Shown here piece by piece: positions 1-64,000 of a DNA stretch of 64,000 bases (positions within the stretch are counted from its first letter, which is position 1; every line of letters starts with the position of its first letter). The translations under genes were made by a program, and so were the position numbers. A model generated the notes under the pieces. The model worked only from the letters and a program-made list of their open reading frames with translations. It did no database searches and was not told where the DNA came from. The stretch comes from Cycloclasticus sp. symbiont of Bathymodiolus heckerae (lineage in GTDB: Bacteria; Pseudomonadota; Gammaproteobacteria; Methylococcales; Cycloclasticaceae). Location: positions 1 through 64,000 of the forward strand of contig LWTL01000116.1 in NCBI GenBank assembly GCA_002101235.1, in the 5' to 3' direction.

Positions 1-33
1 AGGGGTAAATGTTGGTCTGCTTCTTCTCATCAT
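1..33 (-). CDS. possible start of an unidentified gene, cut by the left edge
   Basis: Reading the minus strand, an ATG-ATG pair at 33-28 follows an AAGGTGA ribosome-binding site by about 4-7 bases. Only about eleven codons are inside the window (MMRRSRPTFTP), so the product cannot be named. It would lie directly downstream of the LOG-family gene on the same strand. It may be real only because of the good ribosome-binding site; the coding stretch is too short to judge. Confidence 0.3.
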   Translation of the reverse strand, partial: MMRRSRPTFTP

Positions 34-123
34 GCGCTCACCTTTTTATCTTGAGATGAATAATATCACCTCTAATTAGGTGGCCAACTTAACTATGCCA
101 CTACAGTCACCTTCAGATATAGT

Positions 124-663
124 TCAAGAGGCCAATAAACTGTCTGAAAACCAGTCGAGTAAGCCACTCCAGAATTCTTCGTTAACGAGAATAATGGGAA
201 TTTTTCGTGATTTCCCCGTTTGAACTAAAGTGAGGATTTCAGCTAATTCATCAAGGGTGCCAAACCCACCAGGCAAGACGACATAGGCCGTCGCGTATTT
301 AACAAACATCACTTTTCGTGCAAAGAAGTGTCTGAAGTTCAGGCTAATGTCTTGGTATGGGTTGGAATGTTGTTCGTGAGGTAATTGAATGTTCAAACCA
401 ATGCTGGATGAAGAGCCTTTGAATGCGCCTTTGTTTGCCGCTTCCATGATGCCTGGCCCGCCACCGCTAATAACAGAAAATCCAGCATTGGATAAAGCTA
501 GCGCAATGGCTTCAGCGCGCTGATAATCCGGGTGATCTTCTTTTAGCCTTGCAGAGCCGTAGAGGCTAACCGCGGGTCGCACGTGCGATAGTTGTTCAAA
601 ACCGTCAACAAACTCGGCAATAATTTGAAAAACCTTCCATGCTTCGCGTTTTTGTTTACTCAT
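124..663 (-). CDS. LOG-family nucleotide phosphoribohydrolase-like protein, C-terminus probably lost
   Basis: A Rossmann-fold protein of the LOG/TIGR00730 family, whose members cleave nucleoside monophosphates to a base and ribose 5-phosphate. The 179-residue product has both family signatures: GGGPGIMEAAN at residues 67-77 and PGGFGTLDE at 131-139, which together form the phosphoribosyl-binding and catalytic site. Members of this longer subgroup usually continue about 40 residues beyond the point where this one stops. Reading past the TGA at 126-124 gives TIS, then an Asp and an EV in the register expected of the normal tail, with a second stop about 16 codons on. The active-site core is complete, so the short product might still fold. 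It is divergent from polA, with about 80 bases between the two starts. Confidence 0.8.
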   Translation of the reverse strand: MSKQKREAWKVFQIIAEFVDGFEQLSHVRPAVSLYGSARLKEDHPDYQRAEAIALALSNAGFSVISGGGPGIMEAANKGAFKGSSSSIGLNIQLPHEQHSNPYQDISLNFRHFFARKVMFVKYATAYVVLPGGFGTLDELAEILTLVQTGKSRKIPIILVNEEFWSGLLDWFSDSLLAS

Positions 664-710
664 AAATTACCTCGATATTTTTTGCATAACATGATTGTTG
701 ATACAGACAG

Positions 711-716
711 TATAAT
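711..716 (+). promoter_or_regulatory. -10 element upstream of polA
   Basis: A perfect TATAAT lies 30 bases upstream of the chosen polA ATG in the divergent gap with the LOG gene. No good -35 hexamer is visible at 16-18 bases, so the assignment rests on the -10 and its position alone. Confidence 0.35.
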
Positions 717-745
717 CCGCAATATAAAAAATATTGGATACTTTC

Positions 746-3466
746 ATGACGGATAAAACTTTGGTGTTGGTAGATGGCTCTTCTTACCTGTTTCGCGCTT
801 ATCACGCATTGCCTTTATTAACGAATTCAAAGGGTGAATATACCAATGCTATTTTGGGTGTCACCAATATGCTTAAAAAATTGATGAGCACGTACCCTGA
901 TGCTTATTTTGGGGTGATCTTTGATGCGCCAGGTAAGACGTTTCGTAATGATATGTATCCGGAATATAAGGCGAATAGAACATCTATGCCGGAGGAGCTT
1001 CGGGAGCAAATTAAACCTTTGCACGAGTTGATAAAAGCGATGGGCTTGCCGTTAGTAATGGAATCTGGCGTTGAGGCAGACGATGTGATTGGTACACTGG
1101 CTGTGCAGGCAGAAACGGCGGGCTTGAGCGTTATTATCTCAACCGGCGATAAAGATATTGCGCAGATGGTGACGGACAAAATTTCATTGATCAACACGAT
1201 GAATAATCAATGGTTAGATGTTGAAGGCGTAAAAGAAAAGTTTGGCGTGCCACCTGAGAGAATTATTGATTATTTAGCCTTGATGGGCGATACATCGGAT
1301 AACATTCCTGGCGTTCCAAAAGTGGGGCCGAAAACGGCAGCGAAGTGGTTGAATCAGTTTGGTACGCTAGATGATATTATTGCTAGAGCTGATGAAGTGA
1401 AAGGCAAGGTGGGTGAAAGCTTACGAGAGCATTTAGATGCGATTCCATTGTCGAAAAAACTGGTAACCATTCGTTGTGATGTGCCATTAAACGAAGCGCC
1501 GACAGATCTAATCCGTACGGAGCCAAGTGTTGATGAGTTATATGGAATGGTGAGCCATTTCGAATTTAACACATGGTTACGGCAGTTAAGCGCAGAAACG
1601 AGCGCGAAGCCAGCAAAAGTCGTTGTTACTGAAGAAGAGCCGTTGCCGCCAGTGGTAGAGTTAAAAGTAGATACCGTGTTTGATGAAGAAAGCTTTAATG
1701 CGTGGTTAGAAAAGCTATCAAAGGCTGAGTTATTTGCGTTTGATACGGAAACAACGAATTTGGATTACACCAAAGCTTTAGTCGTAGGTGTTTCGTTTTC
1801 CGTAGAAGCAGGCCACGCTGCGTATGTGCCACTTGCACATAATTACCCAGGTGCGCCAGAGCAATTATCAAGACAGTGGGTTTTAGATCAGTTGAAGCCG
1901 TTGCTAGAATCTGAAGCTGTTTATAAAGTCGGTCAAAATCTTAAATATGATGCGAATGTGTTGGCAAATCACGATATTGTCTTGAAAGGTATTAAGCACG
2001 ACACGATGCTGCAGTCCTACGTTTTTAATAGCACCGCAACACGGCATAATATGGATGCGTTAGCTGATAAATATCTTGGCCAACAAACGATTCATTACGA
2101 AGAGGTAGCAGGAAAGGGGGCGAAGCAGATTTGTTTTGACCAAGTGCCCGTTGAAATTGCAGCGCCTTATGCAGCAGAAGATGCGGATATTACTTTGCGT
2201 TTGCATCAGCAGCTTTTTTCTAAGTTAGAAAAAATAGATACCTTAAAAAAGGTGTATGAAACTATTGAAATTCCTTTAGTGCCGGTGTTGGCGCGTATGG
2301 AGCAAACGGGAGTGTTGGTTGATGAGCAAATGTTGCTCCAGCAAAGCGGCGAATTGTCGGTCAAAATTCAGGCGTTGGAAACACAGGCGCATCACGTAGC
2401 GGAGCAGCCCTTTAATTTGGGTTCGCCAAAGCAAATACAGGAGATCCTTTACGATAAGTTAGGTTTGCCAGTGCTGAAAAAAACACCAAAAGGCCAGCCA
2501 TCTACGGCAGAAAGTGTGCTTCAAGATTTGGCGGTGGACTTTCCGTTACCGCGTCTTATTTTGGAGCATCGTAGCTTAAGTAAATTGCGTTCAACGTATA
2601 CCGATAAATTGCCTAAGCAGATAAACCCAGTGACGGGTCGGGTTCATACTTCGTATCACCAAGCGGTAGCTGCAACGGGGCGCTTGTCATCGTCAGATCC
2701 TAATTTGCAAAACATACCTGTGCGTAGCGAAGAGGGTCGTCGTATTCGCCAAGCTTTTATTGCCGATGAGGGCTGCACAGTGTTAGCAGCAGATTACTCT
2801 CAAATTGAATTACGCATCATGGCGCATTTATCGCAAGATGCAGGGCTTCTTCAAGCGTTTAAAGAGGGGCTGGATGTACACAAAGCCACGGCGGCAGAAG
2901 TGTTCGGTGTTGCTTTAGATCAAGTTGAGGGTCATCAGCGTCGTTCAGCAAAAGCGATTAACTTTGGTTTAATTTATGGTATGTCTGCTTTTGGTTTGGC
3001 GAAACAACTAGATATTGATCGCGGTGCGGCGCAAGGTTATATAAACCTGTATTTTCAGCGCTACCCCGGTGTTAAGGAATATATGGATGAAACGCGTGAA
3101 TTGGCACGTGAACAAGGCTATGTAGAAACGTTATTTGGAAGACGTTTGTATTTGCCAGATATTAATGCGAAAAATGGCCAGCGTCGGCAATATGCTGAAA
3201 GAACGGCGATTAATGCGCCCATGCAGGGCACAGCAGCGGATATTATTAAGTTAGCCATGCTGTCGGTAGATGAGTGGTTGCAAACAGATAAGCCAGCGGT
3301 TCGCATGGTGATGCAGGTACATGATGAATTGGTGTTTGAAGTAGAAAATAGCTATTTAGGGCAGGCCAAAGAAATTATTCAGCAAAAAATGAGCGGGGCA
3401 GCAACCCTAGATGTGCCGCTTATTGTTGATGTGGGCGTCGGTAAAAATTGGGACGAAGCGCATTAG
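746..3466 (+). CDS. polA: DNA polymerase I
   Basis: Replicative repair polymerase that removes RNA primers and fills gaps. The 906 residues match the usual length and carry all three parts: the N-terminal 5'-3' flap nuclease (LVDGSSYLFRAYHALP near the start, then the GDKD and MGDTSDNIPGVPKVGPKTA helix-hairpin-helix region), the 3'-5' proofreading exonuclease with its FDTETT motif near residue 330, and the polymerase domain with DYSQIELR (motif A), RRSAKAINFGLIYG (motif B) and QVHDELVFEV (motif C). I chose the ATG at 746 over an in-frame TTG four codons upstream because family members begin MTDKTLVLVDGS-like. A strong terminator follows directly. Confidence 0.98.
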   Translation: MTDKTLVLVDGSSYLFRAYHALPLLTNSKGEYTNAILGVTNMLKKLMSTYPDAYFGVIFDAPGKTFRNDMYPEYKANRTSMPEELREQIKPLHELIKAMGLPLVMESGVEADDVIGTLAVQAETAGLSVIISTGDKDIAQMVTDKISLINTMNNQWLDVEGVKEKFGVPPERIIDYLALMGDTSDNIPGVPKVGPKTAAKWLNQFGTLDDIIARADEVKGKVGESLREHLDAIPLSKKLVTIRCDVPLNEAPTDLIRTEPSVDELYGMVSHFEFNTWLRQLSAETSAKPAKVVVTEEEPLPPVVELKVDTVFDEESFNAWLEKLSKAELFAFDTETTNLDYTKALVVGVSFSVEAGHAAYVPLAHNYPGAPEQLSRQWVLDQLKPLLESEAVYKVGQNLKYDANVLANHDIVLKGIKHDTMLQSYVFNSTATRHNMDALADKYLGQQTIHYEEVAGKGAKQICFDQVPVEIAAPYAAEDADITLRLHQQLFSKLEKIDTLKKVYETIEIPLVPVLARMEQTGVLVDEQMLLQQSGELSVKIQALETQAHHVAEQPFNLGSPKQIQEILYDKLGLPVLKKTPKGQPSTAESVLQDLAVDFPLPRLILEHRSLSKLRSTYTDKLPKQINPVTGRVHTSYHQAVAATGRLSSSDPNLQNIPVRSEEGRRIRQAFIADEGCTVLAADYSQIELRIMAHLSQDAGLLQAFKEGLDVHKATAAEVFGVALDQVEGHQRRSAKAINFGLIYGMSAFGLAKQLDIDRGAAQGYINLYFQRYPGVKEYMDETRELAREQGYVETLFGRRLYLPDINAKNGQRRQYAERTAINAPMQGTAADIIKLAMLSVDEWLQTDKPAVRMVMQVHDELVFEVENSYLGQAKEIIQQKMSGAATLDVPLIVDVGVGKNWDEAH

Positions 3467-3480
3467 TGAAAATAATAAAA

Positions 3481-3516
3481 AGCCCCGTTACTGTCTTCAG
3501 TAACGGGGCTTTTTTA
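3481..3516 (+). terminator. rho-independent terminator after polA
   Basis: A perfect 13-bp stem (AGCCCCGTTACTG with its complement) with a four-base loop is followed by six T residues, 14 bases after the polA stop. It isolates polA from the plus-strand transcript predicted further down, before engB. Confidence 0.92.
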
Positions 3517-3575
3517 TAGCCTGGTGTTGCTAATGTACAAGCTTCATGCGAACGATAAAGCTGTTTTGTTAGGCT

Positions 3576-4085
3576 TTATTCAGTAGCGCCTTCAAGCATT
3601 GCTTTAAGGTTATCCAATCCGCCACGGTAAATGCCGCTAACGCCTTTTTCTATATCAGCTGCTGCTGCGCCATTAACAGTGTTGAAGCTACCCATCCAAA
3701 CGAGTGATGAGCCGCCGTTACCATTATCGCGAACTGAAAACCAAGAAATGTAATTTTCAACAGGTAAAACGGCTGGGTCAACTTTGTTTATTTTATAAGT
3801 GAAGTTTGTGTGTTCGTCGTTGAAGCGTACTAGCTCTTCAGTAATGGTTGGGCCGCCTAAATCTAAAACGCGAACGCTACCAGGGTGGTTACCGTTAGTA
3901 TTTGTAGAAGCAATAACACCTGGGTGCCAGCTATGTAAATTGCCAAAGTCCTTTGATGCGGCCCAAACTGTAGCAGGGCTTGCTGCGATTTCTACCTTTT
4001 CTGTGACAGAAGCACTTTCTGCAAAAGTACTGGATGCGAACATAGCAAGTATGAGCGATGTTAGTAAACGGAATGACTTGGTCAT
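3576..4085 (-). CDS. exported SRPBCC (polyketide cyclase/dehydrase-like) protein
   Basis: A 169-residue protein with a signal peptide (hydrophobic stretch then SSTFAES, cleavage near residue 22), so probably periplasmic. The remainder looks like the START/SRPBCC fold: VTEKVEIAASPATVWAASKD at the start of the domain, then NLHSWHPGV, RVLDLGGPTITEELV and a C-terminal helix with GIYRGGLDNLKAMLE. Such domains bind hydrophobic ligands; the ligand here cannot be inferred. It is a single-gene unit between polA and the predicted small RNA and is not conserved in that position in the gammaproteobacteria I know. TCTCCTC on the plus strand just upstream of its ATG is its ribosome-binding site. Confidence 0.75.
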   Translation of the reverse strand: MTKSFRLLTSLILAMFASSTFAESASVTEKVEIAASPATVWAASKDFGNLHSWHPGVIASTNTNGNHPGSVRVLDLGGPTITEELVRFNDEHTNFTYKINKVDPAVLPVENYISWFSVRDNGNGGSSLVWMGSFNTVNGAAAADIEKGVSGIYRGGLDNLKAMLEGATE

Positions 4086-4212
4086 TATTATCTCCTCAGA
4101 TGATTGTTTTTGTGTGGCTATAAAAGTTAGCGTTGGTTATGTTGCCATAGTGTTATACATATAGCAAAGCGTAGGAATTTAAGGGCTGATATGGAATGTA
4201 AAAATTGAAAGT

Positions 4213-4239
4213 GAACTTTTTATGAAAGATCCAGTCTAT
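4213..4239 (+). promoter_or_regulatory. sigma-E/AlgU-like promoter for the small RNA
   Basis: GAACTT at 4213-4218, a 16-base spacer and TCTAT at 4235-4239 match the extracytoplasmic-stress sigma factor pattern GAACTT-N16/17-TCnnA. Transcription would begin around 4246. Pseudomonas ErsA, in the same genomic position, is known to depend on AlgU. I see no equally good sigma-70 promoter here. Confidence 0.5.
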
Positions 4240-4245
4240 TGATTG

Positions 4246-4359
4246 TATCTGTATAGATATGCTTGCTCATTTCCCCCTCCCCTTGAGCAGGTTTTTTCGG
4301 TTAGCTATAACCGGATCTTTTTAAGCCCTAGAGTTATAAATAACCTAGGGCTTTTTTTT
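4246..4359 (+). ncRNA. candidate small regulatory RNA between polA and engB (Spot 42/ErsA position)
   Basis: A transcript of roughly 114 nt is predicted from the sigma-E-like promoter upstream and a strong intrinsic terminator. The sequence folds as three hairpins. The first (TGCTCA at 4264-4269 with TGAGCA at 4284-4289) displays a loop of C residues containing CCCCCTCCCC, suited to pairing with purine-rich ribosome-binding sites. The second is CGGTTA/TAACCG at 4298-4313, followed by a short U tract. The third is the terminator. No protein-coding gene on this strand needs that terminator: polA has its own, and both neighbours run on the minus strand. Known facts: Spot 42 (enterics, vibrios) and ErsA (Pseudomonas) sit between polA and engB. 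That this RNA is their functional counterpart is inference; I recognise position and architecture, not primary sequence. Confidence 0.62.
4323..4359 (+). terminator. terminator of the polA-engB small RNA
   Basis: AAGCCCTAG at 4323-4331 pairs with CTAGGGCTT at 4345-4353, and the stem continues inward as GTTAT/ATAAC, leaving a tiny loop. It is followed by eight T residues on the plus strand only. On the minus strand the same hairpin lacks a U tract, so it serves a plus-strand transcript although it overlaps the last codons of engB. Confidence 0.85.
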
Positions 4360-4968
4360 GTCTGCGGTATTTGTCACATTTAAATGATTATCTAACCAGT
4401 TATGTAGTTGCTCAATACCTTCTTTTTTAAGGGAAGAAAAGAGTTCTACCTGAACATTGGCATTCAAATCGTTTAAAAGTTTTTGTGCTGCAAAGAGAGT
4501 GTTCTTTGCATTGTTGCGATTGAGTTTGTCGGCCTTTGTTAGGGCGACGAAAACATCTAAGTTCAAATGGTTGGCGTAGCTAATCATTTGCAAGTCATAT
4601 TCTCCAAGCGAGCGGCGAATATCAACTAAAAGTACGAGGCCATTAAGCGCTTTTCTTTTTTCCAAATAGCGCTCTAGTTCTTTTTGCCATTGTTGTTGAA
4701 TGCGCGGAGGCACTTTGGCATACCCATACCCGGGTAAGTCGACTAAGCAGCGGTGCTCGTCAAGCTTGAAGTAGACAAGGTGCTGAGTCCTTCCGGGTGT
4801 TTTACTGGTTCTAGCTAGGCTTTTTTGATGCGTCAGAGTGTTGATAGCGCTAGATTTCCCCGCATTAGACCTGCCAGCGAAGGCGACTTCGTATTCAATA
4901 CCTTCAGGTGTTGTGTTTAGGCTTGGTGCGTTGAGTAAATATTCTGCACGGTGATAAAGAGGGTTCAT
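4345..4968 (-). CDS. engB: ribosome biogenesis GTPase EngB (YsxC/YihA)
   Basis: A 207-residue GTPase needed for assembly of the large ribosomal subunit. The nucleotide-binding motifs are in order: G1 GRSNAGKSS at residues 32-40, G2 region TSKTPGRTQ at 54-62, G3 DLPGYGYA at 77-84 and G4 TKAD at 144-147. Length and start are typical for the family. Its 3' end overlaps the small RNA terminator on the other strand by about 15 bases, so the two transcripts converge and share the hairpin region. Confidence 0.96.
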   Translation of the reverse strand: MNPLYHRAEYLLNAPSLNTTPEGIEYEVAFAGRSNAGKSSAINTLTHQKSLARTSKTPGRTQHLVYFKLDEHRCLVDLPGYGYAKVPPRIQQQWQKELERYLEKRKALNGLVLLVDIRRSLGEYDLQMISYANHLNLDVFVALTKADKLNRNNAKNTLFAAQKLLNDLNANVQVELFSSLKKEGIEQLHNWLDNHLNVTNTADKKKP

Positions 4969-5117
4969 GTGTATTTTATAGGGATATTAAAGTCGCGCTT
5001 ATTGTACCGGAGTGAGACTTTCAGTGTCTGCAACAACAAATGTGACATAAAAAGGATAAACTCGAAGGGGAATTATTGTAAAATTACAAGTTAGATAAAT
5101 CTATTGGAGGAATATAC

Positions 5118-5420
5118 ATGAATAAGATTTCGTTAGTGATCGCAATTTTAGTGTTATTTGTTTCAGGCAGTGTAGTTGCTGGTGATGTGGCTGCGGGTAA
5201 AGCAAAGGCCGCACAGTGTGCTGCTTGTCATGGTGCTGCAGGTATGAGCCCAATGGGGCTTTATCCTAATTTGGCAGGCCAAAAAGAGCAGTATTTGGTA
5301 AAGCAAATGAATGATTTTCGTTCAGGTTCACGTAAAGACCCTACGATGCAAGCAATGGTTGGTGCTTTATCAGATGATGATGTGGCAAACCTTGCAGCAT
5401 TTTATGCGGGTATTAAATAG
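5118..5420 (+). CDS. small monohaem cytochrome c (c5/c553 type)
   Basis: A periplasmic electron carrier of 100 residues. It has a signal peptide (cleavage near residue 21, VVA-GD), a single haem-attachment motif CAACH at 34-38, the NLAGQK segment typical of cytochromes c4/c5, and a probable distal ligand Met78 in DPTMQAM. TTGGAGG ends about nine bases before the ATG. It is followed after 19 bases by a dihaem cytochrome c4, so the two are likely co-transcribed and may feed the same terminal oxidase. Pseudomonas has a similar small cytochrome beside cytochrome c4 next to engB. Confidence 0.92.
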
Positions 5421-5439
5421 ATAGTTAGAGTTGGAAATA

Positions 5440-6048
5440 ATGATGAAATTAAATGTATTAGTGGTTTGTTTTTTGGGTGTTTTAATGTCAACGAGTTCTT
5501 TTGCGGTAGGTGATATTGAGGCAGGGCGAGCAAAAGCAGCCATGTGTGCAGGTTGCCATGGGAAAAATGGCAACAGTAATAACCCTGTATGGCCAAAGCT
5601 CGCAGGGCAGCATGCTTTTTATGTTGAAAAAGAATTGCATGACTTTCAAAACGGTAAGCGTAAAGACGCGACAATGGCGCCAATGGCGGCGGGTTTAGAC
5701 GGTGTTGATATAGAAAATTTGGCTGCGTTTTTTGCTAGCGTTCCTTCCACAGTTGAAGCAGCGAGCGCGGATAAAATTAAGTTAGGTGAGAAAATCTACC
5801 GCGCAGGAAAAGTAGATAATGGCTTGCCTGCTTGTATTGCGTGTCATGGTCCTAATGGTGCAGGTAGTGCGCCGGCACGGTTCCCTCGAATTGGCGGGCA
5901 GCATGCAGCATATTTATCTAAAGCGCTAAAAGACTTTAAAGCAGAAACACGTGACAATGATCATCAAGCGATGATGCGTGATATTGCTGGCCGTATGAAC
6001 AATAAAGAAATTGAAGCGGTTTCATCGTATATCTCAGGGTTACACTAA
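5440..6048 (+). CDS. dihaem cytochrome c4
   Basis: Periplasmic dihaem cytochrome c4, which passes electrons from the bc1 complex to terminal oxidases. It has a signal peptide of about 22 residues and two similar halves, each with one haem motif: CAGCH at 36-40 and CIACH at 132-136, and one KLAGQHA- or RIGGQHA-type segment. I place the start at the ATG at 5440; an in-frame TTG three codons earlier is less likely, and the ATG at 5443 is equally possible. The product is about 202 residues, normal for the family. A terminator follows. Confidence 0.93.
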   Translation: MMKLNVLVVCFLGVLMSTSSFAVGDIEAGRAKAAMCAGCHGKNGNSNNPVWPKLAGQHAFYVEKELHDFQNGKRKDATMAPMAAGLDGVDIENLAAFFASVPSTVEAASADKIKLGEKIYRAGKVDNGLPACIACHGPNGAGSAPARFPRIGGQHAAYLSKALKDFKAETRDNDHQAMMRDIAGRMNNKEIEAVSSYISGLH

Positions 6049-6067
6049 ACCAACGCTTTTTTGTGAA

Positions 6068-6092
6068 GAGGGCAACTTTGTTGCCCTTTTTC
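6068..6092 (+). terminator. terminator after cytochrome c4
   Basis: AGGGCAAC and GTTGCCCT form an 8-bp stem around a short loop, followed by a T-rich run, 20 bases past the stop codon. It separates the cytochrome genes from resB. Confidence 0.8.
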
Positions 6093-6138
6093 TTTTAGGC
6101 TAATGGCCGCTCAATACGGGCCTTATTAGGCGTTATTT

Positions 6139-8127
6139 ATGAACAATCAGTCATCCTCCATAGAGCGTACACCGCTAAAAACTTCCGCTTTACTGTTGAA
6201 GTTCTTAGGTTCAATGAACTTGGCAATAACATTGTTGGTGGCGCTTTCAGTTTCGTCCATTATCGGTACAGTTTTACAACAAAATCAGCCGTATACAGAT
6301 TACATTATAAAATTTGGACCCTTTTGGTTTGAGGTGTTTAAACAAATAGGTTTATACGATGTTTATTCATCCAGTTGGTTCCTATTTATTTTATTCTTTT
6401 TGGTGCTGTCGACGAGTACGTGTATTTATAGGAATGCGCCGAATATGCTGCGTGAAATGCGCGAATACAGGCAAACTATCCAGCTTAAAACGTTAGAAAA
6501 CTATTCAAATAGCCATACATGGGAATTGAGCCAGTCAACGACTGATGCAAAACATGTAGCGGAAAGCTTGTTTAAGCATAATGGCTTTAGTTCACGTTTG
6601 AAAGAAGGTGATAGCAATACACTTGTTGCTGGAATGAAGGGTGGCGGCAGTCGACTGGGCTATTTATTGACTCATTTGGCCATTGTGTTTATTTGTATTG
6701 GCGGCTTGATTGATGGGAATGCCATTTTAAAAGCACGAGAAATGCTGGGGCAGATTGTGCCAGAGACTCGAAACATTCCTGCTAGCGAAGTTCCGAAGAT
6801 TAGCCACTTAGGTTTAAATAATTTGTCGTTTAGGGGCAGTGTTTCGGTGCCAGAGGGGAGCCGAACAGACGTTTTATTTATTAATTATAAAGATGGCTAT
6901 CTGGTGCAAGGGTTGCCGTTTTCGGTTGAAGTAAAGGATTTTAGGATTGAACACTATGATAGTGGGCAACCAAAATCTTTTGAAAGTGATCTACTTATTC
7001 ATGATGACAGATTGGAAAAACCGTTAGAGCAAACCATTTCTGTTAATTATCCATTAATCTACGACGGGTATTCTATCTACCAAGCTAGTTTTTCTGATGG
7101 TGGCTCAGAATTGGAGTTTCTTACTTGGCCATTAAAGGGTGTTAATGAAGAGTCTAAAAAGATAAAGATTAGAGTAGGTGATGATTTGCCGATGACGTTA
7201 TTTAATGAATCGTGGATATTGGAAATGTCTAATTTCAGGTTGTTTAATATTAACCCATCTGACGACCCGTCTAAAAAGTTTAAAAATGACGGTCCGAGCG
7301 TGCAGTTCAAAATGCGCAATAAAACAGGTGAAGCGAAAGAATTTGTTAACTATATGGTTCCTGTAGAAAGGGATGGCGCTTATTATTACTTAAGTGGTGT
7401 GCGTAGTTCGCCAGCCGAAGAGTTTCGCTATTTGTATATTCCCATGGATGATGCAGGCAGCATTAATCGTTTCATGAAGTATTTACATGCATTGAACGAT
7501 AAGGAAGTTTTGCAAAAAATAGCGGCCAAGCAAAACTTCTCTGGATCATCGTTACCATCGAATGATGCGGCAAAATTGAATGAGGCAATGATTAGGTTGG
7601 CAGGTTTGTTTGCTGAAAATGGTATGGAAGGTGTTATCAAGCAAGTCGAAGAGAGTGTCCCCCAGGATAAGCGCGAAGAGGTAACGGAGCTTTATGTCAG
7701 AGTGCTTCAACAAATGTTAGGTGCCGTATATGTTGAAGTGTTAATGGACGAAGGTGTTGATGTGAGTTTGGGTGTTGACGAAGGGAAAGCTGCTTTTTTT
7801 GATGCAGCATCGGCGGCCATTGGTGCTATCGGACGTTATGGCTCGCCTGTTTATTTTCAGCTGTCTAGCTTTGTTCATAAACAAGCAAGTGGGTTGCAAA
7901 TTGCCAAAGCACCCGGTAAAAACTTGGTATACCCGGGTTGTGCCATGTTGATTTTAGGCGTATTTTTAATGTTTTATGCGCCGCAACAACGTTTATGGGT
8001 TTGGTTGGAGCCAACAGATGATGGCGTGAAGTTTGTTTTAGCCGGGCATGCAATTAGAAATAAGATGGATTTCGAGCAACAATACGAAAAAATTCAAGCA
8101 CAGTTTGATCGTGTTTTAACAAGTTAG
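6139..8127 (+). CDS. resB: cytochrome c biogenesis protein ResB (Ccs1)
   Basis: One half of the System II haem-handling complex that attaches haem to apocytochromes c on the periplasmic side. The 662-residue protein has three N-terminal membrane segments (about residues 29-47, 80-97 and 172-192), a large periplasmic region and a fourth membrane segment near residue 600 (YPGCAMLILGVFLMFYAPQ), the usual ResB layout. The stretch around residues 440-560 is a helical insertion seen in many proteobacterial ResB proteins. It precedes ccsB by 10 bases, so both halves are co-transcribed. Confidence 0.93.
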   Translation: MNNQSSSIERTPLKTSALLLKFLGSMNLAITLLVALSVSSIIGTVLQQNQPYTDYIIKFGPFWFEVFKQIGLYDVYSSSWFLFILFFLVLSTSTCIYRNAPNMLREMREYRQTIQLKTLENYSNSHTWELSQSTTDAKHVAESLFKHNGFSSRLKEGDSNTLVAGMKGGGSRLGYLLTHLAIVFICIGGLIDGNAILKAREMLGQIVPETRNIPASEVPKISHLGLNNLSFRGSVSVPEGSRTDVLFINYKDGYLVQGLPFSVEVKDFRIEHYDSGQPKSFESDLLIHDDRLEKPLEQTISVNYPLIYDGYSIYQASFSDGGSELEFLTWPLKGVNEESKKIKIRVGDDLPMTLFNESWILEMSNFRLFNINPSDDPSKKFKNDGPSVQFKMRNKTGEAKEFVNYMVPVERDGAYYYLSGVRSSPAEEFRYLYIPMDDAGSINRFMKYLHALNDKEVLQKIAAKQNFSGSSLPSNDAAKLNEAMIRLAGLFAENGMEGVIKQVEESVPQDKREEVTELYVRVLQQMLGAVYVEVLMDEGVDVSLGVDEGKAAFFDAASAAIGAIGRYGSPVYFQLSSFVHKQASGLQIAKAPGKNLVYPGCAMLILGVFLMFYAPQQRLWVWLEPTDDGVKFVLAGHAIRNKMDFEQQYEKIQAQFDRVLTS

Positions 8128-8137
8128 GGTAGTTACT

Positions 8138-9313
8138 ATGAATAGTACAAACGCAGCATTACAGTTTGAGTTAGATCAGCAGTCTTTTTGGAAAGGCTTG
8201 AGTGCCTTCGACTGGGTGTGGGCAGTGATTGTCTTGTTAGGGACAGGCTATGCGTATACAACGTATGCATCGCTGATGGATGATTACGAAAAAGGCATTT
8301 TAGTGTCGACAGGTGCCGGATTGATTGCATTAGGTTGGCATTGGAAAGAGATACGTGGCCTATCGCTGGCTATTTTTTTACTGAGTATTTTTGGCATTAG
8401 TCGATATGTTAATGGGCTTGAAGATGCCGAAGTCGATTTTTTCTTACGGTTTTTAGTATCAAGTCAGTCAGCTATTATGTGGATGAGTGCCTTGTATGTT
8501 TTGGCAACGGTAACTTACTTTATATCGTTTTTCAGTCGTTCTGAATTCGCAGGAAAAGTTGCTAGCGCTATGACGTGGTCAGCAACAACGATGGGCTTTG
8601 TTGGACTAATGGTGCGTTGGCGTGAGTCGTATCTTATTGGTTTGGATGTAGGTCACATCCCGGTTAGTAATTTATACGAAGTGTTTATTTTATTTTCGAT
8701 CATTACAGCATTACTTTACTTGTTTTATGAGCGTCGTTATCAAACACGCATGCTAGGCGGTTTTGTATTACTTGTGATTAGCGCTGCGGTCGCATTTTTA
8801 CTTTGGTATGCCTTTGATCGTGATGCGGCAGACATTCAACTATTGGTGCCAGCCTTGAAGAGCTACTGGATGAAAATACACGTGCCAGCTAATTTTGTTG
8901 GGTATGGGGCGTTTGCTTTAGCCGCGATGGTAGCAACCGCCTACCTTATTCGTGCAAAAGCAGAGCAACGAAATTCAACGGGTGTGGCGATGACGTTGCC
9001 ACCTTTAGATATTCTTGATGACTTAATGTACAAATCCATCGCGTTGGGTTTTGCTTTTTTTACACTAGCTACAATATTAGGTGCGTTATGGGCAGCGGAA
9101 GCATGGGGTGGTTATTGGTCTTGGGACCCTAAAGAAACATGGGCGCTTATTGTTTGGTTGAATTATGCCGCATGGCTACATATGCGACTAACCAAAGGTT
9201 GGCGTGGTAACCCTATGGCAATATGGGCCATAGTTGGCTTGTTCGTGACGTTGTTTGCTTTCTTAGGTGTGAATATGTTTTTGTCAGGTTTGCACTCATA
9301 CGGTGAGCTTTAG
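8138..9313 (+). CDS. ccsB: cytochrome c biogenesis protein CcsB (CcsA/ResC), haem-handling subunit
   Basis: Polytopic partner of ResB that moves haem across the membrane. The 391-residue product has many membrane segments and the WWD-type haem-binding signature WGGYWSWDPKETWALIVWLN at about residues 321-340, with flanking conserved histidines. It lies 10 bases after resB and 23 bases before dsbA, so cytochrome maturation and thiol oxidation are expressed together. Many gammaproteobacteria use System I (Ccm) instead; this organism has at least the System II set. Confidence 0.94.
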   Translation: MNSTNAALQFELDQQSFWKGLSAFDWVWAVIVLLGTGYAYTTYASLMDDYEKGILVSTGAGLIALGWHWKEIRGLSLAIFLLSIFGISRYVNGLEDAEVDFFLRFLVSSQSAIMWMSALYVLATVTYFISFFSRSEFAGKVASAMTWSATTMGFVGLMVRWRESYLIGLDVGHIPVSNLYEVFILFSIITALLYLFYERRYQTRMLGGFVLLVISAAVAFLLWYAFDRDAADIQLLVPALKSYWMKIHVPANFVGYGAFALAAMVATAYLIRAKAEQRNSTGVAMTLPPLDILDDLMYKSIALGFAFFTLATILGALWAAEAWGGYWSWDPKETWALIVWLNYAAWLHMRLTKGWRGNPMAIWAIVGLFVTLFAFLGVNMFLSGLHSYGEL

Positions 9314-9336
9314 TTGTTGGAAATTAGGAGATAAAG

Positions 9337-9972
9337 ATGCGTAATATATGGATGTTGATGCTTGTTTGTATGATGTTTTTAAGTGGAGCGGCCTATTCGG
9401 AAGAGGCTGCGAGTTTTGATGAGGGTATTGATTACCAGCTCATTAAGCCTGCACAACCAACAGACGACTCTAGTCGAATTGAAGTTGTGGAAATATTTTG
9501 GTATGGCTGCCCTCATTGTTATCACTTTGAACCTACTTTAGGGCCTTGGGTAAAAGGGACGCCAAAAGATGTCGATTTTTATCGGTTACCCGCTATCTTT
9601 AGTAAACAATGGGAAACTCATGCGCGGGCTTATTTTACGGCAGATATTTTGGATGTATTAGAACAGTCACATAGTGCGCTGTTTCATGCCATGCATGCCG
9701 AACACAAAACAATGAATACAGTCGACAAATTAGCTGCTTTCTATTCACAATATGGTATTGATGAAGCGCTATTTAAGAAAACATACCGTTCGTTTGTTGT
9801 AAATACAAAAGTTGCTAGAACTAAAGAAGTGGTTGAGCGCTATGGCGTAACAGGTGTCCCTGCGATGGTGGTTGAAGGGAAGTATTTAATAACCGGCCCA
9901 ATGGCAAAAAGCTACGAGAATATGTTGAAGATAACTAATTTCTTAGTAGAAAAAGAAAGGCAAAGTAAGTAA
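9337..9972 (+). CDS. dsbA: periplasmic disulfide oxidoreductase DsbA
   Basis: Introduces disulfide bonds into exported proteins. The 211-residue product has a signal peptide of about 21 residues, the redox motif CPHC at 58-61 inside FWYGCPHCYHFEP, and the cis-proline segment TGVPAM near residue 173 that lies beside the active site. AGGAG lies seven bases before the ATG. Its place after resB-ccsB fits a role in managing the CXXCH thiols of apocytochromes, and a dsbA gene also follows the cytochrome genes near polA in Pseudomonas. Confidence 0.95.
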   Translation: MRNIWMLMLVCMMFLSGAAYSEEAASFDEGIDYQLIKPAQPTDDSSRIEVVEIFWYGCPHCYHFEPTLGPWVKGTPKDVDFYRLPAIFSKQWETHARAYFTADILDVLEQSHSALFHAMHAEHKTMNTVDKLAAFYSQYGIDEALFKKTYRSFVVNTKVARTKEVVERYGVTGVPAMVVEGKYLITGPMAKSYENMLKITNFLVEKERQSK

Positions 9973-9978
9973 CTGCTA

Positions 9979-10425
9979 TTAGCGGCAATTTTCGTTAATA
10001 AAGGAGTTTAACTGCTCTCGTTGTTGTTTTTTATCTTCCGGGGTAAATCGTGAGTAACGTCCATCAGCACCTTTATAAAGTCGGTTGCCGCCGTAGTCTA
10101 AATCAGATAAGTTCTTTTTACTGGTAGCGCATTTTTCTTGAGCAAGCCGGGCTTCTTGAGTTTCTTGTAGAGCTTTATCGCTGGCCGCTTTTCGTGCAGC
10201 ATTAGATCTAGCAATTTCATTTGCGCTGTCTTGAATTGATTTGAGTTGCTTATTGTCGGCTGGGCGAGATGTTTTAATAGTGATTTTTTGCGGTTCGAGC
10301 GATTTGCCGTGCGGTTTTTGTTGGCTGTATTGCATGCGCCCCTGATCGTCGACCCATTGGTAGATAGCAGTGTTTCCCATAGTGCTTATAGTTAAGAAGA
10401 CGAAAAAAATACAAGCGCGATACAT
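9979..10425 (-). CDS. exported DUF4124-domain protein
   Basis: A 148-residue secreted or periplasmic protein of unknown function. After a signal peptide it has AIYQWVDDQGRMQYSQQKP, the hallmark of DUF4124, then an Ala/Lys-rich helical middle and a short C-terminal segment with two Cys residues. I chose the ATG at 10425, preceded by AGGGAG, rather than an upstream in-frame TTG that would spoil the signal peptide. It converges on dsbA, with six bases between the stops. Confidence 0.8.
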   Translation of the reverse strand: MYRACIFFVFLTISTMGNTAIYQWVDDQGRMQYSQQKPHGKSLEPQKITIKTSRPADNKQLKSIQDSANEIARSNAARKAASDKALQETQEARLAQEKCATSKKNLSDLDYGGNRLYKGADGRYSRFTPEDKKQQREQLNSFINENCR

Positions 10426-10500
10426 GTTAGCTCCCTGTGGTTTATGCAAGATTAAGGCTTTTTCGTTCAGTATATAGTACCTTTTGATTAATGAAAGACC

Positions 10501-10529
10501 TTGACCAAACGCACAAAAATTAGTATTTT
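10501..10529 (+). promoter_or_regulatory. sigma-70 promoter of ilvBHC
   Basis: TTGACC at 10501-10506, a 17-base spacer and TATTTT at 10524-10529 form a good promoter about 75 bases before ilvB. The leader between it and the GTG start shows no leader peptide rich in branched-chain codons and no terminator hairpin, so classical attenuation is not evident. Confidence 0.6.
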
Positions 10530-10602
10530 GTCGAGTTCGATTGCGTGTTGCAATTTGATCTATTTTAGATTTAGTAAAATCATTTAAATTTGGAGAGTCA
10601 TT

Positions 10603-12333
10603 GTGGAGTTAAGTGGCGGTGAAATCGTCATCCAATCCTTGAAGGACGAGGGTGTGGAGTATGTGTTTGGCTACCCTGGTGGGTGCGTATTACATATTTA
10701 TGATGCTATTTTTAAGCAAGATGATGTTAAACATATTCTTGTACGACATGAACAGGGTGCGACGCACGCTGCGGATGGTTATGCGCGCTCATCCGGCAAA
10801 CCGGGTGTTGTGCTTGTTACGTCAGGTCCTGGTGCAACGAATGCGGTTACCGGTATTGCAACAGCGTATATGGATTCTATTCCAATGGTCATTATTACAG
10901 GCCAAGTACCAAGACCTGTAATTGGTACAGACGCTTTTCAAGAAGTTGATACGGTCGGCATTACACGCCCGTGTGTTAAACACAACTTCCTAGTGAATGA
11001 TGTGGCAGATATTGCGGAAACCATGAAGAAAGCTTTTTACTTGGCAACTTCTGGACGACCAGGCCCTGTGGTTGTGGATATTCCGAAGGATATTACAGAC
11101 CCTAGTATTAAAGTACCGTATCAATATCCGGCTGAAGTGAGCCTGCGTTCTTATAAGCCAACTGTGAGCGGCAATATAGGTCAAACAAGAAAAGCAGTTA
11201 AATTAATTCAGGCAGCCAAGCGCCCTGTTATATACAGTGGCGGTGGTGTGGTTCTGGGTGAAGCGAGTAAAGAGTTAACACAACTTTGTCATGTGTTGAA
11301 TTTCCCTATTACGCAAACTCTTATGGGTTTAGGTGCTTTCCCTGCAACAGACCAGCAGTCTATAGGCATGTTGGGTATGCACGGTACATACGAAGCGAAT
11401 ATGGCGATGCATGATAGTGATTTAATTATCGCTATCGGCGCGCGTTTCGATGACCGTGTAACGGGGAAAATTGCCGAATTCTGCCCGCACGCAAAAATTA
11501 TTCATATTGATGTAGACCCAGCGTCTATTTCAAAAACGATCACAGTTGATGTGCCGATTGTTGGGCAAGTTAAGCCTATTTTATTGGATATGCTGGCGCA
11601 GTTAGAAAGTTCACGCGAAACCTTTAATCGTGCGCGTATCGGCGATTGGTGGGATCAAATTGAACAATGGCGCAGTATGGACTGCTTAGCGTATGACAAA
11701 GATACGGACACTATTAAGCCGCAGTTTGTTATTGAGCAATTATATAAAGTGACAAATGGCGAAGCCTTTGTGACATCGGATGTGGGTCAGCACCAAATGT
11801 TTGCTGCGCAATATTACCCATTTGATAAGCCACGCCGTTGGATCAACTCCGGCGGGTTGGGAACAATGGGCTTTGGATTGCCCGCGGCAATGGGTGTTAA
11901 GTTTGCGAACCCGGGTGCGGATGTTGCCTGTGTGACCGGCGAAGGTAGCATTCAAATGTGCCTTCAAGAGCTGTCCACAATGTTGCAATACGATACGCCA
12001 GTGAAAATAATTAATCTTAATAATGGTTACTTGGGCATGGTTCGCCAATGGCAAGAATTTACATATAAAAGTCGTTATTCACACTCTTATATGGAAGCGT
12101 TGCCGGACTTTAAAAAGTTAGCAGAAGCCTACGGCCATGTTGGTATGCAAATTACTAAAAAAGAAGATGTCGAGCCGGCGTTACGCGAAGCATTTGCAAT
12201 GAAAGACCGTACTGTGTTCTTGGACTTTATTACAGACACCAAAGAAAATGTTTACCCGATGATTGAGTCAGGTAAAGCACATAACGACATGGTGATGGCG
12301 CCAAGTTCAAAATTTAAGAAGGTGTGTTTATGA
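10603..12333 (+). CDS. ilvB: acetolactate synthase, large catalytic subunit
   Basis: Thiamine-diphosphate enzyme that condenses two pyruvates, or pyruvate with 2-oxobutyrate, at the first common step of valine, leucine and isoleucine synthesis. The 576 residues contain the start GGEIVIQSLKDEGVEYVFGYPGG, the catalytic-glutamate region RHEQGATHAADGYAR, the FAD-binding middle, and the ThDP/Mg motif GEGSIQMCLQELSTMLQY through NLNNGYLGM. The start is GTG at 10603 behind GGAG. Its stop overlaps the ilvH start by ATGA, implying translational coupling of the two subunits. Confidence 0.96.
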   Translation: MELSGGEIVIQSLKDEGVEYVFGYPGGCVLHIYDAIFKQDDVKHILVRHEQGATHAADGYARSSGKPGVVLVTSGPGATNAVTGIATAYMDSIPMVIITGQVPRPVIGTDAFQEVDTVGITRPCVKHNFLVNDVADIAETMKKAFYLATSGRPGPVVVDIPKDITDPSIKVPYQYPAEVSLRSYKPTVSGNIGQTRKAVKLIQAAKRPVIYSGGGVVLGEASKELTQLCHVLNFPITQTLMGLGAFPATDQQSIGMLGMHGTYEANMAMHDSDLIIAIGARFDDRVTGKIAEFCPHAKIIHIDVDPASISKTITVDVPIVGQVKPILLDMLAQLESSRETFNRARIGDWWDQIEQWRSMDCLAYDKDTDTIKPQFVIEQLYKVTNGEAFVTSDVGQHQMFAAQYYPFDKPRRWINSGGLGTMGFGLPAAMGVKFANPGADVACVTGEGSIQMCLQELSTMLQYDTPVKIINLNNGYLGMVRQWQEFTYKSRYSHSYMEALPDFKKLAEAYGHVGMQITKKEDVEPALREAFAMKDRTVFLDFITDTKENVYPMIESGKAHNDMVMAPSSKFKKVCL

Positions 12334-12824
12334 GTAGTCAGCACATTATTTCTGTTTTACTGGAAAATGAAGCGGGTGCATTATCGCGCGTGTCGGGGCT
12401 TTTTTCAGCCAGAGCATATAATATTGAGTCACTCACTGTTGCGCCAACGCAAGATCCAACGCTATCGCGTTTAACGTTAGTCACGGTAGGCAGCGAAAGA
12501 ACCATTGACCAAATTAAGAAGCAACTTAATAAATTAATTGATGTTGTTAAAATAATTGATCTATCAGAGTCGTTTTCACTAGAGCGCGAATTGGCGCTTT
12601 TAAAGGTTAAAAAAAATGATGCGATCGTACAGAAAATTGATGAGTTAAGTGCAGACGCATTGGCGCGTATTGCAGACGAAACTGATGATTATTTAATCAT
12701 TGAGTTATCAGGTGAAAAAATTTGGTTGGATGATTTCTTGTCTTCATTAGAGGGCGATGTCATAGAGGTTGTTCGCACAGGTGTTATTGGCCTGTCGCGT
12801 GGTGAGAGATCACTAACGTTGTAA
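12330..12824 (+). CDS. ilvH: acetolactate synthase, small regulatory subunit
   Basis: Regulatory ACT-domain subunit that confers valine feedback inhibition and boosts catalysis. The 164 residues begin with the ACT domain (HIISVLLENEAGALSRVSGL, ending near residue 75) and carry the second conserved domain through LSRGERSLTL. I set the start at the ATG at 12330, which overlaps the ilvB stop; the GTG two codons earlier is less likely. ilvC follows after 44 bases. Confidence 0.95.
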   Translation: MSSQHIISVLLENEAGALSRVSGLFSARAYNIESLTVAPTQDPTLSRLTLVTVGSERTIDQIKKQLNKLIDVVKIIDLSESFSLERELALLKVKKNDAIVQKIDELSADALARIADETDDYLIIELSGEKIWLDDFLSSLEGDVIEVVRTGVIGLSRGERSLTL

Positions 12825-12841
12825 TCAATAAGCAAAAATAA

Positions 12842-13885
<1,044 letters not shown>

Positions 13886-13909
13886 GAAGCATTAGTTTTT
13901 ATGTGAGAG

Positions 13910-13937
13910 ACGGCCTATTTATAGGCCGTTTTTTTTT
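13910..13937 (+). terminator. terminator of the ilvBHC operon
   Basis: ACGGCCTAT and ATAGGCCGT form a perfect 9-bp stem with a TT loop, followed by nine T residues, 24 bases after ilvC. Confidence 0.92.
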
Positions 13938-13995
13938 GCAATCAATAACAGCGGCTAGGTTATACTGAAAGCCTAATCAGTGGAGCTGGCTGTCA

Positions 13996-14745
13996 ATGAA
14001 GCAAACAAAAAAGGTCCCTTCTAAAGGTCTTTATTTACTACCCAATCTGTTTACAACGAGTGCGTTGTTTGCGGGTTTTTATGCCATTACAGGTGCGGTT
14101 AACGGGACGTTTGAAATAGCTGTTATTGCTATTTTTATTGCGATGGTGCTCGATGGTTTAGATGGCCGTGTGGCGAGAATGACCAATACACAGAGCGAAT
14201 TTGGTGCGCAGTACGATAGCTTGGCGGACTTGGTTTCTTTTGGCGTTGCGCCAGCTATAGTTGCTTATGCATGGGGTTTATCATCTTTAGGTAAGTTTGG
14301 CTGGATGGTGGCTTTTGTGTATGCAACGTGTGGGGCGCTTCGGTTGGCCCGCTTTAATGTTCAACACAGCACTGCAGATAAACGCTACTTTCAAGGGCTT
14401 GCAAGCCCAGCGGCCGCGGCTTTAGTAGCCGGTTATATTTGGTTAATGGAAGACAACCAGCTATCAGGTTCAGCGGCAGTTTATGGCTTGTTGGCGGTTA
14501 CGTTGTTTTCAGGGTTACTCATGGTGAGTAATATTCGTTACCACTCGTTTAAAGAATTAAACTTTACCGGCAAAGTTCCTTTTATTGTTGCGGTCATCGT
14601 TATGCTCGTTTTGGCGTTGGTTTATGCGGCGCCGCCGTTAGTACTGTTTATCGTCTGTTTAGCCTATGCCTTTTCGGGCATAGGGTTAACGGTTAGTTTG
14701 CTACGGCGTAAGAGGAAAGAAAAAAAGGCTGATAAGCCGGAATGA
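13996..14745 (+). CDS. pssA: CDP-diacylglycerol--serine O-phosphatidyltransferase
   Basis: Membrane enzyme making phosphatidylserine, the precursor of phosphatidylethanolamine. The 249-residue protein has several membrane segments and the CDP-alcohol phosphotransferase signature beginning DGLDGRVAR and ending YDSLADLVSFGVAP, with the spaced Asp residues that bind metal. The tail is strongly basic (LRRKRKEKKADK). Its adjacency to ilvC is common in proteobacteria. The stop overlaps the following start by ATGA. Confidence 0.95.
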   Translation: MKQTKKVPSKGLYLLPNLFTTSALFAGFYAITGAVNGTFEIAVIAIFIAMVLDGLDGRVARMTNTQSEFGAQYDSLADLVSFGVAPAIVAYAWGLSSLGKFGWMVAFVYATCGALRLARFNVQHSTADKRYFQGLASPAAAALVAGYIWLMEDNQLSGSAAVYGLLAVTLFSGLLMVSNIRYHSFKELNFTGKVPFIVAVIVMLVLALVYAAPPLVLFIVCLAYAFSGIGLTVSLLRRKRKEKKADKPE

Positions 14746-15323
14746 GTATTACTGCTAGTCGTTTGCAATACTTGGATGCTATTGGCGTGCAAGTTTGGGA
14801 AGAGCGAACGTCTACCTGTGAAGCAGTGCTCGTATCTACCGCAAAAATTGATAATAGTCAGGAGCTGGCTGAACCTTTGCCTAAGGCAGATTGGTTTATT
14901 GTGGGTGCGGGAGAAAGCTCACAGAAACAGCCGGGGAACAGCAAAGAAGCCGATTTATTGTCAAATATTTTATTGGCAGCAGGTATTGTGTCATCAGATA
15001 TATATATAACAGCGGCAGGCAATACTTCAGATCAAGCTGGTTTAAGAGAGTTTGTGCGGGATGAAATTGAGCGCGTGCAACCTAATGTCATTTTAGTGTT
15101 TGGGGCAGATGATGCGCAGAGGTTACTAAGGACAAATGACAATATCGATAGGTTAAGGCAATCTGCACAAAAACTCGAAGGCATCTCCGCTCCTATTATT
15201 GTTAGTCATGGCCTCCAATATTTAATTGAGAACCCTCTAGCGAAAAGTGACACATGGATAGATGTTCAGCAAGCAAGTAAATTGGTCGGCCAAGAGTTAA
15301 AAGCAGCCGTTCAAGAAGCGTAA
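14742..15323 (+). CDS. holD: probable DNA polymerase III psi subunit (HolD-like)
   Basis: A 193-residue protein. Its beginning, SRLQYLDAIGVQVWEER, resembles the N-terminus of psi (aromatic/Leu-rich, IGxxxW), and the segment YLIENPLAKSDTWIDV near the end resembles the psi C-terminal region with its NPxAK. The middle (VGAGESSQKQPG, ADLLSNILLAAG, VLVFGADDAQ-like) recalls uracil-glycosylase folds, as reported for psi. The location supports the call: E. coli has holD directly before rimI and close to prfC, as here. It is longer than the 137-residue E. coli protein. It overlaps pssA by four bases and precedes rimI by two. The remaining doubt is the weak sequence conservation of psi. Confidence 0.58.
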   Translation: MSITASRLQYLDAIGVQVWEERTSTCEAVLVSTAKIDNSQELAEPLPKADWFIVGAGESSQKQPGNSKEADLLSNILLAAGIVSSDIYITAAGNTSDQAGLREFVRDEIERVQPNVILVFGADDAQRLLRTNDNIDRLRQSAQKLEGISAPIIVSHGLQYLIENPLAKSDTWIDVQQASKLVGQELKAAVQEA

Positions 15324-15325
15324 TC

Positions 15326-15832
15326 GTGTCAGTGTTAGAACGTTTGAAAACATTGTTAGGTATCGCAGAAGAAAGGCCTTTGTATTTACGAGCGCTGAAG
15401 GCTACTGATATTCCTGCTGTGCTGATTATTGAGCGGAAGATGTACAGCTACCCATGGAGCGAGGAAATTTTCAGAGATTGCTTGAAAGTGGGCTACTCAA
15501 ACTGGGCGTTTATTAAGGATGGTGAGTTCATTGGCTACGCTATTTTGTCTGTCGCTGTGGGAGAGGCTCATATCCTAAATATTTGTTTAGATTCCTCGTA
15601 TAAAGGACAAGGCCTTGGGCAAAAATTTCTTGATGAGATACTTATAGTCGCAAAGGAAAAGCAAGTAAGCTGTGTTTTTTTGGAAGTTAGGCCGTCGAAT
15701 ATTGCTGCGGTTAATCTGTATAAAAAAACAGGCTTTAAGAAAATAGGGCAGCGTAAAAATTATTACCCTGCGCCAGATGGTAAAGAAGACGCGATAGTTT
15801 TTTCACTCGATATAGCTCTGGACTCAGATTAG
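15326..15832 (+). CDS. rimI: ribosomal protein bS18 alanine N-acetyltransferase
   Basis: GNAT acetyltransferase that modifies the N-terminal alanine of ribosomal protein S18. The 168-residue product has the RimI features: IPAVLIIERKMYSYPWSEEIF, ILNICLDSSYKGQGLGQKFL (acetyl-CoA-binding loop) and FLEVRPSNIAAVNLYKKTGFKKIGQRKNYYP. The N-terminus has about 15 extra residues relative to E. coli, starting at GTG 15326 two bases after the preceding stop. The holD-rimI arrangement is conserved. Confidence 0.93.
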   Translation: MSVLERLKTLLGIAEERPLYLRALKATDIPAVLIIERKMYSYPWSEEIFRDCLKVGYSNWAFIKDGEFIGYAILSVAVGEAHILNICLDSSYKGQGLGQKFLDEILIVAKEKQVSCVFLEVRPSNIAAVNLYKKTGFKKIGQRKNYYPAPDGKEDAIVFSLDIALDSD

Positions 15833-15938
15833 TTCCATACAAGTTAGCCACGCGTTTCAAAAAGAATGTCTAAGGGTTATTTGCCAACATAGGCATTGCC
15901 GTATAATGCGAACTTATTATTATCAGTAGCTAATCATA

Positions 15939-17510
15939 ATGCCTAACGAATTTAATAAACGCCGTACGTTCGCGATTATCTCCCACCCCGATGCGGGTAA
16001 AACCACCTTAACTGAAAAACTGTTGTTGTTCGGGGGCGCTATTCAAGTAGCCGGTTCAGTAAAAGGACGCAAAGCATCTCGCCATGCCACATCTGATTGG
16101 ATGGAAATGGAAAAGGAACGCGGCATTTCTATTACCACTTCGGTGATGCAGTTTGAACATAACGGCAAGCTTCTTAATTTATTAGATACACCGGGGCACG
16201 AAGACTTTTCTGAAGATACCTACCGTACATTAACGGCTGTTGACTCAGCGCTCATGGTGATTGATTGCGCGAAAGGTGTAGAGGCCAGAACCATTAAATT
16301 AATGGAAGTGTGTCGTTTGCGTGATACGCCGATTATTACGTTTATTAATAAGCTGGATCGTGAAGGGCGGGATCCACTAGAGCTTATTGATGAAGTCGAA
16401 TCAGTGTTGAAAATCGAATGCGCGCCAATGACATGGCCCATTGGTATGGGTAAACGCTTCAAAGGTGTTTATCATATTTATAAAGACGAAGTGCATGTCT
16501 TTAGTCCAACGCACGGCGGTAAGATTGCAACAGGCGACGTTTTTAAGGGCTTAGACGACCCTAAATTAAAAGACCTTTTAGGCGATGAGGGAGATGAGTT
16601 TTTTGAAGAACTAGAGCTTGTACGCGAAGCGAGTACGCCGTTCGATATTGAGGCGTATTTAGCCGGTAAGCAAACGCCTGTGTTCTTTGGTTCTGCGGTT
16701 AATAACTTTGGTGTGGGTGAGTTGTTAGATGCCTTTGCAGAGTACGCGCCTGTACCGCAAGCACGTAATGCTGTTGAACGCGAAGTGCAGCCATCAGAAG
16801 AAAAGTTTTCGGGATTTATCTTTAAAGTGCAGGCAAATATGGATCCTGCGCACCGTGACCGTATCGCGTTTATGCGAATTTGTTCGGGCGAATATACGCA
16901 AGGTATGAAAATGAACCATGTGCGTTTAGGCAAAAACATTCAGGTTGGCTATGCGATTACCTTTCAAGCGGATAGTCGAAAGAGTGTTGAGCACGCATCG
17001 GCTGGCGACATTATTGGCTTGCATAACCACGGGACGATTCAAGTTGGTGATACCTTTACTCAAGGCGAGAAATTGAAATTTGGCGGTATTCCTTATTTCG
17101 CCCCAGAGCTTTTCCGGAAAGCTATTTTGAAAGATCCGTTAAGAATGAAAGCGCTGCAAAAAGGCTTGAAGCAATTAACCGAAGAAGGGGCGACGCAGCT
17201 CTTTAAACCACTCAGGAATAATGATTTGATTCTTGGTGCAGTGGGTGTGTTGCAGTTTGAAGTAACGGCGCACAGGCTTAAAAGTGAATATAACGTTGAA
17301 TGTGTTTACGATGCTGCGCCCATTACAACGGCGCGATGGGTGAGCTGTGACGACCAATTAAAGTTAGAAGAATTTAAAAAGAAAGCGTTTGATAATTTAG
17401 GCGAAGATGGTGGCGGCTATTTAGTGTACTTGGCAAAGAGCCGTGTTAACTTGTCTTTAACGCAGGAGCGCTGGCCAGAAATAACCTTTAGCTCAACGCG
17501 GGAATTGTAA
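15939..17510 (+). CDS. prfC: peptide chain release factor 3
   Basis: Translational GTPase that releases RF1/RF2 from ribosomes after termination. At 523 residues it is close to the usual length. GTP-binding motifs are SHPDAGKTT at 15-23, [12 protein letters not shown] and [10 protein letters not shown]; the region [20 protein letters not shown] is switch I. It starts at an ATG after a promoter-like AT-rich gap of about 100 bases. The E. coli order holD-rimI-(yjjG)-prfC is preserved apart from yjjG. Confidence 0.97.
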
Positions 17511-17528
17511 AACGACGGGAGCAAAAAG

Positions 17529-18233
17529 ATGGCTGAAAAAACGTACACAATAGATGCTTTAGAACTTGGGCCAATGGAGAACTTTGTTTATCTCATCCAA
17601 GATCATGCGAGTAAGCGAGCGGCCATTGTTGATCCCGCTTGGGATGCACCAAAAGCAATTGAACTGGCAAAAAGCAGGGGCTACAACATTACCGATATTC
17701 TATTAACGCACAGTCATCATGACCACATTAATGGTATCGATGATGTGCTGGGTTCTTTTGACGCGCAGTTACATTTATTAAAGGAAGAAGCCGATTTTTG
17801 GGGCGATAATGATGCAAAACCATCTTTGCATTATGGCGGTGACAATATTCAATTAGGCGATACAGCGATTAATATATTGCATACGCCGTGGCATACGCCA
17901 GGTTCTGCTTGTTACCACTTGGGTGACGACTTAATTACGGGTGACACCATGTTTGTTTTCGGTTGTGGGCGTTGTGATTTGGCGGGTGGTGACCCCGAAG
18001 TGATGTTTAAAACGTTAAATAAAATTCGCACGAATTTGCCAGCAGCTACCAATATACTCCCTGGTCATAATTATGCGGTCAAGAAAACAGCGACATTGGC
18101 AGAACAAGTTGCTGGTAATCCGTTTATGCAGCATCCTAATGTGAAAGACTTTGTTCAATATAGAATGAATACACCTAAACGTAAAACTCCGTATGAAGCT
18201 GAGCCAAATGCTCATTGCGGGCATGATCATTAA
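17529..18233 (+). CDS. metallo-beta-lactamase-fold hydrolase, glyoxalase II-like
   Basis: A 234-residue MBL-fold enzyme. The metal-binding motif THSHHDH is at residues 60-66, with further ligands in HTPWHTPGSACY, TGDTMFVFGCGRCDL and LPGHNY. This pattern is that of hydroxyacylglutathione hydrolase-like thioesterases; whether the substrate is a glutathione thioester is not shown. A His-rich tail (NAHCGHDH) may bind metal. It lies 18 bases after prfC and may be co-transcribed. It converges on tpm. Confidence 0.85.
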   Translation: MAEKTYTIDALELGPMENFVYLIQDHASKRAAIVDPAWDAPKAIELAKSRGYNITDILLTHSHHDHINGIDDVLGSFDAQLHLLKEEADFWGDNDAKPSLHYGGDNIQLGDTAINILHTPWHTPGSACYHLGDDLITGDTMFVFGCGRCDLAGGDPEVMFKTLNKIRTNLPAATNILPGHNYAVKKTATLAEQVAGNPFMQHPNVKDFVQYRMNTPKRKTPYEAEPNAHCGHDH

Positions 18234-18257
18234 AATATTGATTATGGCGTAAAAAGT

Positions 18258-18929
18258 TTATTGTTTAGAGCTTTCTAAAATATAAATACGTTCAATGAGC
18301 GAGTTAAGTCCCTTATCTTTAAAACGTTGGCTATCTTCAATAATATCGATAGATTCTAAGCAACGAAGTTGGTGGTGGATAACAAATAGTTGATTCACTT
18401 CTTCGGGCGTTACTGCAAACGGCGGCCCATTCATTAACTGTTGATCGTAGTCTAGCGTTATTAATAATCGTTTGTGCGGATGTGGAAATAATTGTTCGAG
18501 CTTGTCGGCATATTGTTGTCGAATAAGCGGCGGTAGAGCAATTAACGATGCGCGGTCGTAAATAAGAGAGCAGTCCATAAAGTCGGCGGAGCGTAGTTGG
18601 AAAAAGTCACCGCAGAACAGCGTTATGTTGCCGTATTGATAGCGAGTAAGTCCGTGGTGTTCTTTAATGCTGGGCTCTAACTGCTGTTCGCTAAAGAAGT
18701 CTTCAATAGCTGTATTACTAAGCTCTACACCGATGACGTGCTTGCAGCGCTGGGATAGCCAGATTAAATCGAGAGATTTGCCGCATAAAGGCACGAAAAT
18801 AGACTCAGTAGCTTTTGTTTCAAGTGTGGGCCAATAACGTACTAAAAAAGAGTTCGTGTCTTTTCGGTGAAAGCCAATTTCATTGAGCGCCCAACGCTCG
18901 TGCCAAAAGTCATTATTCATAAGTGGCAA
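18258..18929 (-). CDS. tpm: thiopurine S-methyltransferase
   Basis: SAM-dependent methyltransferase of the TPMT family; bacterial members also methylate selenium and tellurium oxyanions. The 223-residue protein begins FWHERWALNEIGFHRKDTN, the characteristic opening, followed by FVPLCGKSLDLIWLSQRGK-like SAM-binding residues (VPLCGKSLD at about 52-60), YDRASLIALPPLIRQQYA and a conserved C-terminal domain. It is a single gene running towards the MBL hydrolase; the stops are 24 bases apart. Confidence 0.92.
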   Translation of the reverse strand: MPLMNNDFWHERWALNEIGFHRKDTNSFLVRYWPTLETKATESIFVPLCGKSLDLIWLSQRCKHVIGVELSNTAIEDFFSEQQLEPSIKEHHGLTRYQYGNITLFCGDFFQLRSADFMDCSLIYDRASLIALPPLIRQQYADKLEQLFPHPHKRLLITLDYDQQLMNGPPFAVTPEEVNQLFVIHHQLRCLESIDIIEDSQRFKDKGLNSLIERIYILESSKQ

Positions 18930-19117
18930 AGAGTTGTGGATCTATTATATGGGAGCTGTTATCGGAGACTGAAATACTGATTTGTGGCATAAAAATTATG
19001 AATGTAGATAAAGGTAGGCTTTAAATATAGGCTGATTTTTTGAAAGCGCAGGCGTACCGACATTGTAAAGCAGTATATTTTAAATAAATTAAACCCATTT
19101 CGCTGTGTAGCAAATTT

Positions 19118-20428
19118 TTATTTGCTAACGGGGTTTTCGATGATGACGACCACTTGATTCCTGCCATTGGCTTTTGCTTGATACGTGCCTGCATCGGCTC
19201 GAGAAAATAAGCTGGCAATATCATCGGTGCTTTCTTCAAGAAACAGGCTGCTAACGCCAATACTAGCGGTGACTACAAGTCCGGCAGGCTTGCTTTGTTC
19301 AATCAGTTTTCTTAGTGCTTCGGCTTTGAGCTGTGCATCGTTGAGGTTGCAATGGGGTAATACAAGTACAAACTCTTCACCGCCAAAGCGGCAAGCAATA
19401 TCTTCGTCTCGACAACTGTTGAGCAGCGTAGAGCCGATACTTTCTAGTACGGTATCGCCGGTTGCATGGCCTTTAGTGTCATTGATTATTTTGAATTTGT
19501 CTAAATCTACAACGAGCATGCTTAATGCATGTTGGTGACGGTGTGCTTCGTTAATTGATTTTGGACCAACTTCCATTAAGAAATGACGGTTAAATAAGCC
19601 GGTTAATTGATCCTTCATGGCTACTTCTTTAAAGTGCTTACGCTGCTTTTCAAGTTCGTCTAGTAATTTTTTGGTGGTCAGCAAGTTGAGCACACGCATT
19701 ATCACTTCTTCTTGAATAATAGGTTTTGCAACATAGTCGTTAGCGCCGTTGCGCAATAGCTCTAGTTTTTGCTGGCTATCTCCCGTTGCAGAAATAGCTA
19801 AGATAGGAATGCTCTTATTGGCTTCGTCGCAGCGAATGGTTTGTACGACATCTAGGCCTGTCAGTGAGCCTTCAAGAAAAATATCGGTGAGCACTAAATC
19901 GTAATCATTTTGTGCGAATGATGTTAAAGCATTGTCGCCGCGAGCAAAGTGAGTTACTTGATGTCCCTGTGCTTCTAAACTTGCGGTTACGAGAGCCGAT
20001 TGAGAAGGGCTGTCTTCTAAATATAAAATTTTTCCCGTTACCTGAGGCTCAAAGACTTTGTTGAATGCCTGTTGGGTGAGAAAAGAAGAAAACTTGGTGA
20101 GAGAGTTTTTATGAAATATCTCATTGGCACCCGCGCGAAGTGCATTTTCTAATGTTGAGTTATCCTCATTCGTGGTAATCATTACGATGGGGATGGTTTG
20201 AGTGTAGCCTTCGATAGCACGAATTTGTTGACAAAGCTCTACGCCAGACATATCACGTAGTTCCATGGCAACGCAAACGAGGTCAAACGTTGAGTACTCA
20301 ACAAGATCTTTAGCCTCTTTACCCGTACGAACGAATAAAGAATTGCACTCGTGCTCCTCTAAAACCTGCTGAATAACCAATTGATAAACATTGGATGGTT
20401 CTACCACAAGGACTTTATAACTTTGCAT
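19118..20428 (-). CDS. PleD-like diguanylate cyclase with two receiver domains
   Basis: A 436-residue response regulator that should make cyclic di-GMP. Receiver 1 (about 5-115) has Ala54 where the phospho-accepting Asp is expected (VCVAMELRDMSG). Receiver 2 (about 132-250) has Asp182 and Lys235 and looks functional. The GGDEF domain (about 270-432) has an active GGEEF motif at 349-353 and an RDED inhibitory site at 340-343, so product inhibition is likely. Receiver 1 probably serves dimerisation, as in PleD. It lies 21 bases after the minus-strand chemoreceptor gene and is likely in the same operon, recalling the diguanylate cyclase HsbD beside hsbRA in Pseudomonas. Confidence 0.9.
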   Translation of the reverse strand: MQSYKVLVVEPSNVYQLVIQQVLEEHECNSLFVRTGKEAKDLVEYSTFDLVCVAMELRDMSGVELCQQIRAIEGYTQTIPIVMITTNEDNSTLENALRAGANEIFHKNSLTKFSSFLTQQAFNKVFEPQVTGKILYLEDSPSQSALVTASLEAQGHQVTHFARGDNALTSFAQNDYDLVLTDIFLEGSLTGLDVVQTIRCDEANKSIPILAISATGDSQQKLELLRNGANDYVAKPIIQEEVIMRVLNLLTTKKLLDELEKQRKHFKEVAMKDQLTGLFNRHFLMEVGPKSINEAHRHQHALSMLVVDLDKFKIINDTKGHATGDTVLESIGSTLLNSCRDEDIACRFGGEEFVLVLPHCNLNDAQLKAEALRKLIEQSKPAGLVVTASIGVSSLFLEESTDDIASLFSRADAGTYQAKANGRNQVVVIIENPVSK

Positions 20429-20449
20429 AGTGGTTAATTACTTAAGAGT

Positions 20450-22318
20450 TTAATCATCGAACTTATAACCGACACGGAAGCCGCCCCAATGTCTACCACC
20501 AACAATAACAGGGGAGGAAACGTCGAACATGAGTTCGCCGGTATCGCGGCGATAAATTTGTAAAATGTACGGCTCCGTATTGCTGCCGCAATTTAGCCCT
20601 ACGCGGTCACTAAATATGCGCTTTGTTCTGTTGCCGACTAAGTCAATTTTAGTGTCGCCAGTAAGTGGTTTTGAAAAGCAAAGATTATGGGTTGGGATAT
20701 AGCCGTTATTATCAATGCCTACTGCGAGTACGAGAAAGTTGTTGTTTTCTAAAACAGCTTCTTGAATTGGTGGGAAAACAGTGTCCGTTAGCGTGTCAAA
20801 TTGACTGCTAACTTTTTGTGGGTCGGTATTTGGGATGGGTTGATATTCACGGTCAAAAACCTGCTCATAGGTTGCTTGCCTTTTTTGCACAGCTAGCTCT
20901 AAGGCTGCGCCGAGCTCTTTTGCGCCTTGCTGTGCTATTTCAGCAGCTTTAACGTGTAAAGGGTGAGAAAGGCCATTAGATGAATCTTTGAGGTGGAAAA
21001 TATGTGCAGTATCAATTAAGAAATTGACCTTCTGGTCCATGTTATTGGTGTTCGCCGCTAGCCGTTCAACCAATTGCGTGTTTTGTTGATTGATAGTGTC
21101 GATATTGGTAATGGCTGTGTTAGCTAAGCCAATGCCTGCGCTTTGTTCTTTTGTTGCTGTGGAAATTTCAGACATTAATTGGTTCGTTTCATCCATGCTT
21201 AGAACAATCTGAACCATTTGTTTTTGCACACTCGTTGCTACTTTTTGCCCGCCGGTGACAATTTCGCCCGATTCGGAAATGAGCTGCTTAATTTCTTTTG
21301 CAGCGTCGGCACTGCGTTGTGCTAAATTTCGAACTTCTGTGGCAACAACAGCAAAGCCTCGGCCGTGTTCGCCAGCCTGAGCGGCCTCAATAGCAGCGTT
21401 AAGCGATAATATATTAGTCTGAAAAGCAATTTCATTAATAACGGTGATAATGCCTTCAATCCGACTTGAGCTTTTCTTAACCGACTTCATGGCATCGACC
21501 ATTTGATCTACATAGCCTTGCCCTTGTTGAACCAATGCATGCGTTGACTTTGCTAAGTCACTGGCGCGCGCTGCGTTGTCGGAATTTGCAATAACGGTAG
21601 ATGAAAGCTCCTCCATGCTGGCGCTGGTTGACTCAAGTTCTGCTGATTGCTGTTGGGTTCGTTCGGATAACTCCATGTTATCAGTAGCAATTTCTGATGA
21701 AGCTTGGCCAATAATTTCACTGAAGTTAATGGTCTGGCTGAGAGCCTCGTTTAGGTTTGAGAAAGTCGTTTCAAGAGGGCCGCTAAACTGCCCAAGTGGG
21801 CTGTCGTGAATGGTCTTAATGTCAGCGTTAAAATTACAGTCAGCGAGAAGTAAAACGTCATCTAATAAGTTGTTTGCGCTTTGCTCAATCAACGAAAGGC
21901 AACCGTTGAAGAGTTCAGCGATGTCAGCGGCTTCATCATTGAGCAAGCTAGTGGTGAAGCGAGCGCTTAGGTCACCACTTGAAATGTCGCGAATCACATC
22001 GACCATTTGTTCTTTAATGCCACTAGAACCGTCTGCTACAGAAATAGAAACGGTATAACCGTTGTTTTCGCCCAGGGGCGAGAAGGTGAAGCAAAGTTGG
22101 TGCTCGGATAGTTGGACGCTAGCAGGAACACTGCCCGCCTCGATAGAGGTAAGGCCTAAATCACTGAGAGATAACGTAGTGAGTACGGTGCCGCCAGAAA
22201 TTGCCTGCAAGGCATGTTGAGCCGCACGGTTAGCGTAAGTAATGGCTAGATTGTTATCCAGCGCTACAATAGCTTGCGGGCAATGATCTAGAATTTTCTG
22301 AAGTGTATTATCGTCCAT
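20450..22318 (-). CDS. soluble chemoreceptor with N-terminal PAS and C-terminal sensory domain
   Basis: A 622-residue methyl-accepting chemotaxis protein with no membrane segment. Residues 5-90 resemble PAS ([25 protein letters not shown]). The signalling hairpin spans about 230-460 with the tip [20 protein letters not shown]. After it, residues about 490-622 form a second globular domain ([37 protein letters not shown]) known at the C-terminus of other cytoplasmic receptors, so sensing may occur at both ends. It lies between the diguanylate cyclase and the HsbR-like gene, and a sigma-28-like promoter precedes it. Confidence 0.9.
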
Positions 22319-22356
22319 ATTTTAAATCTCACTAAAACTTCTTGTTGTACAGAGCT

Positions 22357-22383
22357 TTGTCGGCAGGGCTGGCTATTTATTGA
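22357..22383 (-). promoter_or_regulatory. candidate sigma-28 (FliA) promoter for the minus-strand chemoreceptor
   Basis: Read on the minus strand: TCAA at 22383-22380, 15 bases, then GCCGACAA at 22364-22357. This matches TAAA-N15-GCCGATAA at 3 of 4 and 7 of 8 positions. It sits about 40 bases upstream of the receptor ATG, in the gap after the HsbR-like gene. Confidence 0.5.
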
Positions 22384-22386
22384 GGG

Positions 22387-24114
22387 TTATTCGTTTTCCC
22401 ATGTGAAAATAGCCGTTGCTTGCCTGCCGTTATCTGAATACTCAAGCGCATCGCAAATCTGTCTAATAAGCCTTATACCGCGACCACTACATTGTTCGTT
22501 ATCTGTTACTTCAGAATAAACGGTCTTCTCGTCAAAGCCACGGCCAGTATCTTGGATACGAATCGTGAGTTCGCCGCCGTTGCCTTGAGGCCGGTGAGAA
22601 AACATAAGCTTAATATCGCCGTGATCTAAATTCTCAAGCCGCTCCTGTTTTAGCTCAAAGAACTTAGCGAAACCATCTGGGGTTTGTTTGAGCGCCGAAT
22701 CTAGACCGAGTAAACCATGGTCGAGTGAGTTAACAAAAAGCTCAGTTACAATTAAAAAGATAGATTCACGGAAAGGTAATAGCCCCTGTATTTCCATTAA
22801 AGAATTCACCATGGCGGGCACAGGGTTTAAACGTTTTAGCGTGTTGCAATCCATTGTGGATGAGACCTTCCAGCTAGAAGGTTCCATCGAAACGGTTTTT
22901 TTGATTTCCTCGTGAATATCCCATTTGCCGTGATCAAAGTCGCATGTCAGCCTTACGAGCGTGATGTCGTCTTGTTGTCCCTGTTCGCCTTGATGTTTTT
23001 CAAGCGCATTAATAATCTTGTCAAAACTGTTTAAGCTGTCGTCCGTTGTTAGGCAGTTTGTGACGCCTTCAAAATCGAAAGGTTCGCCAGCGGCATTTTC
23101 TGTTTCAATGACGCCATCGGTAAACATAAATAAGCGATGGGAGCTGGTTACTTCAGTGTGGCTTTCGGTGAGATTTAGATCAGCGCTGGGGACAATTCCT
23201 AACGGCAAATTATTTGAAATTAAAGACTCAATTTCACCAGTCTTTTTATTAAAAAGGAAATGGTCGGGGAGTCCGCAAGTAATGCTGTTTAGGTTATGCG
23301 TTTCTCGATCCAGGCAAACCAATGTCGCGGCTAAAAACATATGAGGGGGTAGTAATTTATTGAGTTTGGTGTTGATTTCCTCTGTTATCTCGCGAATACC
23401 AAAACCTTTGGCTGTCATCCCGTAAAAGATTTCTGAAGCAGGGGCGGCGGCAACAGAGGCGGTAATACCGTGCCCAGTGAAGTCACCCAAGAGTACGTTT
23501 AACTTATTAGCGGGTGTGTAAGCGCACAAGAGTAAATCACCGTTAAACATCGCCATGGGTGACAGTTCGGAGCGAACATTAGGCGACTCCATATAGCCGG
23601 CCTTAACAATGTTTTCATACAGCATTGCAGCTGTTTCGTGCTCTTGGTCCTCAATGAGCTTAAAAGCTTCGATTTCCCTTTTTTGCTCTATTTGCTTGCT
23701 ATAAAGCTCCTTTATTCGGAGGAGAGACCGTGTTTTTGCAGATAAAATAGTCGTGTTGAATGGTTTTTTAATGAAGTCATCGCCGCCAACATCAATGCAC
23801 TCATTGAGGTATTGCTCGCTTGAGCCGCCAGTAATAAAAATGATGGGTATAAATTCGTCATCAAGTATTTCGCGAATAATACGTACAGAATTAATGCCGT
23901 CCATAACGGGCATTTCGATATCCATAAAAATGATATCTGGTCGGTGGTCATTAAATTTTGAGATAGCATCTTCACCGTCTTCCGCAGTGGTTACGCTATA
24001 ACCTAGCTCTTCAAGCATGTGACTCAATAAGAGCCGTTGAGGCAAGCTGTCATCGACAACTAGTGCGCTAGACGGGGCAGATCCCGAGGTGTTCGAAGAT
24101 GGGTTTGGAATCAT
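22387..24114 (-). CDS. HsbR-like response regulator: receiver, PP2C phosphatase and anti-sigma kinase domains
   Basis: A 575-residue partner-switch regulator. Residues 17-135 are a receiver with Asp65 (IIFMDIEMPVMDG). About 180-380 is a SpoIIE/PP2C phosphatase with GDFTGHG and FMFTDGVIET. The C-terminus (about 430-575) is a GHKL ATPase (TELFVNSLDHG, IQDTGRGFDE, GRGIRLIRQI). This architecture is that of Pseudomonas HsbR, which phosphorylates and dephosphorylates the STAS protein HsbA and links flagella, biofilm and c-di-GMP. The STAS gene directly upstream (12 bases) is its expected partner. No histidine phosphotransfer protein (HptB) gene is beside it. Confidence 0.85.
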   Translation of the reverse strand: MIPNPSSNTSGSAPSSALVVDDSLPQRLLLSHMLEELGYSVTTAEDGEDAISKFNDHRPDIIFMDIEMPVMDGINSVRIIREILDDEFIPIIFITGGSSEQYLNECIDVGGDDFIKKPFNTTILSAKTRSLLRIKELYSKQIEQKREIEAFKLIEDQEHETAAMLYENIVKAGYMESPNVRSELSPMAMFNGDLLLCAYTPANKLNVLLGDFTGHGITASVAAAPASEIFYGMTAKGFGIREITEEINTKLNKLLPPHMFLAATLVCLDRETHNLNSITCGLPDHFLFNKKTGEIESLISNNLPLGIVPSADLNLTESHTEVTSSHRLFMFTDGVIETENAAGEPFDFEGVTNCLTTDDSLNSFDKIINALEKHQGEQGQQDDITLVRLTCDFDHGKWDIHEEIKKTVSMEPSSWKVSSTMDCNTLKRLNPVPAMVNSLMEIQGLLPFRESIFLIVTELFVNSLDHGLLGLDSALKQTPDGFAKFFELKQERLENLDHGDIKLMFSHRPQGNGGELTIRIQDTGRGFDEKTVYSEVTDNEQCSGRGIRLIRQICDALEYSDNGRQATAIFTWENE

Positions 24115-24126
24115 AATATTTGGTCT

Positions 24127-24429
24127 TTAGGCTAATGTGAATAGTTGCCCAAAGTTAGCAATTTCTAATATTTTCTTCACTTCTGGTTTTGCGTTAATGA
24201 GTGATATGGCGTCTTTGCTATCTCCCATTTGGTTTTTGAGCATTAATAACATGCCCAATGCGGAGCTGTCGACGTAATCAGTTGTACGCATATCAACAAC
24301 AACGCTATTGATATGATTGCTTGATATGGAGTCAATTGCTTCGCGAAAATCTTTATGGGCGGCAAAATCAAAGCGCCCCGAAATATTAATGGTAAGTTTA
24401 GTGCCTGAGATGCTAGAAGAAACGCTCAT
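24127..24429 (-). CDS. STAS-domain anti-anti-sigma factor (HsbA-like)
   Basis: A 100-residue single STAS domain. The phosphorylatable serine is in DYVDSSALGML (Ser55/Ser56). By analogy to HsbA and SpoIIAA its phosphorylation is set by the following kinase/phosphatase gene, and the free form sequesters a partner. It is the first gene of the minus-strand group, preceded by AGGA and divergent from the unknown gene at 24747. Confidence 0.88.
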   Translation of the reverse strand: MSVSSSISGTKLTINISGRFDFAAHKDFREAIDSISSNHINSVVVDMRTTDYVDSSALGMLLMLKNQMGDSKDAISLINAKPEVKKILEIANFGQLFTLA

Positions 24430-24746
24430 AATAAAAATCCTGTATTTTCTGTGACTAAAAAGCTGAACGCTAGGTTCTCTATGTATTGCGACGTAAGAGC
24501 TGTTTCAACGGTGTATTTCATTAAAGATTAGCAGAAAGTTTTTGTTTTACGTGCTTTTAACTAAAATAATTTTGTGACAGTTCTCTGTGGCTAAAAAGAA
24601 GCTTGGGTTGGCCGTGCAATTGTTTTTTTTCACGAAGGGTATGGAGGGTGAGGGGGGGTACGTTACTTCGGCTTAAAATTAAATGATTGAATTTTTTCAA
24701 TGTTTTAATTAATGTTGACTATACTTCTGAAAAGCACGTTGATGGA
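24430..24746. other. 317-base divergent intergenic region
   Basis: It separates the STAS gene from the plus-strand chemosensory genes and should hold promoters for both directions. I see no gene in it. On the plus strand TAAA-N15-GCCGTGCA near 24593-24619 is a weak sigma-28-like match, and TTGGCCGTGCAATTG in the same place only loosely resembles a sigma-54 site. A run of seven G residues lies near 24653. None of these is convincing. Confidence 0.5.
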
Positions 24747-25358
24747 ATGAGTATGTCCAACCCAAACAGTAATTACTTTGTTGCCACGGCAACTATTGCC
24801 GCTAAACTTGATTATGCGACCAAAGTAGCACAGCGCTTGTCGTTAACAGCGAGTAATGCGCGTGCTTTAACATTACGGGCGGGGCAAAGTGCAGCTGGGT
24901 TTAGGCCGCTAACAGATGCTATTCACCGTTTATCAGACATTACTGTTAGCTCATCAAAAAAAATCAATACTATTGCTGCTTTATTGAGCAAAATGTCGGT
25001 GGAAAAATATCGCGCAGACAATGCCATTAAGCATTTTGACGCGGTTTATTTAAACTCGAAAGACAGTGCTTATATAGCCACATTGGATGAAGTTTATAAG
25101 CGTACGAAAGAGCGGCAAAAAAGCTTGATGACGGATTACCAGAAAAAAATCCAGCAATTAACTCAAGAGCTTGAAGCGGTAGAGGGTGAGTTACGGTCAG
25201 CGGCTGTTTTAAAAACCTTATGCCAGGTTGAAGCGTCACAAGCGGGTGCTTTGTATCAGGATGCGCTGAATAATGTGGCGGAAAACGTTGAAAGCATCGC
25301 ATCAAAAATCAAAAAACAAATTGTATTTTCGCGGCGTCAAGTCGCTACATTACTGTAG
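24747..25358 (+). CDS. unknown helical protein upstream of the ODP-like gene
   Basis: About 203 residues from the ATG at 24747 (or 201 from 24753); an in-frame TTG 60 bases upstream has no ribosome-binding site. I do not recognise the family. The sequence is almost entirely helical with no signal peptide or membrane segment. The N-terminal half is rich in Ala/Ser/Thr (AKVAQRLSLTASNARALTLRAGQ-like spacing), and the middle has a charged coiled coil (KERQKSLMTDYQKKIQQLTQ, then ELEAVEGELRSA). It ends nine bases before the ODP-like gene, so the two form a pair. A role as structural or adaptor partner of the chemosensory array is a guess from location. Confidence 0.7.
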   Translation: MSMSNPNSNYFVATATIAAKLDYATKVAQRLSLTASNARALTLRAGQSAAGFRPLTDAIHRLSDITVSSSKKINTIAALLSKMSVEKYRADNAIKHFDAVYLNSKDSAYIATLDEVYKRTKERQKSLMTDYQKKIQQLTQELEAVEGELRSAAVLKTLCQVEASQAGALYQDALNNVAENVESIASKIKKQIVFSRRQVATLL

Positions 25359-25367
25359 GAATCAGAA

Positions 25368-26108
25368 GTGAAAGCACAAAAGCTATATGAGAGTAAGGAC
25401 CATGCGTGGATTGTTTTTGGGCGTGATGTTGATAAGCCTGATGCGATTATTGATACCAATCAATATATGGTGGTGAGCAAAGACAATGCTTTGTTGATGG
25501 ACCCAGGCGGCATTGAATTATTTTCGGCGATGCTGTCGGCGGTCATTAAAGAAGTGCCTGCGAATAAGATTACACACTTATTCGCTTCACACCAAGACCC
25601 AGATATTATTTCTTCGCTAGGGCTTTGGGATTTGGCGCTAACAGAATCAACGCTTCATTCCCCGTGGTTGTGGGAAGGTTTTATTCGCCACTTTGGGATG
25701 CAAAATATCAAATACGACGGCATACCGGATGAAGGAAGCAGATTGAAGTTAGACGATGTAAGTTTGGAGTTTATTCCTGCGCATTACTTGCATTCGTCAG
25801 GTAATTTTAATGTGTACGACCCTAAGGCGAAAATCTTAATGTCGGGCGATATCGGGGCTGCATTAGAAGAGGCTGATGCGCCGATGTTTGTGGAAGATTT
25901 TGATGGACACGTGCAAAAAATGAAAATGTTCCATCAGCGATGGATGCCATCTAATAAAGCAAAGAATGATTGGGTGCGGCGTGTGCGTGCATTAGATATA
26001 GAAATGATGTGTCCACAGCATGGCCGTATTTTCAAAGGCGATGATGTGAAGAGATTTCTGGATTGGTTTGAAGCATTAGAAGTTGGTTTAACCATGGATA
26101 AGCACTAA
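25368..26108 (+). CDS. ODP-type metallo-beta-lactamase-fold protein, probable di-iron oxygen sensor
   Basis: A 246-residue MBL-fold protein with GTG start. It lacks the usual HxHxDH; the corresponding segment is SHQDPD with His75, Asp77 and Asp79. Other likely metal ligands are His142 (LHSSGNFNVYDP), Asp161 (MSGDIGAAL) and His218 (CPQHGRIF). This resembles the stand-alone flavodiiron-like ODP proteins. An ODP in Treponema denticola was shown to bind di-iron and oxygen and to act in chemotaxis with CheA. Here it lies directly before the cheA operon, supporting an oxygen- or redox-sensing role. No flavodoxin domain is attached, so reductase activity is unlikely. Confidence 0.82.
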   Translation: MKAQKLYESKDHAWIVFGRDVDKPDAIIDTNQYMVVSKDNALLMDPGGIELFSAMLSAVIKEVPANKITHLFASHQDPDIISSLGLWDLALTESTLHSPWLWEGFIRHFGMQNIKYDGIPDEGSRLKLDDVSLEFIPAHYLHSSGNFNVYDPKAKILMSGDIGAALEEADAPMFVEDFDGHVQKMKMFHQRWMPSNKAKNDWVRRVRALDIEMMCPQHGRIFKGDDVKRFLDWFEALEVGLTMDKH

Positions 26109-26133
26109 TATGCATTTTTTGGCTTAGTTGGGG

Positions 26134-26160
26134 TAAAGTTTTTTTGATTTAGGGCGATAG
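26134..26160 (+). promoter_or_regulatory. sigma-28 (FliA) promoter of the chemosensory operon
   Basis: TAAAGTTT at 26134-26141, 11 bases, then GGCGATAG at 26153-26160. The -35 matches the E. coli consensus TAAAGTTT completely and the -10 matches GCCGATAA at six of eight positions, with exact spacing. It lies about 155 bases before the STAS gene, in a gap with no other gene. Confidence 0.65.
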
Positions 26161-26316
26161 GTAAGAGGAAGGCGCTTTATTGTCCAAAAAAACAAATATT
26201 TTTAAAATACCTGCTAGTGTTAATAGTGGAAGAAAGAGGCGGTACAAATAGAGAACTTCTTATACTCTAAAAGCTGCCTAGAGAAAATTTAACGTATCAT
26301 CATGGTGTCGTAAATT

Positions 26317-26580
26317 ATGGATATAAAACTTCAAAACCAGTTGGGTATACAGGTGGTTAGTGACTTGAAAGCAGAGTTAGAGTCTGCCGTGGCCGCTGGA
26401 GATAGTGTGGTGTTGGACGCATCGGAAGTGGAAAGCGTAGATACAGCAGGGTTGCAATTATTAGTTGCTTTTGTGCAGCATGCGGCGTTGAAAAAGTGTG
26501 AATTTGAGTGGCGCGCGCCAAGCGACGCGTTTCTTGAAATAGCGAAATTAATGGGACTGTCTGACGCGTTACAAGTGTAA
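26317..26580 (+). CDS. STAS-domain protein of the chemosensory operon
   Basis: An 87-residue STAS domain, first gene of the operon. The conserved loop reads VESVDTAGLQLL, so the usual phospho-accepting Ser is Thr43 here. Small STAS proteins open several chemosensory operons, where their role is not settled. It may exchange with the HsbR-like kinase encoded 2 kb away or be an array component. The start is ATG 26317; no strong ribosome-binding site is visible (TCGTAAATT). cheY follows after 59 bases. Confidence 0.85.
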   Translation: MDIKLQNQLGIQVVSDLKAELESAVAAGDSVVLDASEVESVDTAGLQLLVAFVQHAALKKCEFEWRAPSDAFLEIAKLMGLSDALQV

Positions 26581-26639
26581 GTGTTGATGGGTTTATATAG
26601 ATAAATGAACAAAAATTTTAAAGTGAAAGGGGATAGTGT

Positions 26640-27002
26640 ATGGCTCGAATACTTGTAGTGGATGACTCCGCTTCAATGCGCCAAATGGTAACGTTTACCT
26701 TGAAAGGCGATGGGCATGAAGTAGTTGAAGCAGAAGACGGGGTGGTGGCGCTGGCATGTGCTAAAGCGGATAGTTTTCAAGCGGTTATTACGGACGTTAA
26801 CATGCCGAATATGGATGGTATTACGTTAACAAGAGAGCTACGTGCGCTGCCTAATTATCGTTTCATTCCTATTTTAACGCTAACGACAGAAGCATCGACA
26901 GAGAAAAAGATGGCAGGTAAAGCGGCGGGTGCGACGGGCTGGTTGGTGAAGCCATTTAATCCAGATCAGCTTCTTGCGACTGTAAAAAAAGTATTGGGGT
27001 AA
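26640..27002 (+). CDS. cheY: CheY response regulator
   Basis: Single receiver domain of 120 residues that carries phosphate from CheA to its target. The acidic pocket VVDDS (Asp8, Asp9), phospho-acceptor Asp52 (TDVNMPNMDG), switch Thr in LTLTTE near residue 83 and Lys in VKPFNP near 103 are all present. AAAGGGG lies nine bases before the ATG. It precedes cheA by four bases. Confidence 0.95.
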   Translation: MARILVVDDSASMRQMVTFTLKGDGHEVVEAEDGVVALACAKADSFQAVITDVNMPNMDGITLTRELRALPNYRFIPILTLTTEASTEKKMAGKAAGATGWLVKPFNPDQLLATVKKVLG

Positions 27003-27006
27003 GGTT

Positions 27007-28185
27007 ATGTCTATTGATATGTCGCAATTTCATGAAGCTTTTTTTGAGGAAAGTTTTGAAGGCCTAGAAATCATGGAGTCCGAGTTATTGGATCTTGATG
27101 TAGGTGAAGGCGATGTAGAAATAATCAATACTATTTTCCGTGCGGCGCACTCAATTAAAGGCGGTGCTGGAACGTTTGGTTTTATGAATGTGTCAGAATT
27201 CACCCACGTGATGGAAACATTGCTGGATGAAATGCGTGATGGCTCAAGAGAGGTAACGCAGTTTGCGGTTGATTCGTTGTTGCAATCGGTTGATGTTTTG
27301 AGAACGATGCTGGAAGCAGCAAGAGACAAGACGGATGTAGATGAGGTGATGGTTGCAGAACGCTACGCTGTACTTGAAGGGATATTAAAAAGCGAAGGCG
27401 ATGATGAAGGTGCGACTGATGAGCCTGAGAAAACAGGTGGTGAGCAAAGTTGGAAGATAGATTTCGCACCGCACCCTGATTTACTAATGGCGGGTAATAA
27501 CCCTGTCCGCATGTTTAAGGCATTGCAAGAGCTAGGGGAATTAAGCGCGGTTGCCAATTTAGATAAAATGCAGCCGTTCACAGAAGCAACCCCCGAAGAT
27601 TTATATTTAGCGTGGGAACTAACATTAACAGGCGATGTTTCGGAAGCGGATATTGCTGAGGTCTTTGAATGGGTTGAAGACGAGTGTGACTTAGCGATTA
27701 CGTCGCTGGGTGGGGAAAATGAGGCGGTTTCGGAACCAGTTCCTGCTCCAGCACAACAAGCCGTAGCGCCTACAGCTGCTCCGGTAGCGGCTGTTAAAGC
27801 AAAAGCGCCATCCAAACCCAAACCCAAACCTAAGAAAGCGCCTGAAGCTGCGTCTATTCGTGTGGGTATCGATAAGGTGGATGAAATTATCAACTTAGTG
27901 GGTGAGTTAGTGATCACTCAATCCATGTTAGATCAGGCAGGCGAAGATTTAGAGGCTATCGCTGATAGTGCGTCGGGTGATGACAGCGAGTCGAAAAAAG
28001 CAAATGCTGAAATTTTGTTGCGGTTAAGCAAAGGACTGGCCCAATTAGAGCGCAATACACGTGAGTTACAGGAAGGGGTGATGCGTATTCGCATGCTTCC
28101 CATCAGTTTTGTATTTAGCCGAATGCCAAGGTTGGTTCATGATTTATCAAGCAAGCTTAATAAGAAAATTGAATTAGTCGTTTAG
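27007..28185 (+). CDS. cheA: CheA histidine kinase, N-terminal part (interrupted by TAG)
   Basis: First 392 codons of a CheA. It has the phosphotransfer domain with His48 (FRAAHSIKGGAGTFGF), an acidic linker with a second folded segment at about 150-240 in the place of P2, a Pro/Lys-rich linker, and the P3 dimerisation helices (ASIRVGIDKVDEIINLVGELV) up to SKLNKKIELVV. Reading stops at TAG 28183-28185. The same frame continues without any other defect through the kinase and CheW-like domains to 29088. The codon is where other CheA proteins have a polar residue such as Glu or Gln, one substitution from TAG. As it stands this product would lack all catalytic residues. Confidence 0.9.
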   Translation: MSIDMSQFHEAFFEESFEGLEIMESELLDLDVGEGDVEIINTIFRAAHSIKGGAGTFGFMNVSEFTHVMETLLDEMRDGSREVTQFAVDSLLQSVDVLRTMLEAARDKTDVDEVMVAERYAVLEGILKSEGDDEGATDEPEKTGGEQSWKIDFAPHPDLLMAGNNPVRMFKALQELGELSAVANLDKMQPFTEATPEDLYLAWELTLTGDVSEADIAEVFEWVEDECDLAITSLGGENEAVSEPVPAPAQQAVAPTAAPVAAVKAKAPSKPKPKPKKAPEAASIRVGIDKVDEIINLVGELVITQSMLDQAGEDLEAIADSASGDDSESKKANAEILLRLSKGLAQLERNTRELQEGVMRIRMLPISFVFSRMPRLVHDLSSKLNKKIELVV

Positions 28186-28212
28186 GGTGAGGAAACAGAG
28201 CTAGATAAAACG

Positions 28213-29088
28213 GTGATGGAGAATATTGGTGACCCCATGGTTCATCTGGTCAGAAATGCGTTAGATCACGGTGTTGAAACGCCAGATATCAGGGTCGCTG
28301 CCGGCAAGCCTGAAATGGGCACGTTGAATTTAAATGCCTTCCACCAAGGTGGAAACATCATCATAGAAATTAAAGATGATGGTGCGGGCGTCAATAAAGC
28401 AAAAGTTCTGGCTAAGGCGATAGAAAAAGGCTTGGTGTCAGAAGATGATGATTTAAGTGATCACGATATTAATAACCTTATCTTTGCCCCAGGCTTTTCA
28501 ACCGCGGATGTTGTGAGCGATGTATCAGGTCGTGGTGTGGGTATGGATGTGGTTAAAACCAGTATCACTAAGTTGGGCGGCACTGTTTCGGTTGCATCAG
28601 AAGAGGGCAAAGGTTCTACTTTTACCATTCGCCTCCCCTTAACACTAGCCATTTTAGATGGTCAATTGGTAACGGTTGGCAACGAATCATATGTTATTCC
28701 GCTTATTACCATTATTGAATCGTTGCAGGTTGATCGTAAGTACATTAATCAGGTGGCTGGTAAAGCAGAAGTTTATAAATTACGCGAACACTATATTCCC
28801 ATTATTAGGTCCCGTGCGGTCTTCGGTTTAAAAGATGATAGGCGTGATTTGCATGATGCGCTGATGGTGGTCGTTGAAGTAGATGGCGCGCCTGCTGGTA
28901 TTATTGTGGATGACTTGCAAGGGCAGCAACAAGTTGTGATTAAAAGCTTAGAAACGAACTATAGAAAAGTAGAAACGATGTCGGGAGCGACTATTTTAGG
29001 CGACGGAACGGTTGCGCTTATTTGGGATGTTAATGGCATGGTGAATGTGCATAAGCGAAAATTAAATAGTAACGCCATCAAGGCTTAG
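28213..29088 (+). CDS. cheA: CheA histidine kinase, C-terminal part (catalytic and CheW-like domains)
   Basis: Same frame as the preceding part, only 27 bases after its TAG. Homology starts at 28186 (GEETELDKT); the first ATG is at 28213. It contains the N box HLVRNALDHG, G1 IKDDGAGVN, the F box FAPGFSTA and G2 SGRGVGMDVVK of the ATPase domain, then the P5 CheW-like domain from about 28650 (ILDGQLVTVGNESYVIPL) to HKRKLN. No good ribosome-binding site lies within ten bases of the ATG (the nearest GAGG is about 20 upstream), so independent translation is doubtful. A 692-residue CheA results if the TAG is read through or is an error. Confidence 0.88.
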   Translation: MMENIGDPMVHLVRNALDHGVETPDIRVAAGKPEMGTLNLNAFHQGGNIIIEIKDDGAGVNKAKVLAKAIEKGLVSEDDDLSDHDINNLIFAPGFSTADVVSDVSGRGVGMDVVKTSITKLGGTVSVASEEGKGSTFTIRLPLTLAILDGQLVTVGNESYVIPLITIIESLQVDRKYINQVAGKAEVYKLREHYIPIIRSRAVFGLKDDRRDLHDALMVVVEVDGAPAGIIVDDLQGQQQVVIKSLETNYRKVETMSGATILGDGTVALIWDVNGMVNVHKRKLNSNAIKA

Positions 29089-29135
29089 AAAATGCTTCTT
29101 GATCAGGCAAAAAGAGCAGTTATAGGAGAAAAAGA

Positions 29136-29672
29136 ATGAGTACCTCAGACCCAACTAGCGGCGATATCGTCTCAAGTGAGAACATGAATCAGAATCAATA
29201 TCTAACCTTTTTGCTAGGGGAAGAGGAATATGGTGTTGATATATTAAGGGTTCAAGAAATTAGAGGCTGGGACTCAGTAACGACTATTCCCAATTCGCCT
29301 GCGTTTATTAAAGGTGTTATTAACTTGCGTGGCACGATTGTGTCCATCTTGGATTTACGTGAACGATTCGGTATAGAAAGTGTTGAATACGATGACTTAA
29401 CTGTCGTAGTGGTTCTTCGTGTTAAAAGTGAAGACAGCGACAAAGACCGCATTATGGGCGTGGTTGTGGATGCGGTTTCTGAGGTGTACCACATTAGTGA
29501 AGAGGAGCTAAAAGATGCACCGGATCTAGGTTATGCCATCAATATGGACTATATGAAAGGCATGGCAACCATTGATGACAAGATGATTATTGTATTAGAT
29601 ATCGACCACCTTATGAGTTTGAAGGATATCGATGCGATGGAAAAATCAGGCAAAGCATTAACGGAGGACTAA
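29136..29672 (+). CDS. cheW: CheW coupling protein
   Basis: Adaptor that joins receptors to CheA. The 178-residue product has the CheW fold: QYLTFLLGEEEYGVDILRVQEI at about 22-43, FIKGVINLRGTIVSILDLRERF with the conserved NLRG, VVDAVSEVYHI and MIIVLDIDHLM. The N-terminal 20 residues are a Ser/Asn-rich extension. AGGAG precedes the ATG. The ParA-like gene starts six bases after the stop. Confidence 0.94.
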   Translation: MSTSDPTSGDIVSSENMNQNQYLTFLLGEEEYGVDILRVQEIRGWDSVTTIPNSPAFIKGVINLRGTIVSILDLRERFGIESVEYDDLTVVVVLRVKSEDSDKDRIMGVVVDAVSEVYHISEEELKDAPDLGYAINMDYMKGMATIDDKMIIVLDIDHLMSLKDIDAMEKSGKALTED

Positions 29673-29678
29673 TTCGGC

Positions 29679-30425
29679 ATGCGTACTTTTGCGGTTTTAA
29701 ATCAAAAAGGTGGCGTGGGTAAAACCACAACAGCTATTAATTTAGCGCATGCAATGGCGCTGCGCGGACATAAAGTGACCGCAATTGATATGGACCCGCA
29801 GAACCACTTAACAGCTGGCTTGGGTGAAGAGCAGCATCCGCAGTCGGGTATTGACGAGGTATTGCTTGGCGAATCGACCTTCGCCGAAATGCGTATAAAT
29901 GCACGCGAAAATTTAAAATTAATGCCAGCAGGAACACGGTTGTCAGAAGTTGAGCAAAGCGTACGTGGCATTAAAGGCGGTCACTTGTTGGCTGATGAGG
30001 TTAAAAAGCTACGGCAAGACTTCGTGTTTATAGATTGTCCGCCTTCATCAGGTATTTTATCCATGAACGCTATTTTGGCCGCTAAAGAGATCATTATTCC
30101 TGTGTCGAGTGATTACTTGGCATTGCATGGGATGTCCCGTTTGATGGGGATTCTTAAACATGTTGAAGGTCGTTTAAATCATAAAATGAAAGTATGGGTC
30201 GTATTGACTCGCTTTCATAGTCGTCGACGTTTGTCGAATGAAGTTCGAGATAAATTAGTCAGTTATTTTACAGACAGTGTATTGGTAACGCCTGTTCGGG
30301 AGGCTGTTGCTTTAGCGGAGAGCCCAAGTTATGGGCAGACAATTTTTGAATACCAAAAACGCAGTAATGGAGCGATTGATTACAGCAACCTAGCGGAAGA
30401 TTTGCTAAACGGGAGAACGTTATGA
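29679..30425 (+). CDS. ParA/MinD-like ATPase of the chemosensory operon
   Basis: A 248-residue ParA-type ATPase with deviant Walker A KGGVGKTT at 10-17, Walker A' IDMDPQNHL at 37-45 and Walker B VFIDCPPS near 112-119. No parB gene lies beside it. ParA homologues in chemosensory operons (PpfA of Rhodobacter, ParC of Vibrio) position arrays inside the cell; the operon context makes that role likely. Its stop overlaps the start of a 55-residue basic protein by ATGA, which suggests a stoichiometric partner. Confidence 0.9.
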   Translation: MRTFAVLNQKGGVGKTTTAINLAHAMALRGHKVTAIDMDPQNHLTAGLGEEQHPQSGIDEVLLGESTFAEMRINARENLKLMPAGTRLSEVEQSVRGIKGGHLLADEVKKLRQDFVFIDCPPSSGILSMNAILAAKEIIIPVSSDYLALHGMSRLMGILKHVEGRLNHKMKVWVVLTRFHSRRRLSNEVRDKLVSYFTDSVLVTPVREAVALAESPSYGQTIFEYQKRSNGAIDYSNLAEDLLNGRTL

Positions 30426-30589
30426 TGAATACATCCAGAATGCAAAAAAGGAAACAAAGCGGCCAGCAACACAGCCTTCCTAAAAGCGGGAAAAATAAGC
30501 ACCTAGATAGAAAATCAAACTTTATAAGCATGAGTGAGGCGCGCCAAATAGCCGAGCACGTGTTCTCAGGTATTGCTTGGAGCGGTTAA
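30422..30589 (+). CDS. 55-residue basic protein translationally coupled to the ParA-like gene
   Basis: Starts with ATG inside the ParA stop (ATGA) and ends 18 bases before the large receptor gene. It fills the gap exactly, which argues that it is real. Residues 1-32 hold nine Lys/Arg (for example MQKRKQSGQQ and KSGKNKHLDRK) and are probably disordered. Residues 35-50 (ISMSEARQIAEHVFSG) look like one amphipathic helix. I recognise no family. ParB-type partners stimulate ParA ATPases with short basic N-terminal peptides, so this could be a minimal ParA activator or an adaptor between ParA and the array. That role is inference. Confidence 0.65.
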   Translation: MMNTSRMQKRKQSGQQHSLPKSGKNKHLDRKSNFISMSEARQIAEHVFSGIAWSG

Positions 30590-30607
30590 TGGAAAACGGG
30601 GACAGAA

Positions 30608-33562
30608 ATGACGGATAAGAAGGGTAAAAAAGATAAGTCGTTGGGATTTGACCCTTTGGCTTGGATGGATGACGATGCCACGGCAGATGAGGCGCCTAAG
30701 CCGAAGCCAACGGTTAAAAAAGTTAAGCCTAAAGTAGCGGCCAAAGCAAAGGTGGTTAAAAAGGGAAAGGTTAAGCCATATGTGTCTGAATTAGGCTTAG
30801 ATGTTGAAACGCTAGAAAGCAGTTTTGTGTTATTAGCGCCTGTTGCAGAGGACATGATTAACCAGTTCTATACCAATTTATTTGAGCAGTACCCCGGCGT
30901 TATCCCCTTATTTGAGAACACGACTCAAAAGCAGCAAGTCCAAAAGTTGTTAGGGGCCATTAAGTTAACGATAGAAAACTTACGTAACCCCGATAAGCTC
31001 GTGCCTGTTTTAGTGGCGATGGGTGAACGGCATCAAGGATATGGGGCAGAAGCGGCGCATTATCAAGCTGTGGCAGAAACCTTATTAGGCGTTATGGAAG
31101 AATACGCCGGAGACAAATGGACGCAACAAATAAATGACGCTTGGACGGGAGCGTTAAACCTAATCGCAGACACTATGTTGGGCGCATACAAAAAAGAAGA
31201 GGGCAGTGCAATGAGTAAAGAACAATTAGCAGAGCTAAAGTATTTAAAGGCAGCAGTACAAGGTGCGCAAACTAACCTCATGATGTGTGATGCTGATTTA
31301 AACATCACCTATGCGAATGATGCGGTGATAGACATGCTACAAAATCGTGTTGATGTATTGCGCGAAATTTGGCCAAGCATAGACCCGCAAAATCTCATTG
31401 GTGAGTGCATTGATAGCTTCCATAAAAATCCAGCACATCAACGTGCATTACTAGCCGATAAAAATCGTTTGCCAGCAGAGGCTGAAATTCAGCTAGGCGA
31501 TATAACGTTTAAAGTTAAGGCCTCGTTCGTAGAGGGCGAGGATGGTAACTACGCAGGCAACATGGTTGAGTGGCAAGACTTAACTGAGCAAAAAGTAAAA
31601 GAGCTCGAAGTGGCGCGTTTGCAATCAGCCGTTGATAGCGCACAAACTAACTTGATGATGTGTGATGCCGACTTAAACATTACATACGCCAACGAGGCAG
31701 TTATTGGAATGCTGGCGCATCGTGTGAATGAATTGCGTACTATTTGGCCGGGTATGGATCCAGAGAATCTTATCGGAACATGTATTGACGGGTTTCACAA
31801 AAACCCAGCGCATCAGCGAGCTTTATTGTCAGACAAATCACGTTTGCCAGCGCAAGCTGAGATTGAGGTGGCTGGCTTAACATTTTCCGTAAACGCAAGT
31901 TACATAGAAAGCCCCGACGGTGAGTACATGGGTAATATGGTTGAGTGGCAAGATTTAACCGAGCAAAAAGAAAAAGAACGTGAAGTGGCGCGTTTACAAT
32001 CAGGGCTTGATAGCGCAGAAACAAATATCATGATGTGTGATAACGACTTGAATATTATTTACGCCAATGATGCGGTGGTGGCTATGTTGCAAAAGCGCGT
32101 GCATGAGTTACGTGAGATTTGGCCAACGCTTGATCCGCAAAACTTAATTGGTGCGTGTATTGATGGTTTCCATAAAAACCCAGCACATCAGAGGGCGTTG
32201 TTATCGGATAAATCGCGTTTACCGGCGAAAGCAGAAATTAATGTAGCAGGCTTAACATTTTCCGTAAATGCGAGTTACATAGAAAGCCCAGATGGTGAGT
32301 ACATGGGCAATATGGTTGAGTGGCAAGATTTAACTGAAGAAAAAGATGCCGAGAGTCAAATACAACGAATTATTGCCGCAGCGGCAGCAGGGCAGTTAGA
32401 TGAGCGAATTGATCACGCCACATACAATGGCGGCATAAAGTCTATAGCAGAAGGGGTTAATGACTTGGTTGACACTTTTGCGGCGCCTATTCGTTCTGTT
32501 GCGGGTGTGATGGATGAGTTGTCAAAAGGTAACTTAGATATCAGAGCCGATGGGGAATACAGTGGTGAACTCGAAGAGTTAATGCGCTCGGTCAATGCAA
32601 CTATTGATAAGTTACAAGAGTCGATTAGCTCAATCAGTACCGCCTCTAGCAATATCAGCGTAGCGACTAGTGAAATTGCAACAGGTAATGCGGACTTGAG
32701 TAATAGAACTGAGCAGCAAGCATCTGAGCTTGAGGAAACAGCGGCCAGTGTTGAAGAGTTAACCAGCACCGTTCAACAAAGTGCGGCAAACTCAAAACGC
32801 GCAAACGATCTAGCAGAAGGTGCGAGCGCGCAGGCTGAAAAAGGCGGTAATGTTGTGAAAGAGGCAGTGGTCGCTATGAGTGAAATCAACTCAGCGAGTA
32901 AGAAAATTGCCGACATTATTGGTGTGATTGATGAGATAGCATTCCAAACAAACTTGTTAGCGTTGAATGCGGCTGTTGAAGCGGCCAGAGCGGGTGAACA
33001 AGGGCGTGGCTTTGCAGTTGTGGCTAGTGAGGTAAGGAACTTAGCGCAACGAAGTGCGGGCGCAGCCAAAGAAATTAAACAGCTAATTAATGACAGTGTT
33101 GAGAAGGTAAGTGAAGGTAGCAAATTAGTCGATGAGTCGGGTGATATGTTGGCCCAAATTGTCACATCAGTACAAGAAGTGAGTGGGTTAATTGCAGAGA
33201 TCGCATCTGCGAGTGCAGAGCAAGCGGCAGGTATTGAGCAAGTTAATTCAGCGGTGACAAATTTGGATTCGGTTACACAACAAAATGCTGCTCTAGTTGA
33301 AGAAGCATCGGCCGCGGCAATGTCGTTGCAAGATCAAGCCGGTACGTTAGATACGGCAACATCGTTTTTTACACTTCCCGCGACGATGGTGTCTGTAGCT
33401 CCAGCGCCAAGAGCTCCAACAGCAGCTTTTGCTCCAGCGGCGGCGCCAAGACCAGCGCCAGTAAGACCTGCGGTTGCCCGAGCCCCAGCCCCAGCCCCAG
33501 CCGCCGCAAGACCAGCGCCAATACGTCCTGCAGCAGATGATGATGAATGGGATGAGTTCTAG
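30608..33562 (+). CDS. globin-coupled chemoreceptor with three tandem PAS repeats
   Basis: A 984-residue soluble methyl-accepting protein. Order: basic disordered tail with the motif [12 protein letters not shown] at 12-23; globin domain about 63-200 with probable proximal His142 (GERHQGYG); three PAS-like units of exactly 125 residues each from about residue 211 to 585 (each with MMCDxDLNIxYAN and [10 protein letters not shown]); a HAMP-like stretch with [13 protein letters not shown]; and the signalling domain with [21 protein letters not shown]. After a Pro/Ala linker the last residues are EWDEF, which fits the xWxxF tether for CheR/CheB. There is no membrane segment, so it would sit in a cytoplasmic array. 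The globin suggests oxygen or haem-gas sensing. Confidence 0.93.
31251..32350 (+). repeat. three tandem 375-bp PAS-encoding repeats
   Basis: Equivalent codons fall at 31268, 31643 and 32018, that is, exactly 375 bases apart twice. Units 2 and 3 are nearly identical in protein sequence over long stretches (for example [20 protein letters not shown] in both). This indicates duplication with no length change since. Confidence 0.9.
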
Positions 33563-33631
33563 ATAGAGCTGAAGTTTGATTGCTTTAAAGCAATGGCGAA
33601 GTAAAAATAGTGTGAGAGGCTTAGAAAATTT

Positions 33632-33676
33632 CCAGATAACTTGTTTTTTGTATTAACGAGTTATCTGGTGTTTTTT
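33632..33676 (+). terminator. terminator between the globin receptor and cheR
   Basis: CCAGATAAC and GTTATCTGG start a stem that extends to about 14 bp with one G-T pair, followed by TGTTTTTT. It would end or attenuate the first part of the operon. cheR starts 14 bases further on, with AGGAATGGAGAGG nearby and no obvious new promoter, so partial read-through is likely. Confidence 0.75.
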
Positions 33677-33690
33677 ATCCTAGAAAAGGA

Positions 33691-34557
33691 ATGGAGAGGG
33701 AAGTGGTTGCACCGATAAAGCCCGATAAAAAGAGGGAGTTTGAATTTACTGCGAAGGCATTTGATCAAATACGTTCGCTAGTAAAAGAGAAAACAGGCAT
33801 TGTTCTTTCTGATGGAAAACAAGATATGGTATATGGCCGGTTAACACGCCGCTTGCGCGCGCTGGATCTACCGAATTTTGAGAGCTATATCCAAATTGTT
33901 AAAAGTGGACATGAAGAAGAACTCATTAACTTGGTTAATGCGATTACGACAAACTTAACGTCATTTTTTAGAGAAGAGCACCATTTTGGTTATTTGAGAA
34001 ATACAGTGTTTCCTGCGTTGATGGAGAAAAATGCAGCAACGCGAAAAATTAGAATTTGGAGCGCAGGTTGTTCAACAGGTGAAGAGCCATACAGTATCGC
34101 CATGACGGTACGAGAGTTTTTCCCTTGGGATAGTGACTGGGATGTAAAAATTATCGCAACCGACTTAGACTCTAATGTGGTCAATACGGGAAAAAAAGGC
34201 GTGTACCAGTTATCCCGTGTTGAAGGTGTATCAAACGAATATAAGAAGCGTTGGATGCGGCGCGGTAAGGGCGACAAGTCAGACTTTGTAAAAATGAATG
34301 CAGAGTTGCAAGATTTAATTACGTTTAAGCAATTAAATTTATTAGAAGGTTGGCCTTTAAAAGGGCCGGTGGATATTATTTTTTGCCGTAATGTGGTGAT
34401 TTATTTCGACAAAGATACGCAGCGAGTGTTGTTCGATCGCTATGCGGATATGTTGGCGCCTGATGGGCATTTATTTATAGGGCATTCTGAGAACATGTTC
34501 AATGTTTGTGACCGGTTTGAGTCGTTAGGCCATACCATTTACGCAAAGAAGTTTTAA
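33691..34557 (+). CDS. cheR: CheR chemoreceptor glutamate methyltransferase
   Basis: SAM-dependent enzyme that methylates receptor glutamates for adaptation. The 288-residue protein has the N-terminal helical domain (VYGRLTRRLRAL near 45-58), TTNLTSFFREEHHF, the SAM-binding WSAGCSTGEEPYSIAM near residues 115-130 and DIIFCRNVVIYFDK. The ATG at 33691 follows AAAAGGA. It starts the adaptation part of the locus, cheR-cheD-cheB. Confidence 0.95.
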   Translation: MEREVVAPIKPDKKREFEFTAKAFDQIRSLVKEKTGIVLSDGKQDMVYGRLTRRLRALDLPNFESYIQIVKSGHEEELINLVNAITTNLTSFFREEHHFGYLRNTVFPALMEKNAATRKIRIWSAGCSTGEEPYSIAMTVREFFPWDSDWDVKIIATDLDSNVVNTGKKGVYQLSRVEGVSNEYKKRWMRRGKGDKSDFVKMNAELQDLITFKQLNLLEGWPLKGPVDIIFCRNVVIYFDKDTQRVLFDRYADMLAPDGHLFIGHSENMFNVCDRFESLGHTIYAKKF

Positions 34558-34561
34558 TTAG

Positions 34562-35209
34562 GTGGCGGTTACGAGTATAAAACCAGCGCATATGCCTGAG
34601 GCATTGCCTGGATTTGAGGATATAAATCGTTATTGGGATACAAGCCATGGGCATTATTCGGCAAAAATTTTGCCCGGACAGTATTACGTTAGTCAAAATG
34701 ATGAGTTGATTGCCACTGTGTTAGGTTCGTGTATTTCCGTTTGTGCATATGACCGAGTTGCGGGTATTGGTGGCATGAATCACTTTATGTTGCCGCTGTA
34801 TACAGATAGTCATAAGGCGGCATGGGGTCAAACGGTGATTAGTGCGGAAACTCGATACGGTAACTTTGCGATGGAGCACATGATTAATGACATTATCAAA
34901 CATGGCGGTGTTAAAAGTCGTTTAGAGATAAAGGTTATTGGTGGTGGCAGGGTCATGGAAAAGATGACAGATGTTGGTTTAAGAAATATTTCATTTATTT
35001 ACGACTATATTGCCAATGAACGGCTGAAACTAGTGTCGGAAGATGTGGGGGATAAGTACCCGCGCAAAGTATTGTTTCATGTAAAGACAGGGAAAGTTAA
35101 AGTGAGAAAATTGAGGAAAGTAAATAACTCGACATTACTTCAACGTGATGAAGAGTACATCAGTAAGCTTAATAGCTCGGAATTGGACGGGTCAGTTGAC
35201 CTGTTTTAG
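34562..35209 (+). CDS. cheD: CheD chemoreceptor glutamine deamidase
   Basis: Deamidates receptor glutamines to create methylation sites. The 215-residue protein has the catalytic Cys57 in TVLGSCISVCAYD and His74 in GGMNHFMLP, with the usual glycine-rich KVIGGGRVM later on. GTG start four bases after the cheR stop, with AATTAGG as its ribosome-binding site. It carries a C-terminal extension of about 40 residues beyond the core, ending GSVDLF, a terminal D-L-F shared with the second receptor of this locus. Confidence 0.94.
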   Translation: MAVTSIKPAHMPEALPGFEDINRYWDTSHGHYSAKILPGQYYVSQNDELIATVLGSCISVCAYDRVAGIGGMNHFMLPLYTDSHKAAWGQTVISAETRYGNFAMEHMINDIIKHGGVKSRLEIKVIGGGRVMEKMTDVGLRNISFIYDYIANERLKLVSEDVGDKYPRKVLFHVKTGKVKVRKLRKVNNSTLLQRDEEYISKLNSSELDGSVDLF

Positions 35210-35227
35210 ACGGTTGGGATAAGTAAA

Positions 35228-36274
35228 ATGGTAACAGGTAAAAAAATACGCTTATTGATCGTGGACGATTCGGCTATTGTTCGACAGGTGCTGACGGAAA
35301 TTTTCTCAGCAACGGATGACATCGAAGTTGTGGGTACAGCAATAGACCCTTTGATTGCTAGAGATAAAATTAAGGTGCTACGGCCCGATGTTTTAACGTT
35401 AGATATTGAGATGCCAAGAATGGACGGTATTACGTTTCTTGGTAATTTGATGCGCCTTCGCCCTATGCCGGTGGTGATGATTTCAACACTCACCGAGAAG
35501 GGCGCGGAGGTAACATTTAAGGCTTTAGAGCTTGGTGCTGTAGACTTTGTTGCCAAGCCAAAGGTTAATATAAAAACAGAGTTGGCTAAATATTCAGCTG
35601 AGGTTTGTGACAAAGTTCGTACGGCTGCTAAGGCACGAATTCGTGGTGCAGATTTAGTAACAAGAAAAGCGGAGTCACAAAGGTTGGCGCCGGTTGTACG
35701 TAGAAATAACCGGCAGATTATAGCAATTGGTTCTTCTACAGGGGGTACTGAAGCGATAAAAGATATATTGGTGAAACTCCCTGTCGATTCGCCGCCTATC
35801 GTTATTACCCAACATATTCCAAAGTCATTCAGTGGGCCATTCGCTAGGCGATTGGACGGGATCTGTGATTTAACTGTTCATGAAGCGCAAACTGGGATGC
35901 TAATTGAGCCAGGTCATGTGTACGTTGCACCGGGTGATGGACATTTAATTATTATGAAGAGAGGCGCGCGTTATACCTGTGTGATTAATGATGGGCCACC
36001 AGTGAATAGACATAAGCCCTCGGTTGATGTGATGTTTCGTTCTTTGCTTGAATGTGCGGCAAAAGATGTGTTGGCTGTTATGCTTACGGGTATGGGTAAT
36101 GATGGCTCTGCCGGTATGTTGGAGTTATTACAAGCCGGCGCGAAAACGACTGCGCAAGATGAGGCTTCAAGCGTTGTATGGGGTATGCCCGGTAGCGCAG
36201 TTAAGTTGTCGGCTGTTCAGTCGATTATTTCATTAAGTAATATGGCTGAGCACTTAGTAGGCCAATATGAGTAA
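35228..36274 (+). CDS. cheB: CheB receptor methylesterase/deamidase
   Basis: Response regulator that removes receptor methyl groups when phosphorylated by CheA. The 348-residue product has a receiver (acidic VDDSA, phospho-acceptor Asp57 in TLDIEMPRMDG) and a methylesterase domain from about residue 160 with the catalytic triad elements GSSTGGTEA, TQHIPKSFSGPFA and GMGNDGSAG. It lies 18 bases after cheD. Confidence 0.95.
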   Translation: MVTGKKIRLLIVDDSAIVRQVLTEIFSATDDIEVVGTAIDPLIARDKIKVLRPDVLTLDIEMPRMDGITFLGNLMRLRPMPVVMISTLTEKGAEVTFKALELGAVDFVAKPKVNIKTELAKYSAEVCDKVRTAAKARIRGADLVTRKAESQRLAPVVRRNNRQIIAIGSSTGGTEAIKDILVKLPVDSPPIVITQHIPKSFSGPFARRLDGICDLTVHEAQTGMLIEPGHVYVAPGDGHLIIMKRGARYTCVINDGPPVNRHKPSVDVMFRSLLECAAKDVLAVMLTGMGNDGSAGMLELLQAGAKTTAQDEASSVVWGMPGSAVKLSAVQSIISLSNMAEHLVGQYE

Positions 36275-36295
36275 TGTTGGATTGTGCTTAAATAT

Positions 36296-36322
36296 TAAAG
36301 AATATGCGTATCTAGTCGACAA
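36296..36322 (+). promoter_or_regulatory. candidate sigma-28 promoter for the second receptor
   Basis: TAAA at 36296-36299, 15 bases, then GTCGACAA at 36315-36322, six of eight matches to GCCGATAA with exact spacing. It lies 35 bases before the GTG start of the receptor gene, in the cheB-mcp gap. Confidence 0.45.
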
Positions 36323-36357
36323 TAAGGTTAGGCGCAAATAGGGTTAGGAGTAATTAA

Positions 36358-37578
36358 GTGACAGAACAAAGAAGTTTTATAGGGCAATTTTGGCCTGCTT
36401 TATTAGTGAGTGTTTTGGCCATGGGGGCAAGTTTGTTTTTGCCATCAGCAACGCCATTTCTAGCGTTAATATTAGTTGTTGTAACAACGCTTGCGTGGCT
36501 TGCAGTTGGTTTTATGTCCAGCAGCACGACTCCGGACGTGCAAGAGATGGCTGTTGTTGAGCAGAAAGCTCCCGTTGCGTCAGATATAGACCAAGAAATT
36601 AGTGGTTTATTGGATGATATAAGTTTAATTGTCAGTGAAGAGCTGTCTCGTGCGCAGCAAGAGGTCGCAAGAATCAGGCGGCTGTTGGGTGATGCCATCG
36701 TACAGTTGAGCAATGGCTTTAACGGTATGAATGAGCATGCGCAATTGCAAGAGCGTGAGATATCGAGTGTTATGAGTAGTATGGCGGGTGCTGAGGGTGA
36801 TGATGCGAAGCTGGATTTCTCTACTTTTGTTGACGAAACAAATACCACCTTAAATTATTTCGTAGAGAATATATTAACTATTAGTCAGCAGAGCATGGAG
36901 ATGGTGGGCAATGTCGATGATATCTCAAAAAATATGGACGAAATTCACGAGCTGCTGAAAAACGTAACGGGTATTGCCGACCAAACGAATTTACTTGCAC
37001 TAAACGCCGCCATTGAAGCCGCGCGTGCTGGTGAACACGGTAGAGGTTTTGCTGTGGTGGCCGATGAGGTTCGTAAACTTTCCACCGGGTCTGCCGAAAC
37101 AGTCGACCAAATTAGAGCGGTTATTGTTCAATCTCGAGGTAACATCAGTGCGGCGGTTGATAAAATAGGTCAAATGGCATCTAAAGACATGAACGTGGCG
37201 ATGGAATCGAAACAGCGTGTTAATGAAATGATGGGTGAAATTGGCGAAATGAATGGCATTATCGAAGACAAACTGCAGGTTATTAAAGGTATTACAGCAG
37301 AGATAAATAATGATGTGAGCATGGCGGTTCGAGGCTTGCAATTCGAAGATATGATTAGCCAATTAACGCAGCATATTGAAACAACTTGCGAGCAAGTGTC
37401 ACCATTCATCACACAAGTATCTAATGTTTATAAAAGTGACGATGCATCTAGTAATACCATTGCTAGGGTCAAAAACTTGCGTGAACAACTACAGAGAATA
37501 CGCAGCGAAACCTGTGCAGTTAAGCATGAGGCAGTGGAGCAGAATTCAATGTCAGAAGGGGAAATTGACCTTTTCTAA
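36358..37578 (+). CDS. membrane-anchored chemoreceptor without a periplasmic sensor
   Basis: A 406-residue methyl-accepting protein. Two membrane segments near the N-terminus (about 11-28 and 33-50) are separated by only a few residues, so there is no ligand-binding domain outside the cell. The signalling tip is [21 protein letters not shown] near residues 203-223. The helices are short, as in class 24-28 receptors. The start is GTG 36358 behind TAGGAG. It ends GEIDLF, like the CheD end. It might sense membrane state or relay signals from soluble partners. It converges on proS. Confidence 0.9.
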
Positions 37579-37594
37579 CAGTTTTCTGCCGTTG

Positions 37595-39310
37595 TCATTG
37601 TTGATTAATAGCTGCTTTTAAGAACGTAATAATATTATCGAGAGGGATGTCTTGATTATCGCTATCCGTTCTTGCGCGGTACTCAACCATACCATTTTCT
37701 AGTCCACGATCGCCGAGCACAACACGGTGAGGGATGCCGATTAGCTCCATGTCGGAGAACATAAAGCCAGGGCGAACCTTTCGATCATCGAAGAGTACGT
37801 CAAAACCAGCTTCTGTTAGCTCAATATAAAGCTTTTCAGTGGCGGATTTTAGTCGTTCGGACTTATGCATATTCATTGGTAATAAAGCTACTTGAAAAGG
37901 CGCTAACGCCGTCGGCCAAATAATACCTTTGTCATCATGATTTTGCTCAATAGCCGCAGCAATTACACGGGTAATACCAATGCCGTAACAGCCCATCGTC
38001 ATAACTTTATTTTTTCCATTTTCATCTAAAACAGACACGTTCATTGCTTGGCTGTATTTAGTGCCTAGTTGGAAAATATGACCTACTTCAATGCCGCGAG
38101 CGAGGGTAAGTGTGCCCTTTCCATCAGGGCTAGCATCGCCTTCAACGACTTGCCGAATGTCTATAATGGAATTAGATTCAGGTAAGTCACGGCCCCAATT
38201 TACATTGCGGTAATGCATGTCATTTTCATTAGCTCCACAGGTGAAGTTGGCCATAACAGCGGCACTGCGGTCGACGATAATAGGAATATCCAGACCAATA
38301 GGGCCAATAAATCCTGCGTTGCAACCAGCGACTTTTTGAATATCCTCGTCGCTTGCCATGGTGAGAGGGGTCAAAACGCCATCAAGTTTTTCAACCTTTA
38401 TTTCGTTGAGCGTATGGTCCCCACGCAGTAGGAGTGCGATAACCGAATCGTCGTCACCTTTAACTAATAAAGTTTTCAAGCATTGGCTTGTTGGGATGTT
38501 AAAAAATGTACTAATGTCTTCGATGCTGCGTTGGTTTGGTGTTGATTCTTTCGATAGAACTTCACTTGCATCAGCTCTCGGTTCGGTAGGTGCTAGTGCC
38601 TCTGCCTTTTCAACATTGGCTGCATATTGGCTTTCGGTGGAAAATGCGATAGCGTCTTCACCTGAATCAGCCAGTACGTGAAATTCATGCGATGCGTTGC
38701 CGCCGATAGAGCCAGTATCAGCAAGAACGGGCCTGAAGTTCAAGCCTAAGCGCGTAAAAATATTGGTGTACGCTTGAAACATGCGATCGTACGTTTGTTG
38801 TAGTGATTCATCGCTAAGGTGAAAAGAGTAAGCGTCTTTCATAATGAACTCACGTGAGCGCATAATGCCGAAGCGAGGGCGAATTTCATCGCGAAATTTG
38901 GTTTGAATTTGGTAGTAATTAAGCGGTAATTGCTTGTAGCTTTTTATTTCATTACGTGCCAGTTCGGTAATAATTTCTTCATGTGTAGGGCCTAAGCAAA
39001 ACTCGCGACCATGGCGATCTTTTAAACGGGCCAATTCTGGGCCGTACTGTTCCCAGCGACCAGACTCTTGCCATAATTCTGAAGGTTGCACGACGGGCAT
39101 CAGTACTTCTAGCGCGCCAGCATTGTTCATTTCTTCCCGAACAATCGCTTGAGCTTTCTGTAATACGCGAACACCTAACGGCAACCAGTTATATAAGCCA
39201 GCGGCCAATTTTCGAACAAGCCCTGCACGGATCATCAGTTGATGGCTGGCGATTTCGGCGTCGGATGGGGTTTCTTTTACGGTATTAAGAGGGAATTGGC
39301 TTGTGCGCAT
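37595..39310 (-). CDS. proS: prolyl-tRNA synthetase
   Basis: Charges tRNA-Pro. The 571-residue, bacterial-type enzyme has the class II motifs ([33 protein letters not shown], motif 2 near [21 protein letters not shown] and motif 3 [13 protein letters not shown]) and the inserted YbaK-like editing domain at about 230-390. It stands alone, with convergent neighbour on one side and a divergent porin gene on the other. Confidence 0.97.
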
Positions 39311-39510
39311 AAGTGTTTACTTGTTTTAACGTATGTTGAATGACGGACGTTATTTTACGCTGAAAATATCACCTTACATAGTGGTTAGCGAGGGAAAGGC
39401 TATATAAGTCAATGTATTGTAAATTAACTAAAATTTTGGGAGTCTATTTTGCTATAGTTCTGCCTGCGTTTAGTGGTACTAAAACTATAAAATTATAGAG
39501 GGGAATGTAT

Positions 39511-40884
39511 ATGGAATTTAAAAAATTAGCATTGGCTGCAGCGATTATTGCCGGCTTATCAACGCAAGCGCAAGCGGGCTCAGAACTTTCAACTTTATTA
39601 ATGTTGTTGCATGAAAATGGCACAATTACGACAGAGCAGTACAAGCGTGTTTTAGCTGAAGCGAACGCCACAGAGCAAAAGAATGTCGCTGAGAAGCAAG
39701 AGCTACAAGCGGCACTGGATGAAGCTACTAACGTAAAAGTGAGCGTTGGGAAAGGTGGCTTAGCGGTTAAAACACGTGACGGTAGCTTTACAACGAAAAT
39801 TGGTGGTCGCATGCAGCTAGATTCTGGATGGTATGGTGAAGATCGAAGCGGCTCTGGAAGTACATTAGGTGATGGTACGGAGTTGCGTCGTGCAAGGTTG
39901 TATATGAAAGGCACTATTTATAATGACTGGTTCTACAAATTTGAATATGACTTCGCAAATAACTCCTCGAGTGGGACGACAGCTAAGGGTATTACTGATA
40001 TTTGGTTGGGTTATAACGGGTTTGATTTTGAAGGTCTAAGCGTAAAGGTGGGTCACTTTAGAGACCCTTTTATGCTGCAAGATGCGGTGAGTGACAACAA
40101 TACGCAATTCACTGAAAGGGCGTCTATCGATGCATTTACTGCGGGTCGCCATATTGGCGCTATGGCCAGCATAGACCGTAAGCATTGGACTGCCGCATTG
40201 GGGGTCTTTGGCGAAAGCGCGAGCAAATCTGGAGGGAGTGATGATGAAGGTTGGGGAACTGCGGGCCGCGTCACTTGGATGCCTATTAATGAAAAAGGTT
40301 CGTTGATTCATTTGGGTCTGGCGGCGGATTATAGAAGTACTCGTAGTAATGATGTTCGTTTCAAACAGCAACCGGAAACACATGTAACAGGTGTTAACTT
40401 TGTTGATACGGGTACATTGACTGATGTGGATAACTACTTAACATTAGGTGCGGAATTGGCGGTTGTTCAAGGCCGTTTTTCTGGTCAAACTGAATATGTC
40501 AGAGTGAAGCTGGATCGTGATACAGCCAGTGACCCAACGTTTGATGGTTGGTATGCACAAGCGGGTTGGTTTTTAACGAACGATACACGCCCATACTCGT
40601 TTAAAGGCGCCAAATTCAAAGGGGTGAAGCCTAAAAGCATTGTCGGTAAAGGTGGCATTGGTGCCTGGGAAGTCGCGCTACGCTACAGTACTATCGACTT
40701 AAATGATGGCGGTATAGTTGGTGGTGAAATGGACAACTTAACATTGGGTTTGAATTGGTATCCGACAGCTGGCTTACGCGTTTCTGCTAACTATATAAAA
40801 ATGTTAGAAATGGATAGAGAAGGAAGTGAGCTCGATAATGAAGAGGCGGATATTATGCAACTTCGCGGTCAATGGGCGTTTTAA
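39511..40884 (+). CDS. OprP/OprO-like outer-membrane porin
   Basis: A 457-residue outer-membrane channel of the phosphate-selective porin family. It has a signal peptide (cleavage after TQAQA, about residue 23), a short helical N-terminal region (ENGTITTEQYKRVLAEANA), then a long run of beta strands with the family signature KIGGRMQLDSGWYG, ending in an aromatic-terminal strand (LRGQWAF). I chose the ATG at 39511, about seven bases from GAGGGG, rather than the ATG at 39505, which is too close. A terminator and then tupA follow, which suggests an oxyanion substrate. Confidence 0.88.
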   Translation: MEFKKLALAAAIIAGLSTQAQAGSELSTLLMLLHENGTITTEQYKRVLAEANATEQKNVAEKQELQAALDEATNVKVSVGKGGLAVKTRDGSFTTKIGGRMQLDSGWYGEDRSGSGSTLGDGTELRRARLYMKGTIYNDWFYKFEYDFANNSSSGTTAKGITDIWLGYNGFDFEGLSVKVGHFRDPFMLQDAVSDNNTQFTERASIDAFTAGRHIGAMASIDRKHWTAALGVFGESASKSGGSDDEGWGTAGRVTWMPINEKGSLIHLGLAADYRSTRSNDVRFKQQPETHVTGVNFVDTGTLTDVDNYLTLGAELAVVQGRFSGQTEYVRVKLDRDTASDPTFDGWYAQAGWFLTNDTRPYSFKGAKFKGVKPKSIVGKGGIGAWEVALRYSTIDLNDGGIVGGEMDNLTLGLNWYPTAGLRVSANYIKMLEMDREGSELDNEEADIMQLRGQWAF

Positions 40885-40900
40885 AACCGTTTAAATGACA

Positions 40901-40930
40901 ACAAAGGCACGATTACTGTGCCTTTGTTTT
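40901..40930 (+). terminator. terminator between the porin gene and tupA
   Basis: ACAAAGGCAC and GTGCCTTTGT form a perfect 10-bp stem with a seven-base loop and a TTT tail. The T run is short, so some transcription may reach tupA. Confidence 0.75.
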
Positions 40931-40953
40931 AACCATATAAATAAGGAAGTTAC

Positions 40954-41766
40954 ATGAAAAGGTTAGCCCATAGGCTGTTCGGGTTGGTTACAGGCGCGTT
41001 GTTATTAATTGCTCAAAATAGTTGGGCGACAGACGTGCTAAGAATGTCGACAACGACAAGTACCGAAAACTCAGGGTTATTGACGGTATTGAACCCAGCA
41101 TTTGAAGTGAAATACGATATTAAGCTTGAGGTAATTGCGGTTGGTACAGGCAAAGCGTTAAAAATGGGTGGTCAAGGTGATGTAGATGTAGTGTTTGTGC
41201 ACGCGCCAAGTGCGGAGTTGAAATATGTAAAGGCAGGTGACTTTATCGACCGTGCAGCAGTGATGCATAACGATTTTGTTATCGTTGGTCCAAAAGGCGA
41301 CCCGGCAAAACTTTCTACAGCTGGAACAGCAAAGGAAGCGTTGTATAAAATTTCATCTACGGAATCAGCGTTTATTTCGCGTGGTGATGACTCTGGAACG
41401 CATAAGAAAGAAAAAATATTATGGGCTCATGCTGACATTACGCCAACGGGTGAGTGGTATGCCGAAGTTGGCCAGGGCATGGGCGCGGTGTTGAATATTG
41501 CCAATGAGAAGCAAGCCTACGCATTAACCGATCGTGGAACGCAAATTGCGTTTGCGGATAGATTGTCGCTAACAATTTCTTTTGAAGGCGATCCGGTTTT
41601 ATTTAACCCGTACCATGTAATGGCGGTTAATCCCGCAAAGCATGAAGGGGTTAAGTATGGGTTAGCTTTAAAGTACATTGAATTTGTAACAGGCGAGGAA
41701 GGCCAAGCGCTTATCGCGGGCTTTAGAAAAGGCGATCAGCAATTATTTTATCCCGACGCGCAATAG
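40954..41766 (+). CDS. tupA: tungstate-binding periplasmic protein TupA
   Basis: Substrate-binding component of a tungstate importer. The 270-residue protein has a signal peptide (ending NSWA, about residue 25) and the two TupA signatures TTTSTENSG at 33-41 and RGDDSGTHKKE near residue 144, which bind the oxyanion. tupB (permease) and tupC (ATPase) should follow but do not: a terminator and then convergent uvrA come next. Either the transporter is encoded elsewhere or the protein works with another ABC system. Confidence 0.88.
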   Translation: MKRLAHRLFGLVTGALLLIAQNSWATDVLRMSTTTSTENSGLLTVLNPAFEVKYDIKLEVIAVGTGKALKMGGQGDVDVVFVHAPSAELKYVKAGDFIDRAAVMHNDFVIVGPKGDPAKLSTAGTAKEALYKISSTESAFISRGDDSGTHKKEKILWAHADITPTGEWYAEVGQGMGAVLNIANEKQAYALTDRGTQIAFADRLSLTISFEGDPVLFNPYHVMAVNPAKHEGVKYGLALKYIEFVTGEEGQALIAGFRKGDQQLFYPDAQ

Positions 41767-41791
41767 CTTATTTTTTAACCATTATTTCAAG

Positions 41792-41821
41792 CGCCTTCTA
41801 TGAAAATAGTGGGCGTTTTTT
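41792..41821 (+). terminator. terminator after tupA
   Basis: CGCCTTCTAT and ATAGTGGGCG form an imperfect 10-bp stem with a GAAA loop followed by TTTTTT, 25 bases past the tupA stop. Confidence 0.7.
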
Positions 41822-41856
41822 ATGCAAGTAACAGGCAGAAAAGGAATTAGAATACT

Positions 41857-44682
41857 TCAGCTTTTTTGAACTAATAATGGTTTTAGATAATGGCCGGTAT
41901 GTGTGCCGCTCAAATTAGCGACGGTTTCGGGGGTGCCTTCTGCAATTATTTGTCCGCCACCATCGCCACCTTCCGGGCCAATATCAATAACCCAATCGGC
42001 TGTTTTTATCACATCAAGATTGTGCTCAATAACCACCAATGTATTGCCGTGGTCACGTAAGGTGTGCAAAACAGTGAGTAGCTGCTGAATATCTGCAAAG
42101 TGAAGGCCGGTGGTGGGTTCATCTAAAATATATAGCGTTTTCCCCGTGTCACGTTTAGACAATTCGCGTGATAACTTAACGCGTTGCGCTTCGCCACCGG
42201 ACAAGGTGACGGCATTTTGCCCTAAAGTGATATAGCCCAAACCAACGTCCATTAAAGTACGTAACTTTCTTGCGACGACAGGAATAGCGCTAAAAAATGA
42301 GCCGGCATCTTCAATTGTCATCGAAAGCACTTCGTGGATAGTCTTTCCTTTGTAGCGAATTTCTAATGTTTCGCGACCATAACGTTGGCCTTTACAGTTT
42401 TCACACTTAACGTACACGTCAGCAAGAAAGTGCATTTCTACTTTAATAACGCCATCGCCCTTACATGTTTCGCAGCGTCCACCTTTAACGTTAAAACTAA
42501 ATCGCCCCGGTGTATAGCCACGTGAACGCGCCTCCGGTGTGGCAGCAAACAATTCGCGTATAGGAGTGAATAACCCCGTGTATGTAGCAGGGTTTGAGCG
42601 AGGGGTGCGGCCGATAGGGCTTTGATCTATATCAACTACTTTGTCTAGGTGTTCCAAGCCGTCGATGCCATCATTAGCCGCAATAGATAGTGATGACCTG
42701 TTGAGCACCTTAGCCACGGTGGGGTACAGCGTCTCGTTGATGAGTGTGGACTTGCCCGAGCCTGATACACCTGTGACACAGGTTAGCAAACCAATAGGAA
42801 TGTCGACGCTGATGTTTTTTAGATTATTAGCGCGAGCATTATGAATGCGTATTAATTTTTCTGGGTCGACAGGGTGACGAACCGCTGGCACGGCAATAAA
42901 TTTTTTCCCTGAGAGATATTGCCCCGTTGTTGATTGAGGGTTGTTTATCACATCTTGCGGAGTGCCTTGGGCAATAATTTCACCGCCATGAATGCCGGCA
43001 TTAGGGCCAATATCAACGACATGATCAGCCGCTAAGATAGCATCTTCATCGTGTTCAACGACGATCACAGTATTGCCAATGTCGCGCAGATGAAAAAGGG
43101 TATTAATAAGACGCTGGTTGTCCCGCTGATGTAAGCCAATGGATGGCTCGTCTAAAACATACATAACACCCACTAAACCGGCGCCAATCTGACTGGCAAG
43201 ACGAATACGTTGTGCTTCACCACCCGATAATGTATCGGCACTGCGATCTAACGACAAATAATCCAAGCCGACATTAATTAAAAATTCGAGTCGCGCCTTA
43301 ACTTCTTTAATAATCTTTTTAGCAATTTCACCGCGGTGCCCTGTGAGTTCTAACGAAGCGAATAAAGCACTGGTTTTTTGAATAGATAAACAGGTGATGC
43401 TGGGCAACGTGTGCTCACCAACAAAGACATGACGAGCGGCAGTATTTAAACGTTCGCCCTTACAATCAGGACAGGACTTGCTGGATAAATATTTAGCGAG
43501 CTCATCGCGTACGGTGTTGGAGTCGGTTTCTCGATAACGGCGCTCCATGCTGTGAATAATACCTTCAAAAGGATGTGATCGTTCAATTACTTCGCTGCGG
43601 CTATTTAAACTGGTAAAGCTAATATCTTCGTTGTCACTACCAAATAAAATAGCGTGTTGTATTTCTTTAGAGTAGGAGTTAAAAGGCGCTTCGGGATCGA
43701 ATTTATAATGCTTGGCAAGCGATGTGATCATCTGGAAATAATACATATTTCGCTTATCCCAGCCACGAATAGCGCCGCCAGCAAGGCTGATATCAGGGCT
43801 GTGTAAAACTTGATCCGGGTCTATGTACTGCTTGATGCCTAAGCCATCGCAACTTGAACACGCGCCTTTAGGGCTGTTGAATGAAAAGCTTCGTGGCTCT
43901 AGTTCGCTGATACTGTAACCACAAATTGAACAGGCAAACCGTGCGGAAAACAAGTGTTCTTCATCGTCATCCATACTGCTGATGACAGCAATACCGTCAG
44001 TCAGTTTTAGAGCAGTTTCAAATGATTCAGCAAGGCGAATAGATAAGTCATCACGGATTTTGAAACGATCGACGATGACCTCAATCGTGTGTTTCTTTTT
44101 TAATTCGAGCGTCGGTGCGTCGTCTAAGTCGACTATTTCACCGTCAATACGTGCGCGAATAAAACCCTGATTTCGCAAATCATTAAGCGCATTAAAGTGT
44201 TCGCCTTTACGTTCTTGAATAACTGGTGCGAGTAACATCCAGCGCTTATCAGGGTTTAGTGCAAGAACTGAGTCCACCATTTGAGTAATGGTTTGTGCTT
44301 CTAACGATGTGTCGTGATCGGGACATCGAGGAATGCCAGTTCGTGCAAATAAAAGTCGCAAGTAGTCGTAAATTTCGGTAATAGTGCCCACGGTGGAGCG
44401 AGGGTTATGCGACGTTGATTTTTGTTCAATAGAAATAGCAGGCGACAAGCCTTCAATATGATCAACATCGGGCTTTTCCATCACCGATAAGAATTGGCGA
44501 GCGTAAGCTGATAACGATTCAACGTAACGGCGTTGACCTTCGGCATAAATAGTGTCGAAAGCGAGTGAGGATTTTCCAGAACCCGATAAGCCAGTGATAA
44601 CAATCAGCTTATCTCGAGGAAGGTCGAGGTCAATACTTTTTAAGTTGTGCGTTCTTGCGCCGCGAATTTGAATGGTGTCCAT
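41857..44682 (-). CDS. uvrA: excinuclease ABC subunit A
   Basis: DNA-damage-recognising ATPase of nucleotide excision repair. The 941 residues hold two ABC modules (Walker [15 protein letters not shown] near residue 31 and GVSGSGKST near 640; signatures [12 protein letters not shown] and [11 protein letters not shown]) and zinc-binding Cys clusters ([40 protein letters not shown]). Length and start are typical. It is divergent from the MFS gene; no LexA box of the E. coli form is seen in the 68-base gap. Confidence 0.98.
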
Positions 44683-44750
44683 CTAGGTAACTAATTAATG
44701 CGCCAAACCTGTTAATATACCCCTCTTTTTACAGGCTAGGCAAAGTAATT

Positions 44751-46130
44751 ATGGCTGATTCATCAAGCCGATCATCAACAATGAGTGACGAAGAAAAGAG
44801 AGCGAGTTTAGGCTTGGCTGGTATCTTTTCTATGCGTATGCTCGGGTTGTTTATGATTTTGCCGGTGATGTCGCTCTATACCGAAAATCTTAATGGCATC
44901 ACGCCGCTTTTGTTGGGGTTGTCGATTAGTATTTACGGTTTAACGCAGGCTTTGTTACAAATACCATTCGGTCTTATGTCCGACCGTTTTGGTCGTAAAA
45001 GAATCATTACTATCGGTTTGTTATTGTTTGTGGCGGGTAGTGTGTTGGCGGCCATGTCGACAACGATTTACGGCATTATTGCAGGTCGAGCCTTGCAGGG
45101 TTCAGGCGCAGTTGCTGCGGCTGTTATGGCGCTGGCGGCAGATTTAACGCTTGAGCAAAACCGTACAAAAATAATGGCGACTATCGGCATTAGTATTGGT
45201 ATTTCTTTTGGAATAGCGATGGTGCTTGGGCCAGTGTTAGCGTCGGTTGTAGGTTTGTCAGGCATCTTTTGGTTTACAGCTATTCTTGCGTGTATTGGCA
45301 TCGTTATTTTGCATAAAGTGGTGCCAAACCCTAAAAAGGTCACTATTCATAAGGATGCGGAGCCTATTCCCGCGCTGATGGGTAAAGTGCTGAAAGACGG
45401 GCAGCTACTTCGTTTAGATTTCGGTATTTTCTGTTTGCATTTAGTGATGACAGCTATGTTCGTTGTTTTGCCTTTACTAATGCGAGGCAAGCTGGGTATT
45501 GCGGCAGAAGATCACTGGATGGTGTATTTGCCGGTATTAGGATTATCGGTTATTGCCATGGTGCCATTTATTATCATCGCAGAAAAAAAGCGCAAAATGA
45601 AAGCAGTGTTTGTTGGTGCGGTTGCTGTTTTGTCGGTTGCCTGTTTAGGCCTGTATTTATTCAGTGATAATTTATGGGGGATGGGTGCGACGCTTTTTGT
45701 TTTCTTCACAGCGTTTAATTTATTGGAAGCAACGTTGCCGTCACTCATCTCTAAAATAGCGTTTGCGGGTGGTAAAGGAACGGCGATGGGCGTTTATTCT
45801 AGTGCGCAGTTTTTTGGTGCTTTTTGTGGCGGCTTGATGGGCGGCCTTGTTTGGGATGCTTATGGGTTAGCTAATGTATTTTTGGTGTGCTCTGCTATTT
45901 TATTTATGTGGTTTTTAGCCGCGTTTAGCATGCAATCCCCACGTCATATGAGCAGCTTGTTAAAGCATGTGACAATCGAATCAGACGCGCAAGCGAAAGA
46001 AATAACTGATAAGCTATTAGCTGTAAAAGGCGTGCTAGATGTAGGTATTTCAGCAGATGATTCAACGGCTTATTTAAAAGTTGATAATGAGTTGTTGGAT
46101 GAGAAAGAGCTAGACGCAATCATTTCTTAA
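44751..46130 (+). CDS. MFS transporter with C-terminal YAM domain (YajR-like)
   Basis: A 459-residue major facilitator protein of about 12 membrane segments, with motif A GLMSDRFGRKRII after segment 2 at about 76-88. Residues from about 400 (LLKHVTIESDAQAKEITDKL) form a small soluble ferredoxin-like domain, the YAM domain found in E. coli YajR, whose substrate is unknown. It lies between uvrA and ssb; an MFS gene in that place is common in gammaproteobacteria. Confidence 0.9.
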   Translation: MADSSSRSSTMSDEEKRASLGLAGIFSMRMLGLFMILPVMSLYTENLNGITPLLLGLSISIYGLTQALLQIPFGLMSDRFGRKRIITIGLLLFVAGSVLAAMSTTIYGIIAGRALQGSGAVAAAVMALAADLTLEQNRTKIMATIGISIGISFGIAMVLGPVLASVVGLSGIFWFTAILACIGIVILHKVVPNPKKVTIHKDAEPIPALMGKVLKDGQLLRLDFGIFCLHLVMTAMFVVLPLLMRGKLGIAAEDHWMVYLPVLGLSVIAMVPFIIIAEKKRKMKAVFVGAVAVLSVACLGLYLFSDNLWGMGATLFVFFTAFNLLEATLPSLISKIAFAGGKGTAMGVYSSAQFFGAFCGGLMGGLVWDAYGLANVFLVCSAILFMWFLAAFSMQSPRHMSSLLKHVTIESDAQAKEITDKLLAVKGVLDVGISADDSTAYLKVDNELLDEKELDAIIS

Positions 46131-46181
46131 TTAATAAAAAGCGCCTTGTATTTAGGGCGCGTAATAACTTTGGAGCACGAC

Positions 46182-46652
46182 ATGGCGAGTAGAGGCGTAA
46201 ATAAAGTAATTTTGGTGGGTAACTTAGGGAAAGATCCTGAAATCCGTTATATGCCAAGTGGTGGTGCGGTAGCCAATATTACCGTTGCAACATCAGAAAC
46301 GTGGAAAGATAAAAATACCGGCGAGCAAAAAGAACAAACAGAATGGCACCGTGTTGTATTCTTTAACCGCTTAGCTGAAGTTGTGGGTGAGTACCTTAAG
46401 AAGGGCTCAAAAATTTATGTAGAAGGTTCGTTGCAAACTCGCAAATGGCAAGACCAAAGTGGGCAAGATCGTTATACGACAGAGATTAAAGGTAGCACGA
46501 TGCAAATGCTAGACAGCCGTGGTGGCGGGTCTGCTGAGTTTTCTCCAGCACCGCAACAACAGCAGCGTTCACAACAGCCAAGCAATTTTTCATCTGCACC
46601 TGCACAGCCAACAGCGCCAATGGATGACTTTGATGACGATATTCCATTTTAG
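46182..46652 (+). CDS. ssb: single-stranded DNA-binding protein
   Basis: Coats single-stranded DNA and recruits repair and replication proteins. From the ATG at 46182 (behind TGGAG) the product has 156 residues; an upstream in-frame TTG lies in the preceding hairpin and is unlikely. It has the OB fold ([45 protein letters not shown]), a Gln/Pro-rich linker and the conserved acidic tip DFDDDIPF that binds partners such as the psi/chi complex. Confidence 0.97.
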
Positions 46653-46735
46653 AGGTCATCTGCGGAACTTTTGTAGTACTTTTGAGATCAAAGTAGCTCA
46701 TTTTAAATTCAAACTTTTAATAGGAAACGAATAAT

Positions 46736-47767
46736 ATGCGTATATTACTTTCAGTTTTATTTTTTGTTTTAGTAGGAACGAACTCTATAGCATTAGCTAA
46801 AAACTGGTTAACATTGCCAGATGTAGCTCCGGCTCCAGAGAGCAACCCGACAACACCTGAAAAAGTTGAATTGGGCAAAATGCTTTATTTTGATCCGCGT
46901 TTATCATCAACCGGTACAGTATCTTGTAACTCTTGCCATAACGTTATGTTAGGTGGAGACGATAACAGAGCTTTGTCGATGGGTGTTCATGGACAGTTAG
47001 GCGGTAGAAGTGCGCCGACGGTTTGGAATTCTGCGTTTAATTCCGTGCAATTTTGGGATGGTCGTGCGGATAGTTTAGAAGCGCAAGCAGAAGGCCCAGT
47101 AACAGCTGGTGTTGAGATGGGCATGAAAAATTGGGATGACGTTGTTGCGAGACTCGAAAAAATCCCCGGTTATGTTCAGGCGTTTAAAACAGCGTTTGGT
47201 GAAGACGCAGTTATTTCTAAAGAAAACGCGACGAAAGCGATAGCGTCTTATGAAAGAACATTAATTACACCGAATAGCCCGTATGACCGTTATGTTAAAG
47301 GTGATGAGTCTGCAATGAACGAGCAACAAATACGCGGGATGAATAGTTTCTCCCAAGTAGGTTGTGCTGCTTGTCATAGTGGTGCCGCCTTCAACGGTCC
47401 CACTCTGCCTGCGGGCACAGGTTTTTACTTTTACTTCCCAACGTTTACGGATAGTGACTATGTTGCAAAATATGACCTGTTAAAAGATAAAGGTCGTGGA
47501 GAAGTGACTAAAAACAATGGTGATGACCATCGTTACAAAGTGCCTGTGCTTCGCAATGTTGAATTAATGGCACCTTATTTCCATAATGGTTCAGTGAAAA
47601 CATTGGATGAGGCTGTAAAGGTTATGGCGAAGGTTCAGCTTAACAAGGTATTGAGCGACGAAGAAGTGAGTGATATTGTTGCTTTCTTAGGTGCTTTAAC
47701 GGGCGAGTTCCCTGAGCAAACATTCCCTAGGCTTCCAGCAACATCTGGGGAGACGTTGACACCTTAA
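46736..47767 (+). CDS. di-haem cytochrome c peroxidase
   Basis: Periplasmic enzyme reducing hydrogen peroxide with electrons from cytochrome c. The 343-residue protein has a signal peptide (cleavage near residue 21) and two haem motifs, CNSCH at 64-68 and CAACH near 215, with the conserved segments VELGKMLYFDPRLSSTGT, GRSAPTVWN and FHNGSVKTLDEAV. It belongs to the CcpA/MauG superfamily; the N-terminal haem region matches true peroxidases. The local cytochromes c4/c5 could donate electrons. Confidence 0.92.
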   Translation: MRILLSVLFFVLVGTNSIALAKNWLTLPDVAPAPESNPTTPEKVELGKMLYFDPRLSSTGTVSCNSCHNVMLGGDDNRALSMGVHGQLGGRSAPTVWNSAFNSVQFWDGRADSLEAQAEGPVTAGVEMGMKNWDDVVARLEKIPGYVQAFKTAFGEDAVISKENATKAIASYERTLITPNSPYDRYVKGDESAMNEQQIRGMNSFSQVGCAACHSGAAFNGPTLPAGTGFYFYFPTFTDSDYVAKYDLLKDKGRGEVTKNNGDDHRYKVPVLRNVELMAPYFHNGSVKTLDEAVKVMAKVQLNKVLSDEEVSDIVAFLGALTGEFPEQTFPRLPATSGETLTP

Positions 47768-47856
47768 TGCCAGAAACCTGTATATAGAAAGAAAGCTGTT
47801 AATGGTTTTGTTGGTAGCAAAATAATACTTTTAGCGAGTCTCTTTCTCAGAAAATA

Positions 47857-47889
47857 AAAAAAGCCCCTTAAATGTAAGGGGCTTTTTTT
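47857..47889. terminator. bidirectional terminator between the peroxidase and lipoprotein genes
   Basis: AAGCCCCTTA and TAAGGGGCTT form a perfect 10-bp stem with a four-base loop. An A run precedes and a T run follows, so it can end transcription from both converging genes. Confidence 0.88.
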
Positions 47890-47904
47890 GGCGAACTAAA
47901 AAAT

Positions 47905-48417
47905 CTACTTAGTTAAAGTGTCAAGAGAGCCTTGCGCTTCATCAAGAAGGTTAGTTGCGTTCTCTTTAGTAGTTGATTCCGCTGTTCCTATAGTGCTTGT
48001 AGTCTCAACTTCATTTGAGCTTTCAGATAGATTAGAAATAGCGTCGTTTGCCATTTCTTTAGCAGACTCAGTTGCGTCAGTAGCAACTTCTTCAGCTATG
48101 TCCATCGCATTATTGGCAGCTTCTTTAGTGGCTTCCATGGCGTCACTTGCCATTTCTTTAGTTGTATCGACAACAGACGATGCCGCCTCAGTTGTTGCTT
48201 CTATTGCAGAATCTGTCGCGTCGATAGTGGCATCTATAATAGAGTGCGTTGTATCGCTGGTTTCTTCTGCAACATCATTAGCTATTTCGTTAGCTGAATC
48301 GATGGTGCTAATTGAAGTGTCTTTTGCGCTAGATTCGGCTTTTTCAGCTTCTTCGCAGCCGGTTAAAAATAACAGACTGGTAATAAATGCAGTGAGTAAT
48401 AATGTTGAACGTTTCAT
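47905..48417 (-). CDS. lipoprotein with apolipoprotein-like amphipathic repeats
   Basis: A 170-residue lipoprotein: signal peptide with lipobox LTGC at 18-21, then an almost uninterrupted run of Ala/Thr/Asp/Glu-rich repeats (for example DATDSAIEATTEAASS and KEMASDAMEATKEAANN) with a period near 11 residues. The pattern predicts one very long amphipathic helix of acidic character. No family is recognised beyond this low-complexity class. It may lie along the envelope or bind a hydrophobic surface. It is a single gene closed by the shared terminator. Confidence 0.78.
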   Translation of the reverse strand: MKRSTLLLTAFITSLLFLTGCEEAEKAESSAKDTSISTIDSANEIANDVAEETSDTTHSIIDATIDATDSAIEATTEAASSVVDTTKEMASDAMEATKEAANNAMDIAEEVATDATESAKEMANDAISNLSESSNEVETTSTIGTAESTTKENATNLLDEAQGSLDTLTK

Positions 48418-48544
48418 GGAGTTTCCTTATTTGATGTTCTTAAAAACTGTTAAACCTCGTGTTTAACAGGGGATCAATTATAATAAAATATAGAATTTGA
48501 ATACAAGCTTAATGAAAGCGCTGAATTTTAATAAATGAGTAAAT

Positions 48545-49036
48545 ATGTTAAATAAAAAAGAGCCAGACTGGCTAAGCCCTGAGGAATACCAAATGATAGT
48601 TGCGCCTTCTTTGAAGGTTTGTGCAGAGTTAGCTGCGAGCAGGGGTGATCCAACACTGTTTCAAGATTTGCCGAGTATGGTTTGCTTGATACACTTAGTG
48701 ACGCGCCTTAAAGATTATTATATTGACGAGTGGGCGGTACTGAGTGCAACCTCGAGTGAGGCTTCTCTCAAAAAGGCTCCTGAAGCCGCTTGTATGATGG
48801 TGTTAACGGAAGGTAATGTTGGTAAAGATGAATTGCCTTCTATGATAGATTCGTTAAAGAACGCTTATAAAATGGTTCAAGCGGCTGGGGTTGGTGATAA
48901 CGCGGATGATGATATTCAACAAGCTTGGGAATATATGAAAAAATCTGAGCACGAGCAATTCATGGCGTTGCTGGAACAGTCTGCAAAAAAGTTTGTTATT
49001 GGAATAGATGTTTGGGAAAAAACGAGAAGTGGTTAG
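48545..49036 (+). CDS. hypothetical helical protein
   Basis: A 163-residue soluble protein without signal peptide. I recognise no domain. It is predominantly helical, with WLSPEEYQMIVAPSLKVCAEL at the start and several Met/Cys-rich hydrophobic helices. Its last 29 bases overlap the start of the transglycosylase lipoprotein gene in another frame, so the two are translationally linked, though a functional link is unproven. Confidence 0.7.
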   Translation: MLNKKEPDWLSPEEYQMIVAPSLKVCAELAASRGDPTLFQDLPSMVCLIHLVTRLKDYYIDEWAVLSATSSEASLKKAPEAACMMVLTEGNVGKDELPSMIDSLKNAYKMVQAAGVGDNADDDIQQAWEYMKKSEHEQFMALLEQSAKKFVIGIDVWEKTRSG

Positions 49037-49634
49037 GATAGCTCTAATACTTCTTATCTTAATGGGTTTGTTAGGTTGTGCAACGCTACCGCCGAAAAAC
49101 CAAGGTAACGTTTGTTCGATTTTTTATCAGAAAGATGATTGGTATGCCGGTGCCTTACGAGCCCAAGAAAAATGGGGAGTACCTGTTGCCGTACAAATGG
49201 CAATAATTCATCAGGAGTCTCACTTTCAGTCTAACGTTCGCCCACCGCGTGATTGGTTTTTAGGTATTATTCCATTACCGCGTTCCTCTTCGGCCTATGG
49301 TTATGGACAAGCGCAAGATGGCACATGGGAATGGTATATGAAAGCAACAGATAATTTTGGCGCTGATCGAGATGATTTTGCTGATGTAACCGATTTTATC
49401 GGCTGGTACACCAATGTCTCACAGCGTAAATTAGGTATATCAAAGTGGAACGCGGAGAAGCAATATCTGGCTTATCACGAAGGACATGGGGGCTATAGCC
49501 GCGGGACGTACTTGGCTAAACCATGGCTTCAAAGAGTGGCTAAGAGAGTGGGTGCAGAGGCGCAACGATATTCTGCCCAGCTAAAAGGTTGTGAGTCTAG
49601 TTTGGATGCGGGTTGGTCTATTTGGCCGTTTTAA
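49008..49634 (+). CDS. lipoprotein with lysozyme-like lytic transglycosylase domain
   Basis: A 208-residue probable peptidoglycan-cleaving lipoprotein. It has a basic N-terminus, hydrophobic stretch and lipobox LLGC at about 21-24, then an SLT-type domain with the catalytic glutamate in IIHQESHFQSNVRPP, the GYGQAQDGTWEWY motif and AYHEGHGGYSRGTY in place of the usual AYNxG. The start could be ATG 49008 or GTG 49029; both keep the signal. A LysM transglycosylase follows within six bases of the stop, so two wall-cutting enzymes are made together. Confidence 0.85.
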   Translation: MFGKKREVVRIALILLILMGLLGCATLPPKNQGNVCSIFYQKDDWYAGALRAQEKWGVPVAVQMAIIHQESHFQSNVRPPRDWFLGIIPLPRSSSAYGYGQAQDGTWEWYMKATDNFGADRDDFADVTDFIGWYTNVSQRKLGISKWNAEKQYLAYHEGHGGYSRGTYLAKPWLQRVAKRVGAEAQRYSAQLKGCESSLDAGWSIWPF

Positions 49635-49639
49635 TATTG

Positions 49640-51661
49640 ATGAGAATAGATTTGAAAAAAGGATGTTTTGTATTTTTGATGGGCGTTTTTTTGCTTGCTC
49701 TGCCGAGCGCGTCTTTAGCGAAAGAGTCACCGCATTTTCCTCAACCAGAGGCATTAAAGCCGGATGTGAATTTCTGGTTAAAAGTGTATACAGAGGTCAC
49801 CACGAGCCAAGGGTTTATTCACGACAATGAACATTTAAATATTATTTATGAGCGTGTTTCTTTTGCGCCGGGTACGAGCTATAAAGCACGTCAAAAAACA
49901 ATTAAGCAGAAGAAGAAATACTATAAAAATATTTTGTCGTATTTGGCAAAGAGCCCCAGTAAGCGGCTTGATAGTGCGCGTTACAGACATGTTAAAGCAT
50001 TATGGCCAAAAGGAACAAAGGCGGCTGAGTTTCGTAAAGCAGAGAAAAGATTAAGGTTTCAGTTAGGCCAGGCTAACCGATTTAAACAAGGGATTATCCG
50101 CTCTGGTCGTTGGATGCCGTTTATTAAAAAAGAGTTTCGCTTATTAGGTATACCTGAAGAATTATCGTCGTTGCCGCACGTTGAATCATCATTTCGTTCA
50201 GATGCGAGGTCGCATGCAGGAGCAGCTGGTCTGTGGCAATTTACGCGTTCAACAGGGCGTCGCTTTATGCGTATTGATCATGTGGTGGACGAACGTTTAG
50301 ACCCTTTTTTAGCGACAAGAGCGGCCGGTTTATTGTTAAAGGATAATCACGAAATAACCGGCACTTGGCCTTTGGCATTAACCGCCTACAATCACGGCGC
50401 AGCGGGTATGCGCCGTGCGGTTAACTCTGTGGGTGGTACAGATATAGCAAAGATCGTGCGTGAATATAAGGGGCGTACCTTTGGGTTTGCGTCGCGAAAT
50501 TTTTACAATGCTTTTGTTGCTGCAAATGATATTGAACGGAAGCCGTCTGCCTATTTTGGCAAGATACAACGCGACAGCCCTATGGTTATTGAAGAGGTTA
50601 AGTTGCCGTCGTATTATACAGCGCAAGGGTTAATGGACGCCTTTGGTGTTAAGAATAATATCTTCAAATCACTCAACCCAGCGTTGCAATCAACGGTATG
50701 GTCGAACAATAAATATGTACCGAAAGGTTATCGACTTCGTTTGCCTGCTAGTTTGGAGAACGGCCAGCATCAAACGTTAATTGCCAGTATTCCGCGTGAT
50801 GAAAGGGCAGTAAAGCAAAAGCCCGATGTGTCCTATAAAGTAAAAAAGGGCGATTCATTATCTAAAATTGCGAGACGCTTTAAAGTTAGAACCAGTGAAT
50901 TAGTGGCGATAAACGGTTTACGCAGCCAGCACAAAATTCGCATTGGTCAGACATTAAAACTGCCAAGCTCAGCGAAGAAGAAACTGAAAGGGGCGCACCA
51001 AGTTGCGCAAGATGCGATTTTTTATAAGGTGAGTAAGGGCGATCGCTTGTCGGTTATTGCTAAAAAGGCAGATGTGTCTGAAGCTGACATCATGACGCTT
51101 AATAAATTAAGAAATAAAAACTATTTGTATGTCGGCCAAAAGCTACGGTTAAGAGCTGACCCGTTGGTGTTGTCGATTGCTGCGAATGAAAAAACTCTTA
51201 CGCCAAAGGTAGTGTCAAAAGACGAGGCGTTAAGGGCCGACCCTAGTAATTATTTGGTTACAAAAGCGGGTTATATTGAGGTTCAAAGCAACGAAACGCT
51301 AGGCCACTATGCAGACTGGCTTATGGTGAGGGTGAGTGAATTGCGGAGACTCAATAATTTGAGCTCTAAGGCGAGGTTAGTAGTTGGGAAACCTTTAAAA
51401 CTGAACCTTTCTAATGTGTCGACACGTGCTTTTGAGAGGAAAAGGTTAGCGTATCATCAAAAGTTGCAAGGAGATTTTTTCAAACGATTTAGTGTTTCTA
51501 AAACTAAAATGTTTATTGTGCCGAAAGGGAGTTCTATTTGGTTGTTGGCGCAGCAACATAATGTGCCGATATGGTTGTTACGGCAATATAACACTGACAC
51601 AAATTTTAACCGTATTAGTGCGGGCTCAAAAATAAGGTTTCCAGTCGTTAAACGAAAATAA
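49640..51661 (+). CDS. MltD-like lytic transglycosylase with LysM repeats
   Basis: A 673-residue exported enzyme that cuts glycan strands of peptidoglycan. A signal peptide ends near residue 27 (PSASLA). The SLT domain lies around residues 170-300, with catalytic Glu in SLPHVESSFRSDARS, then AAGLWQFTRSTGRRF and LTAYNHGAAGMRRAV. Four LysM modules follow (YKVKKGDSLSKIARRFKV, YKVSKGDRLSVIAKKADV, a diverged one at IEVQSNETLGHYADWL, and VPKGSSIWLLAQQHNV at the end). I chose the ATG at 49640; the GTG at 49613 lies within the preceding gene. No lipobox is evident. Confidence 0.9.
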   Translation: MRIDLKKGCFVFLMGVFLLALPSASLAKESPHFPQPEALKPDVNFWLKVYTEVTTSQGFIHDNEHLNIIYERVSFAPGTSYKARQKTIKQKKKYYKNILSYLAKSPSKRLDSARYRHVKALWPKGTKAAEFRKAEKRLRFQLGQANRFKQGIIRSGRWMPFIKKEFRLLGIPEELSSLPHVESSFRSDARSHAGAAGLWQFTRSTGRRFMRIDHVVDERLDPFLATRAAGLLLKDNHEITGTWPLALTAYNHGAAGMRRAVNSVGGTDIAKIVREYKGRTFGFASRNFYNAFVAANDIERKPSAYFGKIQRDSPMVIEEVKLPSYYTAQGLMDAFGVKNNIFKSLNPALQSTVWSNNKYVPKGYRLRLPASLENGQHQTLIASIPRDERAVKQKPDVSYKVKKGDSLSKIARRFKVRTSELVAINGLRSQHKIRIGQTLKLPSSAKKKLKGAHQVAQDAIFYKVSKGDRLSVIAKKADVSEADIMTLNKLRNKNYLYVGQKLRLRADPLVLSIAANEKTLTPKVVSKDEALRADPSNYLVTKAGYIEVQSNETLGHYADWLMVRVSELRRLNNLSSKARLVVGKPLKLNLSNVSTRAFERKRLAYHQKLQGDFFKRFSVSKTKMFIVPKGSSIWLLAQQHNVPIWLLRQYNTDTNFNRISAGSKIRFPVVKRK

Positions 51662-51665
51662 TTCT

Positions 51666-52820
51666 TTAATTACTACGCGGAGTTATTGCTAGCTTCCCAG
51701 CAGAGACGTTAAAAGCATTTTTATTCTCGAGTGTGAGAAGGAGATCCTTACCAACCATTTCATGTCTCCAGTCACATAATAATTCAATATCATGCTCTCC
51801 CTGTATAAGCTGTAATAGCTCTTTTCGAGTGGTGATAGAGGTTGGGTTAACGCCAGCAGCACTAGCAGCTAAACGAACTTGAGCCATGAGTAGGTCAGCT
51901 AGTGCTTCTTGGTTTTCGCTCGCTTTTTTGGGTTTCTTAACTTTTTCTTGGGAAGCTGGTTTTTCGTCAATTGCATCACTCACTATGGCAATAATTGTAT
52001 CGCCGAATTTATCAATAAATTTTTCTGATACTCCTCGAATACTGGATAGTGTGCGAATATTTGTCGGCTTAAGTTTTGCGATTTCGATCAAAATATCATC
52101 TTTAATAAGCCAACCGCGTGGGATGTTTTTAGATTGAGCGAGTTCTTCTCGCCATTCTGCCATTTTTTGTAAGGTCGATAAGGGTGCGCCTTTCAAACGT
52201 TTTGCCGCGCGTATACGTTTCCATGCGAGCTCTGGTGGGTTGGAATAAAGGCGTGCTTTACATAAATCAGAAAAAGCAGGTGCGAGCCAATTTAAACGGT
52301 CTTTTTCTATGAGTTGTTTTTCTAATAATGGGTAAAGTTTTGCCAGATAGATAACATCGTCTGCGGCATAGGTTATTTGGTCATCACTCAACGGGCGACG
52401 CAACCAATCGGTACGGGAATGCGCTTTACTGAGTTGAACGCCTAAAATATCATCAACGAGCCTAGCGTATCCGGCTTGCTCAGGGTGACCAAGAATAGGT
52501 GCGGCAATTTGAGTATCAAAAACGGGTGATAGGGGTTCGCCGCGTAAGTCATAAAATATTTCTTGGTCTTGTCGCGCGGCATGAAATATTTTCAAAATAT
52601 TTTTATCGTATAAAACATCTAATAAAGGGTTGATGTCGCAAGCGAGCGGGTCGATGATAGCGACTATATTGGGCGTGGCTATTTGTATTAAAGCGAGGAT
52701 TGAGCGATACGTTTTTTCACGTTGAAATTCGGTATCAATAGCGAGCCAAGGCACGCTTTTTATTTGATTACAAAACTCACGAAGTTGCTCGGTGTTATCA
52801 ATGTATTGAGGTTGCGTCAT
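51666..52820 (-). CDS. rnd: ribonuclease D
   Basis: 3'-5' exoribonuclease that trims tRNA precursors. The 384-residue protein has the DEDD exonuclease motifs (AIDTEFQRE with Asp29 and Glu31, HAARQDQEIF, and YAADDVIYLAKLY) and HRDC domains (ELAWKRIRAAKRLKG, MAEWREELAQSKNIPRGWLIKD). It converges with the transglycosylase gene, four bases apart, and diverges from the DUF2007 gene. Confidence 0.94.
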   Translation of the reverse strand: MTQPQYIDNTEQLREFCNQIKSVPWLAIDTEFQREKTYRSILALIQIATPNIVAIIDPLACDINPLLDVLYDKNILKIFHAARQDQEIFYDLRGEPLSPVFDTQIAAPILGHPEQAGYARLVDDILGVQLSKAHSRTDWLRRPLSDDQITYAADDVIYLAKLYPLLEKQLIEKDRLNWLAPAFSDLCKARLYSNPPELAWKRIRAAKRLKGAPLSTLQKMAEWREELAQSKNIPRGWLIKDDILIEIAKLKPTNIRTLSSIRGVSEKFIDKFGDTIIAIVSDAIDEKPASQEKVKKPKKASENQEALADLLMAQVRLAASAAGVNPTSITTRKELLQLIQGEHDIELLCDWRHEMVGKDLLLTLENKNAFNVSAGKLAITPRSN

Positions 52821-52849
52821 AAAAGGGATGTTTAAATAGGGTGGTAGTG

Positions 52850-53170
52850 ATGATTAAAGTTTTTTCCACGCAAAATTTTATTGAGGTGGCTTTTTGGAGA
52901 AACTATCTTGAGCAACAGGGAGTTGCTTGTCAAATAAGAAATGAGTTTTTAGGTGGCGCAATAGGTGAAGTGCCGCCGATAAAGTGCTGGCCAGAGTTGT
53001 GGATTGAAGATGATCGAGACGAAGCGCTGGCGAGAAAACATTTAGCAAGTGATCCGTTGGGTGAGCAGAACTTACCGGAGTGGGTGTGTTCATATTGCGG
53101 GGAAAGCAGCGAAGGGCAATTTTCACATTGCTGGAATTGTGAGAAAGAAAAAGTGACAGAGGAAATTTAA
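52850..53170 (+). CDS. DUF2007-like protein with C-terminal zinc ribbon
   Basis: About 106 residues from the ATG at 52850, which follows AGGGTGG; an in-frame GTG three codons upstream is an alternative. The first half (KVFSTQNFIEVAFWRNYLEQ, then CQIRN and PELWIEDDRDEALAR) matches DUF2007, proposed as a PII-like fold. The end carries two CxxC pairs (CSYCGE and CWNCEK), a zinc ribbon. Function is unknown. The next small gene begins at the base after its stop. Confidence 0.78.
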   Translation: MIKVFSTQNFIEVAFWRNYLEQQGVACQIRNEFLGGAIGEVPPIKCWPELWIEDDRDEALARKHLASDPLGEQNLPEWVCSYCGESSEGQFSHCWNCEKEKVTEEI

Positions 53171-53359
53171 ATGGTAGGTATGGCATTGTGGGAACAGTTG
53201 GCGTTAGGCGCAATTGTGTTGTTGGTTATTTTTTGGTTTAAGCCCGGTGTTGCTGCGGCATTAAAGCAAAGCGAAGAAGCAGAAAAAGACTGGGCGGGTA
53301 TTTTATTGCCGATAGCGGCGGTAATTTTATTTGTTGTTTTTCTTTTAATGACGACCTAG
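53171..53359 (+). CDS. small two-span membrane protein
   Basis: A 62-residue protein with two hydrophobic segments (about 8-24 and 43-61) joined by a charged loop. It starts immediately after the preceding stop, with GAGG about eight bases upstream, and overlaps the end of the convergent radical SAM gene by four bases. No family is recognised. Confidence 0.7.
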   Translation: MVGMALWEQLALGAIVLLVIFWFKPGVAAALKQSEEAEKDWAGILLPIAAVILFVVFLLMTT

Positions 53360-54753
53360 AAACTGTTGATATGTTCACTAGTAGGTTCGGCGCAGCAATA
53401 CCATGCTTCTGATAAGTGGGGAACTTGTTTACTTGAGCCGATAGTAAGTTTTGGTGCAGGGGTATTTAAAGCATCGTGCGTTGCTTGCCATATGCTAGCA
53501 AAGGTTTGCTGACGTGTTGATTCGTGCTGGTCGGCATGCTCCACGATGGTCATGATGTCGAGTTGTAGCTTATCGACAGCCGAGTGTGAATGTTGCCATT
53601 GATAGCCCAAGGTGTCAGGGTCAAAATCTCCAATCAACTCTTTAAAACCCGATAAATTTAGTAGGTATGAACCATTCGGAATAAGTAAGCGAATAGCGAG
53701 TTGTATGGGGGCGACTTCGTTAATTAGCTCTAAATTTATAATGTCTTGCAGCAAGTCACGGTAGCCCTTCAAACTTGCCCATGGTGAAAAGGGTACGAAG
53801 GTGGGTGAAATAACGAGGCCTGCTTGCCTGATGAGACTAACGGCTTTAAATGTATCTTCGCGTGTATGTCCTTTATCCAGCTTTAGTAAAATATCATCAT
53901 CAAATGATTCAACGGCACAAGTAATAAATAAGCAGCCCGTGTCTTTTAAAATGGTTAGTAATTCAGCGTGCTTCAAAATGTGTTCTATTTTGATGGTGGC
54001 ATCGAACGTTAAGGTAGGGTGCTTTTTGTGCATGGCTAAAATGACTTTTTTAGCATGAGTTGGGCCGTTAAAAAAATCGGGGTCACCAAATGAAATGTGC
54101 TCAGCGCCCATGGCTACTTGTTGTTCGATATCTTGCATAACAATATCAAAAGGTACAATGCGAAACTTGCCTTCGTAAATAGGTGTAACAGGGCAGTGCC
54201 GGCAAATGTATTTACAACCACGAGACGTTTCAATGAAGCCGAGTGTTTTAGGCTCATCGTTTTGTTGAATGAGTTTTGCGTACTTAGATAACGGCGGCAA
54301 ATCTTTTCTATCAGGCAACCTAAAGGCTATTTTCTCAGTGCGTACGATAGTGTTTTTTACGTCACTCACTGCTTGGTTTGAAAGTTGTTGTGCTAATTGT
54401 AAAATATCCGGTTCGCTTTCCCCACCAAAAAAATAACGGACTCCGTGCTGCGCTAATATATCTTGGTTGAGTGGTGCGTATAAACCAAATGAAAATAAGG
54501 TAGCGTTGGGCGCATGATGATTGATTTTTGGTAATGCTTTCAACGCAATGCGCGTGGAGGTGTGCATGCCAAGGTAGAGCCCAATTAAGTCAGCTTTTTC
54601 AAGGCTGTTTTCGTTAAGTTTTTGTACAGATAGATCAAGGCATTCAACGTTGAAGTTGTTGTCTTTTAACCATGCGCTTGCCTGAGACAGTGCAAAAGAT
54701 TGGCGGCCTAAGTCGTAAGGGCTAATCAGTAAAATAGAGAGTTTATTGTGCAT
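53356..54753 (-). CDS. CCAEP-tail radical SAM protein with B12-binding-like N-terminus
   Basis: A 465-residue enzyme. The N-terminal 130 residues resemble a cobalamin-binding fold; the radical SAM cluster motif is CKYICRHC with Cys180, Cys184 and Cys187, followed by SFGDPDFFNG. The C-terminus ends AWYCCAEPT, the mark of the CUAEP/CCAEP-tail radical SAM family, where the first position after W-Y-C may be selenocysteine. Here both codons are TGC (Cys453, Cys454), so this is the Cys form. The substrate is unknown; a thioether or peptide modification is possible but unproven. No precursor peptide is recognised beside it. Confidence 0.85.
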   Translation of the reverse strand: MHNKLSILLISPYDLGRQSFALSQASAWLKDNNFNVECLDLSVQKLNENSLEKADLIGLYLGMHTSTRIALKALPKINHHAPNATLFSFGLYAPLNQDILAQHGVRYFFGGESEPDILQLAQQLSNQAVSDVKNTIVRTEKIAFRLPDRKDLPPLSKYAKLIQQNDEPKTLGFIETSRGCKYICRHCPVTPIYEGKFRIVPFDIVMQDIEQQVAMGAEHISFGDPDFFNGPTHAKKVILAMHKKHPTLTFDATIKIEHILKHAELLTILKDTGCLFITCAVESFDDDILLKLDKGHTREDTFKAVSLIRQAGLVISPTFVPFSPWASLKGYRDLLQDIINLELINEVAPIQLAIRLLIPNGSYLLNLSGFKELIGDFDPDTLGYQWQHSHSAVDKLQLDIMTIVEHADQHESTRQQTFASIWQATHDALNTPAPKLTIGSSKQVPHLSEAWYCCAEPTSEHINSF

Positions 54754-54844
54754 ATTATGTCTCAGCTGAATGGAAGAATGATTATAACAAAGAGGGATAT
54801 GTTGTTAGTATGGCGATTAATATTTTTTAGTTGGCAAATAAAAC

Positions 54845-55354
54845 ATGAGTGAGCAAGAACTGGTAGAGCGAACGAATAAAACCCAAGTAAAGCGAGAGCT
54901 AGATACTTTTATGGCGCTGGGTAAGTCGATTGCATCATTGTCGAGGGACCAATTTGAGGCAATCTCACTACCTGATACGTTTAGACAAGCAATAGTGGAA
55001 GCTAAAAAATTATCTAAAGGCGGCGCGATTAAACGCCAGTTTAAATACATTGGTAAATTATTGCGCGATATGTCAGAAGAGGATGTCGATAAGCTTTTCC
55101 ACGGCTTAGATAGGCAGTTAGATAAAGACCGAGCTGCATCAGCTCGCTTGCATTCTTTGGAACAATGGCGCGATAGGTTGGTGGCTGAAGGTGATGTTGC
55201 GCTAAGTGATTTTTTAGCAGAACACCCAGAAGCGGATAGGCAGCATATGCGTCAATTGCAGCGAAAAGCTAAGCAAGAATTGGAGCGCGAAAAACCACCG
55301 GCTGCAGCGCGCAAGATTTTTCAATATATTAAAGAAATAACCATTGTAGATTAA
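54845..55354 (+). CDS. darP: ribosome biogenesis factor DarP (YjgA, DUF615)
   Basis: Assists late assembly of the 50S subunit. The 169-residue protein is helical and basic, with the family segments TQVKRELDTFMALGKSI, GGAIKRQFKYIGKLLRD, LEQWRDRLVAEGD and RQLQRKAKQELE. It is somewhat shorter than the E. coli protein (183 residues), mainly at the N-terminus. It precedes the RcnB-like gene by 61 bases. Confidence 0.92.
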   Translation: MSEQELVERTNKTQVKRELDTFMALGKSIASLSRDQFEAISLPDTFRQAIVEAKKLSKGGAIKRQFKYIGKLLRDMSEEDVDKLFHGLDRQLDKDRAASARLHSLEQWRDRLVAEGDVALSDFLAEHPEADRQHMRQLQRKAKQELEREKPPAAARKIFQYIKEITIVD

Positions 55355-55415
55355 TTCGCTGTTCAGCTAATGGGCGGTATAGTGAACGTAAGTAATTTAA
55401 GAATTAGGAGAGAAG

Positions 55416-56015
55416 ATGCAAAATAAGAATGTAATGATGAGTGTTTTACTGGTGCTTTTATTGTCTGCAGGGGGCGCGCAAGCGGCTAAACCTGAGAGTA
55501 ACGTTGGAAGTAAAGCCCAGCATAGTGAGTCCTTTTGGGATAAGTGGTTTAGCCGTGGAGAAAGAGTTGATGACTCAGACTATGCGGAAGATGCGCGAAG
55601 GGAAGAGAAAAAATCCAAAGATAGAGATGATAAGCGCGAGCAAAAATCGAATCGTTACTTTAGTGATGTAGAGCGATCACGCATTGCAGATTATTACCGT
55701 AGCGAACAGGGTGAGCAGAACTACAAAAAAGGAAAAAAGAATAAGAAAAAACAGCTGCCACCAGGTTTACAAAAAAAATTAGCGCGAGGTGGGCAGTTGC
55801 CTCCGGGTTGGCAAACAAAGATGGCTCGTGGAGAAGTGCTGGATGGTGAAATATTGAGAAATTCAGAGCTCATCCCTGACGAGTTGGCAAGGCGTTTGCC
55901 AGTGCTACGTGATGGCGAAGAAATTCGTCGTGTAGGCGATAGGGTGGTGCGTGTATTAGAAGGTAATGGTACAGTTATTGATGTTATCGATTTGGCGGAC
56001 ATTCTTTTACGCTAA
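55416..56015 (+). CDS. exported RcnB/CigR-like protein
   Basis: A 199-residue secreted protein with a signal peptide (ending GGAQAA). A charged, Lys/Asp/Glu-rich middle (EEKKSKDRDDKREQK) is followed by two copies of a LPPG motif (QLPPGLQKKLARGG and QLPPGWQTKMARGE) and a C-terminal VGDRVVRVLEGNGTVIDV module. This layout is that of RcnB/CigR-type envelope proteins of uncertain function. TAGGAG precedes the ATG by six bases. Confidence 0.72.
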   Translation: MQNKNVMMSVLLVLLLSAGGAQAAKPESNVGSKAQHSESFWDKWFSRGERVDDSDYAEDARREEKKSKDRDDKREQKSNRYFSDVERSRIADYYRSEQGEQNYKKGKKNKKKQLPPGLQKKLARGGQLPPGWQTKMARGEVLDGEILRNSELIPDELARRLPVLRDGEEIRRVGDRVVRVLEGNGTVIDVIDLADILLR

Positions 56016-56031
56016 AAATTTAGAACCTAAG

Positions 56032-56062
56032 CTGTCTGGCTTTTATTACAAAGGCCAGACAG
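56032..56062. terminator. hairpin at the convergent ends of the RcnB-like and SLC13 genes
   Basis: CTGTCTGGC at 56032-56040 pairs with GCCAGACAG at 56054-56062; the SLC13 stop codon lies in the loop. The flanks are A/T-rich without a strong T run, so termination in either direction is plausible rather than certain. Confidence 0.5.
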
Positions 56063-57824
56063 TTAAAATAAGCGGTACAGAAATAATCGTAATAATAATT
56101 TCCAGCGGTAACCCCATTCGCCAATAATCCCCAAATTGATAACCACCTGGCCCCATTACTAAGGTGTTAGATTGATGTCCAATAGGCGTTAAAAAGGCAC
56201 AAGATGCGCCAATAGCAACAGCCATCAAGAAGGGGTCTATGCTCACGCCAAGTTGATTAGCGATACCTACCGAAATAGGCGCCATTACCAGCGCGGTCGC
56301 AGCATTGTTGATAATGTCGGATAGGAACATGGTGACAACTAAAATTAACGTGATAACCATGTAGATAGGCAATCCATTGGTCATGCTCACGATGCTGGTG
56401 GCAACCAAGTCGGTTGCGCCAGTGCTTTCTAGAGCTCGACCGACTGGAATCATACCGCCTAAGAGAATAATGATGGGCCAGTCGACATCGCGGTAGACGT
56501 CTTTGCCGGGTAAAAAACCCATTAAGGAATACACGAGAATAGCTAGAATAAAGGCGCCAGCCATAGGTAAAACATTGATAGCGCCAAGGGTAACCGCGCC
56601 GATGAAAATAGCTAATGCGATAACAACCCGACGTTGTTGGCCAATTTGTATGCCGCGTTCAGCAAGGGGTAATAAGTTGAGCTCAAGTAGCATATCATTT
56701 ACAAAAACCTTTTCGCACTGTAACAACAAAACATCACCGGCTTTAAAAACATGATTTCTTAAGCGTTTCTTAATCATTCTGCCTTCTTGAGCTAAGCCAA
56801 TAACAGCAACAGCATTAGCTGTACGTCGACGCAAGTAGGAGACATCACGACCAGTTAAAGGCGATGTGGCCGTAATAACGCACTCGGTGAGTGTTAGGTC
56901 GCCATCGGTTAAATCATCAAATGTTTTGCCGCTGGCGGTTTGAAACTCAAGATGAGCATCGGCAAACTTGCCTTGTAGAGTCAAGGGGTCGCCTCGCAGA
57001 ATTAAAATATCGTCTTCTTTGAGTGTGTAATTAGGGTTAGTGTTAAGCGCAAAGCGATTGCCGCGAGCGATACCCACGACACCAATATCATTGCTTTGTA
57101 AGGCTTCAATTTTATTAACGGCTAAGCTAATGAGCGGACTATCAGCCATTACTTTTGCTTCGTTTAAATAGCCGCTAACTTCAAACAATTGTTCGGGCGG
57201 GTTTTCCTCAAGACGTTTTTTAGGGATTAAGCGCCAGCCAATCAGGGTGATAAATAGAACGCCGACAACGGCGATAATCGAGCCGATGGGGGAGAAGTCG
57301 AACATGCTGAAAGCAGTGCCAGTAACATCTGCCCGATAGTTAGCAATAATGATATTGGGGGGCGTGCCAATCATAGTGCTCATGCCGCCTAAAATGCTGC
57401 CAAAAGCAATAGGCATAAGCACCATCGCGGGCGAACGGTTGTTTTCTTTAGCAGTTGCAATGGCAACGGGAAGGAGTAGGGCAAGTGCGCCCACATTGTT
57501 CATAAAGGCGGAAAAGAATGTGACGACAGCAGTTAATAAAGCAATGTGGATAATAGCATTACCGGTATAGGGTAATAGGTAAGCAGCGACGACATCGACA
57601 ACGCCGGCATTTTTTAAAGCTTGGCTAATAATTAAAACAGCAGCAACGGTAATAACTGCGGTATGTCCAAATCCGGCAAAGGCTTCATTGGGTGTGACTA
57701 AGCCAAATAATAAAACGGCTGTCATCGCGGTGAGAGCAACGAGGTCGTAACGCCATTTCCCCCAGGCGAATAAAACTAAAGTGGCAGAAAGGATGGTAAA
57801 TATTAAAACTTGGTCATTACTCAT
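56046..57824 (-). CDS. SLC13/DASS-family transporter with TrkA-C domains
   Basis: A 592-residue membrane transporter of the ArsB/NhaD-DASS group. Two membrane halves (FGHTAVITVAAVLIISQAL and NNVGALALLLPVA in the first; PIIILLGGMIPVGRALESTG and DIINNAATALVMAPI in the second) flank a soluble region at about 210-380 with two TrkA-C modules. Sulfate or dicarboxylate transport is typical for this architecture, but the substrate cannot be read here. Its start overlaps the end of the J-domain gene by eight bases, in the same operon. Confidence 0.86.
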   Translation of the reverse strand: MSNDQVLIFTILSATLVLFAWGKWRYDLVALTAMTAVLLFGLVTPNEAFAGFGHTAVITVAAVLIISQALKNAGVVDVVAAYLLPYTGNAIIHIALLTAVVTFFSAFMNNVGALALLLPVAIATAKENNRSPAMVLMPIAFGSILGGMSTMIGTPPNIIIANYRADVTGTAFSMFDFSPIGSIIAVVGVLFITLIGWRLIPKKRLEENPPEQLFEVSGYLNEAKVMADSPLISLAVNKIEALQSNDIGVVGIARGNRFALNTNPNYTLKEDDILILRGDPLTLQGKFADAHLEFQTASGKTFDDLTDGDLTLTECVITATSPLTGRDVSYLRRRTANAVAVIGLAQEGRMIKKRLRNHVFKAGDVLLLQCEKVFVNDMLLELNLLPLAERGIQIGQQRRVVIALAIFIGAVTLGAINVLPMAGAFILAILVYSLMGFLPGKDVYRDVDWPIIILLGGMIPVGRALESTGATDLVATSIVSMTNGLPIYMVITLILVVTMFLSDIINNAATALVMAPISVGIANQLGVSIDPFLMAVAIGASCAFLTPIGHQSNTLVMGPGGYQFGDYWRMGLPLEIIITIISVPLILTVWPL

Positions 57825-58299
57825 GATTATTTAATAATGTTTTTTTTGCGTGATTAATTTGTGTTGCCAAATGTTCTGACCCACCTTTATCAGGGTGGTT
57901 CTTTTGCATCAATCGTTTATGGGCATCGGTAATGTCTTTTTTGGATGCGCCTGACTTTAAACCTAAGATATCTAACGCCTCTTTGTTGTTCATGCTTTGA
58001 ACTTTGGGAGCGGCTGGTGGTTGATTGTTTTCTCGAGCGGATTTAATGGTTTTTACAATGCCAAGGACACGTAATAGGTTGGGGAGGTGTCTGGCTATTA
58101 ACGGAATAGCTGATCCAATGAATGCAAAAATTATATTGAGCTTGCCCGATACAGCGAGAAAAATGAGCCCCAAGCCAAGGAAGAGCCATAAAGATTTGCG
58201 TATATTTGCGGCAACAGTTTCTGCTGGAGTTGTTAGAAACCAGCGCACTAAGTAAATGGCGCCTAAGACGATACTAATAAGAATTAAAAGGCGAATCAT
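57817..58299 (-). CDS. membrane protein with C-terminal J domain
   Basis: A 160-residue protein with two N-terminal membrane segments (about 2-16 and 38-66) and a short J domain from about residue 107 to the end (DILGLKSGASKKDITDAHKR, HPDKGG). The HPD tripeptide is intact, so it could stimulate DnaK at the membrane, like Tim14/DjlC-type proteins. It overlaps the thioredoxin-like gene by four bases upstream and the transporter by eight bases downstream. Confidence 0.85.
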   Translation of the reverse strand: MIRLLILISIVLGAIYLVRWFLTTPAETVAANIRKSLWLFLGLGLIFLAVSGKLNIIFAFIGSAIPLIARHLPNLLRVLGIVKTIKSARENNQPPAAPKVQSMNNKEALDILGLKSGASKKDITDAHKRLMQKNHPDKGGSEHLATQINHAKKTLLNNHE

Positions 58300-58859
58300 G
58301 GTGCTTGAGTTCTGCGCTTGCTCATTTTAAAAGCCGCAAAATTTTGTTTGCGAGTTTGCCCGCTAACTACATACTCGCCAAGCCAAATAAATTCTTGATG
58401 ATCAACGATCATACCAACATGCCGGTAAATGACGTCGCCTTGTTGATTAAGAAAGACAAGAGTGGGCGTTAGTCGAACGCGGTGGCTTTTTGCAAAATCA
58501 ATACGGGTAACATCCTGCCGTTGCTCGTTGATTAAATGCTGAGGTGACTCAATGTCAATTTCGAACACTCGAAATTTTGATTTAAAATAATTCTGCACGG
58601 ACGTTTGATTGAAAACGGTTGTTTTCATGCGCTTACAAAAAGGGCAGTGTGTCGTACTGAAAAATAAGACAACGCCAAACTGTTCTGCTTTGCTCGCTTG
58701 TGCTAATTCTGCTGGAAGGTTGTTTGAAAAAACGTGAAAGAAGTCAAGTTTTGGGGTGTGACTACTGGGTGACGACGAGTAGGCGAAACAGTTTGTAGCC
58801 CCTGCATACAAAAGGAGTGTGATGCTGAAACGAATTATTGAGCTGTATATATTTAACAT
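58296..58859 (-). CDS. exported thioredoxin-fold protein
   Basis: A 187-residue periplasmic protein with a signal peptide (cleavage near residue 26) and a thioredoxin-like domain with redox motif CPFC at 72-75 in STTHCPFCKRM. The segment VRLTPTLVFLNQQG holds the cis-proline. It resembles SoxW/thioredoxin-related proteins that keep periplasmic thiols reduced. It is the first gene of a three-gene minus-strand operon with the J-domain and transporter genes. Confidence 0.85.
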   Translation of the reverse strand: MLNIYSSIIRFSITLLLYAGATNCFAYSSSPSSHTPKLDFFHVFSNNLPAELAQASKAEQFGVVLFFSTTHCPFCKRMKTTVFNQTSVQNYFKSKFRVFEIDIESPQHLINEQRQDVTRIDFAKSHRVRLTPTLVFLNQQGDVIYRHVGMIVDHQEFIWLGEYVVSGQTRKQNFAAFKMSKRRTQAP

Positions 58860-58908
58860 TTGTCGATTAAATCACAGTATTTTTTTTAATCTTGTCTAAG
58901 CTTAAAGT

Positions 58909-59409
58909 GTGCTTAGGGAAAATAGAAATAAAACGCTAAAACAAATCCACGATTTGCAAGGGAACGCAAAGCGTTATTGTTTTCTTATTGAAAATATACA
59001 TGAGTTTGACTCGCAAGAGTGGTTAACAGAAGTTAGCCTGATTCTACCCCGTATACACGCAGTGATGGGCATGATCGATAATTCTGATAGAGGTGAATGT
59101 TTGTTTGCGTTATCGGATATTGACGAGCGGTTTGATTTGTTTTGTCACTTAAAAAAGGTACTGGGTGATAAAGACGCCTACGAGATGGGTGACGAACTGA
59201 CCGAAAATGAAATGTACGGTAGTTTATCGGGTGATTTAGCAGATCTATATTTTGAAATAAGGCGGGGCTTAGACCTCATTCGGAATGGACGTGAGAATTT
59301 ACCGGCAGCATTGAGCTTATGGCGTGACGGTTTCTTTTTACATTGGGGGAAGCATCTAATAGATGCTGAAAAGCACTTGTACGACTTACGCGTGCACCAT
59401 CAAATTTAA
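58909..59409 (+). CDS. DUF5063-like protein
   Basis: A 166-residue soluble helical protein starting at GTG 58909. Several segments (CFLIENIHEFDSQEWLTEV, LYFEIRRGLDLIRNG, SLWRDGFFLHWGKHLIDAE) match the pattern of the DUF5063 family, whose function is not known. It is divergent from the thioredoxin gene and overlaps the end of the convergent aldolase gene by four bases. Confidence 0.65.
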   Translation: MLRENRNKTLKQIHDLQGNAKRYCFLIENIHEFDSQEWLTEVSLILPRIHAVMGMIDNSDRGECLFALSDIDERFDLFCHLKKVLGDKDAYEMGDELTENEMYGSLSGDLADLYFEIRRGLDLIRNGRENLPAALSLWRDGFFLHWGKHLIDAEKHLYDLRVHHQI

Positions 59410-59954
59410 ACCTGTTGAGCGAGCCACTTTATCTTTGCGGATTGTTCAATAGAGCGTAGCCATTTGTAAGCTAATTCTATGTTGTCAGCTGCTGCGTATA
59501 CGCCGTGAGATTGCACGATGGCGATAGGTTGCTTTTTCAAGCTTTCCGCTATTCGATTAGGCATCACATCGAGATAATTGTCTTCTTCGCAAGTAATGAC
59601 TTCAAGATCACCAAAATATAATCGGCCCTCAAAATCCACAGGACAAAACTGATTGCTGTTTAAGGTTAATGCAATGGTATAGGGGTTGTGGGCATGCAGT
59701 ACAGCTTGGCAGGTATTCTGTGCTTGGTAAATTGTTCGATGAATGCCGGCATCGAGTGATGCTTTAGCGGGAAGGGTTTGTTCGAATTGACAGGTGATTA
59801 ATTCATCGGGTTGGATGGTATCAGCACAAGCCCCTGTTTTTGTGATGATAAATGTGTCATCTAAACGCATAGACCCATTGCCGCTATGTGAATCATTCAA
59901 AGAGTGTTGGCATAGCAGGCGATAGTATAAAACTAATTGTTCTTTTGCGTTCAT
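59406..59954 (-). CDS. class II aldolase/adducin-domain protein
   Basis: A zinc-dependent sugar-phosphate aldolase or dehydratase-like protein of 182 residues. Metal ligands are visible in VLHAHNPY (HxH) and SHGVYAA; the front has GNGSMRLDDTFIITKTG. Methylthioribulose-phosphate dehydratase (MtnB) and fuculose aldolase share this fold, and no other methionine-salvage gene is nearby. I start at ATG 59954, which overlaps the stop of the PepSY gene by ATGA. It is the last gene of the Fur-box operon, so its link to iron is unexplained. Confidence 0.8.
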   Translation of the reverse strand: MNAKEQLVLYYRLLCQHSLNDSHSGNGSMRLDDTFIITKTGACADTIQPDELITCQFEQTLPAKASLDAGIHRTIYQAQNTCQAVLHAHNPYTIALTLNSNQFCPVDFEGRLYFGDLEVITCEEDNYLDVMPNRIAESLKKQPIAIVQSHGVYAAADNIELAYKWLRSIEQSAKIKWLAQQV

Positions 59955-60712
59955 GAGCTCTTTTTTGGGCGTTGTCGAAGCCAAATGATAACGCCTGTAA
60001 AGGCTAAGAATAAAAGAATGCCCCCGACTATATCAAAAAACAAGGTGCCGTAAGCACCGAAGAACCGACCGCTGTGTATATCAAGCATTAACGTTTCTAA
60101 AGAAATAATTTCAGATCGATATTGCATGCTTATGTCATTTTTGTCCGCTGTTGAAACAGTAGCACTCTTTACCCAATTGATATTGTAGTTAAAGGCTATA
60201 GGCGCTAAAACAAGGTCATTTGTTAATAAATAGATGGCATTATTAGCGAGGACATTAACGCGTTGCTGCTCGTCAAGCCCTATATGGCTAATATTGTTGG
60301 GTGCACCGTCAAGCCCATCTAACGTTTCGATTAACTGGCTGTCGGCATCAATCAGTAATAACTTGTTTGTTAAGGCGATAATTGTAAAATCAGCATGCTT
60401 TATCGCGCCCGTTAATGTGCTATCAATAGAAAGAGGCGGGCTAGTATTGATAAATAACATGTCATCAGCTTGGCTGATGGTGTGTTGTGGCGTTTTAAAA
60501 CGAATTATAACTGAAGGGTCCTGGACGTTATAAAGGCTCAGTAAAAAATCAGTGCTGATGTGTTGTTTCTTAAGCTCGAGATCATCGGTATGGTTGAGTG
60601 CGATGCCGGTAATAGAAATGAAAATAACAAACAAAGAAGCAAATAGTCCTGCGTAGCGGTGCCATATATACAGCGATAAGCCCTTGTTGCGGTTACGTCT
60701 TTGTCGGCTCAT
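59951..60712 (-). CDS. PepSY-associated membrane protein (reductase-like)
   Basis: A 253-residue protein with an N-terminal membrane segment (LFASLFVIFISITGIAL), a periplasmic domain and a C-terminal membrane segment (FFDIVGGILLFLAFTGVIIWL). Conserved histidines (WHRYAG with His18, ALNH with His41, and DIHSGRFFG near residue 215) could bind haem b, as in PepSY-TM electron-transfer proteins such as those that reduce ferric siderophores. It follows the FMN-binding protein by three bases, and together they could move electrons from the membrane to periplasmic iron. Confidence 0.84.
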   Translation of the reverse strand: MSRQRRNRNKGLSLYIWHRYAGLFASLFVIFISITGIALNHTDDLELKKQHISTDFLLSLYNVQDPSVIIRFKTPQHTISQADDMLFINTSPPLSIDSTLTGAIKHADFTIIALTNKLLLIDADSQLIETLDGLDGAPNNISHIGLDEQQRVNVLANNAIYLLTNDLVLAPIAFNYNINWVKSATVSTADKNDISMQYRSEIISLETLMLDIHSGRFFGAYGTLFFDIVGGILLFLAFTGVIIWLRQRPKKSS

Positions 60713-60715
60713 GGT

Positions 60716-61216
60716 TTATAGTTGTTGCTCAAGGTATAAAGCGATTCTAGCGATCTTCTTTAATGCGCGTACCGATAGTGTGGCGCCTGAAACACCATCT
60801 ATAGTCTGGCTCAACTGAATGTTTTCGTTCAGACTCGCAGCATTAAATTGACGGGTGAAAAATTCATGTTTCACCTCCCAACCGCGAGATTCTCGAAAGG
60901 TTAGTACTTTCAGCTGCTCGATGTGACCCTCTTCGATAACAACACCAACGGTTATGGGTTTTTCTTTTCCTATTTCGTGGAGTATCCAAGCGGTTTTAGT
61001 GCCTTCCTGCCAATATTTAGCTCGTATAAATGAAGGGGGGTGCTGCAAAATATCGCTAATAACGAGTTTTCTGTCTTTTGTTATCCATACGGTTGATGTA
61101 TCAGGAACGCGATTATTAAATGCGTGCTCGAGAAAAGCTAACGGAGTTTGGTAAATCCCTTTAGCTATTGCCGATTGCATAAACATGAAAGCAATAAAGA
61201 AAAATAGTTTCTTCAT
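60716..61216 (-). CDS. periplasmic FMN-binding domain protein
   Basis: A 166-residue exported protein with a signal peptide (ending SAIA, about residue 18) and an FMN-binding domain. The flavinylation motif DGVSGATLS has its acceptor threonine at residue 146 (SGAT at 143-146), like NqrC/RnfG-type domains modified by ApbE. It belongs to the Fur-box operon between the porin and PepSY genes. A role as covalent flavin carrier passing electrons to or from the PepSY protein is inferred. Confidence 0.85.
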   Translation of the reverse strand: MKKLFFFIAFMFMQSAIAKGIYQTPLAFLEHAFNNRVPDTSTVWITKDRKLVISDILQHPPSFIRAKYWQEGTKTAWILHEIGKEKPITVGVVIEEGHIEQLKVLTFRESRGWEVKHEFFTRQFNAASLNENIQLSQTIDGVSGATLSVRALKKIARIALYLEQQL

Positions 61217-61237
61217 GATGAGTCGCTTTATCTTTAT

Positions 61238-62485
61238 TTAGAACTGATAACCAAGCCCAATGTTTAAACCATTTTGCTCTACGCCGTCATCGTTACTTTG
61301 GTATTGGTAATCAGCTTTGATAACAACGTCTTCGTGTGGCCAGTAGTTAACGCCAATATCCCATTGTTCTTTCTCGGAATCTTTTGCGCTACCCGAATTG
61401 CTGCCGGCTTTATTGTCCCATTGGTTAAAACGTGCAAATACACCGAACTGTTCATTTATTCTAAATGAAGGTTCGATATAAAAGCCCTCTTGCTTGTCTG
61501 CGCCCGCTATTTTAACGGCTGATCCATCAATATCCCACGTGGCATACAATGCTTTAACACCGAAAGGGCCATTGTTCCAAATAGCGTGTGTTTCAATCAA
61601 ATTTCCGCTATCAAGACCGGCTACCAAGCCTTGCCCCATATCTTGCTGGTGTTGGGCTGTAATGGCGAGTTCTAAGCCGGGAATGCCGGTGTATTTAAGG
61701 CGAGCAGTTACGGCAGGGTCATTCGCTTTAGCCTTACTCACTTTCTGGCGGCCATTACGGATTTTAAAATCGTTATCAATCGTAAGGCCGGAGTGGACAT
61801 AAGCATCGTAACTAAAGCCAGCGCCTAATTGACCGTGTATGCCAGCACCCGCTGCCCACCATGTGGCAGGAATGATGTTTTTTTCAATCGGATTACGCTC
61901 TGTGCCATAGAAGGTAGGGGGCTCATGAGTTTCGTTGATAATGCCAACGGGTAGTAAAAACAAACCAGCACGAGCGGTGTGTTCATCGTTTAAGTCAAAA
62001 TCAATGTAAGCTTGTTCGAGTTCAACCTCACCATTTTTATCGTCACCGGCAATACTGTGCTCCAACTCAAGTTCTGAAAAAAAACGAATGTCGTCATTAA
62101 ACTCATGTCCAAAAAATAAAACAAAACGGTGAAAGTCTATCTCGTCTTTGTCACTTGCGCCGCCTTTGCCGGATAGGTTGTTGTAGTGCAGCTCACCATA
62201 ACCGCCTATCGTAGTTTTTTCAGCAAAACTAGCTAATTTCTGAATACCACTAGTGCTACCTGCGAGTGCTTCTGATGCGATAACGGCGGCCTCAGCTTTT
62301 TGATCTGTTATCGCAATAGATGAACGCAAATCAGCGTTTTCCTGCTGAAGCTGTTTGTTCTGCGCCTCTAGCGCATCAAGTCTTTTTGCAAGGTCTTCTA
62401 ACGTTAGCGCAGATACTTGTGGTGCGATAGCAAGGATCAGTAGAGCCGCTAATGCAGATTTTTTATTAATAGGAGCAAGTGTCAC
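61238..62485 (-). CDS. Fur-box-controlled outer-membrane porin with coiled-coil N-terminus
   Basis: A 415-residue porin from GTG 62485, chosen because CAGGA lies eight bases upstream and the signal peptide (LLILAIAPQVSA) then starts correctly. After the signal comes a trimerising coiled coil (LAKRLDALEAQNKQLQQENA), then a 16- to 18-strand-like barrel beginning TIGGYGELHYNN and ending LGYQF with a terminal Phe. Porins of this kind are often annotated as carbohydrate or phosphate-selective. A Fur box covers its promoter, and the gene opens a four-gene operon, so an iron-related substrate is likely. Confidence 0.87.
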   Translation of the reverse strand: MTLAPINKKSALAALLILAIAPQVSALTLEDLAKRLDALEAQNKQLQQENADLRSSIAITDQKAEAAVIASEALAGSTSGIQKLASFAEKTTIGGYGELHYNNLSGKGGASDKDEIDFHRFVLFFGHEFNDDIRFFSELELEHSIAGDDKNGEVELEQAYIDFDLNDEHTARAGLFLLPVGIINETHEPPTFYGTERNPIEKNIIPATWWAAGAGIHGQLGAGFSYDAYVHSGLTIDNDFKIRNGRQKVSKAKANDPAVTARLKYTGIPGLELAITAQHQQDMGQGLVAGLDSGNLIETHAIWNNGPFGVKALYATWDIDGSAVKIAGADKQEGFYIEPSFRINEQFGVFARFNQWDNKAGSNSGSAKDSEKEQWDIGVNYWPHEDVVIKADYQYQSNDDGVEQNGLNIGLGYQF

Positions 62486-62519
62486 GGTCGGTTCCTGAAT
62501 TAGTTTATTTATAGGGAGA

Positions 62520-62548
62520 ATGATAATGCGAATGATTCTCGTTTGCAA
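62520..62548 (-). promoter_or_regulatory. sigma-70 promoter of the porin operon
   Basis: On the minus strand: TTGCAA at 62548-62543, a 17-base spacer and TATCAT at 62525-62520. The Fur box lies over the spacer and -10, the classical position for repression by iron-loaded Fur. Confidence 0.65.
62522..62540. promoter_or_regulatory. Fur box
   Basis: GATAATGCGAATGATTCTC matches the Fur consensus GATAATGATAATCATTATC at 15 of 19 positions. It overlaps the porin promoter and lies about 95-112 bases before the divergent A-type carrier gene. Confidence 0.72.
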
Positions 62549-62598
62549 TATTATTCTGCTTGTTTCTGTAGAACTGAACTCTTTCTTGCAATATCTCG

Positions 62599-62604
62599 TA
62601 TAAT
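62599..62604 (+). promoter_or_regulatory. -10 element of the A-type Fe-S carrier gene
   Basis: A perfect TATAAT 29 bases before the ATG. The -35 is poor (TGAACT at 18 bases), so an activator may be needed. Confidence 0.5.
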
Positions 62605-62633
62605 ACAAATATTAATTATTTTCGGAGGCCGTT

Positions 62634-63026
62634 ATGGGCGCAGCACAATCTTTCAATACATCGTTAACTCATTCAGACATTAATATCAGCGAAGCGGCGG
62701 CCGAGAAATTAAAAGAGCTTTTTGAAGAGGTGGGTGACGAAATGGATGCAATTCGTATTTTTGTATCGGGCGGCGGCTGCAGTGGCATGACTTACGGGAT
62801 GACGTTTTCAGATGAAAAGACACCTTACGATAGTGTTTTAGATACAGGTGATTACAAGGTTTATGTAGATACGGTTGCATTGAATTATATGCGCGGCGTT
62901 GAGATTGACTTTGTTGACAAGGGCATGGGCGAAGCCAGCTTTGTTTTTAATAATGTATTTGCTGCAACAGGGGGTTCAGGCGGTTGTGGAACTTGCGGTT
63001 CAGCAAGTGGTGGTTGCGGTAGTTAA
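62634..63026 (+). CDS. erpA: A-type iron-sulfur carrier (ErpA/IscA family)
   Basis: Delivers Fe-S clusters to target enzymes. The 130-residue protein has the family core (ISEAAAEKLKELFEE, IRIFVSGGGCSGMTYG with Cys49, and SFVFNNVFA). Its C-terminus is Gly/Cys-rich with CGTC at 118-121 and another Cys at 128, giving three tail cysteines instead of the usual CGC pair. I favour ErpA because it stands alone rather than in an isc operon, but cannot exclude another A-type carrier. GGAGG lies seven bases before the ATG. It is divergent from the Fur-box operon. Confidence 0.82.
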   Translation: MGAAQSFNTSLTHSDINISEAAAEKLKELFEEVGDEMDAIRIFVSGGGCSGMTYGMTFSDEKTPYDSVLDTGDYKVYVDTVALNYMRGVEIDFVDKGMGEASFVFNNVFAATGGSGGCGTCGSASGGCGS

Positions 63027-63090
63027 TGTCTATTCTGTAAGCCCTATTTATTCTAAATATAATTTATAGCGGCAAGTAAAGCCGGTATTA

Positions 63091-64000
63091 ATGCGCTCAA
63101 TTCTTTTAGTTGCGCCGCATAATAGCTATCGTATTCATGCTTATATAGAAGCTGCCAGCCACTTAAATGTTGAGTTGGTTGTTGCGTCACAAAGTGAGTA
63201 TTCTTTAGTGAGTGCTGTTGCTGACGGTATCCAGATTGACTTTAACAATGATGCAACGAGCTTAGAACGGATTTTATCGGCGAATCAAACGTATCATTTT
63301 AAAGCGATTATAGCCAGTGATGATGGCAGTGTTAGATTGGCGGCAAAAGCGGCGCAAATGCTAGGGTTGTCGTTTAATGACCCTGCTTCAGTAGAGTTAA
63401 CCCGTAGAAAGGATTTAGCGAGAATTCGTCTTAAAACGTTAGGGGTACCTACGCCAGACTTCCGTGTTGTTTCTTTATTGAAAGGCATTCCTGCCCAACT
63501 ACAAAACCTACAATATCCCGTTGTTGTTAAGCCATTGGCGATGTCGGGTAGTAGAGGCGTTATTAGGGCGAACAATCAACAAGAATGCCTGAGCGCATTA
63601 AGCCGAGTTGAGAAAATAATAGCGCATTTAGATGACCCGGATGAACGACAGGGTGTGCTGATTGAAGCCTACCTTAGCGGCAAAGAAGTGGCGTATGAGG
63701 GCTTGTTGCACCAAGGTGAATTAAAGCAACTGGCGGTTTTTGATAAGCCAGAGCCTATGGAAGGCCCGTTTTTTGAAGAAAGTTATTACATAACACCAAC
63801 GCGGTTGAAGGGTAACGAACAAAAGGCTATTACTGTCTGTGTAACCCAAGCTTGTGAGGCATATGGTTTGCGAGAAGGCCCTGTCCATGCAGAGTTAAGG
63901 CTGGACGGCGACTCGGCGTTTCTTATTGAAATGGCGTCGCGCACCATTGGTGGCGATTGTTCGAATATGTTGAAGTTTGGTTTGAATATTGGAGTGGAAG
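63091..64000 (+). CDS. ATP-grasp ligase, cut by the right edge
   Basis: An open reading frame of 303 codons without stop at the window end. It begins RSILLVAPHNSYRIHAYIEAA and has a typical ATP-grasp layout: a Rossmann-like N-terminal domain, the ATP-binding segment VVVKPLAMSGSRGVIRAN, then GVLIEAYLSGKEVAYEG and FLIEMASRTIGGDCSNM with the metal-binding Glu. Carboxylate-amine ligases such as PurT and L-amino-acid ligases look like this. The substrate is unknown. The start follows a weak ribosome-binding site 64 bases after erpA. Confidence 0.82.
   Translation, partial: MRSILLVAPHNSYRIHAYIEAASHLNVELVVASQSEYSLVSAVADGIQIDFNNDATSLERILSANQTYHFKAIIASDDGSVRLAAKAAQMLGLSFNDPASVELTRRKDLARIRLKTLGVPTPDFRVVSLLKGIPAQLQNLQYPVVVKPLAMSGSRGVIRANNQQECLSALSRVEKIIAHLDDPDERQGVLIEAYLSGKEVAYEGLLHQGELKQLAVFDKPEPMEGPFFEESYYITPTRLKGNEQKAITVCVTQACEAYGLREGPVHAELRLDGDSAFLIEMASRTIGGDCSNMLKFGLNIGVE

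Follow-up and report, generated by a model that had tools for sequence, protein, structure and literature searches.

The cheA gene of this Cycloclasticus symbiont is interrupted by a single in-frame TAG codon, and we propose, with a probability of about 0.6, that this stop is a nonsense mutation of very recent origin which abolishes the function of cheA, in a genome undergoing gene loss. The gene lies in a window of 64,000 bases (bases 1-64000 of the 83.7-kb contig C116) taken from a 2.13-Mb draft genome of 123 contigs. The H-kinase_dim domain was found once in the assembly, which makes this cheA the only CheA assembled; within the assembled sequence, no other CheA could thus take over.

When translated, the frame comprises 692 sense codons, interrupted by a TAG at codon 393 and closed by a terminal TAG; besides the internal stop, we observed no lesion at all. 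The original prediction, a CheA of about 692 residues complete but for a single in-frame TAG, is thus borne out. Pfam places Hpt and H-kinase_dim 5' of the stop and HATPase_c and CheW 3' of it. The domain order of a CheA histidine kinase (Hpt, H-kinase_dim, HATPase_c, CheW-like) is therefore recovered when one reads across the stop, and the continuous frame of such a kinase is broken at codon 393. The stop had also been placed at the start of the kinase domain, and this point has to be revised: the solved P4 constructs 1i58 and 1i5d start 34 residues before the stop, and in a structure model of P4 in which the stop was read as serine (mean pLDDT 88), it is the last residue of a strand following the first long helix. 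The phosphotransfer and dimerisation domains lie before the stop and HATPase_c after it, but the cut itself runs inside P4.

Table 1. Coordinates of the features of the cheA locus in the window
Feature	Position	Strand	Evidence
cheY, intact	26640..27002	+	
cheA frame, interrupted by one internal stop	27007..29088	+	translation, Pfam domains, G008/G009 orthologues
N-terminal 392 codons: Hpt (P1), linker/P2 region, H-kinase_dim (P3), first 34 residues of P4	27007..28182	+	
P4 kinase domain, with the stop at its 35th residue, at a strand end	28081..28644	+	solved constructs, model
Internal TAG stop, codon 393	28183..28185	+	translation; Ser codon in both sister species
C-terminal 300 codons: remaining P4 (HATPase_c) and P5 (CheW-like)	28186..29085	+	
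Closest in-frame starts past the stop (GTG 28213, ATG 28216), without ribosome-binding site	28213..28218	+	
cheW, intact	29136..29672	+	
ParA-like ATPase of the che cluster, intact	29679..30425	+	
Chemoreceptor with globin, three PAS repeats, HAMP and MCP signalling domain, intact	30608..33562	+	
cheR, intact	33691..34557	+	
cheD, intact	34562..35209	+	
cheB, intact	35228..36274	+	

The cheA of this che cluster is found in only 2 of the 17 other genomes examined for the genus, those of the sister species G008 and G009, whose proteins are 84% and 80% identical to ours, respectively. These two clusters display the same gene order as here and differ by the lack of a stop at the site: both cheA genes can be aligned with ours over their full length, and both carry a Ser codon at this position, a single substitution away from TAG. 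As had been claimed, the lesion is isolated between two conserved flanks, and it has the appearance of a recent nonsense mutation, absent from the close orthologues. The site is occupied by 15 residue types in 78 further homologues, Ser being the most frequent (11), and is thus unlikely to be a catalytic position. Other cheA matches containing stops were observed in G006, G010, G030, G023 and G029; in the first three of these genomes, the stops fall at the very end of the protein, and the G023 and G029 loci lie on the opposite strand.

Upstream of cheY are found genes for an ODP-family protein (25368-26108) and a STAS protein (26317-26580), which together with the globin receptor hint at an oxygen-sensing chemosensory cluster. 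The chemoreceptor itself contains tandem PAS units of about 375 bp each (31265-32346); alignment offsets suggest that G008 possesses two more units than are present here and G009 the same number.

The scenario we favor would begin, very recently and in this lineage, with one base substitution by which the Ser codon of cheA became TAG. Translation would then stop at codon 393 and produce a P1-P2-P3 fragment with a P4 stub and without the ATPase, and the 300 codons past the stop would be little translated, if at all. The locus would yield no kinase, CheY and CheB of the cluster would stay unphosphorylated, and the receptor array could not signal via this CheA. Such a loss would have been tolerated because motility or chemotaxis was already under weaker selection. 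We infer for this scenario that the TAG base is real in the organism and that the N-terminal fragment is inactive. It is favored by the stop itself, the sister Ser codon one step away, the intact neighbours and the cut in P4, as well as by the lack of a suppressor and of a start signal and by gene breakage elsewhere in the assembly, as detailed below.

The age of the stop can be approached through the private amino-acid changes of each lineage, G009 being the outgroup. Upstream of the stop, this lineage has accumulated 15 such changes and the G008 branch 23; downstream, the numbers are 6 and 12, respectively. cheA thus displays no excess of lineage-specific changes on either side of the stop. 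Since synonymous sites are saturated or nearly so, these counts, which are not raised, indicate that neutral decay has not extended beyond a small part of the branch. The stop would thus be either very young or an error, a statement that comes from the counts and not from a formal date. A recent change, a sequencing error and a fresh loss had all been put forward in the original prediction, and all three find support as possibilities. On the other hand, the lack of excess and the intact state of the rest of the che cluster argue against a nonsense loss, as they provide no independent evidence that selection on chemotaxis has been relaxed.

The main rival explanation holds that the assembly carries a wrong base at the TAG, or that a minor-strain variant was retained in the draft consensus, cheA being intact in the population. 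We consider this a possible explanation, to be held with limited confidence. It is in keeping with the draft state of the assembly and its 123 contigs, and with a lone lesion in a gene otherwise undamaged and under no relaxed selection. Lesion rates were estimated on sampled stretches of five contigs, 446 kb in length, by searching for stops flanked by coding sequence on both sides; this criterion superseded a hexamer coding scan, which also caught ordinary operon junctions. The search returned two candidates, the cheA TAG and a stop at C122:79449, and the latter, inspected by eye, is the point where a MiaB-like gene meets a PhoH-like one. The cheA TAG is thus the only stop between two coding halves in the 446 kb sampled, and a single lesion of this kind would also fit a consensus error. 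However, the site is 28 kb away from the closest contig end and lies in neither a repeat nor a homopolymer. Furthermore, comparison of the 84-kb contig with 64 ORFs of G008 and 61 of G009 revealed no frameshift, which argues for a good consensus quality.

The same comparison disclosed one further broken gene. A LOG-family (lysine decarboxylase-like) gene at 106-663 on the minus strand, intact in G008 and G009, contains an internal TGA (124-126) after which the homology stops, and it is cut off at positions 1-105 of the window by what is probably the end of an insertion sequence. This 105-base segment leads into the start of a transposase-like frame, and by eye it corresponds to the beginning of an IS3-like element. 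Identical or nearly identical copies are found on at least four other contigs (C107, C122, C105 and C110), mostly at their ends; on C122, the repeat cuts off an acyltransferase-like gene. A second element, with a Mutator-type transposase (PF00872), lies at C118:29706-30908, directly behind a truncated HDOD gene; it also occurs at the start of C115, where it abuts a decayed HDOD-type gene beside prmC, and its beginning is found at the right end of C116. Neither element showed up in the roughly 219 kb of G008 and G009 sequence searched. Gene loss elsewhere in this genome is thus indicated by genes that insertion sequences have disrupted and by a second nonsense codon. The search for further lesions, proposed earlier as a way to recognize plain decay, therefore gives a divided answer: cheA and its che neighbours bear none, but other genes have been broken by insertion sequences and point lesions. 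A parallel can be drawn with bacteria whose insertion sequences are expanding and whose genes become pseudogenes through nonsense mutations, for example the Enterovibrio symbionts of anglerfish (PMC6020299). The genomes of these symbionts are also about 2.1 Mb in size, with insertion sequences in genes, and with some genes broken but many still intact. The latter, however, contain hundreds of pseudogenes and have kept chemotaxis and motility, whereas lesions are few in our sample.

The assembly contains flagellin genes, intact flg, fliC and fliD genes, a CheV-type protein and five chemoreceptors, as well as hook-associated and rod genes named by eye. No real match was found in the assembly for FlhA, FlhB, FliP, FliM, FliA, CheZ and the second CheA of G008, and the region carrying the second CheA of the sister species is absent. 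Contig ends cut through the flg operon, and one also falls at the insertion sequence beside prmC, so that an assembly gap is possible. The absence of these flagellar and chemotaxis genes favors the nonsense loss if the cluster has been lost, but it may also result from an assembly or binning gap, which would count against it. A FadL-like gene on C102, considered as the right flank of the flagellar cluster, was rejected: it is only 59% alike, stands in a different gene context and is probably a paralogue.

One could also imagine that the stop is tolerated through read-through, a little full-length CheA being produced. Nearly any inserted amino acid would suit the site in view of the residue types accepted by the homologues, and both halves of cheA are still under purifying selection. 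However, RF1 (prfA) is present, all anticodons of the 35 tRNA genes found are ordinary and none is CUA, matches to PylS remain below the cut-off, and TAG terminates 17 of the 77 long ORFs of the contig, in addition to cheA itself. Neither a UAG-decoding tRNA nor a loss of RF1, either of which would mark a read-through gene, is thus observed, and the search for an amber suppressor suggested in the original prediction came back empty. The RNA downstream of the stop displays no unusual structure (z 0.42), and the sense codons of the sister species and of the 78 homologues mean that neither the stop nor a recoding signal is conserved. Measured rates of UAG read-through are about 0.01% in Pseudomonas putida and, in P. 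aeruginosa, 1 in 20,000 (PMC9481147); E. coli reporters gave a mean for TAG of 0.03% at 37 °C and of 0.8% at 25 °C (PMC11126739). We thus regard read-through as improbable. Its most elaborate form, in which basal amber read-through would keep a working array on trace amounts of full-length CheA and termination errors would set the kinase dose, seems to us highly improbable.

The idea of two cooperating polypeptides fares no better. A split CheA would require re-initiation right after the stop, for which an in-frame GTG and an in-frame ATG are available 10-11 codons downstream. Neither is preceded by a Shine-Dalgarno match, in contrast to cheA, cheW and the ParA-like gene, and none of the start codons past the stop is served by a usable ribosome-binding site; on this point, the original prediction was right. 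According to the P4 model, the cut after the first helix, in a strand, leaves neither fragment with a whole kinase domain, which makes a working split kinase unlikely; the second fragment also lacks the P3 dimerisation domain. CheA functions are spread over two reading frames in Rhodobacter sphaeroides (PMC3591291), and this provides a natural precedent. CheA3 and CheA4 are, however, separate proteins divided by whole domains, with P3 and P4 missing in their entirety from CheA3 and only P1 missing from CheA4, whereas here P4 is cut at its 35th residue and the second half has no start signal of its own. Cooperation between the two halves is thus very hard to envisage. Finally, that TAG would be a sense codon in this genome has nothing in its favor except the one codon, and the RF1 gene, the tRNA set, the lack of PylS above the cut-off and the routine use of TAG as a stop, including at the end of cheA, rule out such a recoding almost entirely.

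Among the papers we found, none reports a natural nonsense loss of cheA. If the base is real, the nonsense mutation would show a chemosensory kinase in the first step of its loss, while cheA is still free of other lesions. It would then illustrate an early stage of gene loss in a genome whose genes are already being broken by insertion sequences, and would call for no new mechanism.
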